The notes below the pieces were generated by a model. The model ran no database searches. It saw only the letters and a program-made list of their open reading frames with translations, and was not told the DNA's origin. The position numbers and the translations under genes were made by a program. 64,000 nucleotides of DNA from Hoeflea algicola (GTDB lineage Bacteria; Pseudomonadota; Alphaproteobacteria; Rhizobiales; Rhizobiaceae): positions 2,170,001 through 2,234,000 of the forward strand of contig NZ_JAOVZR010000001.1 in NCBI RefSeq assembly GCF_026619415.1, read 5' to 3'. This document shows, in pieces, positions 1 to 64,000 of the stretch. Each line of letters starts with the position of its first letter. The stretch's first letter is position 1.

Positions 1-274
1 ACTGCAATTCGATGGTCATGCGTCGTCAAAGCTGACATTTGGATTCGCTCGTGCGCCCCGTTCCACCCGCCCACAAGGCGCAGGCACGCCTCGGGAGGGT
101 GAAGACAAAATCGTTGCATCCGCCATTGCATGCGGCGTGCCTCACGCACCGCAAATTCGGCTACAACGTTTTGCGGCAGATCGGTTCACATGCAAGAAAC
201 GGAAGGCACAGGCTGGAGTTGTGCAAGCTGATCCCCTGCCAACGCGCCGACAAACATGCCGGCCGATCAGGCTG
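1..274. other. Window edge, no gene recognised
   Basis: These 274 bases lie downstream of the leftward aldolase gene. The open frames here have no ribosome binding site or recognisable protein, and I see no clear terminator or repeat. Confidence 0.5.
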
Positions 275-1084
275 TCACTGCAGGTAATCGCATTCTTCCG
301 CCGCAAGAATCCGGTGCATGCTGGCAAGGTGAAGCCGAGCCGATTCCTCGTCGCCGTCACGCATCTGCGCCGCGGTGGCTTTGGCGATCTCCGGATCAAC
401 CGGAATGATCTGCCGTCCCGTCGACAGCGCCAGGCACTGCACCTCGCATGCCCGTTCCAGATAATAGAGATCGTCCCAGGCTTCTGCGATCGAACCGCCA
501 AGCACCATCACCCCGTGATGCTTCATGAAGACGATGTCGGCGTCACCGACTGCCGCTGCGATCCTGTCGCCTTCGCCCTCATCAAGTGCCAGCCCGTTGT
601 AATCCTCATCCACCACCGTCCGGCCATAAAACTTGAGCGCAGTCTGTCCGGCAAACACCAGCGGTTCGCCCTCCGTCATCGTCAGCGCAGTCGCGTAGGG
701 CATGTGAGTGTGGAAGGCGACGCGGGCGCGCGGCACATTCTTGTGCAGGCGCGCATGAATGTAAAAGGCCGTCGCTTCAGGTTCACCGTCGCCGGCAACA
801 ACATTGCCATGATAGTCGCAAACCAAGAGGCTCGAAGCCGTAATCTCGCTAAACGCATAGCCATAGGGATTGACCAGAAACAGGTCATCGTGGCCTGGAA
901 GCAGCGCCGAGAAATGGTTGCAGATGCCCTCATGCATTCCGAGACGCGCAGCAAACCGGAAGCAGGCGGCCAGATCCCGTCGCGCCTGCATCACCTCTTC
1001 GCTGTCGACCGCCGGGCGGTTGTGGCGCAGATTGCTGTCTGCGGACGGCAAGGCGCTGCCTTTGTTGCTGAGCGAATGGGCCAT
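275..1084 (-). CDS. Class II aldolase/adducin family protein
   Basis: A 269-residue cytoplasmic protein of the class II aldolase/adducin family, which splits or decarboxylates phosphorylated sugars or hydroxy acids with a divalent metal. The zinc-ligand pattern is visible: HTHMP near residue 123 and a later histidine pair in FMKHHGVMVLG near residue 185, with an NHFS segment near residue 55. The N-terminal 25 residues are polar and outside the fold. It is the last gene of a leftward cluster (TetR regulator, isomerase, hyuB, hyuA), 28 bases after the regulator. The context suggests a late step in a catabolic route; the substrate cannot be read from sequence. Confidence 0.85.
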   Translation of the reverse strand: MAHSLSNKGSALPSADSNLRHNRPAVDSEEVMQARRDLAACFRFAARLGMHEGICNHFSALLPGHDDLFLVNPYGYAFSEITASSLLVCDYHGNVVAGDGEPEATAFYIHARLHKNVPRARVAFHTHMPYATALTMTEGEPLVFAGQTALKFYGRTVVDEDYNGLALDEGEGDRIAAAVGDADIVFMKHHGVMVLGGSIAEAWDDLYYLERACEVQCLALSTGRQIIPVDPEIAKATAAQMRDGDEESARLHLASMHRILAAEECDYLQ

Positions 1085-1112
1085 GATGGTTGTCTCCGAT
1101 AGTTCAGTAGGG

Positions 1113-1784
1113 CTACGCAGTGGAAGCTGTGTCGGGCGTCGTCTCCACGTCTGGGAAACGGGTGAGATAACTCAGGATGACATCGACGATATGCGCCTTG
1201 CGCTTTTCGAGGTTGTCCGGGGAAACCAGCGCACGGTTGAACAGCATCGACAGGGTGTGCTGGTTCGACAGGTAGAAGTAGCCCAGCCCCGACATCGAGA
1301 TATAAAGTTCGACCGGGTCGACATCGCGCCGGAAAACGCCTTTCTCCTCGCCATCCTTGAGAATGTCCCTGAGAACTTCCGAAAGCCGGTCATACAGCGA
1401 CCGGATGATCGGCGATTTGGCGATGTGCTTGCCGCGATGCAGGTTCTCGGTGTTGAGCATGACGATGATATCCGGTTCGTCCACAAACGTCTGAAACGTA
1501 GTCTCACACAGCTTTGTCATCGCCTGGATCGGGTCGAGCCCGGCGAGTGAAACATCTCCCTGGCGCCGGCGCAACGTCTCATAGGTGCGTTCCAGCACGC
1601 GGATATAGAGCTCTTCCTTGCTGCGGAAGTGGTGGTAAAGCAGGTTCTTGCTGATCTTCGCCCGTGCGGCGATCGCATCGACGCGGGCGCCGTCATAGCC
1701 CTTTCGTGCGAACTCGTTTTGCGCCGCAGCAAGTATCTTTTCCTGGGTTCGGATTCCGTCCCTCTTCCCGGTTGTGGCTTTCAC
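1113..1784 (-). CDS. TetR family transcriptional regulator (RutR-like)
   Basis: A 223-residue one-component repressor. The N-terminal helix-turn-helix spans about residues 12-58 (ILAAAQNEFARKGYDGARV, then ISKNLLYHHFRSKEELY). The C-terminal ligand domain is all-helical and resembles the RutR/YbiH group, whose members sense pyrimidines and similar small molecules; that resemblance is by eye. It sits inside the leftward hydantoinase cluster between the isomerase and aldolase genes, so it probably controls that cluster and the divergent importer. A 10-bp palindrome in the hyuA-importer intergenic region is a plausible target. Confidence 0.85.
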   Translation of the reverse strand: MKATTGKRDGIRTQEKILAAAQNEFARKGYDGARVDAIAARAKISKNLLYHHFRSKEELYIRVLERTYETLRRRQGDVSLAGLDPIQAMTKLCETTFQTFVDEPDIIVMLNTENLHRGKHIAKSPIIRSLYDRLSEVLRDILKDGEEKGVFRRDVDPVELYISMSGLGYFYLSNQHTLSMLFNRALVSPDNLEKRKAHIVDVILSYLTRFPDVETTPDTASTA

Positions 1785-1848
1785 GATTTCCAGTCCTCCT
1801 TGCGCCCTGCCCGTTCACACCCCGGTTATGCCGAGACGGGCCGGAACA

Positions 1849-2694
1849 TCAAGCATTCTCTTGCACCCGGCGGTTAACCAACGGCGCACAGCGCTCGATC
1901 GAAATCCTCACAGTCTCCTCGCCATCACGCTGCCACCAGTCCAGTTTCGAGAAGATTTCGATCTCGAACGGGCCATCATAACCGATCTCGTCCAGCACAC
2001 GCCGATACTGGGAAAGATCGATCACACCATCGCCGACCATGCCACGATCCTGATAGACGTCGCGGGTGGGAACCAGCCAGTCACAGAGATGAAAGCTCAG
2101 GATTCGCTCCGGCCCGGCCTTGCGCAACCCCTCGGCGAACTGAGGGTCCCACCAGCAATGGTAGACATCGGCAACCATGCCGGTTCCCTCGCCAAGGCGG
2201 TCACACAGTTCGAGACACTGGGCGAAGGTGTTCAGGCAGGATCTGTCGCCGGCATACATCGGGTGCAGCGGCTCGAGCCCCAGCGCCACACCCGCCGAAC
2301 GGGCATCGGGCAGAAGGGCTGCTAAAGAGTCCTCGACCCGGTTGCGGGCTGTCACCAGATCCTTTTCACCTGCCGCCAGACCACCAGGCACCACCACCAG
2401 GCATTTCGCGCCGATTGCTGCGGCGGCATCAAGACGTCGCCGGTTTTCATCAAGCGCCTTGTCAAAGGCTGCGACGTCGTCGGTGTTGACCCAGGCGCTG
2501 GTGCAAAGGCTTGGGACGAAAAGGCCGGCGTCGCGAATCTGCCGCGCGGCCTCTGTCACCCCGGTCGCGTCAAGATAATCGACCCAGACGCCGATGCCGC
2601 CGACACCTTGGCGGGCATAGCCTTCGATTGCCTCAGGCAGCGTCCAGTTGCGGGTGGTGATCTGGTTGATGGCAAACCGGCTCAGATCGTCCAT
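1849..2694 (-). CDS. Sugar phosphate isomerase/epimerase, TIM barrel
   Basis: A 281-residue xylose-isomerase-like TIM-barrel protein (AP endonuclease 2/IolE/hydroxypyruvate isomerase superfamily). Metal-site acidic residues lie in LGLEPLHPMY, VADVYHCWWDP and the C-terminal PFEIEIFS segment. The ATG at 2694 shares one base with the hyuB stop (TGATG), implying translational coupling; a GTG one codon upstream is an alternative start. In a hydantoinase cluster it probably isomerises or epimerises an intermediate. The family has many substrates and none can be assigned here. Confidence 0.82.
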   Translation of the reverse strand: MDDLSRFAINQITTRNWTLPEAIEGYARQGVGGIGVWVDYLDATGVTEAARQIRDAGLFVPSLCTSAWVNTDDVAAFDKALDENRRRLDAAAAIGAKCLVVVPGGLAAGEKDLVTARNRVEDSLAALLPDARSAGVALGLEPLHPMYAGDRSCLNTFAQCLELCDRLGEGTGMVADVYHCWWDPQFAEGLRKAGPERILSFHLCDWLVPTRDVYQDRGMVGDGVIDLSQYRRVLDEIGYDGPFEIEIFSKLDWWQRDGEETVRISIERCAPLVNRRVQENA

Positions 2695-4439
2695 CACACC
2701 GCCCCGCCTGCGGATACCTTTGCCATCGACGCCCGCAACGTTTCGGTTGCCGCCTGGTTGAGACCCTTCCCTTCGATCACGACACCATAGAACTGGCGCG
2801 CATGATCGGTGGTGATCTTGCCATCGAGAACATCTTCAAGAATGGCGTCGAGATTGCGTTCGAGCGGCATGCCGTAGCCGCCACCGCCAGCCTGTTCGTG
2901 GCGGATCACATCGCCGGTGCGAACTGTACGCGTGACCTTGCTGTCGAGAAGGTCGAACGCACCATCATCCGAACTCAGCAGATTGCGCGACGCTGCCCCC
3001 GGCTCTCCGCCAAACAGACCATAAGGCCGTGTCTCGTAGCGGTCGGCACGCAGCTGCAACACCGCTTCATCAGCCATCAGCCGGTATTGGCGCACCACGC
3101 CAAGTCCGCCACGGGTAGCCCCGGCCCCTGCAGAATCCGGACGCAGACCGTATTCCTCGATGCGCACAGGATACGTGGATTCCATTACCTCCACCGGCAT
3201 GTTGGACATGTTCTGCGAGGGATTGGTAATGGCGTCGATGCCATCCTTGGTGGCGCGGGCGCCGAGCGCGCCATTGATCATGTCGACCATGATGAAGGGT
3301 TCGCGCGTGGTCTTGTCGTAACCGCCAAGACAGACAACCGAGTTACCGCCCTCGCCGGCCGCAACCACCTTGCCGGACACGATTTTCGACAGCGCGCCAA
3401 GCACCGTGTCTGCCACCCGGTAGCCGGTCAGCGCACGCGCTGCCACCGGCGCAGGGAAATCGGGATTGAGCAGACTGCCTTTCGGAGCACTGACATCGAT
3501 GCAGCGGTAAACCCCCGAATTGTTGGGCACCTCGCCATCAAGCACGCAGCGGATGGCAAGATAGGTTGCCGATTTGACGAAAGACAGCGTCGAGTTGATG
3601 GCACCCTTCACCTGCGGCGAACTGCCGGTAAAATCAACATTGAGCTGGCTGCCCTTGACGGTGATCGTCACCTTGATCGGGATCGCCGCCTTGGAAAAAC
3701 CGTCGCCGTCAATGTAGTCGGTGAAGCTGTAGTCGCCGTCGGGCCACTCGGAAATCTCGTTACGTGTCAGACGCTCGCCGTAATCGAGGAATTCCCCCAG
3801 GAATGAGCGAAACAGTTCCACGCCATATTTATCCACCAGCCGCAGCAATTCTCGCTCGCCCAGCGCGCAGGTTGCCAGCTGTGCCTCGAGATCGCCGATG
3901 ACGAGATCAGGCAGCCGGACGTTCTTGCGGATGATATCGAACAGCGCCTTGTTCGGCACGCCGCGGTCAAACAGCTTAAGCGGCGGAATGCGCAGACCTT
4001 CCTGGAAGATCTCGGTGGAATCGCTGGCGTTGGAACCGGGAACCCGGCCGCCGACATCGCAATGGTGGCAGATCACCACCGAGAACCCGATATGCTCGTC
4101 ACCGCGAAAGATCGGCTTGAACATGAAAATGTCGGGCAGGTGCATGCCGCCATCATAGGGGTCGTTGAAGATGATCACATCCTCTGGCGCGAGATCATCG
4201 CCATAGTGGCGCAGCAATGCCTCCATGGCGTCGGGCACTGCCCCCAGATGCAAGGCAACGGTCTTGGCCTGCGCCAGAATCCGCCCTTCCGCATCGCACA
4301 TGGTGGTCGAGTAATCGAGAACATCGCGCACGATCGGCGAGCGCGCCGTGCGCATCACCGTATAGGCCATGTCATCGACAATCGACTCCACAGCGCTTTT
4401 GAGAACGGCGAAGGTGATGGGATCCAGAGTGGAAGTCAT
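2694..4439 (-). CDS. hyuB: Hydantoinase B/oxoprolinase family protein
   Basis: A 581-residue HyuB-type subunit, close to the usual family length. It pairs with HyuA in ATP-dependent hydrolysis of cyclic amides (N-methylhydantoin, 5-oxoproline) or in acetone-carboxylase-like enzymes. The N-terminus TSTLDPITFAVLKSAVESI is typical, followed by the IIFNDPYDGGMHLPD and HHCDVGGRVPGSN motifs near residues 95-135. It starts 18 bases after the hyuA stop, and its own stop overlaps the isomerase start, so these genes form one transcript. The exact substrate is not readable from sequence. Confidence 0.9.
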   Translation of the reverse strand: MTSTLDPITFAVLKSAVESIVDDMAYTVMRTARSPIVRDVLDYSTTMCDAEGRILAQAKTVALHLGAVPDAMEALLRHYGDDLAPEDVIIFNDPYDGGMHLPDIFMFKPIFRGDEHIGFSVVICHHCDVGGRVPGSNASDSTEIFQEGLRIPPLKLFDRGVPNKALFDIIRKNVRLPDLVIGDLEAQLATCALGERELLRLVDKYGVELFRSFLGEFLDYGERLTRNEISEWPDGDYSFTDYIDGDGFSKAAIPIKVTITVKGSQLNVDFTGSSPQVKGAINSTLSFVKSATYLAIRCVLDGEVPNNSGVYRCIDVSAPKGSLLNPDFPAPVAARALTGYRVADTVLGALSKIVSGKVVAAGEGGNSVVCLGGYDKTTREPFIMVDMINGALGARATKDGIDAITNPSQNMSNMPVEVMESTYPVRIEEYGLRPDSAGAGATRGGLGVVRQYRLMADEAVLQLRADRYETRPYGLFGGEPGAASRNLLSSDDGAFDLLDSKVTRTVRTGDVIRHEQAGGGGYGMPLERNLDAILEDVLDGKITTDHARQFYGVVIEGKGLNQAATETLRASMAKVSAGGAV

Positions 4440-4457
4440 GAAAGTGTCCCTCCTCGC

Positions 4458-6535
4458 TCAGGCGAGCTCGATGTGGAGATTAAGTTGCGGGTCGACGGTC
4501 GCCGTGGCGTTTGGCGGGATCACCACCGTGCTGTCGGAGGCCTCCAGAATGGCCGGCCCCTGCAGCGTCCGCGGGCAGCGCAGGCGCTCATAGACCGGGG
4601 TCGAAACCCACCCTTCCTGCTTCCCAAAAAAGACCTCGCGCCATGAGACCGGATCGGTTGCATCCGGCCGGTCGGGGCTGACTTTCTTGAAGTCCAGCTT
4701 GCCGGGCAGATACCCGCGTCCTGTTAGCCGTATGCTCACCGCCTCGATGCTGTCGGAGGAGGAATAGCTGTAGATCGACTTGTACATTTCCAGAAACCTG
4801 TCGCGCACTGCTGCCGTATCGAACGGCTCACTGAACGGCACCGCCAACGACATTTCCTGACCCCGGAAACGCAGATTGATTTCCGAAATCAGCTCGATCC
4901 CGCTTTCGGCAATTCCTTCTTCCAGAAGCGATTTGCGGGCCTGCTGCCGCAGATTTTCGGCAACACGCGAAAGTTCATCAAGGTCGAGCCCGTCGAGAGC
5001 CCCGGCAATCGGCGCAATGTAGTAGCGTTCGACATCGCCGGCGAGCATCCCCATGGCGGTAAAGACGCCGGGCGAAGCAGGGATCAGCAAGCGCTTGATC
5101 GACAACAATTCGGCGATGCTTGCGGCGTGAACCGGGCCTGAACCGCCAATCGCAACAAGCGTGAAGTCGCGCGGATCGACACCGCGTTCGACGGTGACCG
5201 CGCGGATGGCGCGTGCCATGTTGGCATTGGTGACTTCACGGACGCCGTAAGCGGCTTCCACCGCATCCAGCCCCAGCCGGGTTCCGAGTTCCGCACTCAG
5301 CGCGTCACGCGCCAGGTCGCTCGAAAGCGACCGCGAACCGCCGGCAATCGAGCCCGGCAGGTAGCCCAGAACCAGGTTGGCATCGGTCACCGTGGGGCGA
5401 TTTCCGCCCATGTCATAGCACACCGGCCCCGGATCGGCGCCAGCCGAGATCGGGCCGACCTTGATCAATCCGGCGCTATCGAGATGGGCGATCGAGCCGG
5501 CGCCGCTGCCGACTTCTGCGACGTCGACCGTCGGCACGCTCATCATGTAGCCGCCGGCCTTGATGAACCGGCTCGGCGTGGAAATGCCGGCCCTGAATTC
5601 ATACTCGCTGACCCGGCTCAACTCTCCATCGCGCACCAGCGAGGCAGAGGCAGTGGTGCCGCCCATATCGAAAACCACCAGATCCTTCACGCCCAGCGCT
5701 GCACCCAGCCGGCCGCCACCGACAACACCGGCTGCCCGCCCCGAGGAGATGAAGAACACCGGCTTTTCACGCGCCGTTGCAGAAGACGCCAGCGCTCCGT
5801 TGGAATTGCCAACCAGAAGCGGCGCATTGATGCCGAGGCTGGCGATGCCTTCTTCAAGCTGGGTCAAGTATTTTTCCAGAACCGGAGCCACATAAGCATT
5901 CACCACCGTCGTGCTGGTGCGCTCGTATTCCTTGGCTTCGGGCAGCACAGAAACCGAGGCGGTCACCGGAAGATTTGGAAATTCTCGCGCCAGCAGCGAC
6001 TCTGCCCGCAACTCATGCGCCGGATTGCGGTAGCTGTTGAGGAAACACAACGCCACCGATTCAATTCCTTCGGCGACCAGTTCGCCGGCCACCCGCAGCA
6101 ATTCGTCCTCATCCATCGGCGTGATGATGCTGCCGTCAAAGGCGATCCGCTCGTTAACTTCCAGTCGATGACGGCGGCGTACCAGCGGCTCCGGTTTTTC
6201 CCACTGCAGATCGAACATACCCGGCGTGCGCAGGCGACCGATCTCGAGAACGTCGCGGAATCCCTTGGTGGTGATCAGCCCGGTACGGGCGCCAACCTTC
6301 TGTAACAACGTGTTGGAACCGACCGTCGTACCGTGCACGATCTCGTCAATATCAGCAAAACCGACGCCCGATTCAGCGACGATCGCGCGAATCCCCTCGA
6401 GCACCGCCATTTCCGGCGCCCGCGGCGTCGAAGCGGTCTTGTTGTGAAACAGACGCCCCTCTGAATCGATCAGCACTAGATCGGTAAATGTGCCGCCAAT
6501 ATCGACGCCGATACGGTTTGATCGACTTTTTTCAT
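4458..6535 (-). CDS. hyuA: Hydantoinase A/oxoprolinase family protein, 5' frameshift
   Basis: HyuA-type ATP-binding subunit (actin-like ATPase fold). Uninterrupted coding begins only at a GTG at 6476 (672 residues) and would lack the phosphate-1 motif. Upstream in the same frame the DNA still encodes RIGVDIGGTFTDLVLID, the expected N-terminus, but no ATG, GTG or TTG opens that frame. A well placed ATG at 6535 with an AAGGA ribosome site is out of frame by one base. The ATG is followed by six A (T6 on the plus strand, 6527-6532); seven would give MKKSRSNRIGVDIGG and 692 residues. Read error, mutation or A-tract slippage are all possible. It is first in the leftward operon and 18 bases before hyuB. 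Confidence 0.85.
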
Positions 6536-6561
6536 CACGTGTCCTTCACGATTTGAGTTGT

Positions 6562-6571
6562 ACCAATTGGT
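6562..6571. promoter_or_regulatory. 10-bp palindrome in divergent promoter region
   Basis: ACCAATTGGT is a perfect palindrome within the 171-base gap between hyuA and the importer gene. The wider context, TTGTACCAATTGGTTAG, recalls the RutR operator (TTGACCA-NN-TGGTCAA). It is a candidate operator for the cluster's TetR regulator, controlling both arms. This is inference; no promoter boxes were assigned. Confidence 0.4.
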
Positions 6572-6706
6572 TAGTATAATCGAATTCAAACGTCAAGAAG
6601 CCATGCAACACATGGCCTGAAAGCGAATACCGTCTTTTTCTGTTGCGGAACGATATTGCACTATGTAGTCTGAATTTCGTGTTCAATCAAAAATGGGGAA
6701 CTTGAA

Positions 6707-7684
6707 ATGAAAATGCTTACACGACTTATCTCCGCCGCTTCGGCGCTGGCGCTTTTCGGCGCCGTTGGCTCCGCCACCGCCGAGCCGCTTACCGTCAGGC
6801 TGGACTTTTCCCCATGGGGCGTTCACGCCGGAATGCATCTCGCCGAGCAGAACGGCTGGTTCGATGAAGCCGGTCTGGATGTTGACGTTCAGGACGGCCG
6901 TGGATCAGGCAACACGCTTCAGCTGGTCAATTCCGATCAGGTCGATGTCGGCCAGATCCAGCTCGGCCTATTGGGCTCCGCCCGCAAGCAGGGCGCCGAG
7001 GTTAAATCCTTCGCGGGCTTTCTCAGGCGGACCGATCTGTGCGTTCTCGTCGACAAGGATTCACCGATGTCGACCGTGGCCGACTTGAAGGGCAAAAGCG
7101 TTGTCGTGTTTGCCGCAAGTCCCTGGGCGCCTTTCATCGACGCCTTTCTCGCCGGTGGCGGGCTGACCCAAAGCGATGTCGAAATCTTGTTTGTCGACCC
7201 GTCTGCCTTGTGGGGCACCTACACGGCCAAGCGCGTGGATGGCCTGATGTCCACCGTCAGTTCGGCCCTGCCCGTGGCCGAAGCCAACCGTCCCTCCAAA
7301 TGCATCACGCTTGACCAGGCCAACCTGTACTTTCCTAGCTATGGCCTGATCGCCACGGAAAAGACCATCAATGAGCGCGGCGAAGAACTGGCCAAGCTGG
7401 TTGCGGTCGAGCAACGCGCCTGGCAAGCAATCAAGGAAGATCTCGAACTCGGCGTCGATGCCATGGTCGCAGCCCGACCCGATGCGAACCTCAACCGTGA
7501 CGTGCTGCGCGAGCAGATCCGGCTGTCGATCGAATATTTCAACACCCCGGCAACCGAAGACTCGCCGATCGGCTTCCAGGCCAAACAGGACTGGGAAGAC
7601 GCGCTCAAGGGCATGGAACAGGCCGGAATTATCGATTCAGGCTGGAAGGCGGAAGATTATTACACCAATGATTTCGTCAAGTAA
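6707..7684 (+). CDS. ABC transporter substrate-binding protein, NMT1/THI5-like
   Basis: A 325-residue periplasmic binding protein of the NitT/TauT group (SsuA/ThiY/RibY-like). Residues 1-25 are a signal peptide ending GSATA before EPLTV. SPWGVHAGMHLAEQNGWFDEAGLDV follows, the typical start of NMT1-like domains that bind pyrimidine-, riboflavin- or sulfonate-type ligands. A purine-rich stretch ending in GGGGAA precedes the ATG. The stop shares one base with the ATPase start. Facing the hydantoinase operon, it likely captures that pathway's substrate. Confidence 0.88.
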   Translation: MKMLTRLISAASALALFGAVGSATAEPLTVRLDFSPWGVHAGMHLAEQNGWFDEAGLDVDVQDGRGSGNTLQLVNSDQVDVGQIQLGLLGSARKQGAEVKSFAGFLRRTDLCVLVDKDSPMSTVADLKGKSVVVFAASPWAPFIDAFLAGGGLTQSDVEILFVDPSALWGTYTAKRVDGLMSTVSSALPVAEANRPSKCITLDQANLYFPSYGLIATEKTINERGEELAKLVAVEQRAWQAIKEDLELGVDAMVAARPDANLNRDVLREQIRLSIEYFNTPATEDSPIGFQAKQDWEDALKGMEQAGIIDSGWKAEDYYTNDFVK

Positions 7685-8493
7685 TGGCTGAGCCAGAAAG
7701 GTACACACTTGTGGCATCAGCAGTACCCAATTTGGCGATCGACCGTGTGGGGAAGGTTTATCCTTCCTCACACGGCGCGGTGACGGCTCTCAAGGACATC
7801 AACCTTGCGATCGCTCCCGGCGAATTCGTCAGCATTGTCGGCCCCAGCGGTTGCGGCAAGAGCACTCTCCTGAAATGCGTCGCCGGGTTGGAGCCCATCA
7901 GTTCGGGCTCAATTGCGGTTCATGGCAAACCGCTCGACGGCCCGCCCGATGCGCTCGGTGTGGTGTTCCAGCGCGATGTGCTGCTCGACTGGCGAACCAT
8001 TCTCGACAATGTCTTGCTGCAGGCAGAATTCCTCGGCCATTCAAAGGCCGAATACCGCCCCAAGGCGCAGCAATTGCTCGAACGCTTCGGCCTCAGCGGG
8101 TTCGAGGACCGGCACCCCTGGGAGCTTTCCGGCGGCATGCGACAACGCGCCTCGATCTGCCGGGCGCTGTTGTGCGAGCCGGAACTTCTGTTGATGGATG
8201 AGCCTTTCGGCGCGCTCGACGCCATGACCCGTGACGACCTCAATGTCGAACTGGCGCGGATCTGGCAAGGCACCAACAAGACAGTCATGTTCATCACTCA
8301 TTCTATTCCCGAGGCGGTTTTTCTCTCCGACCGGGTGGTCTTGATGTCCCGCAGCCCGGGCGAGATCGTCGACATCATCGATATCGACCTGCCGCGCCCA
8401 CGCTCGCTGTCGATCCGTGAATCCGCCGCCTTTGGCGACTACACACACCGTATCCGGCATCACTTTGCCGAACTGGGGATTGTTCAGGAATGA
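7684..8493 (+). CDS. ABC transporter ATP-binding protein, NitT/TauT type
   Basis: A 269-residue ATPase energising import through the next-door permease. Walker A is GPSGCGKST (about residues 57-65), the Q-loop VFQRD near 97, the signature LSGGMRQR near 147 and Walker B LLLMDEPFGALDA near 170, followed by the H-loop histidine in FITHS. Start and stop overlap both neighbours (TAATG and ATGA), so the three transporter genes are coupled. Specificity lies in the binding protein, not here. Confidence 0.92.
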   Translation: MAEPERYTLVASAVPNLAIDRVGKVYPSSHGAVTALKDINLAIAPGEFVSIVGPSGCGKSTLLKCVAGLEPISSGSIAVHGKPLDGPPDALGVVFQRDVLLDWRTILDNVLLQAEFLGHSKAEYRPKAQQLLERFGLSGFEDRHPWELSGGMRQRASICRALLCEPELLLMDEPFGALDAMTRDDLNVELARIWQGTNKTVMFITHSIPEAVFLSDRVVLMSRSPGEIVDIIDIDLPRPRSLSIRESAAFGDYTHRIRHHFAELGIVQE

Positions 8494-9269
8494 TCGACTG
8501 GATTTACAACAAGCTCGTCTTCGATACCCGCGCCCGCGACGTCATCCTTGTGCTTGCGGTCACCGTTCTGGTCTGGGAATTTGCGGTCTACATCTTCCAG
8601 CCGCCGGCGATCCTGCTGCCCGCGCCGTCCGCGATCTGGGCCGATTTCATCTCCACCCCCGGCACCTTCCTGCGCCACATGCTCTACACGCTTTCGACCA
8701 CCGCCATGGCCTTCGTGCTCTCGGTGGTGCTTGGCGTGGTGCTGTCGATCGGCATCGTCCAGTCGCGACTGCTCGAACGCACCATCTACACCCTGCTTGT
8801 GGCGCTCAACTCGGTGCCGAAAGTGGCGCTTGCGCCGCTGTTCGTGATCTGGCTCGGCACCGGCCTCGAGCCGAAACTGGCGGTTGCGGTAATGCTGGCG
8901 ATCTTTCCCATCGTCATCGACACGGTCCTCGGCCTGCGCTCGGTCGACCCGGACATGCTTAACCTGGCCCGCGCCACCCGCGCCTCCAACTTTCAGGTGC
9001 TCTACAAGATCAGGTTGCCCAACGCGCTGCCGAGCCTGTTCGCCGGCATGAAGGTGGCGATCTCGTTTGCACTGGTCGGCGCCATTGTCGGCGAGTTTGT
9101 CGCCGGCGGCAACGGTCTGGGCTTCCTCGTGCTTGTCGCCCAGGGCCAGTTCGACACCACCAGGGTGTTCGTCTCGCTGGTGCTGCTGGGCCTGATGGGA
9201 ACCGTGCTGTTCTACATGGTCGATTTCGCTGAACGACTGATGCTGCCCTGGCACGTGTCACAACGCTGA
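8490..9269 (+). CDS. ABC transporter permease, NitT/TauT type
   Basis: A 259-residue inner-membrane permease with about six hydrophobic segments. The EAA-loop region, which docks the ATPase, is near residues 155-180 (LARATRASNFQVLYKIRLPNA). It overlaps the ATPase gene by four bases and is the last gene before a strong terminator. The importer probably feeds the divergent hydantoinase pathway. Confidence 0.9.
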   Translation: MIDWIYNKLVFDTRARDVILVLAVTVLVWEFAVYIFQPPAILLPAPSAIWADFISTPGTFLRHMLYTLSTTAMAFVLSVVLGVVLSIGIVQSRLLERTIYTLLVALNSVPKVALAPLFVIWLGTGLEPKLAVAVMLAIFPIVIDTVLGLRSVDPDMLNLARATRASNFQVLYKIRLPNALPSLFAGMKVAISFALVGAIVGEFVAGGNGLGFLVLVAQGQFDTTRVFVSLVLLGLMGTVLFYMVDFAERLMLPWHVSQR

Positions 9270-9295
9270 TACGGTTGACAGCCCGCCCGAACACC

Positions 9296-9325
9296 AGCGG
9301 TCCCGAACAACGGGGCCGCTTTTTT
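9296..9325 (+). terminator. Rho-independent terminator after importer operon
   Basis: AGCGGTCCC pairs with GGGGCCGCT (one G-T wobble) across a 7-base loop, followed by six T. It sits 26 bases after the permease stop. Confidence 0.8.
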
Positions 9326-9984
9326 GAACAACCGTCCCGAACGGACCGATTGACAGTGACCTAGTGGGATGGTTGCCGCCCATCTCCATACGGCATCGCA
9401 ATGTGCCAACATGGTGGTCTTATGAGAAACACGTGGGAAAGGACAGCGAGATGAAAGACAAATTGTTTGTGTTTCGGCATGCAAAATTGGATCTGACTCA
9501 CGTTAGCTGCCGTTTCGGGCGATTGCGGCCGTCCGCTGCAATCTGAAATGCAGCTGCATCGAGCGCGGTCACTGCGGTGCTTGTCTTACGCTCCGTGCGG
9601 ATGCAGCAGAATACCGTGTTGTGTCCCGACTCGATTTCCTCATGAGTGGTCACTACGACTTCCGCGTCACCGAACCGGGGCGAAAGCGATTGCGGCGCGC
9701 GTCGGGTTTCGCCCTGTCCCCATTGCTGGAAGAATTGCAGCAACTCGGCGCAAATTTGTCGATACTCGGAAGCATAGCCGTGCCCGATCGGTCCATGCTC
9801 TGTCGCTGGCCTTTGGCGAAACGCTGGCGGTAACCGTGTGCGCTGAAGCATACGGGTAGAACATTCCTTGAAAATCCAGCGGCGGGCCCGGCAATCTGTA
9901 AAATGCAGCCGATAGCCCGAAAGCTTCCTGACCAGCAAGCCAGCGTTGCAATTATTCGTTGTTGATTTCCGCACGGGAGTGGTT
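9326..9984. other. Intergenic stretch, no supported gene
   Basis: About 660 bases between the importer terminator and the symporter gene. Open frames exist on both strands, including a 31-codon frame from 9451 with a GAAAGGA upstream and a 70-codon frame from 9621, but none matches a family I know. It may be decayed coding DNA. Confidence 0.4.
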
Positions 9985-10980
9985 TCAGGCTCCCTCCCGC
10001 ACCCCCGACTGATGCTCATCACCTGCGGCATAGCGTTGGGCTATGGCTGCACAGACGAACAATTGGAACTGATGGTAGAGCATCAGCGGCAGGATGATGA
10101 GCCCGGTTGCATGACCTGCAAACAGAATATTCACCATAGGAACACCATTGGCCAAGCTTTTCTGCGAGCCGCAAAACAGAAGACTGACCTCGTCTTCACG
10201 GCTCAAACCAGCCATTTGGCCCATTCGCCGCACAATCACCATTACCAGAAGCAGCAGGATCAAATCGAGTCCGATCAATAGGGACAGCGTCATGCCGTCA
10301 AGCCTCCCCCAGATACCGCCCACGACTCCTGCACTGAAAGCCGAGTAGATGATCAACAGGATCGAGCCGCGGTCGACGGCCATTGTCAGCATCCTGTTCC
10401 TTTCAATCCATGCTCCGATCAACGGTCGCAACAGTTGCCCGGCAACGAACGGCAATAACAGCTGCACGAAGATACCGATTACGGCATTCGCATCGAGCTT
10501 TATGCCGCTGGTCGACAACAGCACAGCCGCAAAAGCCGGGGTCAGGACAACGCTTAAAACGTTGGAAAGGGAAGCGGCGCAAATAGCTGCGGGTACGTTG
10601 CCTCTGGCCATGCCAGTTAACGCAATGGAAGACTGTACGGTCGACGGCAGGATGCAGAGAAAGAGAAAGCCGACGACAAGTTCTTCGGGCAGCCATGAAC
10701 TGGCAAAGAACGCCAGACCGAAGCCGAGGATCGGGAAAACCACATATGTTGTGAAGACGACCAGTAATTGCAGCTTCCAATTGGAGATACCGGCAACGAT
10801 AGCCTGCGCCTTCAGTTTGGCGCCGTACAGAAAGAACAAAAGCGCGACCGCCGCGGAGCTGAGGTGGGAAACAAACCTGGCGGCAGAGCCGGATACGGGC
10901 AGCACGGTGGCGATCACGACCGTGGCAATCAGCAACAGCATATAGGTGTCGATCGGTAATTTCTTCAGGACGCCGCGCAT
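9985..10980 (-). CDS. Bile acid:sodium symporter (BASS/YfeH-like) family protein
   Basis: A 331-residue inner-membrane protein with about nine or ten hydrophobic segments along its length. The GNVPAAICAASLSNVLSVVLTP stretch near residues 128-149 and FCGSQKSLANGVPM near 270 are hallmarks of the SBF/BASS fold (substrate and sodium crossing helices). Family members move bile acids, keto acids or other organic anions with sodium. The C-terminus (AAGDEHQSGVREGA) is polar. It is divergent from a LysR regulator, which probably controls it; the substrate is unknown. Confidence 0.85.
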   Translation of the reverse strand: MRGVLKKLPIDTYMLLLIATVVIATVLPVSGSAARFVSHLSSAAVALLFFLYGAKLKAQAIVAGISNWKLQLLVVFTTYVVFPILGFGLAFFASSWLPEELVVGFLFLCILPSTVQSSIALTGMARGNVPAAICAASLSNVLSVVLTPAFAAVLLSTSGIKLDANAVIGIFVQLLLPFVAGQLLRPLIGAWIERNRMLTMAVDRGSILLIIYSAFSAGVVGGIWGRLDGMTLSLLIGLDLILLLLVMVIVRRMGQMAGLSREDEVSLLFCGSQKSLANGVPMVNILFAGHATGLIILPLMLYHQFQLFVCAAIAQRYAAGDEHQSGVREGA

Positions 10981-11085
10981 GACCCCTCCGCTACGGATTG
11001 TTGCATGTCACTATATTCTAGGCGCTCTTGCGCTCATTTGACATCGTGATAGCCTGAATATCAGTAATCACAATATGAAATAACC

Positions 11086-11967
11086 ATGTCTCCACACCCG
11101 CTGCTTGATCTACCTCCCTCCCTGTTCCGCAGCTTTCTGGCGGTTGCCAACAGCCTGAGTTTCACGGCTGCAGCTGCCCGGCTGGATTTGCGGCAATCCA
11201 CCATCAGTCAGCACATCAAGAAACTGGAGGACGCGACCGGCCAACGTTTGCTGTTGCGGGACACCCACTCCGTTGCCTTGACCGAAGAAGGCGATGCGAT
11301 GATGGAAATCGCCCGCAACATCCTTGACGCCAATGACAGATTGGTCAGTTACTTCATCGACAAGGGAACCCGGGAAAGATTGCGTCTCGGCATCTCTGAG
11401 GATTTTGCAATGTCGCGACTGGCAAACGTGCTGATCGCGTTCAAACGCCACGATCCGCATGTCGATATTGAACTCACGGTCGGCCTTAGTGGTTATCTTT
11501 ATCAGCGCTTCGATGCCGGCGATCTGGATGTGATTTTTGTAAAGCGCAAACCCGGCGACCGCCGCGGCAAGATCGCATGGCGCGAGCGCCTTGTATGGAT
11601 CGCACGCCCGGCATTGCTGCTCCCGCCCAATCTACCCGTGCCGCTTGTGGCATTCGCGCCGCCAAGCATCACCCGGTCGCTGGCAACCGAGACGTTGCAG
11701 AAGGCCGGCAGGAGCTGGCGCATCACCTGCAGCAGCGGGAGTATCAGCGGATTGCGCGCAGCGCTTGTCGCGGGGCTCGGCCTGGCTGCTCATTCCGGCC
11801 GCCTTGTGCCGAGCGGGCTCGTGCAATTGTCGAACGAGGCCAATCTACCGCAATTGCCCGAGATAGAGTTCGTCGCTATCGGTCCGGGACGGACCCAGCC
11901 GCTGGCGATGCGAATGGTCGATATGCTCGTCGAGAATTCAGAGAGCCTTCGCCAGGCAAGGCATTAG
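11086..11967 (+). CDS. LysR family transcriptional regulator
   Basis: A 293-residue LysR-type regulator. The winged helix-turn-helix is at residues 8-66 (FRSFLAVANSLSFTAAAARLDLRQSTISQHIKKLE), followed by a co-inducer domain from about residue 90. A 105-base gap separates it from the divergent symporter gene, the usual arrangement for LysR control of a neighbour and itself. The inducer is unknown, and no convincing T-N11-A site could be singled out in the gap. Confidence 0.88.
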   Translation: MSPHPLLDLPPSLFRSFLAVANSLSFTAAAARLDLRQSTISQHIKKLEDATGQRLLLRDTHSVALTEEGDAMMEIARNILDANDRLVSYFIDKGTRERLRLGISEDFAMSRLANVLIAFKRHDPHVDIELTVGLSGYLYQRFDAGDLDVIFVKRKPGDRRGKIAWRERLVWIARPALLLPPNLPVPLVAFAPPSITRSLATETLQKAGRSWRITCSSGSISGLRAALVAGLGLAAHSGRLVPSGLVQLSNEANLPQLPEIEFVAIGPGRTQPLAMRMVDMLVENSESLRQARH

Positions 11968-12155
11968 AGCATCGTTAGAACACGCGCCGCGTGATACCGA
12001 ACCTGGGCGACGCGCATTTGTTCCTTGTTATTGCGTGCGGTGATCGCAAAACCGCTGCACATGTTTGCGCGACATGCTTCAAGCCCCAGAGACGTGGTTT
12101 ATCTCGTAACCACAACCAACGGGTTTGCGAGAGCGCGTTTGCCACTGATGGCTGA

Positions 12156-13043
12156 TCACCCGATCGGGTTTGCCAAAACACCAATGCCCGATATCTCCAC
12201 CTCCACGTGATCTCCGGGCTGGAGATAGCGCGGTGGAGTGAAGCCGATGCCGACACCTGCCGGTGTACCCGTGGCAATCAGATCGCCCGGCTCCAACGTC
12301 ATCGATTTCGAAAGCGTTTCGATTAGCCGTGGTATATCGAAGATCAGGTCCTTGACGCTGGCGTTCTGGCGCACTTCGCCGTTTACACGGGTTGTCAGTT
12401 GTATGGATCGTATATCGTGCAACTCATCAGCCGTCGTGATCACTGGTCCCATCGGGCAGAACGTGTCCATCGACTTTCCCAGAAACCACTGCTTGTGTTG
12501 GCGCTGGATATCGCGAGAGGTCACATCGTTGATGATCGTATAACCGTACACATGTTTCATCGCATCGGTGCTGTTGATGCCGCGTCCGCCGGTCCCGATG
12601 ACAACGGCCAGTTCGCCTTCATAGTCAACACTACCGGTCGGATCGAGCGCACTTTCCACCGTGTCGCCAGAACCAACGACAGATGTGGTGGCCTTTGTGA
12701 AGATAATCGGCACCTCAGGGATCTGCTGACCAGCGGATGAGCTGTCGAAGCCCGAAACCTCGAATTCCCTGGCGTGGGCATAATAGTTTTTGCCGACACA
12801 AAAGACATTCCGGCGCGGGCGCGGAAAGGGCGCCAACAGCGCCACATCCGTCGGATCGAGCGGCGTTGGAGAAGAAGCGATGATTGCATCTGCTATCTGG
12901 TTGAGAAGAACGGAACCTCCAGCCACGACAGCGTGCATCTCGTCGGGCATGTCAGAATTTAGAATACTGAGCGGGATGATGCCCTCATCAGTCATCACAC
13001 CAACATGCTCTGCACCGTCCAGTGCGTACGTCACCAGCTTCAT
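12156..13043 (-). CDS. Fumarylacetoacetate hydrolase family protein
   Basis: A 295-residue FAH-superfamily enzyme; members hydrolyse or decarboxylate beta-diketo or oxo acids in aromatic and sugar-acid degradation. Metal-binding residues appear in VDYEGELAVVIG near residue 140. The family motifs NDVTSRDIQ and GKSMDTFCPMGP follow at about 170-200, and the C-terminus ends TGTPAGVGIG...PGDHVEVEISGIGVL. The first 60 residues are the small N-terminal domain. It is the last of five leftward genes, 50 bases after tctA, so its substrate is probably delivered by the Tct transporter. Confidence 0.9.
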   Translation of the reverse strand: MKLVTYALDGAEHVGVMTDEGIIPLSILNSDMPDEMHAVVAGGSVLLNQIADAIIASSPTPLDPTDVALLAPFPRPRRNVFCVGKNYYAHAREFEVSGFDSSSAGQQIPEVPIIFTKATTSVVGSGDTVESALDPTGSVDYEGELAVVIGTGGRGINSTDAMKHVYGYTIINDVTSRDIQRQHKQWFLGKSMDTFCPMGPVITTADELHDIRSIQLTTRVNGEVRQNASVKDLIFDIPRLIETLSKSMTLEPGDLIATGTPAGVGIGFTPPRYLQPGDHVEVEISGIGVLANPIG

Positions 13044-13093
13044 AGATTACTACTCCTATTTAAGATTGAGTGGTGCGGGTCCGCGGCCCAGCA

Positions 13094-14617
13094 TTAGTAT
13101 TGCAGGCCTGCTCTGCGGTCGTTCCTCTGCCTACGCTTCTTGAGAAGCAGCGGCACGATCAGCGTTGCCGCGAGCATTGCCCACAGGATTATGGTGATTG
13201 GCGATGAGAAGAAGACGCCGACATCGTTGCCCGAAAGGCGCATCGACAGGATAAAGGATTTCTCGATCAGCGGGCCGAGGATCACGCCGATCAAGATGGC
13301 GGCAACATGGTAGCCCGTCTTGCGCGCTATATATCCAATGATCCCGAATACGACTGCAATTGCGATGTCATCCATGAAACCGCGGGGGACAAACGCCCCG
13401 ACGAGTGTGAATGCAACGATGAGTGGCGCCATGTAATAATTTGGGATCAGCGTGATGCGCGACAGATAGCGTGTCAACGGAAAGATCATGACGAGCATGA
13501 AGACATAAGCGACAAACATCGACATGATGACGCCATAGGCCAGCGTCGGGTCCTGCACGAAAAGCCGGGGTCCAAAAGGTATGCCCTGAAATTGCAGTAC
13601 GACCATCATGACCGCTGCGGTCTCTCCGCCCGGTATCCCGAGCGCTAGCAAGGGAACCATCGCGCCGGTGGTGACGCCATTGTTGGCTGCTTCGGGAGCA
13701 ATGATTCCTTCTTCGGCCCCGGTGCCAAACTTCTCAGGGGTCTTGGAAAAGGCCCGCGCTTGCTGATAGGCAACAAAGGCAGCGATCGGCGCTCCGGCGC
13801 CAGGAAGCACACCGATGACAAGCCCAAGCACGCTGGAGCGCAAGATTAGCCACCAGTGGCGAAAGCAAGCCAAGACATCATGTAGCGCCCGGGACCAACT
13901 GGGTGTGACGACATCTTTATTGTCACCCGCAACGGCACCCTTACCCTGTTCGAGCATGATAAACGCTTCGGAAATGGCAAAGAGGCCGATAAGAGCGGGT
14001 ACCAGTGGAACTCCGTCAAACAGGGAGAGCAAGCCGAAGGTTCCGCGCGGTGTAGCGTAAATGTGGTCGGCGCCCATTGCCCCCAGGAGCAGGCCGAGTG
14101 CGCCGGCGATGAGACCCTTGAGCATATCGTCGGCGGCGATGGCGGCGATAAGCGCGAGCCCGAAGAGCATCACCACCACCAGTTCGGGTGAATGCACGTA
14201 GTAGCCGATATGAGACAGCAACGGCAAACTCGCAAGGGTGATCAACGAGGTCAGGAGGCCGCCGATCACCGAAGCGGTGAAGCTCAGGGCCAGCGCCTTG
14301 GAGGCCAAGCCGCGTTGCGCCATGGGATGCCCGTCGAGCATGGTCGCAGCCGCTCCACCTGTGCCGGGGATGTTCAGCAGGATGGCTGGAATTCCTCCGC
14401 CCAGTTGGCTGGCGCAATAGAGCGCCACCATGAACGTCAACGCGACATGCACGTCCAGCACGAGTGTAAGAGGCAGTAACATAATGATCGTGTTGGCGGC
14501 GCTGAAACCGGGAATTGCACCCATCAGAACCCCAGCTAACACCGCGGGAATGATGACGTACCACATCGACAAAGAATAAAGTAACAGGTCAAAATAACTG
14601 GCGAGGCTCAGATCCAT
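13094..14617 (-). CDS. tctA: Tripartite tricarboxylate transporter, large permease TctA
   Basis: A 507-residue inner-membrane subunit with about ten to twelve hydrophobic segments. It begins MDLSLASYFDLLLYSLS, followed by the family motif AIPGFSAANTIIMLLPLTL and a second copy VLPGAGAPIAAFVAYQ near residue 330. An upstream in-frame ATG at 14809 would add 64 non-membrane residues that overlap tctB and look spurious, so the ATG at 14617 was chosen; it overlaps the tctB end by 10 bases. It works with TctB and the periplasmic TctC to import carboxylates. Confidence 0.92.
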   Translation of the reverse strand: MDLSLASYFDLLLYSLSMWYVIIPAVLAGVLMGAIPGFSAANTIIMLLPLTLVLDVHVALTFMVALYCASQLGGGIPAILLNIPGTGGAAATMLDGHPMAQRGLASKALALSFTASVIGGLLTSLITLASLPLLSHIGYYVHSPELVVVMLFGLALIAAIAADDMLKGLIAGALGLLLGAMGADHIYATPRGTFGLLSLFDGVPLVPALIGLFAISEAFIMLEQGKGAVAGDNKDVVTPSWSRALHDVLACFRHWWLILRSSVLGLVIGVLPGAGAPIAAFVAYQQARAFSKTPEKFGTGAEEGIIAPEAANNGVTTGAMVPLLALGIPGGETAAVMMVVLQFQGIPFGPRLFVQDPTLAYGVIMSMFVAYVFMLVMIFPLTRYLSRITLIPNYYMAPLIVAFTLVGAFVPRGFMDDIAIAVVFGIIGYIARKTGYHVAAILIGVILGPLIEKSFILSMRLSGNDVGVFFSSPITIILWAMLAATLIVPLLLKKRRQRNDRRAGLQY

Positions 14618-15117
14618 GATTGCACGACCGTAACAAGCTGTTCGAAAGGACCCTGTGGAAAACGCGTGCCAAGGATCAAGATGAAGAAAACCCACCCGCC
14701 GATCGCACCGACCGCGGCATAGACCAGCGCTTTGGACCAAGGCCGAAGTCCGGCGAGATAGCTGCCGACAAGCAGAAACACGAAGGTAGTAAGTGTGAAG
14801 CCACCCCACGGCACGAGATAGAGATAGCCGAAGACCAGAACCAAGAAGCCCGCGCGCGCGCGGTGTTCCTGAGGTGGGCCGAGCAACTCGGCCACGCGCC
14901 AGTCAAACCTGTTGGTGACGATCTGACCGAATGTTCGCAGAAAAAACAGCAGGGCAAAGAATAAAAATAGCCCTGCGAGAACCACTCCGCTCAGTTGAGC
15001 CTGGAACGGAAAATTCCAAACCGAAACGATATAATAGACGGCGTACAAGCTTCCAGTAACAGGAATGATGAGTTCCGTTGCTGACGCAGCCCCGACCTTC
15101 GCTTCTGGCGATGCCAT
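14608..15117 (-). CDS. tctB: Tripartite tricarboxylate transporter, small subunit TctB
   Basis: A 169-residue small membrane subunit with four hydrophobic segments: ELIIPVTGSLYAVYYIV, the LSGVVLAGLFLFFALLFFL region, FLVLVFGYLYLVPW with the following FTLTTFVFLLVGSYLA, and ALVYAAVGAIGGWVFFILILG. The start at MASPEAK (15117) is preferred; a start at 15156 adds 13 residues. It overlaps tctA and lies 61 bases after the tctC stop. TctB proteins are poorly conserved; the call rests on layout and size. Confidence 0.85.
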   Translation of the reverse strand: MASPEAKVGAASATELIIPVTGSLYAVYYIVSVWNFPFQAQLSGVVLAGLFLFFALLFFLRTFGQIVTNRFDWRVAELLGPPQEHRARAGFLVLVFGYLYLVPWGGFTLTTFVFLLVGSYLAGLRPWSKALVYAAVGAIGGWVFFILILGTRFPQGPFEQLVTVVQSWI

Positions 15118-15178
15118 GTCAATCTCCACTCGTTGGGAAGTAAAGCGAGCCAGCACCGTTGGTTGGCTCGCAATGCTC

Positions 15179-16213
15179 TCACTTTTTGCCAGTTAGAAGA
15201 TCGCGATATTTCTTGGCCATATCAGCGAACTGCTGGGCGCTTGCCATTGCGATCTCGCGATCACCCGGATCAATGAAGCTGGCCGGGACGCCTGCCGCTT
15301 CGACTGCATTTGCATAGGCCGGATCCTGCAACGTGGCTTGCATACTATCGGCCAGGATCTTCACCTGATCCGGATATGCTTCTACGGCCGCCCCCTGAAG
15401 CCCCCATGCGCGCGAAGAGATCATCGGGGGAATGTTCGTGCCGAGCGCCTGGTTGACCGGCGGCGCGTTGTCTGTGCTTCCAGGCACCACGTTCTTGTTG
15501 GCGAACACACCAAGCACACGAACCTGATCGCCGAGTACAATGGAGTTGGTCAACGGCAACGCGCAACAATCCGCTTCACCGGTAATTGCCGCCATTGCCG
15601 AAGGATTGCCGCCGCCATAAGGCACGAGCGTGAAGTTGGCGCCTGTGGCCTCCCCCATAGCCAGCATACCGATCGAAGCGGGATGGGGCAGACGACTGAC
15701 CGCGCAGGTAACGGTCCGCTTTTTTGCGGTATCAATCAGGTCTTCGAGAGACTTGATCGGGCTATTGGCACCGACCCAGACGTTCATTGGCTCAGACAGG
15801 GTCTGTTCGACATAAACAATGTCGCGACCGACCTCGATCCCGGTTTTCTGTAACTCGAGCATGATAACTTCAGGCCCAAGATTAGCGAACAGCAGGTTGT
15901 AGCAATCAGGCTCACTGCTCATGAAGAACCTATAGCCCACCTCGCCGGCCGCGCCCGGGTAGTATCTGAAGTTGAAATTCGTCTTCAGATGGTTACCCCA
16001 GATCTTTGTGAAAACCCGGGCGTCGCGGTCAGCGCCACCACCTTCGCCCGTCGGGATAATAATATTGATATCACGGCTCGGGTAACCGGCAGCGAACCCC
16101 GGGCGAGCGCCCGCAAATCCGCCGATGCCGACTGCAGCCGTAACAAGCGCGCTGTTTCGCAGAAACCCGCGCCTGCTCATACCCGTATTGCAACTATGGT
16201 TATCTTTACGCAT
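15179..16213 (-). CDS. tctC: Tripartite tricarboxylate transporter, binding protein TctC
   Basis: A 344-residue extracytoplasmic solute receptor. The N-terminus has a twin-arginine-like signal (MSRRGFLRNSALVTAAVG) with cleavage expected after ARPGFA or GFAAG. The mature domain opens YPSRDINIIIPTGEGGGADRDAR, typical of TctC/Bug receptors, and has the ligand-loop GAAGEVGYRFF. It is the first tct gene. A 114-base gap separates it from the upstream hydrolase gene, so a separate promoter is possible. The ligand is an unidentified carboxylate. Confidence 0.9.
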   Translation of the reverse strand: MRKDNHSCNTGMSRRGFLRNSALVTAAVGIGGFAGARPGFAAGYPSRDINIIIPTGEGGGADRDARVFTKIWGNHLKTNFNFRYYPGAAGEVGYRFFMSSEPDCYNLLFANLGPEVIMLELQKTGIEVGRDIVYVEQTLSEPMNVWVGANSPIKSLEDLIDTAKKRTVTCAVSRLPHPASIGMLAMGEATGANFTLVPYGGGNPSAMAAITGEADCCALPLTNSIVLGDQVRVLGVFANKNVVPGSTDNAPPVNQALGTNIPPMISSRAWGLQGAAVEAYPDQVKILADSMQATLQDPAYANAVEAAGVPASFIDPGDREIAMASAQQFADMAKKYRDLLTGKK

Positions 16214-16327
16214 TTTCTCCTCCTCCTTTAGAAGTAATTGCCAGATCGGTCAGTCCTTTGCCTTGCTGGATTGGTTTCTCAATGCATATTCACACTGGGC
16301 TAAACGCAACTATTTTGATGTATTGGT

Positions 16328-17257
16328 TTATTTGGTCTTCTTCTCACCAGTGTAGAGCGCAGCAGGTTGTTCGTAGAAGGACTGCAGGATTTGATAGACC
16401 ATCATGTAATTCTTCTGCTGAAATGAAGCGTGCGAGATACCCTGCATGACACTGAACTGCTTGTTGGGATGAGGCAGTGCGGCGAAGAACTTCAACAGGT
16501 CGTCGAAGCTAGCGATACCGTCATACTCGCCGCGCATAACAAGCGTCGGCATGGTGAGTTTGGCCGGATCGGTCAGCGGCAGGTTCGCGCACATATCGAC
16601 ATAAGTGCCGGTCGGCATCGAATCGTCCAACGCCAGGATTGCATCGGCAAACGCCTCGACAACCTTCTCTTCCGCTGTACCAGGATGATCCCGGTTAAAG
16701 ACCGAATGGACAAAGGCGCGATCTATGGGCCGACGCTTCATGGCTCGAAACGTATCCAGCTTCTTCCGGCGTTCGGCCAGGGTTGGACTGCCCTCGCCTG
16801 TCCAAACAAAAGCATCTAATGCAAGCTTTTCAACACGTTCGGGGTGCCTCTCGGCAAACGCTGCGCCCCTAAGCGCACCCGACGAGATCCCGTAGACAAG
16901 GAACTTTTCAGCACCCGTCGTTTTCATTATGTAGTCGCTGGCAGCGGACAGATCGTCCGCTCCGTCGGCTATGCTCGCTGCGATGTCCCGGTTCTTGTCC
17001 GATCGACCGTAGCCCTCCATGTCGACACACCAGGCGTCAAAGCCCTGAGAGGCGAACCAGTCCATAGCAGAGGACCATGGCCGACCCTCGACCTGCAGGT
17101 CAAAGGTTGGTTGCGACGCCATGGAGGAACCGTGGACGAAAAGGACAGTCCCCTTGGGCGTTCCAGAAGGTGCGCGCTTCTGCCAGAGAAAGAGATTGAC
17201 GTCGCCCTTCCTAGCCCAGTGTTCGACACCGACGACGCTTTGTGCAGTTTCTGCCAT
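16328..17257 (-). CDS. Alpha/beta hydrolase
   Basis: A 309-residue alpha/beta hydrolase. The oxyanion-hole motif FVHGSSM is near residue 40, the nucleophile elbow GISSGA near 123 (serine in GxSxG), the acid in MRGEYDG near 224 and the histidine in GISHASF near 268. No signal peptide is visible, so it is probably cytoplasmic. It lies upstream of the Tct genes and divergent from the FCD regulator. It may hydrolyse an ester, lactone or C-C bond in the imported acid's pathway; the reaction is not assignable from sequence. Confidence 0.85.
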   Translation of the reverse strand: MAETAQSVVGVEHWARKGDVNLFLWQKRAPSGTPKGTVLFVHGSSMASQPTFDLQVEGRPWSSAMDWFASQGFDAWCVDMEGYGRSDKNRDIAASIADGADDLSAASDYIMKTTGAEKFLVYGISSGALRGAAFAERHPERVEKLALDAFVWTGEGSPTLAERRKKLDTFRAMKRRPIDRAFVHSVFNRDHPGTAEEKVVEAFADAILALDDSMPTGTYVDMCANLPLTDPAKLTMPTLVMRGEYDGIASFDDLLKFFAALPHPNKQFSVMQGISHASFQQKNYMMVYQILQSFYEQPAALYTGEKKTK

Positions 17258-17330
17258 GCAGGCCTCCTATCCTTGAAACAAGCTCGCCAGAATCAAGATC
17301 GGGGTCACAATTCTGGCCAAATACGAATAT

Positions 17331-17341
17331 TGGTGCTACCA
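17331..17341. promoter_or_regulatory. Candidate FCD/GntR operator
   Basis: TGGTGCTACCA fits the FCD-GntR half-site pattern T-N-GT-NNN-AC-N-A exactly and lies between the divergent hydrolase and FCD regulator genes. A looser GGTCAATACC follows at 17364-17373. Likely autoregulation plus control of the leftward tct block; inferred. Confidence 0.5.
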
Positions 17342-17465
17342 TTAAGATCCGTTTGGTTTAAATGGTCAATACCGATTTGGATTTTTTTCCGATTGAACGT
17401 GACGCACCTACGCCTTTGCGATAGACATTGGTCCGATCAACATTCAACCATTTGAGGTCTTTGGA

Positions 17466-18176
17466 ATGAGTTTGCCGTCCCTTTCTTTGCAGGACATCGA
17501 CAGGAAATCTCGAAAACCGTCCCATATCGTTGATGCGGCGATCGAGAAATTCCTGGAGCGGCCGGATATCGGGCCGGGGAGCAAATTGCCGACCGAACGC
17601 GCGCTCGCTGCGGAGCTCAACGTTGCGCGCAGCGCGGTGCGGGTAGCGCTGGCGCGGCTGGAATTGCAGGGACGCGTGGTCCGTATTACCGGCAGCGGCA
17701 CCTATGTCGCGGATCCCGACCCCCTGGCCAAACCCGAAATAAGCACGGCAGCTGGCGATTCGAGCCCGATCGAGATCATGGAGGCACGACTGCTGATCGA
17801 ACCCTGCCTTGCAGGCCCCGTGGTTGCGCGAGGCAACAGCGCCGATCTTGCCGCGATCCGCCACGCCATGAACCAGGCTGTCGAGGCCGTTGATTTCGAG
17901 ATGTTTGAATATTGGGACGGTGTATTTCATCACGCAATTGCGGAAGCGACGCACAACCAGCTCCTGATTGACGTCTATCAGACCATCACCACCTCGCGTG
18001 AACAGGCCGACTGGGGTGATATGAAGCGCTCCAGTTTCACGGAAGAACGGCGCCAGACCTACAACAGGGAGCATGGCGAAATCATAGCCGCGCTTCAAAC
18101 GCGAAATACCGCTCGTGCAGAGGCTGCAGTGCGCGCTCACTTGCTGACGGTACGCCATAATCTGCTCGAGCTTTGA
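17466..18176 (+). CDS. GntR family regulator, FCD domain
   Basis: A 236-residue FadR-subfamily regulator. The N-terminal winged helix has the usual LPTERALAAELNVARSAVRVALARLELQGRVVR segment at about residues 40-72. The C-terminal FCD domain carries the helical metal/ligand core (EARLLIEPCLAG near 105 and the histidine in EYWDGVFHHAIAEATHN near 150). FCD regulators usually sense organic acids and de-repress in their presence. It is 29 bases before tauE and divergent from the hydrolase and Tct operon, so it probably controls both directions. Confidence 0.88.
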   Translation: MSLPSLSLQDIDRKSRKPSHIVDAAIEKFLERPDIGPGSKLPTERALAAELNVARSAVRVALARLELQGRVVRITGSGTYVADPDPLAKPEISTAAGDSSPIEIMEARLLIEPCLAGPVVARGNSADLAAIRHAMNQAVEAVDFEMFEYWDGVFHHAIAEATHNQLLIDVYQTITTSREQADWGDMKRSSFTEERRQTYNREHGEIIAALQTRNTARAEAAVRAHLLTVRHNLLEL

Positions 18177-18205
18177 GAATTTTTCTTTTCTAAGAGCTTA
18201 TAATA

Positions 18206-18958
18206 ATGTCACTTCTCGCGATTTCCTTCTTTGCCTTCCTTGCGGTTGGCACGTCCTTTCTGTCTGGCGTTTTCGGTATGGCCGGCGGCATGCTGTTGAT
18301 GGGAGGGCTACTTTACATGGTGCCTGTGGGCGACGCGATGATCCTGCATGGCCTTACCCAGCTCACCTCGAACGGATGGCGGGCGCTACTCTGGCGACCT
18401 TATGTGCGCTGGACGATCATCGCTCGATACGGATTGGGCCTGCTTCTGGCCGGCGCGCTCTTCTCATCCATGGAAATTGTGCCTCAGCAGGAGTTGATCT
18501 TCCTTATACTCGGGCTCGTTCCCTTTATCGGCAGAGTTCTTCCGGCACAGTGGGTTCCCCCTGTCAATCAGCGCGCAGGCGCCGAGATCTGCGGCTTTAT
18601 CGGCACTTCATTCCAGTTGCTGTCCGGTGTCTCCGGACCGATGTTGGACATTTTCTTTATTCGCTCCCCCCTGAACCGCCGTGAAATCGTCGCCACCAAG
18701 GCGATGTGTCAGGTCATCACCCACATTTCGAAACTGCTGTATTTTGGCATGCTAATCCGTGGCGAGACCACGGATGTCACGACGCCTCCGGTGATTGCCA
18801 TTGCTGCGCTTTGCGCTGTGGTCGGGACCATTCTCAGCCGCTCCGTGCTTGACCGGCTGACCGACACCAACTTTCGTCGTTACACTTGGTGGATACTCTA
18901 CGCGATTGGCACTGCCTACCTCGCGCGCTCGCTGTATTCCCTGATTCAGACAACCTGA
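18206..18958 (+). CDS. Sulfite exporter TauE/SafE family protein
   Basis: A 250-residue membrane protein with about seven or eight hydrophobic segments and the N-terminal TauE/SafE motif GVFGMAGGMLLMGGLLYMVP. The repeat motif in the second half is GTSFQLLSGVSGP. Family members export sulfite, sulfoacetate or other small anions, but many have no known substrate. It follows the FCD regulator by 29 bases, probably co-transcribed. It may release an acid product of the local pathway; this is inference. Confidence 0.85.
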   Translation: MSLLAISFFAFLAVGTSFLSGVFGMAGGMLLMGGLLYMVPVGDAMILHGLTQLTSNGWRALLWRPYVRWTIIARYGLGLLLAGALFSSMEIVPQQELIFLILGLVPFIGRVLPAQWVPPVNQRAGAEICGFIGTSFQLLSGVSGPMLDIFFIRSPLNRREIVATKAMCQVITHISKLLYFGMLIRGETTDVTTPPVIAIAALCAVVGTILSRSVLDRLTDTNFRRYTWWILYAIGTAYLARSLYSLIQTT

Positions 18959-19147
18959 AACTCGAACCTTCCGGTCACCTCCGGTCTGCCTTGCAATAAC
19001 GGCACGCAGAAACACAGAACATATGCGCATTGCGCTGGTTCGGTTTGGTTGACGCAGGGCTACGATTTCACCCATCCAGCCAAACCATCCTTCCAAGGGG
19101 AAAAACAGGTACCATTGACAGGACTTTGGTTCGCCTTTATGGATTTT

Positions 19148-19167
19148 TTGGTTAACCGGTTGGCCAA
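19148..19167. promoter_or_regulatory. 20-bp imperfect palindrome before reductase gene
   Basis: TTGGTTAACCGGTTGGCCAA is palindromic at 16 of 20 positions about a central ACCGGT, and contains the perfect palindromes GGTTAACC and TTGGCCAA. It ends 22 bases before the reductase ATG at 19190. An operator is plausible, but its regulator is unknown. Confidence 0.4.
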
Positions 19168-19189
19168 TTATAAGTTCGAGGTGTTGAAT

Positions 19190-20119
19190 ATGAAAGTTGC
19201 AGTTATGGGCGCCGGTGGCGTCGGAGGATTTTACGGCGCAAAGCTGGCCGAGGCGGGGCATGATGTTTCATTCATCGCGCGTGGCGCCCATCTTGAGGCA
19301 ATCCGCGAAAAAGGCCTGCTTATCGAGAATATCACCGATGGAACTTCGCAAAAATATGACGTTATGGCGACCGAAAAGCCTGCAGATATAGGCAAGGTCG
19401 ACTTCCTGCTCTTCGCCGTCAAAATGTGGGATATGGAGGCGGCGATAGAAACCGTGAAGGTCGTTGTCGGTGACAACACGAGCATTCTGTCGCTGCAGAA
19501 CGGGGTGATAAAGGACATCATTCTCAAACAGCGGTTCGATGAGAAGGCGGTCCTCGGCGGCGTCGGCTATGTGGCGACCGCAATCACACGGCCCGGCGTG
19601 GTAGGGCAGACCGGCGACCTCCAGAAAATCACGATCGGCGAATATGACCAATCGGTTTCGGATCGAGTCAGAACCATTGTCGCTAGTTTCGCCTCGACAG
19701 GGATCGAAGCCAAGGCCTCAAGCGACATCGAAAAGGTCCTCTGGGAGAAGTACGTATTTCTGGTTGGTCTATCCGCGGCCACCGCCGCAACGCGTTTGCC
19801 GATAGGAATACTGCGTAAAACCCCCGAAACCCGCCAGTTGCTGCGCCAGATTATAGCCGAAGCGGTTGCCGTCGGACGGGCGCGCGGGGTCCATTTACCC
19901 GAAGACTATGCCGACGACAGGATGCGCTTTGTCGACACACTGCCGGACGCCATGAAAGCATCCATGCTTCACGACCTCGAAGCAGGCAAACCGATGGAGC
20001 TTCGTTGGCTAAGTGGCGGCATTGTCGACCTCGGCCGGGAAGTCGGTGTGCCAACGCCGGCCAATGAGTTCATTCTGGCTGTTCTGGCGCCGCTGGCAGA
20101 GGGCCCCGCTGCAGCTTGA
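19190..20119 (+). CDS. Ketopantoate reductase (ApbA/PanE) family 2-dehydropantoate 2-reductase
   Basis: A 309-residue NADPH-dependent reductase of the ApbA/PanE family. The nucleotide fold begins MKVAVMGAGGVGGFYGAKLAEAG, and the central SLQNGV and ILGGVGYV-like segments precede the helical C-terminal domain (from EKYVFLVGLSAATAAT). The start at 19190 is preferred because upstream in-frame residues are not conserved-looking; the ribosome site is weak (GAGGTG). It lies between the TauE gene and the mandelate-racemase-like gene, so it may reduce a hydroxy/oxo acid in catabolism rather than make pantoate. Confidence 0.85.
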   Translation: MKVAVMGAGGVGGFYGAKLAEAGHDVSFIARGAHLEAIREKGLLIENITDGTSQKYDVMATEKPADIGKVDFLLFAVKMWDMEAAIETVKVVVGDNTSILSLQNGVIKDIILKQRFDEKAVLGGVGYVATAITRPGVVGQTGDLQKITIGEYDQSVSDRVRTIVASFASTGIEAKASSDIEKVLWEKYVFLVGLSAATAATRLPIGILRKTPETRQLLRQIIAEAVAVGRARGVHLPEDYADDRMRFVDTLPDAMKASMLHDLEAGKPMELRWLSGGIVDLGREVGVPTPANEFILAVLAPLAEGPAAA

Positions 20120-20461
20120 CACCTTTGACCATCTACGGAACCGAGTGCGTTCACCATCACCTAAAAAGGGAAAATGACGCACTGTAGATCCGCAGTACTT
20201 CTAGTCACCCGAGGCATAAACAGAGCTGGCTCGCCACTGCGGGAAAGCCACTCCTCAAATGGGCCCGTCGCGATTACCAAGGCATACCCTGAATGGGGCA
20301 TGCCGGCGGCGCGCCCAAACCGGGAATATGCTGCAGATCACGTCACGAAGCCCCCGGCCATAATGGGGGTTACATCCGGTTACGGGCACATCCGGCCAAA
20401 GCAAACCGGCGCGTAGTCATGATTACATCAATTTTTGAATATTTACGAAGGAGTAAATAAA
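20120..20461 (+). other. Intergenic gap with low-confidence small frame
   Basis: A 342-base gap before the racemase gene. A frame at 20174-20416 (80 codons, with an AGGG upstream) has no recognisable family and may be decayed. Just upstream of the racemase ATG is AAGGAG at 20448-20453, a clear ribosome site that fixes the start at 20462. Confidence 0.4.
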
Positions 20462-21541
20462 ATGCTGACGATAGATGGGGTTAAAACACAATTGATCGAA
20501 GTTCCCTTGCGGTTTGTCTTGGGAACAAGCGCGGCTCAAGTAAAGTCCGCCCCCCTTTTGTTGGTAGACCTCTTCACCAAAGAGGGGATCACAGGGCGAA
20601 CATATCTATTTACATACCGCAGGAGCGGAGGATCCGCGATCGCAGCCTTGCTTGAGGATGCTGTCGAGGTTGTGAAAGGAAAACTCGTCGATCCCGTTGC
20701 GATCGGAGCATTGCTGGAACGCAGGTTCGCGCTTCTGGGTGTCGTTGGCACCGCACGTATGGCGCTTGCCGCACTCGATATGGCATTGTGGGATGCCAAG
20801 GCGCGCGCGGCCAATCTACCGCTTGCCACGATGCTGGGTTCAAGTCCGAGGCCAATCCTTGCGTATAACTCCTGCGGGCTCGGGTTAATGTCGCCGGAAG
20901 CCGCAGCAGACGAAGCCGAGGCCTTGCTGGAAGGCGGCTTCAGCGCGGCAAAGCTGAGGCTCGGATATCCCACGTTGAATGAGGACCTGGCGGTTCTGCG
21001 GGCGGTTCGAAACCGTCTTGACGATGAAATCAGGATCATGGTCGATTACAATCAGGCTCTAACGGTCACTGAAGCCCTGCAGCGGGGAAGAGCAATCGAG
21101 GCCGAAGGTGCCTATTGGATCGAGGAACCGATCCGTCATGATGATTGGGCGGGTAACCGCAAGATAACCCAGACTCTAAATCTGCCGATGCAGATCGGCG
21201 AGAATTTCAACAGCCCGGCGGAATTGGCAGAGGCCTATTCGGAACGCGCCACTGATTGGGTTATGCCAGATGCGGGCCGCATCGGAGGGGTTACGGGATG
21301 GATCCATGCTGCCGGCATTGCCGCTGCGCACGGGCTGGAAATGTCCAGCCATCTGCTGCCCGAAGTCAGCGGCCATCTCCTGTGCGCAACACCAACGGCT
21401 CACTGGCTTGAATATGTTGACTGGGCGGATGCCATTCTCGTTGATCCGCCGAAGGTCGTAGATGGTTTCTATCACGTACCCAACACGCCCGGGATCGGTA
21501 TGGAATGGGACCACGAGAAGGTTGAAAAACTCTTGGTCTGA
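20462..21541 (+). CDS. Mandelate racemase/muconate lactonizing enzyme family protein (MR-like, Arg166)
   Basis: A 359-residue enolase-superfamily enzyme, the same length as Pseudomonas mandelate racemase and colinear in numbering as far as I recall it. Visible are Lys164 in SAAKLRLGYP, Asp195 in VDYNQ, Glu221 in EEP, Glu247 in GEN, Asp270 in MPDAG, His297 in SSHLL and Glu317 in HWLEY. The metal ligands and the His-Asp dyad are kept, but the second position of the KxK base motif is Arg166, not Lys166. This suggests altered racemase chemistry or a dehydratase-type role on a 2-hydroxy acid. AAGGAG is 8 bases upstream of the start. No gene follows before the transposase remnant. Confidence 0.85.
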   Translation: MLTIDGVKTQLIEVPLRFVLGTSAAQVKSAPLLLVDLFTKEGITGRTYLFTYRRSGGSAIAALLEDAVEVVKGKLVDPVAIGALLERRFALLGVVGTARMALAALDMALWDAKARAANLPLATMLGSSPRPILAYNSCGLGLMSPEAAADEAEALLEGGFSAAKLRLGYPTLNEDLAVLRAVRNRLDDEIRIMVDYNQALTVTEALQRGRAIEAEGAYWIEEPIRHDDWAGNRKITQTLNLPMQIGENFNSPAELAEAYSERATDWVMPDAGRIGGVTGWIHAAGIAAAHGLEMSSHLLPEVSGHLLCATPTAHWLEYVDWADAILVDPPKVVDGFYHVPNTPGIGMEWDHEKVEKLLV

Positions 21542-21635
21542 GTGGCAAATGACGAATGGGCCGTAGAGTGGCACCCCAAACCTGAACCTCTCCCGCTGTT
21601 TTCGGTGCGAGCGATATGCCGTTTCTTTCGCATCC

Positions 21636-21905
21636 TGAACCGCCTCAGGTTTTCCGGAGGTTGTTTGGATTGAGTTAAGCGGCCTTGTCTGATCTTTCCA
21701 GAGCTGCTCAGAAGCTTGCGTCGGCTTCGGCTTGCGGGATGTTCCCGATGGGTTCCAGCAGGCGGCGGTTGTTAAACCAGTCGACCCATTCGAGGGTGGT
21801 GTATTCGACCGCTTCAAAGCTTCGGCCGGGGCCGCGTCGATCGACGACTCCCGCCTTGAACAGGCAGTTGATCGTTTCGGCGCGCCTGCGCTCTCTATGC
21901 ATCTT
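21636..21905 (-). mobile_element. IS3-family transposase tail, inactive
   Basis: The minus strand encodes the C-terminal end of an IS3-type OrfB (RRGPGRSFEAVEYTTLEWVD, then NNRRLLEPIGNIP). After ADASF an in-frame TGA interrupts the reading, where intact elements usually have an aromatic residue; the frame then continues to a second stop near 21677. TGAACCGCCTCAGG at 21636 resembles this group's terminal inverted repeat. The 5' end of the gene is missing beyond about 21880, so this is a dead fragment. It lies at the right edge of the catabolic region. Confidence 0.8.
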
Positions 21906-22505
21906 GCGGCCGCCTGGACGCAATACACTCCCGACGCCGCACTCTGGCCGCCTCAACTGGATCTTATTGTTATTATTTATATTTCTCACGTTCTTGCGCG
22001 TCCATAGTTGAAGAGCATCAATGATATCAAAGAAGGAAATTATTGTTCATATGGTTTTGCAGCAGGAAATACCGCACAATCCCTGATTGATTAACCAGTG
22101 GAGACCAGCCGCAGATGTCGCCAATGCTCGGTTCCTCTTCCGACAAGAATGCCTGCGATTACGCAGTTCGACAGTGGCCTCTAAACGGGTAGGTCAAGCT
22201 GGACAATCCAGAAGCGGCAAACTCTTCCTTGAGCCTTCGCACCCATCGGGCACCAGACAGCATCACAACTTCGATCTCGGCAAGCCCGCTGCGTGGGGCC
22301 ACGGCCCCCGATGTGCCCTATTCGGGAAATGTTGGTCACGCCCGAACCATCGCGCTCTGTGCCCGCTCGCCCCAGCCAAGTTCGTTGACTTAACTGAGGC
22401 AGGCCAGAAGCCATTCGCAAATGGTAGATAGCAAACATTCAGAAATGTTGGCGACGTGCCCTTGCGGGCAACAAACTCTAAGCATTTTATTTCATTAAAG
22501 AAATT
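21906..22505. other. Intergenic stretch between IS remnant and tRNA
   Basis: About 600 bases, AT-richer than the core genes, with no recognisable protein, RNA or repeat. Open frames on both strands have no family signature. It may be decayed insertion or prophage edge. Confidence 0.4.
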
Positions 22506-22582
22506 TGGTAGCGGGAGAGGGACTCGAACCCCCGACACGCGGATTATGATTCCGCTGCTCTAACCAGCTGAGCTACCCCGCC
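22506..22582 (-). tRNA. tRNA-Met (CAU), elongator type
   Basis: A full cloverleaf on the minus strand. The 7-bp acceptor stem is GGCGGGG with CCCGCT plus a discriminator A and genomic CCA. The D-arm is GCTC-AGCTGGTTA-GAGC. The anticodon stem GCGGA/TCCGC has loop ATCATAA, giving anticodon CAU, and the T-loop is TTCGAGT. The acceptor sequence differs from the Ile2 (lysidine) type of alphaproteobacteria, which begins GGGCC, so elongator Met is preferred. Its 3' end faces the accessory region at lower coordinates. Confidence 0.9.
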
Positions 22583-22804
22583 GCCAGCCGCCGGTGAAAA
22601 CCGGTCTGGACGGGCGGGATATAAGGGGCGGCGCCTGCCGGTGTCAAGCGTACTTTGGGCTTTTCGACGCCAATTCATCCATAACTCCCGCGCGTGCCGT
22701 TTCACGGTCACCGCCGCGTGCCTTGGGGCTTTCGGTCGCGGCCCCGCGCCTTGCCTTGCGTTGCCAACGGGTCTAATTCCGGAGCCATACTCCGCAGCCC
22801 CGAG

Positions 22805-23794
22805 ATGACAGGACCAGATCCGCCCATGCAAAGCTCCCCTCCCCCCAACGTCGTGGTCATCGGTTGCGGTTACTGGGGGTCCAACCACGCCCGCACATTG
22901 TCCGAGCTCGGCGTGCTCTACGGGGTCGCCGATCGTCATGATGACCGCACCCGGACGCTGGCCACCCGCCATGACGTCAAGCCGCTCAAGCTTGAGACAG
23001 TGTTTGACGATCCGGCGATCGATGCTGTGGTGCTGGCGCTGCCGCCGCAATACCATGCCGACACGGCGGTTGCGGCGCTGGAAGCGGGCAAGCATGTGCT
23101 GGTCGAAAAACCGATCGCCCTGTCGGTGGCCGATGCCCGGCGCGTGGTCGAGGCCTCGGCACAAAACCCGCATCTGGTTGCCATGACCGGCCATGTGCTG
23201 CGCTTCCACCCCGCTTTTGAGGCGCTTGAAGCGATGATCGCCAGGGGCGAGCTCGGCGCGATACGCTACATCCATTCACATCGTGTGGGGCTGGGCAAGT
23301 TTCACGCCGAGAACGACGCTTTGTGGGACATTGCCCCGCATGACCTGTCACTGATTCTGGCGATCACCGGCGAAAAGCCGATCAATGTGCGCGGCGTCGG
23401 CTCGGCGATTCTCAACCGGCTATCCGATTTTGCGCATCTGCATCTGCAATTTCCCGGCGGCATCCGCAGCCATGTCTTCACCTCGCGGCTCAACCCCTAC
23501 CGCGAACGCAAGCTCACCGTAATCGGCACCAAGGCGATGGCTGTGTTTGACGATGTCGCGCCCTGGAACCAGAAACTGGCCATCTATCACCACAAATTGT
23601 GGGAGGATGAATCCGGCTGGCAATCGGAAATGGTTGATCCGGAATATGTCGACATCGCCGATGGTATGCCGCTGACCCGTGAATGCAGCCATTTCATCGA
23701 GTGCATCCGTACCGGTGCCCCATCGCGCACGCGCGTGGCCGATGGTCTGGCGGTGATCGAGATCCTCTCGGAGGGCAGCGTCCGCCACGATTGA
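22805..23794 (+). CDS. Gfo/Idh/MocA family oxidoreductase
   Basis: A 329-residue NAD(P)-dependent oxidoreductase. The Rossmann start VVVIGCGYWGSNHARTLSEL resembles WbpB/WlbA-type nucleotide-sugar dehydrogenases. The active-site lysine is in VEKPIALS near residue 100 and the catalytic histidine in WDIAPHDLSLIL near residue 180. ATG at 22805 was chosen because earlier in-frame residues are not family-like. Its upstream neighbour is the opposite-strand tRNA and mnmA follows convergently, so no operon partner points to a substrate. Confidence 0.85.
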   Translation: MTGPDPPMQSSPPPNVVVIGCGYWGSNHARTLSELGVLYGVADRHDDRTRTLATRHDVKPLKLETVFDDPAIDAVVLALPPQYHADTAVAALEAGKHVLVEKPIALSVADARRVVEASAQNPHLVAMTGHVLRFHPAFEALEAMIARGELGAIRYIHSHRVGLGKFHAENDALWDIAPHDLSLILAITGEKPINVRGVGSAILNRLSDFAHLHLQFPGGIRSHVFTSRLNPYRERKLTVIGTKAMAVFDDVAPWNQKLAIYHHKLWEDESGWQSEMVDPEYVDIADGMPLTRECSHFIECIRTGAPSRTRVADGLAVIEILSEGSVRHD

Positions 23795-23853
23795 AGGCAG
23801 CTTCCCGCCCCCGATTGTAAAGTCAGGGGCGGAATTTTCAACGGGAGGCCCGC

Positions 23854-25059
23854 TCAGGCCGCCGGGCGCAGCAGGGTGGCAAGCATGGCTTCGGCAGCGG
23901 GCGAGCGTTCCGAACGGCTGATAAAACCGCCGCCATACACCCGCGCATCGTCACCCGGGGCCGAGTAGAGCACACAGGCCTGCCCCGGCGCGACACCGGC
24001 TTCGCCCTCGACGAGCTCGACCGAGATTTCGCCGTCAACGCACCGCAGCACGGCCGGCTTTGGCGGCCGTGTCGAGCGCACCTTGGCAAAGCACTCCAGC
24101 CCGTCCGCGCCAAGCTCGGCCAGATCCATATCGCCCAGCCAGTTGACATCGCGCAGCATCAGCCGGCGCGTATCAAGCAGTTCGCGCGGGCCGACAATCA
24201 CCCGCCGCGAGCGCGCATCGAGATGCACCACATACAACGGGTCTCCAGTTGCCACGCCAATGCCGCGGCGCTGGCCAATGGTGAAATGAACAATGCCGGG
24301 GTGCTCGCCCAGCACACGCCCGTCAATATGGACGATCTCGCCGGCCAGCGCCGAATTGGGGCGCAGTTTCTCGATCACGGTGGCGTAATTGCCCTGCGGT
24401 ACGAAGCAGATGTCCTGGCTGTCGGCCTTCTGCGCTACCGTCAGACCCATTTCCGCAGCGAGCTCCCGGGTGCGGATTTTCGGCAATTCGCCAAGCGGAA
24501 AGCGCACGTAATCGAGCTGGTTCTGGGTGGTGGCAAACAGGAAGTAACTCTGGTCGCGGTCCGCATCGACCGGCCGGTAAAGCGCCCGACGGCCCGGATG
24601 GCCTGGAACCGGGTTGGCCCGTGAGCGGATATAATGCCCGGTCGCCAGCGCATCGGCGCCCAGATCGCGCGCCGTCGCCAGCAGATCGGCGAATTTGACA
24701 GTCTGGTTGCAGGCAACGCAAGGGATTGGCGTTTCGCCCGCCACGTAGCTTTCGGCAAACGGGTTGATCACCGCTTCGCGAAAACGTTTTTCATAATCCA
24801 GCACATAATGCGGAATACCGAGCGTTTCGCAGACTCGGCGGGCATCATCGATGTCCTGCCCGGCACAACAGGAGCCGGCCCGGTGCACGGCTGCGCCATG
24901 GTCATAAAGCTGCAGCGTCACGCCCAGCACATCATAGCCCTGACGGGCAAGAAGCCCGGCCACGACCGAACTGTCCACGCCGCCAGACATGGCGACCACT
25001 ACCCGCGTATCGCGCGGATCCTTGTCTATATCGAGATTGTTCACTGTCTTTCCCGTCAT
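23854..25059 (-). CDS. mnmA: tRNA-specific 2-thiouridylase MnmA
   Basis: A 401-residue enzyme that adds sulfur to U34 of tRNA-Lys, -Glu and -Gln wobble positions, using ATP and a sulfur relay. The PP-loop [11 protein letters not shown] is at about residues 20-32. The catalytic cysteines are in [14 protein letters not shown] near 133 and [11 protein letters not shown] near 235. The C-terminal YGGGFI region is normal. It starts at 25059, and the length and domain order match alphaproteobacterial MnmA. Confidence 0.95.
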
Positions 25060-25225
25060 TCAACAGCGTTCAAGGCGCTGATCAAGCGGTTGCAAATATG
25101 TCCGTTCCGGACACTCCCTTTATAGGGTTTGCAGCCGCACGCAACAAGACACCCCCCGCGACTTGCGGTCGCGGGCCATCCGTTTTGCCCCCTGTGCCAA
25201 AGATTACCGAAACCTTGTCAGGCCC

Positions 25226-25240
25226 TTAGGCAAATTTTAA
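25226..25240. promoter_or_regulatory. Candidate CtrA box upstream of sciP
   Basis: TTAG-N7-TTAA matches the CtrA consensus TTAA-N7-TTAA at seven of eight defined bases. It lies 52 bases before the sciP ATG, consistent with CtrA driving sciP in known relatives. A GAGTC methylation site at 25286-25290 also sits just before the ATG. Confidence 0.35.
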
Positions 25241-25292
25241 ACCCACGCCTGTAGGGTCAGGTCAGTAGGTCTTGAGTGTGTAAGAGAGTCCA

Positions 25293-25568
25293 ATGACCGA
25301 TATGGTACGACCCCGCGTCAAATATGTGATCGGCCCCGACGGGAGTCCGTTGACGATCGCCGATTTGCCGCCAGCCAACACCCGAAGGTGGGTAATCCGC
25401 CGGAAGGCAGAAGTGGTAGCCGCTGTCCGCGGCGGCCTGCTCAGTCTCGAAGAGGCCTGTGCACGCTACACGTTAACTGTCGAGGAGTTCCTCTCCTGGC
25501 AGTCGTCGATCAGCGACCATGGCCTTGCCGGTCTGCGCACCACGCGCATCCAGCAATACCGGCACTGA
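25293..25568 (+). CDS. sciP: SciP, CtrA inhibitory DNA-binding protein (DUF1153)
   Basis: A 91-residue helix-turn-helix protein of the DUF1153/SciP family. It matches the pattern RVKYVIGPDGSPLTIADLPP, TRRWVIRRKAEVVAAVRGGL, then LSLEEACARYTLTVEEFLSW. In Caulobacter, SciP binds DNA and CtrA and blocks CtrA-activated transcription in G1 cells. Here sciP is 1.9 kb from ctrA, with a possible CtrA box and GANTC site in front. The PqiA-like gene ends convergently 112 bases downstream. Confidence 0.9.
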   Translation: MTDMVRPRVKYVIGPDGSPLTIADLPPANTRRWVIRRKAEVVAAVRGGLLSLEEACARYTLTVEEFLSWQSSISDHGLAGLRTTRIQQYRH

Positions 25569-25680
25569 GCCGCACTGCCGTCACTTTTCCGTCCCGTATC
25601 TCAATCCCGTCCCCTTCCGGGGGCGGTTCAAAGATACGCGCTTCGGTTAGGCAACCGGCGTGACGGCAAACACCGTCGGT

Positions 25681-26129
25681 TCACTGTGCTGAGGCTCGTC
25701 CCGCCAGTCCATGGGCCAGTGCCGCCGTCAAGGCGGAGCCGGCGTAAAACCACAGACCGGGCTGCGAGAACGCGCTGGCGATTCCACCGGTTTTCGCCGC
25801 GACGATCACCAGCGCCACCAACACCACATCCATCAGCGACCAACGGCTGAGCTGCGGCAGCACCGCCTGCGCCAGCGCTGATTCGGGCCGCTGTCCCAGT
25901 GCTTCGGTGGTGATCACCAGCATCTTGATCACCGGAAACACCAACGACACCAGTGCGACCACAATCGCCAGCACCGCATCATCACCGGTCCACAGCGCCG
26001 CGACCACGCCCAGGAGCGATGGCGACTGATCGAAAAAATACAGCGTTTCAAACCGAACCAGTGGCAACACCACGCCAAGGCCGAAAAAAGCGGCGCAAGC
26101 ACAAGCGCCGCCACAAGCATCCAACGCAT
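25681..26129 (-). pseudogene. Paraquat-inducible protein A-like membrane protein, frameshifted
   Basis: A small PqiA-like inner-membrane protein split by one base. The correct start is ATG at 26129, with AGGAG five bases upstream, reading MRWMLVAALVLAPLF. The rest (GLGVVLPLVRFETLYFFDQSP and three more hydrophobic segments) lies in another frame. The junction is a run of six A (plus strand 26084-26089); seven would give APLFFGLGVV and a 149-residue protein. The alternative is a real mutation. PqiA proteins are of uncertain function in the membrane stress response. Confidence 0.75.
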
Positions 26130-26209
26130 TGTCTCTCCTGTGAACTTGATCCGGTGCCGCCTGATCTCCATATCCGAGATCAACGCCAATTGGCAAATGG
26201 GGGACTGTC

Positions 26210-26488
26210 ATGCAAATCACCGAGGAAACAGGACCGAGCGGCGGCCGTTATATTGCCCGCCTCGATGGCGTTGAAGCCGAAATGACCTATTCACGGACGT
26301 CACCCCAGTTGATCATCATCGATCATACCGGCGTTCCCGACAGCTTGCGCGGCAAGGGCGTGGGTCAGGCGCTTGCCGCACATGCCGTTGAAGCCGCCCG
26401 TGCCGGCGGCTGGAAAATCATCCCGCTCTGTCCGTTTTTCAAAGCCCAGGCACAGCGCCATCCGGAATGGCGCGACGCGGTCGTCTGA
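26210..26488 (+). CDS. GNAT-type N-acetyltransferase (YidJ/Atat-like)
   Basis: A 92-residue single-domain acetyltransferase of the small GCN5-related N-acetyltransferase family. The acetyl-CoA pyrophosphate loop is VPDSLRGKGVGQALAAHAVEAARAG near residues 43-68, followed by KIIPLCPFFKAQAQRHPEW, the usual end of this subfamily. Substrate unknown. It starts 81 bases from the divergent PqiA-like gene. Confidence 0.85.
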   Translation: MQITEETGPSGGRYIARLDGVEAEMTYSRTSPQLIIIDHTGVPDSLRGKGVGQALAAHAVEAARAGGWKIIPLCPFFKAQAQRHPEWRDAVV

Positions 26489-26634
26489 CCGCAGCGCCAA
26501 TCAGCCACACGAGTGCATTGGCCCTGCCCGCATTAACGGGTCTGACCGCGGCACACATTCAATCGCAGGCGCGAGCTTGAGCCCGCGCCTGACCATGAAA
26601 TGATCGTTTCCTCAGGCCCCGAAGGCCCTGGCCG

Positions 26635-26997
26635 TCAAACCGCCCGGGTGGACCGGTGGCCGGCGTCACGCTCTTCAAGCGCTGCCGCCTTATCATAGTC
26701 AGCCTGTGCCTCTTCGAGCGCGAGCTCGGCCGCATCAAGCTGCACTTTCAATTCGCGAATTGAATTCTGCAGATTGTCCGACCGCTGACGCGCCGCCTTG
26801 GCGAAGGTTGGATAGGCAAAATGGGAGGGATCGGTGATGCCGGCCTTTTTCTCCTCGGCGGTGATCTGGTACTCCAGCTCGGCCGCCATCTTTTCCATTT
26901 CCGCCATCATCAGTTGGATCTGCCCAAGCTGACGGGTTTTTTCGTTGACCTGAAATTGTTTCAGGCGAACATGGCTCTCACGCGACTTCATACGCAA
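26635..26997 (-). CDS. fliJ: FliJ-like flagellar export protein
   Basis: A 120-residue, highly charged, mostly coiled-coil protein of the FliJ family that sits next to ctrA in Rhizobiales. It has the conserved opening MKSRESHVRLKQFQVNEKTRQL, then HFAYPTFAKAARQRSDNL. FliJ promotes loading of flagellar export substrates on the FliI ATPase. It ends convergently with the GNAT gene and diverges from ctrA across a 433-base gap. Confidence 0.75.
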   Translation of the reverse strand: MRMKSRESHVRLKQFQVNEKTRQLGQIQLMMAEMEKMAAELEYQITAEEKKAGITDPSHFAYPTFAKAARQRSDNLQNSIRELKVQLDAAELALEEAQADYDKAAALEERDAGHRSTRAV

Positions 26998-27195
26998 TAC
27001 TCCCGTGATGCGAGACCCCGGTTACTGAAAATTCACAACTCCGGCACAAGCGCCGCACCCGCTGTCTCAAAAAATGACCATAGCGTTAACTTTTTTACCG
27101 CCACGGTAACCATTCATTTACGGGCATCGTTAATACTAACGGTCATGGTTTAAGGCGGGGTAAACGGAAAACATGTTTTTTCGGCCTGCTTTGTA

Positions 27196-27272
27196 GAGTC
27201 CTTTGAATCAGTTGATGATGTTTCTTCATGTTTCACATCAACAAGATTGATAGGGATTTCCAAATATGAATC
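27196..27272. promoter_or_regulatory. Three GANTC (CcrM) sites upstream of ctrA
   Basis: GAGTC at 27196-27200, GAATC at 27205-27209 and GAATC at 27268-27272 lie in the 433-base gap before ctrA. CcrM methylation at GANTC controls the ctrA promoter in Caulobacter, so a similar link is likely. TTAAC half-sites are also common here, but no full CtrA box was found. Confidence 0.55.
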
Positions 27273-27430
27273 AGGAGTTTGCCCGTGATAATTAACAATT
27301 CGATATTGGTTGCGTAACCCGATTAGAATTTGTTAACCATTCCATGGCAGCCTCCAAATCAGGCAACGACTGGATCCGTATCGCACAAGTGGATCAGGAT
27401 GACCTTTCGGCGGCGGAAAAGGGGACAAAT

Positions 27431-28132
27431 ATGCGGGTTTTATTGATCGAGGATGACAGCGCCACAGCGCAGAGCATCGAATTGATGCTGAAGTCTGAAA
27501 GCTTCAACGTCTACACCACGGATCTGGGTGAAGAGGGCGTCGATCTCGGCAAACTTTATGATTATGACATCATCCTTCTCGATCTCAATTTGCCGGATAT
27601 GTCCGGTTACGAGGTTTTGCGGACATTGCGGCTTTCAAAGGTCAAGACACCGATCCTGATCCTGTCCGGTATGGCAGGCATAGAGGACAAGGTGCGCGGG
27701 CTCGGCTTCGGCGCTGATGACTACATGACCAAACCATTCCACAAGGATGAACTGGTCGCACGTATTCATGCCATCGTTCGGCGTTCCAAGGGCCACGCCC
27801 AGTCGGTCATCACCACCGGCGACCTGGTCGTCAATCTCGATGCGAAGACCGTGGAAGTCGGCTCGCAGCGGGTGCATCTGACCGGCAAGGAATACCAGAT
27901 GCTGGAACTTCTTTCGCTGCGTAAGGGCACGACCCTGACCAAGGAAATGTTCCTCAACCATCTTTATGGTGGCATGGACGAGCCGGAATTGAAGATCATC
28001 GACGTCTTCATCTGCAAGCTGCGCAAGAAACTGGCCACATCGGCTGGTGGCAAGAATTACATCGAGACGGTCTGGGGCCGTGGCTATGTGCTGCGCGAGC
28101 CGGAAGAGGCCGAAATTCGGGAAAGTGCCTGA
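27431..28132 (+). CDS. ctrA: CtrA, cell-cycle master response regulator
   Basis: A 233-residue OmpR-type regulator: receiver domain 1-115 with phosphoacceptor Asp51 in [11 protein letters not shown] and the Asp-Asp pair near 8-9, then a winged helix from about 125 with the [17 protein letters not shown] and [14 protein letters not shown] motifs. It controls division, DNA replication and flagellar genes when phosphorylated through CckA and ChpT. The ATG at 27431 gives the family N-terminus [15 protein letters not shown]; an earlier start at 27344 would add 29 unlikely residues. Three GANTC sites lie upstream, and a strong terminator follows. Confidence 0.97.
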
Positions 28133-28158
28133 TTTCTCTCAGGCGCAATAACTGAGAC

Positions 28159-28189
28159 AAAAAAACCCGCCAGACATGGCGGGTTTTTT
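28159..28189. terminator. Bidirectional terminator between ctrA and receiver gene
   Basis: CCCGCCA pairs with TGGCGGG around a GACA loop, flanked by A7 on the left and T6 on the right. It serves the convergent ctrA and receiver-protein genes. Confidence 0.85.
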
Positions 28190-28250
28190 GCTGCATGAAT
28201 TTGGAAAAGCCCAAGCCAAGGGCTTGGCAAACACCAGCCCCGAAAGTCGG

Positions 28251-28613
28251 TCAGGCCGCAACCGCGTAGGGAGCAAAAGCTTCGGTCAGGCTGCGACGGT
28301 CGAACGGCTTGAGCAGAAAATCATCCGCGCCCGCGCGCTTGCCGGCCATCATCTGCTTGAAATCTTTCTCGATCATCAGGTAATGGATGCGCACATTCTT
28401 GCCGCCATCCATCTGCCGTACCGAGGAAATCAGATCCAGAGCATCGGTCATGCCGGCGTCGACCAGCAGAACCTCGGGCAGTTGCGCATCGCACATGATC
28501 ATCGCCTCGCCCGCGTTTGATGCCTCAATGACCAGGAAATCCAGACCTGTCAGGATGCGCTTGGCTACCTTGCAGATTACGGCGGAATCATCGGCGATCA
28601 TCAAGCGGCGCAT
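28251..28613 (-). CDS. Stand-alone receiver (CheY-like) response regulator
   Basis: A 120-residue protein made only of a receiver domain. Acidic pair Asp8-Asp9, phosphoacceptor Asp52 in LLVDAGM and Lys102 in LLKPFD are present. The usual Thr/Ser of the switch position is not seen; the segment reads HYLMIEKDF near 78-86. The start at 28613 gives MRRLMIADDSAV. Rhizobial genomes carry such a gene between ctrA and chpT, so it probably receives phosphate from or competes for ChpT; that partner link is inference. It is convergent with ctrA. Confidence 0.85.
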   Translation of the reverse strand: MRRLMIADDSAVICKVAKRILTGLDFLVIEASNAGEAMIMCDAQLPEVLLVDAGMTDALDLISSVRQMDGGKNVRIHYLMIEKDFKQMMAGKRAGADDFLLKPFDRRSLTEAFAPYAVAA

Positions 28614-28770
28614 GGCGGCTCTCCTCTTGCTATGTCTTTTGACAGCTCCAATAGCGAGAACCGTCGGTATAGTTGAAAGACTAGCGTGAGGAAGCAAAGA
28701 TTCCGTAATCAGACAGGCTTAACGGAGCGTTGCCGAAAGGATTGGGTTCCCGGCAACGCTCTGATCAAAT

Positions 28771-29427
28771 TCAGGCCGGCGTCGCTTCTGTGCGCTGGGC
28801 GGTAAACACGACTTCATCAGCATTTGCCGAACAGGCCAGCGTCAATCCTGCCTCCTGTGCCAGAAGCACAGTGTAATAGGGCTGGATCGAATGGGCATCG
28901 ATCGCCTCGTCGAGGTCACCGGAATAGATTTCGAGGAATTTTGGCGGCACTCGAACCATCCGGCCCTTGCAGACCAGCCGGAACCGTGGATCGGTTTCCG
29001 GTGTTTCCAGCGTAACATCGATTTCCCCGCCACGCGGAATTGCTCCATAGGCGACCAGGAACAGGTTGAGCAGTAATTTGACCTGGTTCTTGGGAATGAT
29101 CGCCCGCGGGCCGCTCCATTTCACTTCGGTCTTCTTGTCTGCGGACACATAATCGAGAACCGCTTTTTCAGCCTCGCCTGTATCAATCGACGCACCCACC
29201 GAGCCAGATGCGCCAAACGCAAGGCGGGCAAATTTCAGCCTGACCGAGGCATTGAACGCGCTGGTCCGAATCAGGTCCATGGCGTCGGCATCGGCACCGC
29301 CCTCATCGAGCAGTTCGAGCCCGTTGTTGATCGCCCCGACCGGCGAGATGATGTCATGACACACGCGGCTGCACAAAAGCGCAGCCAGGTCTGGGCCTGC
29401 CAAGGTCAAGTTGTGGTTCTTCGACAT
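28771..29427 (-). CDS. chpT: Histidine phosphotransferase ChpT
   Basis: A 218-residue ChpT, the phosphotransfer protein that passes phosphate from CckA to CtrA and CpdR. The phosphorylated histidine is His24 in LCSRVCHDIISPVGAINNG; the C-terminal half is a degenerate ATPase-like fold with no ATP-binding N-box. Start at 29427 (MSKNHNLTLAGPD) is preferred over 29484. It lies 157 bases from the receiver gene on the same strand. Confidence 0.92.
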   Translation of the reverse strand: MSKNHNLTLAGPDLAALLCSRVCHDIISPVGAINNGLELLDEGGADADAMDLIRTSAFNASVRLKFARLAFGASGSVGASIDTGEAEKAVLDYVSADKKTEVKWSGPRAIIPKNQVKLLLNLFLVAYGAIPRGGEIDVTLETPETDPRFRLVCKGRMVRVPPKFLEIYSGDLDEAIDAHSIQPYYTVLLAQEAGLTLACSANADEVVFTAQRTEATPA

Positions 29428-29670
29428 CGAAATCTCCTGTTCGCGCGCCCCGCGCGCCGAATTGTCGTGACAGCAAAATTGCACCAGGTGCGTTTTATCG
29501 CAAGCGCCGCCTCCCGCCGGGTGACCGCAAGGTGGCCTATCGCCCGCCGCACCGGAAGGAATATCGCCCTAAAGACACCACATTTGGTAAACCGCTTATT
29601 AAGATCGGCGCGCCACAATGTGATCAATCTTTCCTGCGGTATCTATCGCCTTGTCAACGGAGTGGACCCC

Positions 29671-30261
29671 ATGATCGCGTCCCGCCTTTACCTTTGCGCC
29701 ATCACCTCATTTTTGCTGTCGCTGCTCGTCGTTGTTGGTTTGGCACCCAGCGCCCATGCCCAGACGGCGGCAAATTCATCTCAATACACAACACAGGAAA
29801 TCGTCGACGCGGGGCACGGCTTCTTCGGGTCCACCTCGGGCGGCCTCGCCAAGATTGTCGAGAAGGCCTTTCAGTCCTACGGGCTCCCCAACGGCTATAT
29901 CCTCGGCCAGGAAGCCTCGGGCGCCTTCATCGGCGGCCTGACCTATGGCGAAGGCGCATTGTTCACCAAGAACGCCGGCCAGCACGATGTCTTCTGGCAG
30001 GGACCGTCGCTGGGCTGGGACTACGGCGGCAGCGGCAACCGGACCATGATGCTGGTCTACAATCTGCCGAGCGTCGAAGGCGTGTATGGCAGGTTTGGCG
30101 GCGTTTCCGGCTCGGCCTACGTGATTGCAGGCCTTGGCATGACCGTGTTGAAGCGCGATGGCGTTCTGGTGGTTCCGATCCGGACCGGCGTCGGCGCACG
30201 TCTCGGCATCAATGTCGGCTATCTCAAGATGACAACGGCGCCGACTTGGAATCCATTCTGA
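29671..30261 (+). CDS. eipA: EipA, DUF1134 envelope integrity protein
   Basis: A 196-residue exported protein. The signal peptide is residues 1-31 (ending APSAHA, then QTAANSS). The mature part is one DUF1134 domain, with YTTQEIVDAGHGFFGSTSGGLAKIVEKAFQ and the GASGAFIGGLTYGEG-type barrel. Brucella EipA is periplasmic, contributes to envelope integrity and has a CtrA link. The gene starts 243 bases from the divergent chpT. A short terminator follows. Confidence 0.92.
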   Translation: MIASRLYLCAITSFLLSLLVVVGLAPSAHAQTAANSSQYTTQEIVDAGHGFFGSTSGGLAKIVEKAFQSYGLPNGYILGQEASGAFIGGLTYGEGALFTKNAGQHDVFWQGPSLGWDYGGSGNRTMMLVYNLPSVEGVYGRFGGVSGSAYVIAGLGMTVLKRDGVLVVPIRTGVGARLGINVGYLKMTTAPTWNPF

Positions 30262-30286
30262 CAATTAGTCTGGAGCCACAGGATGA

Positions 30287-30309
30287 AGCAGCCGCAACGG
30301 CTGCTTTTT
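30287..30309 (+). terminator. Terminator after eipA
   Basis: AGCAGCCG pairs with CGGCTGCT around CAA, followed by five T, starting 26 bases after the eipA stop. Confidence 0.75.
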
Positions 30310-30532
30310 CTTTACAGCAAATTCTCCTCTGGCCTCACCCCGCCGCGGTCTGACCAACCTCCCACACCGACAAAGTTTGCGGCCATGACACGGCAATTTG
30401 AACCTGACCGGGTGTGCAGCAATGACCTGCAATGGAGCAGCTGCTTGCCGAGGTGGGTCTGTCATGCTTAAAGCTTGTTTCCTGGTTCAGACGCGACGAC
30501 ATCGGCCCGGTTTTTGTTAAGATGGATCCACT

Positions 30533-31796
30533 GTGATTGAGTTTGTCCTGCTGTTTGCTCTGGGTTTTCTTGCCGCCGCTCTGGTGGCGCTGATCATCGC
30601 GCCCATTATTCAGCGCCGCGTGGTAACCCTCACCGAGAGGCGCATGCGCGCAAGCGTGCCGCTCTCGGCTGCCGAAATCCGTGCCGAGAAGGATATGGCG
30701 CGCGCTGCTTATGCGGCGGAAAACGCGCGAGATCTCGGTCGACCTCAGGCACAGCCGCGATGAACTCAGCCAAGCGAGCGCCCGCGCCACCCGACTGTCC
30801 GCAAACCTGATCGCTCTGCGCGCGGAAAAAATCGACGCCGAACAGACGATCGAGGCCAAGGATGCCAGTATTCGTGATCTCAGCGCCGACCTGCACAAGC
30901 GTGAGGAAGAGATCATCAATCTCACCGCTGAATTGGGTGTGGCAACACGATTGGCCGAAGCCCGCCAGCATGAAATCGAGCACCGCAACGATCAGATCAA
31001 CCGCCTTGGTTCCGAAATCGAGGAGATGCGCATCGATCTGGTGACGCTCGACACCGAAGCGGAAAACTTCAAATCGCAGATCCGCGAGCTGCGCGACGAA
31101 CGCCGCGCTTTGCGTGAAACGCTCAAGGAAACCGAAGCGGCAAACCAGGATCTGTCGTTCCGCCTGAACCGCGAGGAAACTCGTCTCGCCGAGATCGAGC
31201 AGAAGCTGGCAACCACCATCACAAAGCTCACGGACCGCGAAGATGCGCTGGACCGACGCAGCGCGGATGTCGAGCGCTACAAACAGAAAAACAAGGACAT
31301 GTCGAACGAACTGAGGTCAGTCAAACGCGACCTCAGGGATGCCCAGAAGACTGCACGCGCAGCAGGGGTACCCGACAAGCCCGAGCGCGCCACCACCAAT
31401 GAGCGTCGGGTGGAGAATGCGTCGCAGCCGGTTTTGGCGACAAGCCGTGACGACAATGACGTCGCCAACAACAGCGATGACGAGCCTGCCGACTTCGAAG
31501 GTGCGGACGATATTGCCGAAGATCTGTCCGAGGATGAAAAAATCGACCGGCTTCGCGCCCGCCAGGCAGCGCTGATCGAGCGGCTGATGAAAGCCAACAA
31601 GAGCGGCAATGATGCAGCCCTGCGGCGCGAAATTGCCGCCGTCGCCGCCATGATGGTGGAACTGACCGCCAGCCGTGATGGGCCCGCGTCACCGATTCGC
31701 AAGATTCTCAAAGGCAGCGAAGAGCCCAACCGGGCGAGCAATTCAGGCCCGAGTCTTGCAGACCGTGCCCGCCAGATGCTGGATGCCAGCCACTGA
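30533..31796 (+). pseudogene. Membrane-anchored coiled-coil protein, frameshifted
   Basis: One membrane protein split by a one-base change. The first frame (from a GTG at 30533) gives a single membrane helix (about residues 3-24) and RAEKDMARAAYAAENAR; the second, from about 30731, gives 350 residues of charged coiled coil (EEEIINLTAELG, RNDQINRLGSEIEEMR, QIRELRDERRAL) with an acidic disordered tail and a C-terminal helical end. Removing one base near 30728-30731 joins the frames (AENARISVDLR) as 420 residues. I cannot assign a function; coiled-coil membrane proteins of this type are common in Rhizobiales. Confidence 0.7.
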
Positions 31797-31912
31797 GGCG
31801 GCTGCCCGTGCACTATCCTGGGTGGATCAGATCAGTCTCGTATTTCGCCCAATCGATACAAATGCGCCGGGTCGATCTGTCCCATTTCCAGCGGCTTTCG
31901 GCGCGATCGCAG

Positions 31913-32752
31913 TTAGCGACTGGTCCGGCCCATCCGGCTCGCCGCATGCCACAACGCAATGCCGCTCGCTGTCGCCACGTTAAGGCTGTCGAGCCCTGGC
32001 GCCTGCTCAATTCTGAGCGTCTTCACCCGGTTGATGATTTCCTCGGGCAATCCCTCGCCTTCGGTTCCGGCCAGCAGTGCGACCCGGCGGCCAGGCTGAA
32101 AATCGCTCAGCGCTTCGGTGCCGCGCGGTGACAATCCGACGACCTCGAAACCGTGGCTCGACAATTCGGCCACCAGCTCAGTAATCGAACCGCCGCGGCA
32201 GAACGGAACCCTGAGCGCCGCGCCGACCGAAACCCGGATAGCCTTGCGGTACAAGGGATCGCAGCAGCTATCGTCGAGCACGACGCCATCGGCGCCAAAC
32301 ACCCCGGCATTGCGAAAGATGCCGCCGATATTGTCATGATTGGCAATGCCGCAGGCCGCCACCAGCAATGCTTGTTCCGGCAATCGGGAAATGAATTCAC
32401 GCAATCCCGCCACCGGCAGGTGCCGCCCCAGCGCCAGAACCCCGCGATGCATGGCAAATCCGACGGCCGCATCAATCACCTCACGCCCGGCGACATAGAC
32501 CGGACAGTCCGGATCGAGCTGCGCGATCAGCTCGCTCAACCCGGCAACACGGTTTTCCAGGATCAGGACCTTTTCGATCACGAACCGCTTGTGATCTGCC
32601 TCGGCGTCGGCAAGCGCCTGCAGCACCACCCGGCCTTCGGCGATGAAACGGTTGCCGCGCCCCGCCAGATCGCGATCGCGCATCGCGGTAAATTCGGCGA
32701 TGCGCGGATCTGCAGGGTCGGTAACAGGCGTCAGGCGCGCCGGCGCGGTCAT
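31913..32752 (-). CDS. SpoU/TrmH family RNA 2'-O-methyltransferase
   Basis: A 279-residue knotted (SPOUT) methyltransferase using S-adenosylmethionine. The N-terminal substrate domain covers residues 1-100. SPOUT motif 1 is NHDNIGGIFRNAGVFGADGVVLD near 138-160, motif 2 LLAGTEGEGLPEEIINR near 228-244 and motif 3 LDSLNVATASGIALW near 255-269. The target nucleotide is not predictable. Its start is three bases from the end of the DUF6476-like gene upstream, so they are co-transcribed. Confidence 0.9.
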   Translation of the reverse strand: MTAPARLTPVTDPADPRIAEFTAMRDRDLAGRGNRFIAEGRVVLQALADAEADHKRFVIEKVLILENRVAGLSELIAQLDPDCPVYVAGREVIDAAVGFAMHRGVLALGRHLPVAGLREFISRLPEQALLVAACGIANHDNIGGIFRNAGVFGADGVVLDDSCCDPLYRKAIRVSVGAALRVPFCRGGSITELVAELSSHGFEVVGLSPRGTEALSDFQPGRRVALLAGTEGEGLPEEIINRVKTLRIEQAPGLDSLNVATASGIALWHAASRMGRTSR

Positions 32753-32754
32753 GC

Positions 32755-33150
32755 TCAGCGGTTGATCACGACGATGTCGCCGACATTGCGGCCCACCGAC
32801 AAATCATGAATGATCAGCCGTCGCGACCCATCCTCGGCCCGGCCGAAAAACCCGATGCGGGTGCCGTCAAGCGACACGCTTTCGACCGTAAACCCCTGCG
32901 GCAGCCCCGCCACGGCCTCGACCGGTGCATCGGCGGGCACCGTCATAGACGAGCTGGAAGGTACCTTGGCCGCAACATTTGAATCGTCGCTGCGCGTGAA
33001 TTTATAGACAATTGCGCCCAGCACGGCCATAAGGCCGATGAACATGATGGCGATCGACACGGCCAGCAGCCGTACCATCTTGCGCCGCACCTTTTCCATA
33101 TCCGGATCAAGCGGCTTTTCGTCGAGATCGTCCTCGTTGACTTGCGACAT
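32755..33150 (-). CDS. DUF6476-like single-pass membrane protein
   Basis: A 131-residue small protein with one membrane helix (LLAVSIAIMFIGLMAVLGAIVYKF, near residues 28-51), an acidic cytoplasmic N-terminus and a periplasmic domain whose motif is LDGTRIGFFGRAEDGSRRLIIHD, typical of a Rhizobiales conserved family. The start at 33150 (MSQVNEDDLDE) is chosen. It is in an operon with the methyltransferase gene and divergent from rluD 29 bases away. Function unknown. Confidence 0.75.
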   Translation of the reverse strand: MSQVNEDDLDEKPLDPDMEKVRRKMVRLLAVSIAIMFIGLMAVLGAIVYKFTRSDDSNVAAKVPSSSSMTVPADAPVEAVAGLPQGFTVESVSLDGTRIGFFGRAEDGSRRLIIHDLSVGRNVGDIVVINR

Positions 33151-33179
33151 TACCATTCCTTGCCGGGCGGACCCTGAAA

Positions 33180-34229
33180 TTGAAGAACGCGACACCGTTT
33201 ACCGAAGCCCAGCCCGATAGGGAACCCCACGCGGCGCCTGAAATCCTTGTGGCGGGCGAAGATGCCGAAGGCCGGCTTGATGTCTGGCTGGCGGCGACGC
33301 TCGAACCCGACATTTCTCGTAGCCGGGTCAAGGCGCTGATCGAGGCCGGCGCGGTCAGTGTCAACGGCAAGACCGCCACCCACGCCAAGCACAAGATCCA
33401 GGCGGGCGACCAGGTTGAACTGGTCATGCCCGAGCCCGAGGACCCGATTCCGCAGGGCGAGGATATCGCGCTGGATATCCTGTATGAGGATGCCGACCTG
33501 ATCGTGCTCAACAAGCAGGCCGGTCTGGTGGTGCATCCCGGCGCCGGCAACTGGACCGGAACCCTGGTCAACGCCCTGATCCACCATTGCGGCGACAGCC
33601 TGTCGGGGATTGGCGGCGTGCGCCGGCCCGGCATCGTCCACCGGCTCGACCGCGACACCACCGGTGTGATGGTGGTGGCAAAGAACGATCTCGCCCACCG
33701 CCATCTCGCAGAACAATTCGCTGACCATGGCCTCACCGGCCCGCTGGAGCGCGCCTACCAGGCGCTCGTCTGGGGCAAGCCGCACGGGCTCAAGGGCACC
33801 ATCAATGCCAGCCTTGGTCGCGGTCGCGACCGCATTCGCCGCGCCGTGCGCAAGGATGACGGCGACGATGTCCGCCACGCCGTGACCCATTATCTGGTCA
33901 CCGAGCGCTATGAGGAAAAGCCCGACGGATCCTGCGCCGGCTCGATGGTGGAATGCCGTCTCGAAACCGGTCGCACCCACCAGATCCGGGTGCACATGGC
34001 CCATATTGGCCATCCGTTGGTGGGCGATGCCGAATATGGCGGCGCTTTCCGGACCAAGGCCAACCGGCTGCCCGACAATGTCCGCGAGACCGTCAACGCC
34101 TTCTCGCGTCAGGCGCTGCACGCATTTCTGTTGGTATTCGAGCACCCGGCAAGTGGCGAAACCATGCGTTTCGAGGCACCGTTGCCGCCGGATATGGAAG
34201 AATTGCGGCTGGCTTTTGCAAGCCTCTGA
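33180..34229 (+). CDS. rluD: RluA-family 23S rRNA pseudouridine synthase (RluD-type)
   Basis: A 349-residue pseudouridine synthase. The S4 RNA-binding domain is at about residues 26-85 (LDVWLAATLEPDISRSRVKALIEAGAVSVNG) and the catalytic motif PGIVHRLDRDTTGVMVVAK near 150, with Asp in HRLDRDT. The C-terminal motif LETGRTHQIRVHMAHIGHPLVGD is normal. RluD-type enzymes modify helix 69 of 23S rRNA. It is divergent from the DUF6476-like gene and 160 bases upstream of rpoH. Confidence 0.9.
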   Translation: MKNATPFTEAQPDREPHAAPEILVAGEDAEGRLDVWLAATLEPDISRSRVKALIEAGAVSVNGKTATHAKHKIQAGDQVELVMPEPEDPIPQGEDIALDILYEDADLIVLNKQAGLVVHPGAGNWTGTLVNALIHHCGDSLSGIGGVRRPGIVHRLDRDTTGVMVVAKNDLAHRHLAEQFADHGLTGPLERAYQALVWGKPHGLKGTINASLGRGRDRIRRAVRKDDGDDVRHAVTHYLVTERYEEKPDGSCAGSMVECRLETGRTHQIRVHMAHIGHPLVGDAEYGGAFRTKANRLPDNVRETVNAFSRQALHAFLLVFEHPASGETMRFEAPLPPDMEELRLAFASL

Positions 34230-34272
34230 CCGGCGGGACCCCTGCAATCACGCGAGCGTGAGCCGTTTGCAC

Positions 34273-34301
34273 CTTGATCCCGGGTTTCGCCACAATTAGA
34301 T
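34273..34301 (+). promoter_or_regulatory. Candidate promoter for rpoH
   Basis: CTTGAT (34273-34278) and TTAGAT (34296-34301) are separated by 17 bases and lie upstream of the rpoH GTG at 34390. The match to sigma-70 boxes is moderate. Confidence 0.4.
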
Positions 34302-34389
34302 GACACCTAGACAGGTTCGAACGCATCGTCCGGTTCGAGCCGGGAAGCTTGCCGTCAGGAAGCTGAAATTCGGGAGAAAGGGTGCTGTT

Positions 34390-35291
34390 GTGGCCCAATC
34401 AAGTATGCCAACAATCTCCGCAGGCGAGAACGGTCTTAACCGTTACCTAGCGGAAATTCGCCGGTTCCCCATGCTGGAGCCTCAGGAAGAATACATGCTC
34501 GCCAAGCGTTTCCTCGAACATGAGGACACCAAGGCGGCGCACAAGCTCGTCACCAGCCATCTCCGGCTGGTCGCCAAGATCGCCATGGGCTATCGCGGCT
34601 ACGGCCTGCCGATCGGGAAGTGATCTCCGAGGGCAATGTCGGGCTGATGCAGGCGGTCAAGAAATTCGATCCGGAACGCGGTTTCCGGCTTGCCACCTAC
34701 GCCATGTGGTGGATCAAGGCCTCTATCCAGGAATACATTCTGCGCTCCTGGAGCCTCGTCAAGATGGGCACCACCGCCAACCAGAAGCGGCTGTTCTTCA
34801 ACCTGCGCAAGGTCAAGAGCAAGATTCAGGCTGTCGAGGATGGCGACCTGCGCCCCGACCAGGTGGCTGAAATCGCCACCAAGCTCAATGTCTCGGAAGC
34901 CGAAGTGATTTCGATGAACCGGCGGCTTGCAGGCGACGCCTCGCTGAACGCGCCGATCAAGGCTTCCGAGGGCGAATCCGGCCAATGGCAGGACTGGCTG
35001 GTCGACACATCCGAGAGCCAGGAAGACATGCTGGTCGAACAGGATCAGCTTGAAGGCCGCCGAGCCATGCTGCAGGGCGCGCTCGACGTGCTCAACGAGC
35101 GCGAACGGCGTATCTTCGAGGCGCGGCGTCTGCGTGACGATCCGATCACGCTGGAAGACCTGTCGACCGAATTCAGCATCAGCCGCGAGCGGGTGCGCCA
35201 GATCGAGGTTCGCGCTTTTGAGAAGGTCCAGGACGCCGTCCAGAAGGCCGCTGCTGCGCGCGACAAGGCACTGGTCACCGTCGCCGACTGA
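34390..35291 (+). pseudogene. rpoH: RNA polymerase heat-shock sigma factor RpoH, frameshifted
   Basis: A sigma-32 protein whose gene is broken. Residues from GTG 34390 (AQSSMPTISAGENGLNRYLAEI) to GYRGYGLPIG match region 1.2/2, then an in-frame TGA at 34621-34623 ends it. The next frame from 34620 begins VISEGNVGLMQAVKKFDPERGF and runs to the end of region 4. Adding one base at 34615-34617 (GGG to GGxG) gives GLPIGEVISEG and 300 residues, the usual RpoH length. Read error is more likely than loss of a core sigma factor, though rhizobia often have two rpoH genes. A terminator follows. Confidence 0.85.
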
Positions 35292-35318
35292 CCGCACACT
35301 GATTGCGAAACATTTGCG

Positions 35319-35350
35319 ACCCCGGAAGCGCCCCCCGCTTTCGGGGTTTT
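35319..35350 (+). terminator. Terminator after rpoH
   Basis: ACCCCGGAAGCG pairs with CGCTTTCGGGGT (one wobble) around five C, followed by TTTT and a T-rich stretch. It starts 27 bases after the rpoH stop. Confidence 0.8.
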
Positions 35351-35447
35351 GTTTGCGTGGGTTTTGGGGACCGGCATTGCCCCGTCATGCTCGGCACAAA
35401 CCTTCGTCATCCTCGGTCTCCAAGGCGCCATTCCGATCATCCGTGTG

Positions 35448-35545
35448 CCGGACTTGATCCGGCATCCAGCGACCCGGCGTCTGCCGGGTCAAAGGACTCT
35501 TTCCGCCCAAGGACTTGGACGTGCTGGATACCGGATCAAGTCCGG
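35448..35545. repeat. Nested palindromic element
   Basis: A 23-base arm at 35448-35470 pairs with 35523-35545 (22 of 23), with an inner hairpin GACCCGGC...GCCGGGTC at 35471-35490. The arms carry CCGGACTTGATCCGG, typical of short palindromic elements scattered in alphaproteobacterial genomes. Confidence 0.75.
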
Positions 35546-36340
35546 TAAGACGGTGTGGAGTGATCGCGCCCGCAATGCGTCGCGGCATGTATGTCCTGTC
35601 CCGCCAGCCCACCATCCACACCAAAACCCCGCGCGCGAAACATAACTCGCCGACGGCCTGGGGTATGTGCTGGTCCGGCAAAAACAATCCGGACTTGTGG
35701 GGCGCGGGCGAATGGCCCGTGGTGCTATGGAGTATGTGGCTTGGCGCAGTCAGCCGCGCCCCACCGGTGAGGGACACATGCGCCTTCCGGGCGCACATGG
35801 GGCTCCTCCCCGCGATCAGGTCGACACAGTCCCGGACGGTTTCGTCTCGTTCGGCTGAACCGCCAACCGAACCCGCCCACTCCCGATCTGCTCCCGGCCT
35901 CAATACCGTCCAGCCTGATCAGGCCTTGTCAGGACCAGCGTCTTTCGACGCCGCCGGTGCTGGCGCGGACCAGCAGGTCTCCGGTTCCGGCTTTTTTGCC
36001 GGAATGTTCCCAATCGCCGAGTTTCTGGCCCGCAGGTACGGTGCCCGTACGCCAGAACTCACCGCCTCCCGCCGGCCAAGGCTCCGTCAGCCCCGGCCAT
36101 CCGCTTGGAACGGAAGGTCGGATGAGTGTGGCACGGGGGCAAAGGGTGTGGAAAAAATGGTGGGATTTTTTGGATGGGGTGAGTGCTTGTTGCGTCGAAA
36201 ATGAATGGCTACTGTCTTTCATGCAATGTGGCTCTGGCGCAATAGGAACAAATAACCAGCACACACCGATTAGGAGTTAACGACAGACCGCTGTCTTATC
36301 GATTGAACCCTGCTATGATACGCAACCTAGGGAGTCATGC
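35546..36340. other. Non-coding stretch before the Shedu-type gene
   Basis: About 800 bases with no recognisable protein. It contains a short inverted repeat (GTCCGG/CCGGAC at 35673-35694) and, near its right end, a possible -10 box TATGAT at 36314-36319 and an AGGGAG ribosome site at 36329-36334 serving the next gene. The rest is unassigned. Confidence 0.45.
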
Positions 36341-37519
36341 ATGGACGATGTCAGCGAGCAAGAAATCCATCTTCACATGAGGACCGACAAGACCTACGTC
36401 AGCCCGGTTTTTAAAGGCTTTGTGGGCGAGAAGGTCCGGATTGCGAACAAGGTTATCGACAATCCGGGCGGCCACGAATTCGGGCTGGTCAAGGACGAGA
36501 TCGTGCTTCGAGAAACGCCCGCCGGGCGCTTCCAGATCAAGGCAACCTTCTTTGAGGCCAGCCGCGGTATCCAGACGCTCACCATCCAGAAGTTCACGAA
36601 GACCGGAGCCAAGGAATACTTTACATTTCGGCCCAACGAAATCACCCGACTGCTCAAGTTCCTGACAGACATTAAGCGAATTAATTTCCCCGACGAAGGT
36701 AAGATTAACATCTCGGACGCGGATCTTGAGCAGTTGCTGCTCAGCCCGGCCCAGATGAAGCGATTGGCAGCCGACAACCAACCGCTACTCGCAGAACTGG
36801 CCCGCAACGAGATCACGACCGAAGACGTCATCGCGCTAGGCTATCGCAAACGTGAGCTCCGCACATTCGAACGTCTTCTGACGGAGCAAGCCTTCTTTCA
36901 GGCCACGCGGGAGCACCGAGGCCTTACGCCGGAGGGTGTGTGGCAGAAGTTCTTCGAGCGCAATGCATGGATTTTCGGCACCAGCCTGTCGCTGATCCAC
37001 TTCGGTCCGCTCGACAACCGCAAGATGGAACAGGTCGTTCGAGGGTTTTCGGTCACCGGTCCAGGTAAGCGCGTCGATGCGCTGCTCCGATCAAATGCAG
37101 TCGTATCGACGACTTGCTTTGTGGAGATTAAGCGACACGACACAGCTCTTGTCACCGATGACCAGTATCGGTCCGGTATCTGGCAACCGTCCAAAGAACT
37201 GTCGGGGGCCGTCGCCCAGATACAGGGAACCGTGGCGTCGGCATTAGACCAATGGCACTCGCAGGAAACTGTGTATGCCGTCGACGGTACCCCGACGGGA
37301 GAAATCCTATTCACCACCGAACCGCGCTCATATGTCATATGCGGCTGCCTTTCGGAGTTTCAGACAGCCCCCGGGGTCAATGACCGAAAGTTCCGTTCGT
37401 TCGAACTCTTTCGCCGGAATCTTTTGCGGCCGGAGGTGGTCACATTCGATGAACTCTACCAAAGGGCGCGGATGATCGTTGAGGCAGATCAGGGAACAAC
37501 AGACGCCAACCATGCCTGA
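36341..37519 (+). CDS. sduA: Shedu-type anti-phage nuclease (SduA, DUF4263)
   Basis: A 392-residue protein with a C-terminal DUF4263 (Shedu) PD-(D/E)XK nuclease domain. Visible are ERNAWIFG near residues 206-213, Asp246 in GKRVDALL, Glu262 and Lys264 in FVEIKRHD, and glutamines near 293-295. The N-terminal 170 residues have no recognised fold and look family-specific; they may sense infection. AGGGAG 6 bases upstream fixes the start. The next gene overlaps its end by 8 bases. Family knowledge: Shedu protects against phages as a single-gene system, probably by cleaving DNA. Confidence 0.8.
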   Translation: MDDVSEQEIHLHMRTDKTYVSPVFKGFVGEKVRIANKVIDNPGGHEFGLVKDEIVLRETPAGRFQIKATFFEASRGIQTLTIQKFTKTGAKEYFTFRPNEITRLLKFLTDIKRINFPDEGKINISDADLEQLLLSPAQMKRLAADNQPLLAELARNEITTEDVIALGYRKRELRTFERLLTEQAFFQATREHRGLTPEGVWQKFFERNAWIFGTSLSLIHFGPLDNRKMEQVVRGFSVTGPGKRVDALLRSNAVVSTTCFVEIKRHDTALVTDDQYRSGIWQPSKELSGAVAQIQGTVASALDQWHSQETVYAVDGTPTGEILFTTEPRSYVICGCLSEFQTAPGVNDRKFRSFELFRRNLLRPEVVTFDELYQRARMIVEADQGTTDANHA

Positions 37520-38408
37520 AGCACAAAAATCCAGCGATATAGGCATGAAACGCGGCCGCGTGATCGCGAACATGACCCCGGACAAGCAACTCGACCTGAT
37601 CGCCGAGGGGCTGCCGATCCTGATGAAAAGTGCCACCGACCTGCTCAATGCCGCTATTGCTTTACCGGGTCACTCCAGAGCTTCCAAGATACTTGAAGGT
37701 CACGCTCTGGAGGAGGCAGCAAAGATACTAATCCTCATGGACATCGTCAGGTGCCCACCCAAGATCAGGCCTTCGCTCATTGGACCAATGATGAGGCTGT
37801 TCTACGACCACCTCGCGAGGTTGCTGTACATCGAAGCCCAGCACTGGCGGCCGATGGACCTGAACGAACTCCGTACATACGTAAACAATGAACGCCGCTC
37901 CCATTATCTGGAGGGTTACAACGGCGAGTACATCCTGCCGAACTCGGCTACATCGACCAGAGAGACCCTTCTATACGCCGACATCATCACATACGAAGAA
38001 GGGGACCCAATTTGGAGCGAACCCAGCTATGATGACCCGGAAAGCCTAACGTTCCCGCAGTATCCAACCCCATGGAAGACCTGTGAGGCCCTCCAGACTG
38101 TAGGCGCCTTCACCCGAAAAGGTCTCGACCTCGTCTCCTCGGCATGGGCCGAAGTCGATTTCTCGGGAGAGGAAACGTCAGGGCAAAGCTCAGAGCTAGC
38201 CTACAATATGCTCAAGTCCCTGGAAGGTGAGAACCTCATTTCCGAAAACGCAACGAACGATCACGTCGGGCATTTGCGGCATAGCTGGCAGTTGCCGATG
38301 TATCGACTCGATTTTAAAAGGCAGGAAGTGTCTTTGGAAGAACTAAAGGAGCAGCGGGAAGCCAATTTCTGGGCCGAGGTAGGATACGACGGGCAAGACT
38401 ATTACTAA
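37512..38408 (+). CDS. HEPN/AbiV-like protein paired with SduA
   Basis: A 298-residue, mostly helical protein without signal peptide or membrane segments. Residues 35-80 (SATDLLNAAIALPGHSRASKILEGHALEEAAKILILMDIVR) resemble the AbiV/HEPN abortive-infection core with its Glu-Glu-Ala-x-Lys helix. The rest is not recognised. The ATG at 37512 overlaps the sduA stop by 8 bases; a TTG at 37479 is an alternative. Coupling to SduA suggests a partner, but this resemblance is by eye only. Confidence 0.6.
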   Translation: MPEAQKSSDIGMKRGRVIANMTPDKQLDLIAEGLPILMKSATDLLNAAIALPGHSRASKILEGHALEEAAKILILMDIVRCPPKIRPSLIGPMMRLFYDHLARLLYIEAQHWRPMDLNELRTYVNNERRSHYLEGYNGEYILPNSATSTRETLLYADIITYEEGDPIWSEPSYDDPESLTFPQYPTPWKTCEALQTVGAFTRKGLDLVSSAWAEVDFSGEETSGQSSELAYNMLKSLEGENLISENATNDHVGHLRHSWQLPMYRLDFKRQEVSLEELKEQREANFWAEVGYDGQDYY

Positions 38409-38618
38409 CTTCAGATAGACGTGCCAGAGAGAACTGATTGAAGCAGATCTCAGACAATTCAGCCCAGGATAATGACCAACATCATTCCAATCTCGCGGAG
38501 AACGAGAGCCTTTCCCAGCCTTGCCCAAACCCGCCCGCCGCTTTACCACTCAGGCCTCTTTCAAAAGCCATCTTTTCCTGTGCTCCGGCGGACATGTGGG
38601 CAATCGAGTGGGCAGACC

Positions 38619-39680
38619 GTGAAGCGCATCTTCTTTCGAGTGATCTTTGCGTTTGGACTGGTGTCCGGCCTGAGCGGGTGCATCGGGGTTTCCTATTATG
38701 CGCAGTCGCTGAAGGGGCATGTCGAGATCATGACGGCGCGCCAGCCGGTCGCCAGGCTGATCGACGATGCGTCGACGCCCGAGGGCTTGCGCGCGCGCAT
38801 GGCCTCGGCGCGCGCCATCAGGCAGTTTGCTACCGACAAACTCGACCTGCCCGACAATGCGAGCTACCGCTCTTACGTCGATATTGGCCGGGACTATGTA
38901 ACCTGGGCGGTGTTTGCAGCACCCGAATTTTCGCTCATGCCGCAGGTCTGGTGTTTTCCGGTGTTCGGCTGCGTGCCCTATCGGGGATATTTCTTCAAGG
39001 ACATTGCGGTTAAAACCGCTGCCGGGCTTCAGCAACAGGGTTTTGACGTCCATGTCTCGGGCGTCACCGCCTATTCGACGCTGGGCTGGTCAAGTGATCC
39101 GCTGCTGTCGACCATGCTGCGCCAGGATGAAACCTATCTCGCGGGCCTGGTGTTTCATGAACTGGCCCACCAGCGCGTTTATGTCGATGACGATTCCGCC
39201 TTCAACGAGGCCTTCGCCGTGACTGTCGAAACCACCGGGGTGAAGACATGGCTGCGCGCGAATGGCGATACGGCGGGACTTGGCCGCTACGAGGCTGGGC
39301 TGAAGCGCAATGCCCAGTTTCTTGCGCTGGTGGCGCAAACCCGGACCGAGTTGAGCAACGTCTATCAGGGCACTGGCAGCGTTGCGCAGAAACGCGCCGC
39401 GAAGGCAGCCGCGATCGAACGGCTCAGGACGCGCACCCGGCGGATGCGCAAGCAGCAATGGGGTGGATTTAGCGGATACGATGCCTGGGTCGAGGCCCCG
39501 ATCAACAATGCCAAGATCGCCGCGACATCGGTTTATAATGACCGGGTGCCGGCTTTTGTGCGCCTGTTCGAGCTGTGTGCAGGCGACTATCCACGGTTTT
39601 ACAAAGCGGTGGGGCGGTTGGGCCGGCTAGCCAAGGCAGATAGGGCCGCGGCGCTTGAGGCAGCAAAGAGGTGCGAGTGA
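38619..39680 (+). CDS. Lipoprotein zinc aminopeptidase (COG4324 type)
   Basis: A 353-residue predicted aminopeptidase anchored as a lipoprotein. A GTG start at 38619 gives a signal VKRIFFRVIFAFGLVSGLSGC with the lipobox LSGC near residue 21. The zinc site is HELAHQ near residue 185, with the downstream glutamate in NEAFAV about 15 residues later. An upstream ATG at 38472 would add 49 residues without a signal. It follows the HEPN-like gene by 210 bases on the same strand, and its own 3' end faces the palindromic repeat. Substrate unknown. Confidence 0.78.
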   Translation: MKRIFFRVIFAFGLVSGLSGCIGVSYYAQSLKGHVEIMTARQPVARLIDDASTPEGLRARMASARAIRQFATDKLDLPDNASYRSYVDIGRDYVTWAVFAAPEFSLMPQVWCFPVFGCVPYRGYFFKDIAVKTAAGLQQQGFDVHVSGVTAYSTLGWSSDPLLSTMLRQDETYLAGLVFHELAHQRVYVDDDSAFNEAFAVTVETTGVKTWLRANGDTAGLGRYEAGLKRNAQFLALVAQTRTELSNVYQGTGSVAQKRAAKAAAIERLRTRTRRMRKQQWGGFSGYDAWVEAPINNAKIAATSVYNDRVPAFVRLFELCAGDYPRFYKAVGRLGRLAKADRAAALEAAKRCE

Positions 39681-39774
39681 ATTGGGCCGAGGCTTAGAGC
39701 ATCGCCCACCTTCGCGTTCTCGAATATTGAACCTGTTGAAAATGTCGCGTTATGGGCAGTGGTCAGCGGCGACT

Positions 39775-39892
39775 GATCTCCCCCTTGCGGGGGAGATGTC
39801 ACGAAGTGACAGAGGGGGCAAAAACCCGCCTCCTGTGATTGCCGCGCCCCCTCTGTCGGCCATGCCGACATCTCCCCCGCAAGGGGGAGATC
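39775..39892. repeat. Perfect 26-bp inverted repeat element
   Basis: A 26-base arm at 39775-39800 reappears as its exact reverse complement at 39867-39892, with further pairing of AGAGGGGGC and GCCCCCTCT inside. Core CTCCCCCTTGCGGGGGAGAT marks the rhizobial dispersed palindromic family. It separates the convergent peptidase and hypothetical genes and may terminate transcription of both. Confidence 0.85.
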
Positions 39893-39909
39893 GGAGGGCA
39901 TCTCGCCCG

Positions 39910-41454
39910 TCAGTTCTGCGGCGTGGCGCGGGCCCAGGCGTCGAGCGCCTCGTTGAACACCTCGGTGCCGGTGGCGCCTTTTTCCAACGTGATCAGCGCC
40001 TGCCGGCCATTGGCATAGACCAGCGGGATATCGATCCAGCTGCGATCGCGCATCAGGCTCTCATTGGTCTTGCGCGCTTCATCGAGGTCGTTGAGCGCCA
40101 CCATGTAGAAATCCTGAGTGATCTTGGCCGGCACCGCGATCAGTGGGTTGCCCTGATCGGCCTCGGTCTGCTTGAAGGCGATGCGCTGCAACTGGTCGAT
40201 CGAGCCGCCGTCAAAATCCGCAGGCACGGCGAAAACCACTTCGACGATGTGGCTCGCCGGCAAGGACGGGTCGGTGTTGCGCTTGATGGTGAGCATCGCC
40301 GAAAGCCCCTTGTCGGGATTGTTGATCTCGCCACGAATGACGGCTTCATCCGGACCAGCGTCGGATTTCTCGTTGACAAGGGTCCAGACAACCGTGCCCT
40401 GCTTGACCTCCAGCGACTGTGCGCCGAGCCGCTCTTCATACAGGATCATCTTCTGGGCGACGCCAAGCGGCTGGGAATCCGGGGCCGTGGCCTCTTCGGG
40501 TGCGACGGCCGCATCGGCAGTGGTTTCCTCGGCCACGGCTTCATCGGCAGGCTTATCATCGGTCAGTTCGGCAACCGAGCGGCCTTCCACGGTATCATCG
40601 GCGGCAGGTCCGGGCGCCGGACCGGCATCGGTTTCGGTGCCATCGGCATTGAGCCGCTGGGTAAACTTGTCGCCGGCACCGGATTCGGTTTCCGGCGCAG
40701 CGGCCTCCGGCGCCGCCAGCGCGGTCTCGGTGGCCGGGGCCGTTTCAGGTTCAGCTGGTGCTGCAACCGGCGCGGTCTCCGTCACCGGCTCGGACTCTTC
40801 AACCGCCACCGGGGTGTCGATCGAGGCCGCACCAAACATCGCCACGAAGGTATCCTTGTAGGCCCAGCCGGCAAATGCGGCGATGCCGAGCACCAGGATC
40901 ACCACCAGCGCCAGCATGCCGCCCTTGCCGCCGGATGCAGGCCGCTTGCGCGCATTCCTCGAGGACTGGACCGCTTTTTCGGCCAGCCCGAAAGCCTCGT
41001 CATGGGCGCGGCCGACCAGCTCGGACGGGCGTGACCCGGTGCCGTGTGCCAAGGGCGGGACAGCGGCATCGGCGTCAACCGGTTCCGGCGTTGCAGAGAC
41101 CGACGACCCCAGGACCGGGGTCGCGGCAGGTTCAGGCTCCGGCTCAGGTTCCGGAATCGGATCGGCGAGCACGGGGCTCTTCTCGACCATCGATTCCAGC
41201 TCCGCCATCAAGGCGTCGGTTTCATCGATATCGGCCGGAAGCGCTTCGGTGTGCTCGCTTTCAACCTCCTCGATCGCCATGTCGAGCTTGTCGAGCTGGC
41301 GGGCAATCACCTCTTCAGCGGGTGGCGGGTTGATGGCTTCGAGTTGACGGCGGATTGCAGCCCGCGCCTTGCCATAGACCTTGGTTCGGTTCTCCGGTGT
41401 ATTGTCAGGCAGGTTATCGACCGCCTTCCGGATGACTGCTACAAAATCCGCCAT
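39910..41454 (-). CDS. Hypothetical acidic single-pass membrane protein
   Basis: A 514-residue protein next to purA. Residues 1-90 are helical and charged, followed by a low-complexity Pro-Glu stretch (PIPEPEPEPEPAATP). A membrane helix lies near residues 180-200 (MLALVVILVLGIAAFAGWAY). An Ala/Glu-rich linker follows, then a C-terminal domain from about 330 (LYEERLGAQSLEVKQGTVVW). No known function. The purA-side neighbour is 53 bases away on the same strand, so they may share a transcript. Confidence 0.75.
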   Translation of the reverse strand: MADFVAVIRKAVDNLPDNTPENRTKVYGKARAAIRRQLEAINPPPAEEVIARQLDKLDMAIEEVESEHTEALPADIDETDALMAELESMVEKSPVLADPIPEPEPEPEPAATPVLGSSVSATPEPVDADAAVPPLAHGTGSRPSELVGRAHDEAFGLAEKAVQSSRNARKRPASGGKGGMLALVVILVLGIAAFAGWAYKDTFVAMFGAASIDTPVAVEESEPVTETAPVAAPAEPETAPATETALAAPEAAAPETESGAGDKFTQRLNADGTETDAGPAPGPAADDTVEGRSVAELTDDKPADEAVAEETTADAAVAPEEATAPDSQPLGVAQKMILYEERLGAQSLEVKQGTVVWTLVNEKSDAGPDEAVIRGEINNPDKGLSAMLTIKRNTDPSLPASHIVEVVFAVPADFDGGSIDQLQRIAFKQTEADQGNPLIAVPAKITQDFYMVALNDLDEARKTNESLMRDRSWIDIPLVYANGRQALITLEKGATGTEVFNEALDAWARATPQN

Positions 41455-41507
41455 GGTTTACCTTGGTTCGATGCTACAATGCGCGGAAAGCGCGCGTTTG
41501 CGCTAAC

Positions 41508-42806
41508 CTAGTCTTCAAAAGGGTCAGTCACAAGTATCGTATCATCCCGCTCAGGACTAGTAGACAACAGCGCCACCGGTGCGCCGATGAGCTCTTCGAC
41601 CCGCCGCACATATTTGATCGCCTGCGCCGGCAGATCCGCCCAGCTGCGCGCGCCAACGGTTGTCTCTTCCCAGCCATCGATGGTCTCGTAGATCGGGGTT
41701 ACCCGTTCCTGCGCACCCTGGCTGGCGGGAAGATGATCAATTCGTACGCCATCGAGCTCGTAGCCCACGCAGATCTTGAGCTGCTTGAGCCCGTCGAGCA
41801 CATCGAGCTTGGTCAGTGCGATGCCGGTGGTGCCGTTGACGGCAACCGATTGCCGCACCAGCGCTGCATCGAACCAGCCGCAGCGACGCTTGCGGCCGGT
41901 GACGGTGCCGAATTCATGACCGCGTTCGCCAAGGAACTGGCCGGTTTCGTCATTCAGCTCGGTCGGGAACGGCCCCTCGCCGACCCGCGTCGTATAGGCC
42001 TTGGTGATCCCCAGCACATAGCTCAGCGCCCCCGGCCCAAGCCCGGATCCTGCGGCAGCCTGCCCAGCCACGGTGTTTGACGAGGTGACGAACGGGTAGG
42101 TGCCGTGGTCGACATCGAGAAGCGAGCCCTGGGCGCCTTCGAACAGGATGCGTGAGCCGCGCCGACGCGCCTTGTCGAGCAGCAGCCAGACCGTTTCGCG
42201 AAACGGCAGAATGCGGTCGGCAACGCTTGTGAGTTCCTCAAGAATTGTCTCGACCGAAATTTCCGGCTGGCCAAGCCCACGCAGCAACGCATTGTGGTGG
42301 GTCAAGAGCCGGTCGACCTTGGCCGGCAGGGTGTCGAGGTTGGCCAGATCCATCACCCGGATCGCCCGGCGACCGACCTTGTCTTCATAGGCCGGGCCAA
42401 TGCCGCGCCGGGTGGTGCCAATCTTCGTGCCCGAGTTCGACGCCGCATCTTCGCGCAGCGCATCGAGTTCGCGGTGCAGCGAGAGAATCAGTGTGGCATT
42501 GTCGGCGATCCTGAGATTGTCCGCATTGACGACCACGCCCTGTTTGGCCAACCGGTCGATTTCGCTGACCAGCGCATGCGGATCGATCACCACGCCATTG
42601 CCGATAACAGCCAGCTTGCCCGGACGCACGACACCCGAGGGCAGCAGCGAAAGCTTGTAGCTTATGCCGTCGATAACCAGCGTATGGCCGGCATTGTGGC
42701 CGCCCTGAAAGCGCACGACCACATCGGCCCGCTCGGAAAGCCAGTCGACAATCTTGCCCTTCCCCTCGTCACCCCATTGCGACCCGACGACAACTACGTT
42801 GGCCAT
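41508..42806 (-). CDS. purA: Adenylosuccinate synthase
   Basis: A 432-residue enzyme joining IMP and aspartate with GTP, the first step to AMP. The N-terminal phosphate loop is [14 protein letters not shown] (residues 4-17), then the HxGH segment GGHNAGHT and the substrate motif [12 protein letters not shown]. The ATG at 42806 is chosen (MANVVVVG). Length is standard for the family. Confidence 0.96.
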
Positions 42807-43043
42807 GACATCCTCTTGATATAGGGCCCGCAACCGGGGGCCAGAAAAACGAAAACCCGCGCATGCATACCGGCTAAGGCCGCCGAAATCGAGCCTTCGT
42901 CTCCATTAATGACGTTTTTTTGCGTGACAATTTCGCGGCTTCTGGCCAAACAGGAAGTGGGGGAGTGATGGACGTTCCCCATACGCCGTCTGGCGGGCCT
43001 TTCAGCTGCGCCGAAATCCACCCTCAAAGTCTGGATACCCGCC

Positions 43044-43922
43044 GTGTATTTGCGCGCCTATCTGCTTCTGACAATCACCGCTCTCACCTGGGGCGGCAAC
43101 GCCGTGGCCGGCAAGCTCGCGGTGGGGCACATCTCGCCGATGTTGCTGACGTCGTTCCGCTGGGGGATAGCGCTGACGATTGTCCTGACATTCGCACTGC
43201 CGCAGGTGCGGCGCGATATGAGGGTGATCCGCGCGCATCTGCCGTTGCTGGCCAGCTATGGCATCTTCGGCTTCGCCTTTTTCAACGTCCTGATGTATAC
43301 CGCGCTCACCCACACCACGGCCATCAATGTGGCGATCGAGCAGGCTGGCATGCCGATGCTGATATTTCTCGCCAATTTCTTCCTGTTTCGCATCAAGGTC
43401 AGCTTCGGCCAATTCGCCGGATTCATGCTCACGCTTGCCGGCGTTGTGATTACCGCCTCAAGCGGCAGCCTCGAGCGGTTGATCGGGCTTGAGCTCAACC
43501 GCGGCGACGCGATGATGCTTGTCGCGGTGATGCTTTATGGCAGCTACACCGTGGCGCTTCGCTACAAGCCGGCAATTCACTGGCAAAGCCTGATAACGGT
43601 GATGGCGGCGGCGGCATTTCTCACCTCGCTGCCATTTGCGGCCTGGGAGGCAACCCAGGACACGTTCATCTGGCCCGACACCCGCGGCTTCATGCTGGCC
43701 GTCTACACCGCCGTGTTCCCCTCGCTGATCTCGCAAGTACTGTTCGTCAGGGGCAACGAGATCATCGGATCGAACCGGGCCGGGATTTTCATCAACCTGG
43801 TACCAATCTTCGGCACGCTGTTGTCGGTGCTGATTCTTGGCGAGGTCCTGCACGTCTATCATGTGATCGCGTTGACACTGGTGCTGGGAGGAATCTGGCT
43901 GGCCGAACACTACAAGAAATGA
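43044..43922 (+). CDS. EamA/DMT-superfamily transporter
   Basis: A 292-residue inner-membrane protein with about ten hydrophobic segments and two EamA repeats; the first starts LLLTITALTWGGNAVAGKLAVGHISPM and the second is near residue 150 (GDAMMLVAVMLYGSYTVALRYKP). Family members export metabolites or amino acids. GTG start at 43044. It ends convergently with serA, separated by a weak hairpin around 43925-43955. Substrate unknown. Confidence 0.88.
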   Translation: MYLRAYLLLTITALTWGGNAVAGKLAVGHISPMLLTSFRWGIALTIVLTFALPQVRRDMRVIRAHLPLLASYGIFGFAFFNVLMYTALTHTTAINVAIEQAGMPMLIFLANFFLFRIKVSFGQFAGFMLTLAGVVITASSGSLERLIGLELNRGDAMMLVAVMLYGSYTVALRYKPAIHWQSLITVMAAAAFLTSLPFAAWEATQDTFIWPDTRGFMLAVYTAVFPSLISQVLFVRGNEIIGSNRAGIFINLVPIFGTLLSVLILGEVLHVYHVIALTLVLGGIWLAEHYKK

Positions 43923-43976
43923 AAAGCCCCCGGCGTGGTAAACGCCAGGGGCCGCTTCTTCGACATGTAGCGGTTC

Positions 43977-45572
43977 TTAATCGATGTTGAAGACCAGCGG
44001 CTTGGCCTGCTTGATGGCCGCATGGGCGGTCAGCTTGTCGAGCACATCCTGTTCAACCAGCTTGTCGACATAGAGAAGTGCTATCGCATCACCGTTTTCC
44101 TTTTCCCGACCGAGTTGGAAATTGGCGATATTGACGTTGGCATCGCCGAGCGTCGAACCCATGAAGCCGATCATGCCGGGCACATCGGTATTGGCGATGT
44201 AGATCATGTGGGCGCCGACATCGGCATCCATGTTGATCCCCTTGATCTGGATAAACCGCGGCTTGCCATCCGAGAACACGGTACCTGCCACCGAGCGGCT
44301 CTGACGCTCGGTTGTCACCGTCAGCTTGATGTAGCCATCATAGACGCCGGTCTTGTCGCGCTTGACCTCGGACAGGACGACGCCCTTTTCCTTGATCATG
44401 ATCGGCGCCGAAACCATGTTGACGTCGGCCACCTGGTTGCGGATCAGGCCGGCCAGCAGCGCGCTGCTCAGCGCCTTGGTATTCATTGATGCCGTCGCCC
44501 CGTCATAGAGGATCTCGATCTGCTTGATCGGGCTCTCGGTAACCTGGCCCGCGAACGACCCCAGCACATCGGCAAGACGGATGAACGGCTTCAGAATTGG
44601 CGCTTCTTCTGCCGTGATCGAGGGCATGTTGATGGCGTTGGAAACAGCGCCGCGAACCAGATAATCCGACATCTGCTCGGCTACCTGCAGAGCGACATTT
44701 TCCTGTGCTTCGGTGGTGGACGCGCCCAGATGCGGCGTGCAAACCACATTGGGCAACCCGAACAGCGGGCTGTCGGTGGCGGGTTCGACTTCAAACACAT
44801 CGAAACCGGCACCGGCAACCTGGCCGGATTTGAGCGCTTCGGCGAGATCGGCCTCAACAACCAGACCACCGCGCGCGCAATTGATGATGCGGACGCCCTT
44901 CTTGGTCTTGGCCAGCGCCTCGGCGTCGAGGATGCCACGGGTCTTGTCGGTCATCGGCACGTGCAGCGTGATGAAATCTGCCTGAGCCAGCAACTCGTCG
45001 AGCTCAACCTTCTCCACACCCATTTCCCCGGCACGTTCTTTCGAAAGGAACGGATCATAGGCAACGACACGCATTTTCAGACCGATGGCACGCGCGCAGA
45101 CGATCGAGCCGATATTGCCCGCGCCGATGACGCCAAGCGTCTTGCCGGTGATCTCCACGCCCATGAACTTCGATTTCTCCCACTTGCCGGCCTGGGTCGA
45201 AGCATCGGCCGCCGGAAGCTGGCGGGCGACTGCGAACAACAGGGCAATCGCGTGTTCAGCTGTAGTGATCGAGTTGCCGAACGGCGTGTTCATGACGATG
45301 ATACCGCGGCGCGATGCAGCCGGAATGTCGACATTATCGACACCGATGCCGGCCCGTCCGATCACTTTCAGATTGGTTGCGGCGGCAATCATTTTTTCCG
45401 TCGCCTTGGTGGCAGAGCGGATGGCCAGGCCATCATACTTGCCGATGATCTCGAGCAGCTTTTCCTTGTCCTTGCCGATTTCGGGAAGGTAATCCACCTC
45501 GACACCGCGGTCTTTGAAAATCTGCACAGCGGTGGGGGAGAGTTTGTCGGATACGAGTACGCGGGGCGCCAT
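43977..45572 (-). CDS. serA: D-3-phosphoglycerate dehydrogenase
   Basis: A 531-residue long-form SerA with C-terminal ACT domain (VTTERQSRSVAGTV... IANTDVPGMIGFMGSTLG). The NAD fold includes TLGVIGAGNIGSIVCARA near 145; the catalytic arginine and histidine are in NCARGGLV and PHLGAST. First step of serine synthesis. The start at 45572 (MAPRVLVSDKLSP) is preferred. serC lies 87 bases upstream on the same strand. Confidence 0.95.
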   Translation of the reverse strand: MAPRVLVSDKLSPTAVQIFKDRGVEVDYLPEIGKDKEKLLEIIGKYDGLAIRSATKATEKMIAAATNLKVIGRAGIGVDNVDIPAASRRGIIVMNTPFGNSITTAEHAIALLFAVARQLPAADASTQAGKWEKSKFMGVEITGKTLGVIGAGNIGSIVCARAIGLKMRVVAYDPFLSKERAGEMGVEKVELDELLAQADFITLHVPMTDKTRGILDAEALAKTKKGVRIINCARGGLVVEADLAEALKSGQVAGAGFDVFEVEPATDSPLFGLPNVVCTPHLGASTTEAQENVALQVAEQMSDYLVRGAVSNAINMPSITAEEAPILKPFIRLADVLGSFAGQVTESPIKQIEILYDGATASMNTKALSSALLAGLIRNQVADVNMVSAPIMIKEKGVVLSEVKRDKTGVYDGYIKLTVTTERQSRSVAGTVFSDGKPRFIQIKGINMDADVGAHMIYIANTDVPGMIGFMGSTLGDANVNIANFQLGREKENGDAIALLYVDKLVEQDVLDKLTAHAAIKQAKPLVFNID

Positions 45573-45659
45573 GATGGCCTCCATTGCTTGATAGTATTTC
45601 GATGAATTGGGAGCAGGACCGCGCCGTCTCGGCGACAGCGCGGTCGGCGCAACTGAAAA

Positions 45660-46835
45660 TCAGGCCGCTTGCTTGAGCGCGGCTTTTTCCTGTGCGAAGG
45701 CCCATGAGAGCCACGGCGTCAGCGCCTCCAGATCGGAGGTTTCCACCGTTGCGCCGCACCAGATCCGCAAGCCCGCGGGGGCGTCACGGTAGGCGCCAAT
45801 ATCCAGCGCCACGCCTTCCTTGTCGAGCCGTCCGACCATCGCCTTGGCGAAGGCTGCCTGCGCGTCGGCAGGCAGTGCCGTTATCTCCGGATCCGCAATC
45901 ACCAGACAGACCGAGGTGTTGGAGCGCGTCTCATCAACCTTGGCAAGATTGGCAATCCAGTCATTGTCGGCAACAAACCGATGCAAGACATTGGCATTGG
46001 CATCGGCGCGAGCCATCAGCCCGTCAAGGCCGCCAAGCTTCTCTGCCCAGGTTAGCGCGTCCAGGTAATCCTCGACGCACAGCATCGACGGCGTGTTGAT
46101 GGTTTCGCCGACGAAGATGCCCTCGATCAGCTTGCCGCCCTTGGTCATGCGAAAGACTTTCGGCAACGGCCAGGCCGGCTGGTAACTTTCCAGCCGCTCG
46201 ACGGCACGCGGCGACAGGATCAGCACGCCATGGCCGCCCTCTCCGCCGAGCACTTTCTGCCAGGAAAATGTCACCACATCGAGTTTGGCGAAATCGAGAT
46301 CCTGCGCAAAGGCCGCCGAAGTGGCATCGCAAATCGTCAAACCGGCGCGGTCGGCGGGGATGAAATCGGCGTTGGGAACTCGCACGCCGGATGTCGTGCC
46401 ATTCCAGGTGAACACCACGTCGCGGTCAAAATCGATCTGTGCCAGATCCGGCAATTCACCATAGGGTGCGGTAATCTTGCGAAATCCGTCGAGCTTGAGT
46501 TGCTTGGCCACATCGGTAATCCAGCCTTCGCCGAAACTTTCCCAGGCGACCATGTCGACACCGCGGGCACCGAGCATAGACCACATGGCCATCTCCACCG
46601 CACCCGTGTCCGAAGCAGGAACGATGCCGATGCGATAGTCGTCAGGCACCTTGAGAACGCTGCGCGTAAGCTCGATGGCCTGCTTGAGTTTGGATTTGCC
46701 GATCTTGGCCCGATGCGAACGGCCCAGCGCTGCATCAATGAGCGCTTCGGGCGTCCACCCGGGACGCTTCGCGCAAGGACCAGAAGAAAAACGGGGATTT
46801 GCCGGACGCAGGTCCGGCTTGGGAGCAGTCGTCAT
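45660..46835 (-). CDS. serC: Phosphoserine aminotransferase
   Basis: A 391-residue PLP-dependent transaminase of the alphaproteobacterial SerC type. The PLP lysine is in [16 protein letters not shown] near residue 200, and the N-terminal [14 protein letters not shown] is typical. It converts phosphohydroxypyruvate to phosphoserine, the step after SerA. It precedes serA in the transcript; a short GACCGCGC/GCGCGGTC hairpin at 45617-45645 lies between. Confidence 0.94.
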
Positions 46836-46942
46836 AAAGCTATCCTTCCAGATAGTGGCCCCTCGTTGGGGAGGGGTGGCCCACTGACCGGATTAGACTT
46901 CTGCAAAATTGAAGTCAAGCGCGATCCTGCAGTCGCGCGCAC

Positions 46943-46970
46943 AAAAAAAGGCGGAGAATTTCCGCCCTTT
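46943..46970 (-). terminator. Terminator of outer-membrane barrel gene
   Basis: GGCGGA pairs with TCCGCC around GAATT, with seven A on the plus strand (T on the minus). It terminates the leftward barrel gene. Confidence 0.75.
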
Positions 46971-46998
46971 CTGCTCAATGACGATTGTCTGCTGTCGC

Positions 46999-47841
46999 CT
47001 ACCAAAGTGCGTAGCGCAGGCCCGCCCGGATTTCGTGCTTTTCAATGCCGTTGTCATAGGACTGGACGCCCACCGCGCCGGCAGCCGCCGTTACGGCGTC
47101 ATAGCTGAACTGTGCGCCGCCATCCACCTTGGAATAGCGGTAACCCAGATCGAGCTTGAGATCCTTGGTAATGTCGTAGGAAAAGCCAGCCATAAGCGCG
47201 TAGGTAAAGCGCCAGGTCTCCTCACCGGCATGGGTGCTGTCGACCGCAACGCCGGCACCGCAAACATTGCCGACGACTGAAACGCAGCGCTGGTCATTGG
47301 TAAGCGCACCCCAGGTCACCCGGGCGATACCGGCGCCCGCGCCAACATAGGGTGTGAAGCCTGAATAGGTGCCGAGATCGACATAGGCGTTGGCCATGAA
47401 GCCATATTGTTCAAAGTCCTGGGTGTCGATGCTGGCGCACTGACCGCCCACCACACCAGCGCAACTCAGCAGCGAACTGGTGGTTCCGTCGAATTTGCCC
47501 TCCGCGTAGTCGAAGGTAAGGTCGGCACGCAGATAATCCGTGAAGCTGTACCCCATACCGATCGAACCCGACCAGTTACTGTCGAGAGATGAGGTATCAA
47601 ACTGCTCGCCGGCATAGGCCGCGGGCGGACCGACGTTGAAGACCGAATAGTTGGTGGCAGCACCGCGCGTGCGTGCCGAGTAACCAAGATCGCCACGCAG
47701 ATACCATCCGGTGCCAATTTCGACCGGCTGGGTTACCGGCAGATCCGGTGCATAAATGATGTCGTCAAGATCGGCTGCTTGCGTGGGCACTGCCAGTCCC
47801 AGAACCGCAATGCACGAGGTTACAGCTATTCGCGTCAACAT
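46999..47841 (-). CDS. Outer-membrane beta-barrel protein (Omp25/31-like)
   Basis: A 280-residue porin-like barrel. The signal peptide ends VPTQA before ADLDDIIYAP; start at 47841. GTGWYLRGDLGYS begins the barrel, and the C-terminus HEIRAGLRYALW ends in the aromatic residue needed for Bam assembly. Alternating strands run throughout. It belongs to the same family as the neighbouring 48086-48940 gene, forming a tandem pair. A terminator follows directly. Confidence 0.85.
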   Translation of the reverse strand: MLTRIAVTSCIAVLGLAVPTQAADLDDIIYAPDLPVTQPVEIGTGWYLRGDLGYSARTRGAATNYSVFNVGPPAAYAGEQFDTSSLDSNWSGSIGMGYSFTDYLRADLTFDYAEGKFDGTTSSLLSCAGVVGGQCASIDTQDFEQYGFMANAYVDLGTYSGFTPYVGAGAGIARVTWGALTNDQRCVSVVGNVCGAGVAVDSTHAGEETWRFTYALMAGFSYDITKDLKLDLGYRYSKVDGGAQFSYDAVTAAAGAVGVQSYDNGIEKHEIRAGLRYALW

Positions 47842-48020
47842 GACTGTTTTCCCTTCAATGGCTCCGGGCCAGCGATAGAGTGGCCGAATGCGTGTGAAGA
47901 TCACTATGGCGGTGACAGGTTAAGTCCCGGTTAAGCACGTTTGTTAAGCACGTCTGTTAACCGTATAATTGTGCAGGTTTGGTCCAGGATCGGCCCTGCC
48001 GACCCACCCTCGCTGCAGCG

Positions 48021-48050
48021 AAAAACCGCCCGGCGATTGACCGGGCGGTT
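48021..48050 (-). terminator. Terminator after second barrel gene
   Basis: AACCGCCCGG pairs with CCGGGCGGTT around a 7-base loop, with A on the plus-strand side (T on the minus). It lies 36 bases after the stop of the upstream barrel gene. Confidence 0.75.
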
Positions 48051-48085
48051 GATATTGACAAGGCCTGATTGGCGAGTGGGAAGTC

Positions 48086-48940
48086 TTACTTGTAGACCGC
48101 CGGCATGACCGGAGCCGGCTCGATGTAAACTTCTTCCTCAGCGCAGCCGCCGAAGCTGTAGCGAAGGCCGCCACGGACTTCATGGGAATCGAAACCGCGG
48201 TCATAACCCTGGGTTCCCGCTCCGGCCGGGAAGCCGAACATCCGGCCGCCACTGATATGGCGATAGCGGTAACCGACATCAGCCTTCACGTTGCAGGTCA
48301 CATCAACCGAGGCGCCGGCCATGAGGGCATAGGTGAAGCGCCAGGACTTTTCGCCGCCGTGGTTGACAGACGGGTCGCAAAGCGCCGGGTTGCCGTCAGC
48401 ACAGGAAGTATTCCTCAAACCACTCCAGGAGACATAGGAGCCGCCGAGACCGGCACCGCCGTAAAGCGTGAACCGGCCGCGCTTGTAGAAGTCGACATAG
48501 GCGTTAGCCAGCAGGCTTATGCCGCTGACCAACGAGAGGTCAGTGGACGTACAAGCGCCGGCCACGCCGCAGCTACCTCTGGTGGAGCCGCGAAACTTGG
48601 CGTCATCGAAGTAATCAGCCGTCACATCACCGCGAAGATATTTCGTCGCCTGATAACCGACACCGCCGCCGACCGTGTAGGATCCGCGCAAAGTTGAACT
48701 GGTAAAGGACGTATAGCCGGCAACCAGAGGGCCCTGGAAGAAATCGGTGCCGCTGCTGCGGTTCCAAGCATAGCCGACATCGCCGCGCAGGTACCATCCG
48801 CTGGCTGACTCGACCGGCTGCGCTATCGGAGCCTCGTAGTAGGGTGCATCAACAATCGGCGCGGGCAGAACATCGGCTGCTCCGGCCGACCCAGCACCGG
48901 CAAGCATAACGGCCGCTCCAGCCAGGAAAATCTTTCTCAT
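48086..48940 (-). CDS. Outer-membrane beta-barrel protein (Omp25/31-like)
   Basis: A 284-residue barrel with signal peptide MRKIFLAGAAVMLAGAGSAGA before ADVLPAP. GWYLRGDVGYAWNR begins the barrel. It is related to the 46999-47841 gene: the same WYLRGD start, the THAGEETWRFTYALMAG versus NHGGEKSWRFTYALMAG segment and the SHEVRGGLRYSF end. A cysteine-bearing tail (GGCAEEEVYIEPAP) follows the last strand, differing from the paralogue. Start at 48940 chosen. Confidence 0.85.
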   Translation of the reverse strand: MRKIFLAGAAVMLAGAGSAGAADVLPAPIVDAPYYEAPIAQPVESASGWYLRGDVGYAWNRSSGTDFFQGPLVAGYTSFTSSTLRGSYTVGGGVGYQATKYLRGDVTADYFDDAKFRGSTRGSCGVAGACTSTDLSLVSGISLLANAYVDFYKRGRFTLYGGAGLGGSYVSWSGLRNTSCADGNPALCDPSVNHGGEKSWRFTYALMAGASVDVTCNVKADVGYRYRHISGGRMFGFPAGAGTQGYDRGFDSHEVRGGLRYSFGGCAEEEVYIEPAPVMPAVYK

Positions 48941-49143
48941 GGTAGACTCCATCGTCGAGACATGCGCGGCCGCCGGTTTTGGAGACTTCACGCTGTTTGG
49001 TTCAACCCGGATAATGGAGCGAAAAAGTTAAAAGCCACTTAACCACGTCTCTTTACCACGAAACCAGCTTTTTGAGGGAGTTGTGATTGCATGTTGCCCG
49101 TTTCAGGGACGGTCTCATCACGCTTCAATTGGCGGCGGAAAAA

Positions 49144-49180
49144 CAAAAACCCGACCAAGTTGTTCAGCCCGACCGGGTTT
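49144..49180 (-). terminator. Terminator after glmM
   Basis: AAACCCG and CGGGTTT at the ends of this segment pair, with an A-run on the plus strand giving T on the minus. It ends 51 bases after the glmM stop. Confidence 0.55.
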
Positions 49181-49230
49181 GGATATGGCCGAACGGTTCA
49201 TCACCGAACGGCAGAATTCTGAAAGAATTG

Positions 49231-50583
49231 TCAGGCGGCGTCGCGCGCACCGGAGATCACGTTGATCAGGTCATCGACAATCGTCTCGATCTGACCCCGA
49301 TCATCGCCTTCGGCCATGACCCGTATCAGGGGTTCGGTGCCGGACGGACGGATGACCAGCCTTCCCCCGTTGCCGAGCGAAGCTTCAGCATCGGCAATCG
49401 CGCTTTTGACATGGCTGTCGTTGAGCGGCTTGCCGCCTGAATAGCGCACGTTCTTGAGAACCTGCGGCACCGGGTCGAACCTGCGGCAGACTTCCGATAC
49501 CGGCCTGCCCATGCGCTGGACGCAGGCCATCACCTGCAGTGCCGCGACCAGGCCATCACCGGTAGTGGCGAAATCGGAAAGCACGATGTGGCCCGATTGC
49601 TCGCCGCCGACATTGAAATTGTGTTTGCGCATGTGCTCGACCACATAGCGGTCGCCCACCTGGGTGCGAGCAAGCGAAAGCCCGATCCCGCCGAGAAAGC
49701 GCTCCAGCCCGAGATTGGACATCACAGTCGCGACGATACCCTCGCCGCGCAAGCTCTGGTCGGCGGCCCAGGATTCGCCGATCAGCGCCATCAGCTGGTC
49801 GCCATCGATCACCGCGCCGGTTTCATCGACAATGAGCACCCGGTCTGCGTCGCCATCAAGTGCAATGCCGACATCGGCCCGCACTTCGTTGACCTTGCGT
49901 GAGAGTGCCAGCGGATGGGTCGAGCCGCAATTGAGATTGATGTTGGTGCCGTTCGGCTCCTCGCCAATCGCCACCACTTCAGCGCCCAGTTCCCACAGCG
50001 CCGCCGGCGCCACCTTGTAGCCGGCACCATTGGCGCAATCGATCACTACCCGCATACCCGACAGGGTGATGTCCTTGGGCAGGGTCCGCTTGGCGAATTC
50101 TATGTAGCGATCGTGAACGCCATCGACGCGCTTGGCCCGGCCAATAGCATCCGGACGCGCGAGCTGAAGCTGGATGTTGTCATCCATCAGCTCCTCGATG
50201 CGATGCTCGATCTCATCGGAAAGCTTGAAGCCGTCGGGTCCGAACAGCTTGATGCCATTGTCCTGATAAGGATTGTGAGACGCGGAAATCATCACGCCGA
50301 TATCAGCGCGCAAGGAGCGCGTCAGCATGGCAACGGCCGGTGTCGGGATCGGACCAAGCAGAAACACATCAAGGCCAGCCGCGGTAAAGCCGGCGACCAA
50401 AGCGTTTTCAATCATGTAGCCTGAAAGGCGGGTGTCCTTGCCGATCACCACCCGATGTCGGTGATCGCCACGGCGAAACAGGTTTCCTACAGCAACGCCA
50501 ACACGCATCGCCAGATCTGGGGTCATGGGCGCCTTGTTGGCCTGCCCGCGAATTCCGTCGGTGCCAAAATACCGTCTACTCAT
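49231..50583 (-). CDS. glmM: Phosphoglucosamine mutase
   Basis: A 450-residue enzyme converting glucosamine-6-phosphate to glucosamine-1-phosphate for peptidoglycan and LPS precursors. The catalytic serine is in [15 protein letters not shown] near residue 100, the Mg loop [13 protein letters not shown] near 243, and the sugar motif near GGEQSGHIV. The C-terminal phosphate loop is [15 protein letters not shown]. It is downstream of ftsH on the same strand, an arrangement conserved in Rhizobiales. Confidence 0.95.
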
Positions 50584-50680
50584 GGAGCCCCCGACTCATA
50601 CCAACCAGATACTTACTATATTGATCCAACAGATTTGATCATAAATACAATCAAAATTTGTTACAAATAGTTTCACCACG

Positions 50681-50715
50681 TAAAAAATAACAGCCGCCGG
50701 ATGGGCGGCTGTTAT
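50681..50715 (-). terminator. Terminator between ftsH and glmM
   Basis: ATAACAGCCGCC and GGCGGCTGTTAT form a perfect 12-bp stem with a 5-base loop, with A-run on the plus strand. glmM therefore may need its own promoter despite synteny. Confidence 0.75.
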
Positions 50716-50753
50716 GTGTTTCTTGTCTTCTGCTTGGCGCCGCCGCGGCCTGA

Positions 50754-52694
<1,941 letters not shown>

Positions 52695-52790
52695 GCTCTT
52701 CCTCGGGAATCTTGGCCTGTAGCCGCCGGCTCACAACCGGTTTTCGAATTTCAATACATAACATAGGAGCCAAGCAGCCCATTGCCAAGG

Positions 52791-54128
52791 CTACAGCCTG
52801 CCTTTGTCATCGCACGTTCGTCTTAAAGTCTCCTGAATTGCCCCAGGGACACTCGGGAACGGCTCCGTATCGAGCAATTGTGCGATGGCGCGCGCCAGCG
52901 GCGCCTCGTAGACCGGCAAAATTCTCGAATATCGACCGATCAACGCCTCCGCGCAAAAACCACCAACCACTTGCTCGTCCAGACGCCAGTTCTTCGAACC
53001 TTGGCCATAATCACGGCTGAACAATGGCGACACGCCCCTTGATTGCCCAGCACTGACCATCAGGGAAGAATTCCGATCAAGATTATGCACCCGGAAACGG
53101 CCATCCCAGTCAGCATAGGCACCTGCCGGAATCTCGCGATTCTCAAGCCCTCGCCGCTCGCGCCGCACAACCAGTTCCCCGCGTTCGCGCCGCAACACGG
53201 TTCGACCGACGGTGATGGCCGGTTGATCGCGGCTGCCAACGACAAAGGCTTCAAGCGTCGTTTTGCCACGGCGGTCAAGCGGCCGCGAAGCCCCGCCGAG
53301 CACGTCGATCAAGGCAATAATCGCGGCTTTCACTGCATCGGTGGCGCTGTCCGGGTGAAGCCGGATCCTGACTGTTCGATCCGCATCGGCGCGGCAATGG
53401 GTGGTGATCTGGTCCGCGGCCTCTTGCGCAAGCCGAAATCTCTCGGCGATTGCACGCTGCTCACCGACGTCCAGCTCCAATGCCGGATTGGTTTGGAGTT
53501 CGGTGCGCACCCGCACCCGCTCGTAATGAAGCTCCCGGTTGGAAGGATCCTCGATCCAGGCAACCCCGGTAGCCTTGAGAATGTCCCGGATCTCCGTCCG
53601 GCGCACCTGCAACAGCGGCCGCAATACCCACATGCGTCCGTCAAACAGGCTCGCCTGCGGGATTCCCGCCAACCCTGGCGCCAATTCGGTCAAGCCGCGC
53701 GCGCGGCGCATCACAAGCGTCTCGTGCTGATCGTCGCGGGTGTGGCCGGTCAGCACCGCCGCCAGACCGAGCTGTTGGGCAGCCTGACCAAGCAAATGGT
53801 AACGCGCGGTTCGCGCCGCCGCCTGCACTCCTGTCTGGGGTTTGTCGCCCTCCCAGACGAGCGTCTGATGACGTACGCCGATCCTGCGGCACAGCGACTT
53901 GACCTGACGCGCTTCATCGGCGGAGGCCGCACGCAGACCGTGATCCACGGTCAGGGCGACCACCCGGCCGGCTCCAACCGTTTGCACCAGCCCGTAAAGC
54001 AAGCCGAGCGAATCCGAGCCGCCCGAGACGGCAACGCCAAGCGGTCGTCGGTCGGCAATGCCGTCGCAAAATTCAGCCAGAAGATTGTAAAAACGGGTAT
54101 TCATCGGATCGTGACGGGCAGAAGTCAT
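52791..54128 (-). CDS. tilS: tRNA(Ile)-lysidine synthase
   Basis: A 445-residue TilS converting C34 of tRNA-Ile2 to lysidine, so AUA is read as Ile. The PP-loop is AVSGGSDSLGLLYG near residue 33; the N-terminal ATPase domain has the HTRDDQHET motif near 130. Starts at 54149, 54128 and 54104 are all possible; 54128 (MTSARHDPM) is a choice without strong support. It lies just after cpoB in the Tol-Pal cluster order of Rhizobiales. Confidence 0.88.
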   Translation of the reverse strand: MTSARHDPMNTRFYNLLAEFCDGIADRRPLGVAVSGGSDSLGLLYGLVQTVGAGRVVALTVDHGLRAASADEARQVKSLCRRIGVRHQTLVWEGDKPQTGVQAAARTARYHLLGQAAQQLGLAAVLTGHTRDDQHETLVMRRARGLTELAPGLAGIPQASLFDGRMWVLRPLLQVRRTEIRDILKATGVAWIEDPSNRELHYERVRVRTELQTNPALELDVGEQRAIAERFRLAQEAADQITTHCRADADRTVRIRLHPDSATDAVKAAIIALIDVLGGASRPLDRRGKTTLEAFVVGSRDQPAITVGRTVLRRERGELVVRRERRGLENREIPAGAYADWDGRFRVHNLDRNSSLMVSAGQSRGVSPLFSRDYGQGSKNWRLDEQVVGGFCAEALIGRYSRILPVYEAPLARAIAQLLDTEPFPSVPGAIQETLRRTCDDKGRL

Positions 54129-54154
54129 TGAGCTTCGCCAGTCCATCACGCAAT

Positions 54155-55051
54155 TCAGCAGCTGGCCCGCAACTGCTCTTCACTGACCTTGGCGCGGACC
54201 GCTGCCGAGGCGCCGGGATAGCGGATCAGAACCTCGCGCAGGGTTGCGCAGGCGGTATCGCGGTTATCAAGCTGGGACAGCGACATGCCGAGTTTCAGCA
54301 GCGTATCGGCGCCCTTGTCTGCCTGCGGATATTTCTTGTGGGCGTCGAGAAAGGTTTTGGCCGATTCCTGAAACCGCCCCTGCGAGTATTGTGCCTCGCC
54401 GAGCCAGAACATCGCGTCAGAGGCGCGCGCGCCATCCGGATGCGAGGCCACATAATCCTGAAACACCTGCTCGGCCAGCGCATAATCACCTGCCAGCATG
54501 TGGTTGTAGCCGGCCTGGTAGATATCTTCGGCCGACCCCAGTGACGCGGTTTCGGTTCCCGACGACAACGGCTCGATGATACCGCCGATGAGGTCTCCAT
54601 TGCCATCAACCTTGAGCGAACCCAGATCGATCGACGGTGTTCCAGACGGCTGGGTATCGCGCGTTGTCGACGCGGTTGCCGATTGTTCGACGCCCGGCTG
54701 CGGAACGCCGGCATCGCTGCGTTGGCTGCCGGTTTTTTCGAGTTCCTGGAACCGGAATTCGTTGTCTTCCTGCATCTGCCGCATCTGTTCCTGCATCTGC
54801 AACAGTTGGAAACCTAGTTCCTCGATCCGGCCATTGAGCCCTCGAATTTGTTCCTCGAGTTGCCCGATCCGGTACACCGGGTCGCCGGCTTGAGCCAGCA
54901 CCACCGGTGCGCGGATATCCTGGCCTCGGGTGATGGCCACCGGCGGCGTTGGCGCAAACTGTGAGAATCCGGAGAGCAGCGGCGCCGCCGTCGCGGGAAC
55001 CGCGAATGCGGCCAGCGCCACCGTGACAAGCAAATTGCAAATGGGTTTCAT
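54155..55051 (-). CDS. cpoB: Cell division coordinator CpoB (YbgF)
   Basis: A 298-residue periplasmic protein. Signal peptide 1-22 (ending VPATA), then a coiled-coil stretch (YRIGQLEEQIRGLNGRIEELGFQLLQMQEQ) that trimerises, a linker, then TPR repeats from about residue 180 (YQAGYNHMLAGDYALAEQVFQDYV, AMFWLGEAQYSQGRFQESAKTF, TLLKLGMSLSQLDNRDTACATL). CpoB links peptidoglycan synthesis with Tol-Pal during constriction. ATG at 55051. Confidence 0.9.
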   Translation of the reverse strand: MKPICNLLVTVALAAFAVPATAAPLLSGFSQFAPTPPVAITRGQDIRAPVVLAQAGDPVYRIGQLEEQIRGLNGRIEELGFQLLQMQEQMRQMQEDNEFRFQELEKTGSQRSDAGVPQPGVEQSATASTTRDTQPSGTPSIDLGSLKVDGNGDLIGGIIEPLSSGTETASLGSAEDIYQAGYNHMLAGDYALAEQVFQDYVASHPDGARASDAMFWLGEAQYSQGRFQESAKTFLDAHKKYPQADKGADTLLKLGMSLSQLDNRDTACATLREVLIRYPGASAAVRAKVSEEQLRASC

Positions 55052-55175
55052 CAGCCTAACCTTATTGCGCCACGCCATAGACGGACGGTTGCCCCTGTTA
55101 ATCGAATACCGCAGGGCCGCCCCTCAAATCAACGTAGAAACCGGCCAAACTATGATCAAAGGCGTGATCTTAATC

Positions 55176-55202
55176 AAAAAGGGCGGCCCGAAGACCGCCC
55201 CT
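55176..55202 (-). terminator. Terminator after pal
   Basis: GGGCGG and CCGCCC pair around CCCGAAGA, with five A on the plus strand (T on the minus), just downstream of the leftward pal gene. Confidence 0.7.
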
Positions 55203-55227
55203 GTAGCTTTCGCCGTCACATACGAGG

Positions 55228-55734
55228 TCAGCTTCCGGCGCCGCCGAGCACAGTGACCGCCCGCCGATTCTGGGACCAGCAGGAAATGTCATCACAGACC
55301 GCGACCGGACGTTCCTTGCCGTAGGAAATCGTACGGATACGGTTCGCTGCAATACCCCGAGACGCCAGGTATTGCCGGGCTGCTGCCGCGCGGCGTGCAC
55401 CAAGCGCGAGGTTGTATTCACGCGTGCCGCGTTCGTCGGCATGGCCTTCCATGGTGATCTGATAGTTCGGATACTGGTTGAGCCACTGCGCCTGTCGGTC
55501 GAGTGTCGACGCGGCATCGGCACGAACCACGGAGGAATCTGTATCGAAAAAGATCCGGTCGCCGACATTGACCGTGAAGTCCTGTTGCGAACCCGGCGTG
55601 GCGTTCCCGGCAAGGCCGAGATCAGCCGCGTTGTTGGGCAAGTTGTTCTTTTTCGAGGCGCAGCCGGTCAGTACGAGTGCGGTAAACAGCACGAGCATCG
55701 CCGGGTTGCGGGCAATCATTTGCATGCGGCGCAT
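55228..55734 (-). CDS. pal: Peptidoglycan-associated lipoprotein Pal
   Basis: A 168-residue outer-membrane lipoprotein. Lipobox LTGC near residue 24, then an OmpA-like peptidoglycan-binding domain with the EGHADERGTREYNLALGARRAAAARQYL motif. It forms the outer-membrane end of the Tol-Pal bridge with TolB. ATG at 55734 or the internal ATG at 55719. Confidence 0.93.
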   Translation of the reverse strand: MRRMQMIARNPAMLVLFTALVLTGCASKKNNLPNNAADLGLAGNATPGSQQDFTVNVGDRIFFDTDSSVVRADAASTLDRQAQWLNQYPNYQITMEGHADERGTREYNLALGARRAAAARQYLASRGIAANRIRTISYGKERPVAVCDDISCWSQNRRAVTVLGGAGS

Positions 55735-55898
55735 GGCCGGTCTCCTTGGAAGTTGTAGTTGACCATTTCTAACCGATTGCGGTTAATCCGCCCTGAAAGA
55801 ACACAGTTAACATTTTACGAATTGAGGCTCCCTGTCCCGCGTTTGGACGCACAATGCGGCGCAAACGGGGCAAAACGCCGACTCCGGCGAGATCCGCG

Positions 55899-57212
55899 CT
55901 ACTCGAGCAGCGGCGACCAGGCCGGGTCGGACGCGTAGGTGGGCGTTTTCACCAGCTGTTCATTGTAACCGGTCAGGTCGATCGAATAGATCTGCGGACC
56001 GCCCGAACCTGCCGGCTGGCGGAAGAACATCAGCACCCGGCCATTGGGCGCCCAGGTCGGCCCCTCATTGTGAAATCCGGTTGTCAAAATCCGTTCACCC
56101 GAACCGTCTGTGCGCATCACTCCGATCGAGAACTTGCCGCCCGACTGCTTGGTGAAAGCAATCAGATCGCCACGCGGAGACCAGACCGGAGTCGAGTAGG
56201 AACCATCGCCAAACGACACGCGACGCTGGTTCGAACCATCGGCCCCCATCATGTAAAGCTGCTGGCGACCGCCGCGGTCACTTTCAAACACGATCTGGGT
56301 GCCATCGGGCGAATAGGATGGCGACGTGTCGATCGCAGCCGTGCTGGTCAGCCGCGTCGTCGCCCGCGAGCGCAGATCCATGGTGTAGATATTGGCATTG
56401 CCGTCCTGCTGAAGGCTCATGATCACCTTCTGGCCGTCCGGCGAAAACCGCGGCGAGAACGTCATGCCGGGAAAGTTGCCGACGAGTTCGCGCTGGCCAG
56501 TTTCAAGCTGCAGCAGGTAAACCCGCGGCTGACCGCCTTCAAACGACATATAGGTGATTTCCTGACGGCTGGGCGAAAACCGCGGCGTCAGCACGATATC
56601 ATTGGCATTGGTCAGCATGCGCAGATTCGCGCCGTCCTGATCCATGATCGCCAGTTGCTTCTTGCGGTCGATCTTCGATCCGCTTTCGGACACGAACACC
56701 ACCCGGCTGTCGAAATAGCCTTTTTCACCTGTCAGCCGCTCGTAAATCGCGTCGGCGATAATGTGCGCGACCCGCCGCCAGTTTTCGGGGCTGGTGAAGA
56801 ATTGCTCCCCCGAAAGCTGTTGATTGGCAAATGTATCCCAAAGCCGGAACTCGGCCCGCAACCGGCCATCGGCTTCCCGCGCCACGCGCCCGGTCACAAG
56901 TGCCTGGGCGTTGATCACGCGCCAGTCCTCGAACCGCGGCGCTGCGTCCGGATTGGAAATCTTTTCAATGAATGCCGCCTGGTCGATCGGGGCAAACAGT
57001 CCCGACCGCTTGAGATCGGCAGCCACGACAGCCGATATCTGCGCTCCGATGGCATCGCCCGAGATGAAATCGGTGATCGCGATCGGAAGCGGCTCGACAT
57101 TGGCGCGATTGATATCGATTTCAACCACGGCACGCGCCGGACTGGTGGCCATCAATGCCATCGCGGCAACAATCGCCATCGGCAGAAACAGGTAGCGGTT
57201 CATCATTTTCAT
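55899..57212 (-). CDS. tolB: Tol-Pal system protein TolB
   Basis: A 437-residue periplasmic protein. Signal peptide to about TSPARA, an N-terminal domain, then a six-bladed beta-propeller with repeated SPDGQKV and [11 protein letters not shown] motifs. It links TolA to Pal. ATG at 57212 (MKMMNRYLF) was chosen; the GTG or ATG alternatives extend it upstream by up to 16 residues. Confidence 0.93.
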
Positions 57213-57259
57213 GGTGCAGCCTTTCAGCGCCATTTCAATCATAGTCATGGATCCTGACA

Positions 57260-58381
57260 CTAGAACATCTGACTGGGGTCAAAGTTCACGATCACGTCCG
57301 CCCAGGAATCATATTTTTCCTTGGGAAGTTGGTAGGGCTGCGCCCGCAGCACCGCGCGTCTGGCGCTGGCGGCAAGCGTGCCCCGGGTGCCGGCGGCTCC
57401 GCCGGTGGCCGAAACTTCTGGTTCGCCGACGATGTTACCGGTCTGGTCGAGCTTCATTTTCACGATCACCCGCACATCTCCACCATCGGCCATGCCTGGA
57501 ATAATGTTCCAGTATTTCTGGATCTGGCCGCGCAACGCGTCCATTTCGCTCTGGCTCAACGTATTTCCGCGCGTGGTACGGGTCCCACCCAGGGACGCGG
57601 TTTCCGTCGAGCGCTTGGCGCCGCCGCCGGCCGCATCCTGCTTGTTAAGCAGTGCTGCCACCTGATCGGCATTGAAATCACTTTGCTTGGAAGACGCGGT
57701 TTCTGCGGCCGCAGGTTTGGCCTGCGCCTTGGGTGGTTCCGGCCGGGCTTGCGGCACCGGGCCATCGCTTGGCAATGTGGTAAATTGCGGCTCGGCGGGT
57801 GCCGCTTCGCTAATCGCCTCTGCCACCGGATCAGGCGTCGATTCGGCAGGCAAGGCAGCAACTTCCACCGGCGCCGGCTTGGGTTCAGCCGGCTTTTCAG
57901 CCGCAGGTTTGGGCTCAGGCGCCGGCTCCGGTTTTGCCACCTTGACCGGCTCGGGGGCAGGCTTGGGTTCCGGTGCGGGCTTGGGTTCGACCGCCTTGAC
58001 CGGCTCCGGCGTCGGTTTTTCAGGAACCGGTTCCGGTTTTGGCGCAGGCTTTTCGGCAGGCTTGGGCGGCGCTTCGGAAACCACTTCCTTGGGGCTTGGC
58101 TTGGCAGCCTTGGCGGGTTTCAGATCAACGGTATTGTCGCCGGCATTCTCGGCATCCGGCACCGGGTCCGGCCGTGCAGTCGGGATCGGCGCGGCCTTTT
58201 CGGCGATCGGCGCGGTCTTTTCACCCTGCTGGATCTGGGTCAGTTCTTCAATCGGCACAATGTTGACGGGAAACGATTCAACATCTTCCACTTCAAGCGT
58301 TCTCGGCGCAGTGAAAGACGACAGCGCGAATCCCAGGACCAGCACGTGCAAAACTGTCGATGTCGCCAGACTTCCCTTCAT
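57260..58381 (-). CDS. tolA: Tol-Pal system protein TolA
   Basis: A 373-residue inner-membrane protein: one membrane helix at residues 8-25 ([16 protein letters not shown]), a long Pro/Lys/Glu-rich segment with repeated [15 protein letters not shown] units (residues 70-190), then a globular C-terminal domain with TonB/TolA-like [26 protein letters not shown]. TolA spans the periplasm and contacts TolB and Pal. Adjacent to tolR by 10 bases. Confidence 0.92.
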
Positions 58382-58391
58382 CAGCGCGCCG

Positions 58392-58844
58392 TCAACTATC
58401 CTGTTCCTGGAGCGTAACCAGCCCCAGGTTCTTGAACCCGGCAGCGGAAATCCGCGCCATCACCTTCATCACGGTGCCATAGTCGGCGTTGGTATCACCG
58501 CGCACATAAATGCGCTCGTCATAGCCGGTAGTGGCAATCGCCTCGAGCTTGGGAACAATCTCCTCGATCGGGATCTCGGTTTCCTGCAGATAGATCTGCC
58601 CCTCGGAATTGACAGATACGGTAATCGGCTGCGTGTCCGAGTTGAGCGCATTGGCCTGCGTTTCTGGCAGGTCGATAGGCACGCCCACCGTCAACAGCGG
58701 CGCCGCCACCATGAAGATGATCAAAAGCACCAGCATCACGTCGACGAACGGCGTGACGTTGATCTCGCTGACCAGTTGGGTGCGGCCACTGCGACGCCCG
58801 CGTCGCTGTCCGCCGCTCCGTCCGCCTGATGCGCTCATGCCCAT
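58392..58844 (-). CDS. tolR: Tol-Pal system protein TolR
   Basis: A 150-residue ExbD/TolR-type stator protein with one membrane helix (FVDVMLVLLIIFMVAAPLL) carrying the ion-conducting aspartate in TPFVDVML and a periplasmic domain. It forms a proton channel with TolQ. Upstream of tolA by 10 bases and downstream of tolQ by 9. Confidence 0.94.
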   Translation of the reverse strand: MGMSASGGRSGGQRRGRRSGRTQLVSEINVTPFVDVMLVLLIIFMVAAPLLTVGVPIDLPETQANALNSDTQPITVSVNSEGQIYLQETEIPIEEIVPKLEAIATTGYDERIYVRGDTNADYGTVMKVMARISAAGFKNLGLVTLQEQDS

Positions 58845-58853
58845 GTCAGCCCC

Positions 58854-59570
58854 CTATTCCGCGGCCTGACGCGCGCTCAACCGCTCGTCGATCTGGCGCG
58901 ACAGAATGCCGGAAAATTCGTCGGCAAAACCTTCCATCCGCGCTGACAACTTGCCGGCATCGGAGGAAAACTTGTTGTAGGCAATCACCGCCGGAATAGC
59001 CGCCAGCAAGCCGATGGCGGTGGCCAGCAGCGCCTCGGCGATACCGGGCGCAACCACGGCGAGATTGGTGGATTTCGACCCGGCAATCGCCTGAAACGAG
59101 GTCATGATGCCGACCACGGTACCAAACAGGCCGATGAACGGCGCCGAAGAGCCGATCGAGGCCAGGGAACCGAGCCGTGATTCAAGCGCATCCGCCTCGC
59201 GCGAAAGCGTCACATCCATCGCCTTGTCGATCCGCATTTGCAGACCAATCGGTGACTTGGCGCCGCGTTCGAAGGATTTCTTCCATTCGCGCATGGCAGC
59301 CACAAAGATCGAACTCATGCCGACGGTCTTGCGATCAGACAACGTCCGGTACAATTCCTCCAGCGACTGTCCCGACCAGAAAATCTGCTCGAACTGATCG
59401 AGTTGCCGCCGGAACTTGCCGAACGAGATCCATTTGTCCGCGACGATAGCCCAGGTCCAGATCGATGCGCCGATAAGACCGAGCATCACCAATTTGACCA
59501 CAAAGCCCGCCTGCAAGAAGAGTGACCAGAGTGTCACTTCGCTGGTCGCAGCCAGTCCAACCTGTTCCAT
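58854..59570 (-). CDS. tolQ: Tol-Pal system protein TolQ
   Basis: A 238-residue MotA/ExbB-type protein with three membrane segments (near residues 15-35, 138-160 and 172-195) and a cytoplasmic loop. The third segment carries EALLATAIGLLAAIPAV, the family motif. It energises Tol-Pal with TolR. It starts 245 bases from the map stop. Confidence 0.94.
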   Translation of the reverse strand: MEQVGLAATSEVTLWSLFLQAGFVVKLVMLGLIGASIWTWAIVADKWISFGKFRRQLDQFEQIFWSGQSLEELYRTLSDRKTVGMSSIFVAAMREWKKSFERGAKSPIGLQMRIDKAMDVTLSREADALESRLGSLASIGSSAPFIGLFGTVVGIMTSFQAIAGSKSTNLAVVAPGIAEALLATAIGLLAAIPAVIAYNKFSSDAGKLSARMEGFADEFSGILSRQIDERLSARQAAE

Positions 59571-59814
59571 TTACATAACCCTCGAATCCAAACGCCCGGT
59601 TGTTGCTACCGGGCGGCTAAGACGTCACTTTTGCCGGGAATCCAGAAGTGCGCGATTGCCGCCAACTCACTTCTCAGAACTTCTCGCGGCCAATTTTGGT
59701 TAAAGGATGGCGCACACCGTCCGCACCAAGCTCTCCAATTTATTCATAATTGGTTATGGTTAAGGCTTGGTTAGGATTCAAACGCCAGTGCCTGACCGAA
59801 CTTGGGGCGCTGCG

Positions 59815-60567
59815 TCAGTGCGGCAGTGTCAGGATGACCGGACCATTGCGGCTGGCGACCACCGTATGTTCGAACTGGACTGTCAGTGCCGGGGGATAGC
59901 TATACAGCGTCCAGTCATCATCCCCCTCGCTGTCTGCTATCGACGCGCCAAGCGACAGGAACGGCTCGATTGTAAAGACCTGACCGTCCTTCATGAGGCG
60001 TTTTTCGTGCCGGTCAGGCCAGGTCGCGATTTCCGACGGCTCGTCATGCAGCGACAGACCAACCCCGTGGCTGGCAAGGTTGCGGATGAGCGTATAGCCG
60101 TTCTTGCTGGCGAACTTGCCGATCGCATTGCCAATCGCGGCATAACGGGCGCCGCTTTTGACCTGACCAAGCCCCGTCGAAAGCGCCCGTTTGCCGTCAC
60201 GCAGCAAACGCACGGTTCTTGTTGCCACCGGGGCAACACCGAATGATGCGCCGGTGTCACCGAAATAACCGTCCTTGAGCGCAGAGACATCTATGTTGAC
60301 GAGATCGCCAGCCGCAATCACCCGTTCCCCGGGAATGCCGTGAGCGACTTCTTCATTGACGGAAATGCAGGTCGCACCGGGAAACTGATAACTGAATTCC
60401 GGCGCAGACTGGGCGCCCTGGGCTTCAAGATATTGCCGCCCGATCAGATCAAGATCGCGGGTGGTCATGCCCGGCTCCATCGCCGCCGCCATCGTTTGTA
60501 TCGTATTGGCGCAGATTCGCCCGATGTGCCGAAGCTTCTCGAGCTCATCATCCGATGAAATCACCAC
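59815..60567 (-). CDS. map: Methionine aminopeptidase, type I
   Basis: A 250-residue metalloprotease removing initiator Met. The metal ligands are all seen: VNIDVSALKDGYFGDTG (two Asp), SHGVG (His) and FTIEPF plus FEHTV (Glu). The imidazole-side VAHGIPG is near residue 75. GTG start at 60567 lies only five bases after the ybgC stop with AGGAG/AAAGG in front, so the two are translationally coupled. It interrupts the usual ybgC-tolQ adjacency; a second map elsewhere is likely. Confidence 0.93.
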   Translation of the reverse strand: MVISSDDELEKLRHIGRICANTIQTMAAAMEPGMTTRDLDLIGRQYLEAQGAQSAPEFSYQFPGATCISVNEEVAHGIPGERVIAAGDLVNIDVSALKDGYFGDTGASFGVAPVATRTVRLLRDGKRALSTGLGQVKSGARYAAIGNAIGKFASKNGYTLIRNLASHGVGLSLHDEPSEIATWPDRHEKRLMKDGQVFTIEPFLSLGASIADSEGDDDWTLYSYPPALTVQFEHTVVASRNGPVILTLPH

Positions 60568-60572
60568 TGCCT

Positions 60573-61040
60573 TTACTCCTTCGCCGCATCTGCGGTTCGA
60601 CCATTGTCCAGAAAACGCTCCATCAGCGGATCCGGCAGCCTTCGCGCCCGTCCAGATCCGTTGATCACCGCAACCGTGACCGAAGCCGTAGCGAGCAAAT
60701 CGCCTTCGCGGCTTATGCTCTGCTCAAGCTGCATGCGCGCGCCGCGCACCTCCGCCGGTTTGGTGCGAATCGTCAGCACATCATCCATACGCGCCGGCGA
60801 CCTGAAATCGATTTCCATTCTCCGCACCACAAAGGCCACGGCATCGACCGGATCGGCGCCTTTATGCAACGCGCCCTGCGAAACCCCAAGCAGCCGGATA
60901 TAATCGGTCCGCCCACGCTCGAAGAAATGCAGATAGCGCGCATGATAGACAAAACCGGAAAAATCCGTGTCCTCGTAATACACCCGCTGGGTCAGCTCAT
61001 GGCCACCATCGTCGAGCTTGCCCGATAGGGGTGTGTTCAT
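60573..61040 (-). CDS. ybgC: Tol-Pal associated acyl-CoA thioesterase YbgC
   Basis: A 155-residue hotdog-fold thioesterase. The active-site aspartate lies in YYEDTDFSGFVYHARYLHFFERGR, typical of YbgC, and the rest is one hotdog domain. The ATG at 61040 (MNTPLSG) is chosen over 61094. It is the first of the tol cluster here and is divergent from sqdB by 131 bases. Confidence 0.9.
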   Translation of the reverse strand: MNTPLSGKLDDGGHELTQRVYYEDTDFSGFVYHARYLHFFERGRTDYIRLLGVSQGALHKGADPVDAVAFVVRRMEIDFRSPARMDDVLTIRTKPAEVRGARMQLEQSISREGDLLATASVTVAVINGSGRARRLPDPLMERFLDNGRTADAAKE

Positions 61041-61171
61041 TTTCAGCCGTCCCACTTGCTCTAAATCGAAATGAGGCGGTTGCGAAAGCCACATCCCTTT
61101 GATCCAATCGTCGTTCTGTCATAAATCCGATCTATCAAGATTGAAACCACGTCGGCACAGGAGAATTTTGA

Positions 61172-62392
61172 ATGAAAATTGCAATCATGGGCGGCGACGG
61201 TTTCGTTGGCTGGCCGACTTCACTGCACCTCTCCAATGCCGGACATGAGGTCCACATCATCGACAACCTGTCGCGTCGCTGGATCGACACCGAACTCGGT
61301 GTCCAGTCACTCACACCGATGGATTCGATCCAGGAACGGACCCGCATCTGGCACGCAGAAACCGGCCGCAAGATCCATTTCCATCTCATCGATATGGCGC
61401 GTGACTATGACGTATTGAAGAACTGGCTCGCAGAAGAGCGTCCTGATGCCATCGTGCATTTCGCCGAACAGCGCGCCGCACCGTACTCGATGAAGAGCGA
61501 CCGTCACAAGAATTACACGGTCAACAACAACGTCAATGCCACCCACAATCTGCTCAACGCCATGGTGGAGATCGATCTCGATGCCCATCTGGTGCATCTG
61601 GGCACCATGGGTGTCTATGGCTATTCCACGGTCGGTGCAGCCATTCCCGAAGGCTATCTGCCGGTCGGCATCGAGACCATGGACGGCGAGACGGTCAAAC
61701 AGGACATTCTCTATCCGGCCAATCCCGGCTCGATCTACCACATGACCAAATGCCTCGATCAGTTGATTTTCCAGTTCTACGCCAAGAACGACAATCTGCG
61801 CATCACCGACCTGCATCAGGGCATTGTCTGGGGCACACACACCGACCAGACCCGGCGCCATGAGCAACTGGTCAACCGGTTTGATTATGACGGCGACTAC
61901 GGCACCGTGCTCAACCGCTTTCTCATTCAGGCAGCCATCGGCTATCCGCTCACCGTGCACGGCACCGGCGGTCAGACCCGCGCCTTCATTCACATTCAGG
62001 ACTCGGTGCGTTGCATCGAAATCGCGCTCAACAATCCGCCGGAAGCCGGATCGAAAGTGGAAATCTTCAACCAGATGACCGAGACCCATCGGGTCCGTGA
62101 TCTGGCTGAAATGATTGCCGGCATGACCGGCGCCGAAATCGCCTGGTTGCCAAACCCGCGCAAGGAAGCCGCGGAAAACGATCTGGTAGTTCACAACGAG
62201 AAATTCCTCGAACTGGGACTTGAGCCGACCACACTGAAGGAAGGCCTTCTCGAAGAAGTCGTCGATGTTGCCAAGAAGTTCGCTTACCGGGTCGATCGGA
62301 CGCGGGTTCCGGCAGTATCGGCATGGACCAAGGACATCGCCAGCTCGATTAATCGCGATCCAGAAGGCAAGAAGCTCAAATCAGTTTCATGA
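61172..62392 (+). CDS. sqdB: UDP-sulfoquinovose synthase
   Basis: A 406-residue short-chain-dehydrogenase-fold enzyme making UDP-sulfoquinovose from UDP-glucose and sulfite. The NAD loop is MGGDGFVGWPTSLHL near residue 6, the catalytic tyrosine-lysine is in SIYHMTK near 190, and the substrate motif HLGTMGVYGYS precedes it. First gene of the sulfolipid operon, overlapping the next by four bases. Length matches bacterial SqdB. Confidence 0.94.
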   Translation: MKIAIMGGDGFVGWPTSLHLSNAGHEVHIIDNLSRRWIDTELGVQSLTPMDSIQERTRIWHAETGRKIHFHLIDMARDYDVLKNWLAEERPDAIVHFAEQRAAPYSMKSDRHKNYTVNNNVNATHNLLNAMVEIDLDAHLVHLGTMGVYGYSTVGAAIPEGYLPVGIETMDGETVKQDILYPANPGSIYHMTKCLDQLIFQFYAKNDNLRITDLHQGIVWGTHTDQTRRHEQLVNRFDYDGDYGTVLNRFLIQAAIGYPLTVHGTGGQTRAFIHIQDSVRCIEIALNNPPEAGSKVEIFNQMTETHRVRDLAEMIAGMTGAEIAWLPNPRKEAAENDLVVHNEKFLELGLEPTTLKEGLLEEVVDVAKKFAYRVDRTRVPAVSAWTKDIASSINRDPEGKKLKSVS

Positions 62393-63264
62393 GCAGCGCC
62401 AGCCGCCTTCCCTCATCCGGCCTGACTGCGAACAAACCCGCAGTCAGCCATCGCGCCTATGTCACGCTTGTCACCAACGCGGACTACGCCATGGGCGCGC
62501 TGGCGCTTGCCCGGTCGATCAAACTTGCCGGCGCGGAAGCCGACATCGTCGTTCTGCACACCGGCGGTGTCGACGCCTCAGTGCTGACACCGCTGTCAGA
62601 TCTTGGCTGCCGGCTGGTCCAGACCGAGTTACTGGACACATGCGATGCGTTCAATGAGCGGCATGCGCGCGGCAGACTTCACGCCAACGCCCCCTTCACC
62701 AAGGGGCGCAAGCCGGCGTTTCACTCACCGCTCGATAATTTCTGCAAGCTCCGGCTCTGGCAACTGACCGAGTATCAGTCCTGCGTCTTCATCGACGCGG
62801 ATGCGCTTGTGTTGCGCAATATCGACAAGCTGTTCGACTATCCCGAATTCGCCGCGGCCCCCAATGTCTACGAGACACTCAAGGATTTTCACCGGCTCAA
62901 TTCCGGCGTGTTCGTCGCTCGTCCGTCTGCAGAGACCTTTGGCTCCATGCTGAAAATGCTGGACCAGCCGGATACATTCTGGCGGCGCACCGACCAGACA
63001 TTCCTGCAGACATTCTTCCACGACTGGCATGGTCTGCCGGTCACCATGAACATGCTGCAATATGTCTGGTTCAACCTGCCGGACCTGTGGGACTGGAAAC
63101 AGATCGGTGTGCTGCATTATCAATACGAAAAGCCCTGGGAAAAAGACCATCCCCGATCAGCAGAACTCAAACCGCTGATTGATCTCTGGCATGCCTTCCA
63201 CACCGGCGACAACATTCCCGATATCGCTTCTCTTGCAAACCCGACAGAGTCAGCTGTCGCATGA
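62389..63264 (+). CDS. sqdD: Glycosyltransferase family 8, SqdD
   Basis: A 291-residue GT8 (glycogenin-like) glycosyltransferase. The DxD metal motif is FIDADALVLRNIDKLFD near residue 133, and the LNSGVFVARPS segment near 170 is typical. In the sqdB-sqdD-sqdC order of Rhodobacter and rhizobia it works in sulfolipid formation. It overlaps sqdB by four bases and its TGA overlaps the sqdC ATG. Confidence 0.88.
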   Translation: MSSASRLPSSGLTANKPAVSHRAYVTLVTNADYAMGALALARSIKLAGAEADIVVLHTGGVDASVLTPLSDLGCRLVQTELLDTCDAFNERHARGRLHANAPFTKGRKPAFHSPLDNFCKLRLWQLTEYQSCVFIDADALVLRNIDKLFDYPEFAAAPNVYETLKDFHRLNSGVFVARPSAETFGSMLKMLDQPDTFWRRTDQTFLQTFFHDWHGLPVTMNMLQYVWFNLPDLWDWKQIGVLHYQYEKPWEKDHPRSAELKPLIDLWHAFHTGDNIPDIASLANPTESAVA

Positions 63265-64000
63265 GAGCGCTGGTCTCCGGCGGCACAGGCCTGGTCGGGC
63301 GCTATATCGTCGAGACGTTGCTCGACGCAGGCTACGAGATAATTATTGGCGGACGGACGAAGCCGGCTGATGACCTGTTTACAAGCGACCTGGAATTCCG
63401 CCCGCTCAGCCTCGAGCCTGACCAAAACAGCAAGGCATTGTTTTCCGGTGTCGACGTATTCATTCATGCCGCTTTTCAACACCTGCCCGGCCGCTACCGT
63501 GACGGCGAAGGCGATGACCCGGCAGGGTTCCGCCGCATCAATCTCGATGGATCGGTGCGGCTGTTCGAGGCTGCGAAACAGGCGGGCGTTGACCGCACGG
63601 TCTTTCTGTCGAGCCGCGCAGTCTATGATGGCGTCGCTGTGGGAACGCCACTGGTCGAAACACTGAAGTTGCAGCCGGGCTCGCTCTACGGAGAAATCAA
63701 GCTTCTGGGGGAACAGGCACTCGCCAGATTGAACGATCCGCATTTTACCACGTCGAGTTTGAGATTGACCGGTGTCTATGGCGACCTGCGCCCGAACAAG
63801 TGGGACAGCCTATTTGCCGATTATCTGGCGGGGAAAGAAATGGCACCGCGCGCGGGTTCGGAAGTCCACGGTCGCGATGCCGGACAGGCAGTGCGGTTGA
63901 TGCTGGAGATAGAACCCTCGCTCATTGGTGGCGAGACTTTCAATGTCTCGGATCTGATTGCCGATACCCGAAGCATCCTCGCGCCCCTGCATCGATCCTG
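63261..64000 (+). CDS. sqdC: SqdC-like NAD-dependent epimerase, truncated by window
   Basis: The first 246 codons of a short-chain dehydrogenase/epimerase; the frame is still open at the window end. It begins MRALVSGGTGLVGRYIVE (GxxGxxG loop), has SLYGEIKLLGEQA (YxxxK) near residue 145, and a C-terminal substrate part in progress. The ATG overlaps the sqdD stop (ATGA). It completes the sqdB-sqdD-sqdC operon. Confidence 0.85.
   Translation, partial: MRALVSGGTGLVGRYIVETLLDAGYEIIIGGRTKPADDLFTSDLEFRPLSLEPDQNSKALFSGVDVFIHAAFQHLPGRYRDGEGDDPAGFRRINLDGSVRLFEAAKQAGVDRTVFLSSRAVYDGVAVGTPLVETLKLQPGSLYGEIKLLGEQALARLNDPHFTTSSLRLTGVYGDLRPNKWDSLFADYLAGKEMAPRAGSEVHGRDAGQAVRLMLEIEPSLIGGETFNVSDLIADTRSILAPLHRS

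Follow-up and report, generated by a model that had tools for sequence, protein, structure and literature searches.

Is a Shedu nuclease gene that overlaps a second gene by a few bases one half of a two-gene defence system, or do two unrelated defences simply share a place on the chromosome? That Shedu works as a single-gene system is already published (PMC8565338). The locus examined here lies in a 64,000-nucleotide stretch of Hoeflea algicola DNA (the window) and differs from that description, since its sduA is followed by an overlapping gene whose product resembles the abortive-infection protein AbiV. Among the paper titles listed for Shedu with HEPN or with AbiV none names such a pair, although a report of one could exist.

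We consider it probable that the locus holds two independent single-gene anti-phage defences, placed head to tail as strain-specific cargo at a variable chromosomal site. The independence of the two defences is supported by the finding that in the loci sampled the two genes usually occur apart and the AbiV-like gene has no constant neighbour. The cargo reading is supported by a lower-G+C insert at a site of changing content. A small piece of defence cargo carrying both genes would have arrived between the rpoH and aminopeptidase genes. SduA would bind the ends of linear phage DNA and then nick it through its PD-(D/E)XK domain, and the AbiV-like protein, as a second line of defence, would use its HEPN-type domain to block translation or cleave RNA once a cell is infected. 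Both defences would be self-sufficient, one acting against DNA and the other against gene expression, and possibly read from one message. We infer these activities as well as the mutual independence of the two proteins. One point of interest is that two single-gene defences with different targets (DNA; translation or RNA) may share one transcript. The coordinates of all features are collected in Table 1.

Table 1. Features of the sduA locus and its surroundings (positions in the window)
Feature	Position	Strand	Remarks
rpoH-like sigma-32 gene (left flank)	34300..35291	+	two frames in this assembly
Left palindromic element	35448..35545	.	dispersed repeat
'Non-coding lead stretch' (most of it)	35613..36179	.	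conserved non-coding genus backbone
Insert (no match in compared same-genus loci)	36180..38508	.	contains both genes; from comparison with relatives; lower G+C
sduA	36341..37519	+	Shedu nuclease ORF of 392 aa; residues 197-373 form the C-terminal PD-(D/E)XK (SduA_C) domain
Overlap of sduA and AbiV-like gene	37512..37519	+	8 bases; AbiV-like ATG at 37512
AbiV-like gene	37512..38408	+	ORF from ATG 37512, 298 aa; stop at 38408
HEPN_AbiV-like domain	37599..38039	+	residues 30-176; profile comparison with canonical AbiV
C-terminal part beyond AbiV match	38040..38405	+	residues 177-298; own conserved residues W212, W259, P262
Putative aminopeptidase gene, PF10023 (right flank)	38472..39680	+	start codon position provisional
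Right palindromic element	39775..39892	.	dispersed repeat; in relatives too, downstream of the aminopeptidase gene

sduA and its overlap with the downstream gene

A reading of the locus from its sequence only had named the first gene product an SduA-like DUF4263 nuclease with Asp246, Glu262 and Lys264, and both the family and the residue numbers are borne out. The protein matches the Pfam family SduA_C (PF14082; DUF4263) with 97.3 bits against a cut-off of 27. Its match to PADLOC SduA (PDLC00394) reaches 494.6 bits (E 5.2e-149; protein residues 5-385, profile positions 3-388 of 392), well inside the PADLOC limits for Shedu of E 1e-25 and 50% coverage (PMC8565338). A sequence search of the PDB retrieved the solved SduA chain 8ti8_A (E 7.9e-14, residues 196-381), whose VD and EIK motifs align with D246, E262 and K264. 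With a full-length PADLOC match, the nuclease domain and the active-site residues in common with known Shedu, the product is by these comparisons a bona fide SduA carrying the PD-(D/E)XK residues, and the Shedu of the window is of the ordinary kind. According to a review (PMC12904381), EcSduA, a Shedu nuclease, attaches to the ends of DNA and nicks at a fixed distance, and the N-terminal domains of Shedu proteins differ among members.

The 8-base overlap reported in the sequence-only reading is present, with the ATG of the second gene inside the end of sduA. Translational coupling across the overlap is plausible, and the two genes may share one message; the overlap alone is nevertheless weak evidence for a joint system. 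A promoter and terminator scan of the locus returned nothing informative: no sigma-70-type promoter match upstream of sduA was found in 36100-38650, where 1.3 would be expected by chance, a count that says little here.

Pairing of the two genes in other genomes

The overlap had been taken to indicate a two-gene variant of Shedu, in which the AbiV-like protein would regulate SduA or act as its partner effector and the overlap would keep the two products in proportion. The overlap and the shared strand do fit such a joint system and count against independent defences. A true variant was expected to recur as the same pair in other genomes. We ran an SduA profile against the surroundings of the AbiV-like gene, covering up to 5 kb to either side at 60 genome loci, some of which end at contig ends, and up to 4.5 kb at 18 plasmid loci taken from 34 plasmid records with the gene. 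The genome loci were found by one conserved peptide pattern, which misses relatives that do not carry it. SduA was present at one of the 60 genome loci and at none of the 18 on plasmids. The homologues in these loci (L005-L022 on plasmids, L023-L082 on chromosomes; annotated as 'hypothetical protein' or 'AbiV family') belong to the same AbiV-like family as the window protein but differ from it in having SduA nearby in only 1 of 78 cases.

The single positive locus, L074 of Methylobacterium brachythecii, is the genome G174 as far as identical scores tell. It supplies one further co-location in favour of a two-gene variant, but its two genes are divergently oriented, its SduA is 39% identical to that of the window over residues 100-381, and a helix-turn-helix gene (HTH_3) stands directly before this SduA on the same strand (L002:2442-3278, L087:1225-2310).

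Searches that started from SduA agree. The AbiV-like gene was found near it at one of 15 loci of the order sample (G174 again, with about 1.5 kb of flank), at none of six plasmid loci, which come from the best 40 of 128 plasmid records with an SduA relative, and not at the one same-genus locus. Even plasmid SduA homologues 61-64% identical to the window protein have no AbiV-like neighbour. Two of these homologues, both on Rhizobium plasmids, are immediately preceded on their own strand by a gene annotated as an AbiGi-family antitoxin (L156:3226-5158, L157:3262-5158). Among 17 other genomes of the genus sduA occurs in one, as a 40% relative on a different contig from that genome's flank genes.

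Of the 397 genomes in the order sample, 16 have SduA and four have the AbiV-like gene. Both occur in two, the window's own genome and G174, and are adjacent in each, which speaks for a joint system and against independent defences. With the window genome left out, about 0.1 co-occurrences would be expected by a hand estimate and one is seen, an excess that clustering of defence genes would also explain. Within the loci sampled, conserved pairing of sduA with the AbiV-like gene is absent, and we regard the two-gene variant as unlikely.

A related proposal is a layered unit of two effectors. Here the AbiV-like protein would be translated in step with SduA, a phage surviving the cutting of DNA ends would meet shutdown of RNA or translation, and Methylobacterium would represent a second, separately arranged case. 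We think this improbable. In the family tree the window protein falls into none of the well supported sets that comprise half the rows or fewer, and the tree therefore gives no answer as to a separate origin of the Methylobacterium pairing.

At the other extreme the two genes could be chance neighbours at a defence hotspot with no functional link, the AbiV-like gene perhaps having its own expression signals. The sole difference between this view and independent defences is its denial of a shared message. Company of this kind is common for the AbiV-like gene: by a hand count of annotations, genes of toxin-antitoxin or other defence type lie within 4.5 kb at 12 of the 18 plasmid loci, for example Qat, SIR2, AbiEii, HipA, VapBC and TIR. 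The gene has no constant neighbour, the commonest neighbour cluster occurring in 4 of 52 deduplicated loci (69 loci above 200 bits before near-copies at 85% were removed). Yet the 8-base overlap makes some coupling of translation plausible, and we think pure chance improbable.

A long subfamily related to AbiV

The window member of the AbiV-like family is missed by the models of Pfam, PADLOC and NCBIfam, none of which it matches at E up to 1. It does not reach the Pfam model HEPN_AbiV (PF18728) directly, and a sequence search of the PDB with it gave nothing useful. Its relatives connect it to the family. Against the PF18728 cut-off of 27.1 bits, the homologues from Gordonia (46.0) and Prescottella (37.8) score above, that from Rhodococcus falls just under (26.9), that from Azospirillum reaches 15.5 and that from Gemmobacter has no match. 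NCBI names two homologues as AbiV family. Alignment A2 combines the window protein with sequences from 42 of the 60 genome loci, the other 18 being near-copies, fragments, frame-broken or not taken. Of its 43 members, 12 match PF18728, and no other family, at E 0.01 or better; a PADLOC scan of the same members returned four families with one member each (best E 0.0046). Compared as a profile with seven canonical AbiV domains (A3), A2 aligns over residues 30-176 with a probability of 95.8% and an E of 8.2e-9. The resemblance of residues 35-80 to an abortive-infection HEPN core, noticed in the sequence-only reading, thus holds at the level of the family, with no direct hit.

Conservation within the subfamily points the same way. 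Invariant in all 43 rows of A2 are E67, E68, K71, R80, H100, R150, E151, Y155, W168 and P171, and position 103 is always basic (R in 35, K in 8). H100 aligns with a histidine that is invariant in all seven domains of A3. The account of AbiV in a survey of HEPN proteins (PMC3710099) gives it no histidine of the Rx4-6H motif and places a conserved histidine before the motif instead, which fits H100 lying upstream of the basic residue 103. The upstream H100 is present in 43 of 43 rows, and no conserved histidine appears among the invariant columns of A2 5-7 residues past position 103.

The AlphaFold model of the protein is mainly helical and confident (pLDDT 90, pTM 0.88). Its best Foldseek match in the PDB has an E of 0.97, so that the HEPN fold is predicted from sequence profiles. 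That the product is an unrelated helical protein would agree with this Foldseek result and with the missing direct matches, but is very improbable given two homologues above the PF18728 cut-off, the 12 A2 members that match PF18728 alone and the profile comparison with AbiV.

By these profile matches the product of 37512-38408 is a HEPN_AbiV relative of a long subfamily that has no model of its own. It shares with AbiV the homologous residues 30-176, the EE..K motif and the upstream histidine followed three residues later by R or K. It differs in length, with 298 residues against the 201 of lactococcal AbiV (PMC3231927), in escaping the Pfam model, and in an additional C-terminal part of some 120 residues outside the AbiV match with conserved positions of its own (W212 in 43 of 43 rows, W259 in 40, P262 in 42). 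Lactococcal AbiV is described as binding the phage protein SaV and as probably inhibiting translation (PMC3231927). In alignment A1 the window protein is 26-52% identical to 15 homologues. Most of the subfamily comes from Alphaproteobacteria, with further members in Actinomycetota, Nitrospirota, Chloroflexota and other groups. Support for the gene having come from a phage is lacking: no match was found among 50,697 phage records, and of three stretches of viral contigs that matched a pattern none was confirmed.

Variable DNA in the gap from rpoH to the aminopeptidase gene

Comparison of the locus with relatives used the 7 of 17 other same-genus genomes in which a single contig spans both flank genes. 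All seven keep the order of RluA-family gene, rpoH, variable DNA and aminopeptidase gene, and the distance from rpoH to the aminopeptidase gene, between matched parts, ranges from roughly 2.4 to 9.7 kb. The cargo in this gap (35291-38514 in the window) is different in each, and neither sduA nor the AbiV-like gene is present at any of these loci. DNA homology to the relatives stops at 36155-36179 and returns at 38508-38520, which defines an insert of about 2.3 kb holding both genes. Their G+C contents are 56.1% (sduA) and 54.1% (AbiV-like gene), compared with 64.6% and 61.1% for the flank genes.

What the relatives carry at the site was identified from 20 ORFs, chosen by length and position. 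It comprises an IS66 transposase with a GGDEF-EAL gene; a metallophosphoesterase gene beside an unassigned frame of 313 aa; an ATPase-like gene; an AraC regulator; an ArsP permease with a LysR gene; and HupE, LigB, LysR and kinase genes. In L147 three frames were scanned and nothing was recognised. A PADLOC scan of nine ORFs at the site in relatives found no clear defence system, with weak partial matches in two. In G413 (L144:1430-3786, minus strand) the PUA-like/metallophosphoesterase gene has its frame overlapped by the 313-aa frame upstream, possibly another two-gene cargo unit. On the left flank, the rpoH-like gene of the window is split into the ORFs 34300-34623 and 34620-35291; it is a single frame in 17 of 17 same-genus genomes, and the split is either an assembly error or a real break.

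An inserted position had been proposed from palindromic elements on both sides and from a non-coding lead stretch. The insert is real, but neither feature is evidence for it. The palindromes exist and are dispersed repeats with copies or part-copies at other places in the same genome. Elements of the left type lie downstream of rpoH in the relatives L143, L145 and L149, and in L100, L111 and L112, which have no sduA there, the right element closely follows the aminopeptidase gene on its downstream side. Copies elsewhere and similar flank elements in insert-free relatives rule the palindromes out as insert markers. The lead stretch is homologous in same-genus relatives, so that it is genus backbone and no part of the insert. 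It is not a gene either, as its mismatches to L145 are spread over the codon phases (32/31/25) and accompanied by single-base gaps.

The element at 35613-36179 is G+C-rich and non-coding, lies downstream of rpoH and has a mean column identity of 70% across seven same-genus copies. Up to an E of 1 it matches no Rfam family. In its predicted fold 18 of 141 pairs are changed on both sides, with an unfavourable covariation term (+6.0). Beyond the genus a single 27-base match was found among 121 genomes of the family. The window genome holds a diverged second copy of the element (G000:C1:3671997-3672586), and more copies occur in G399.
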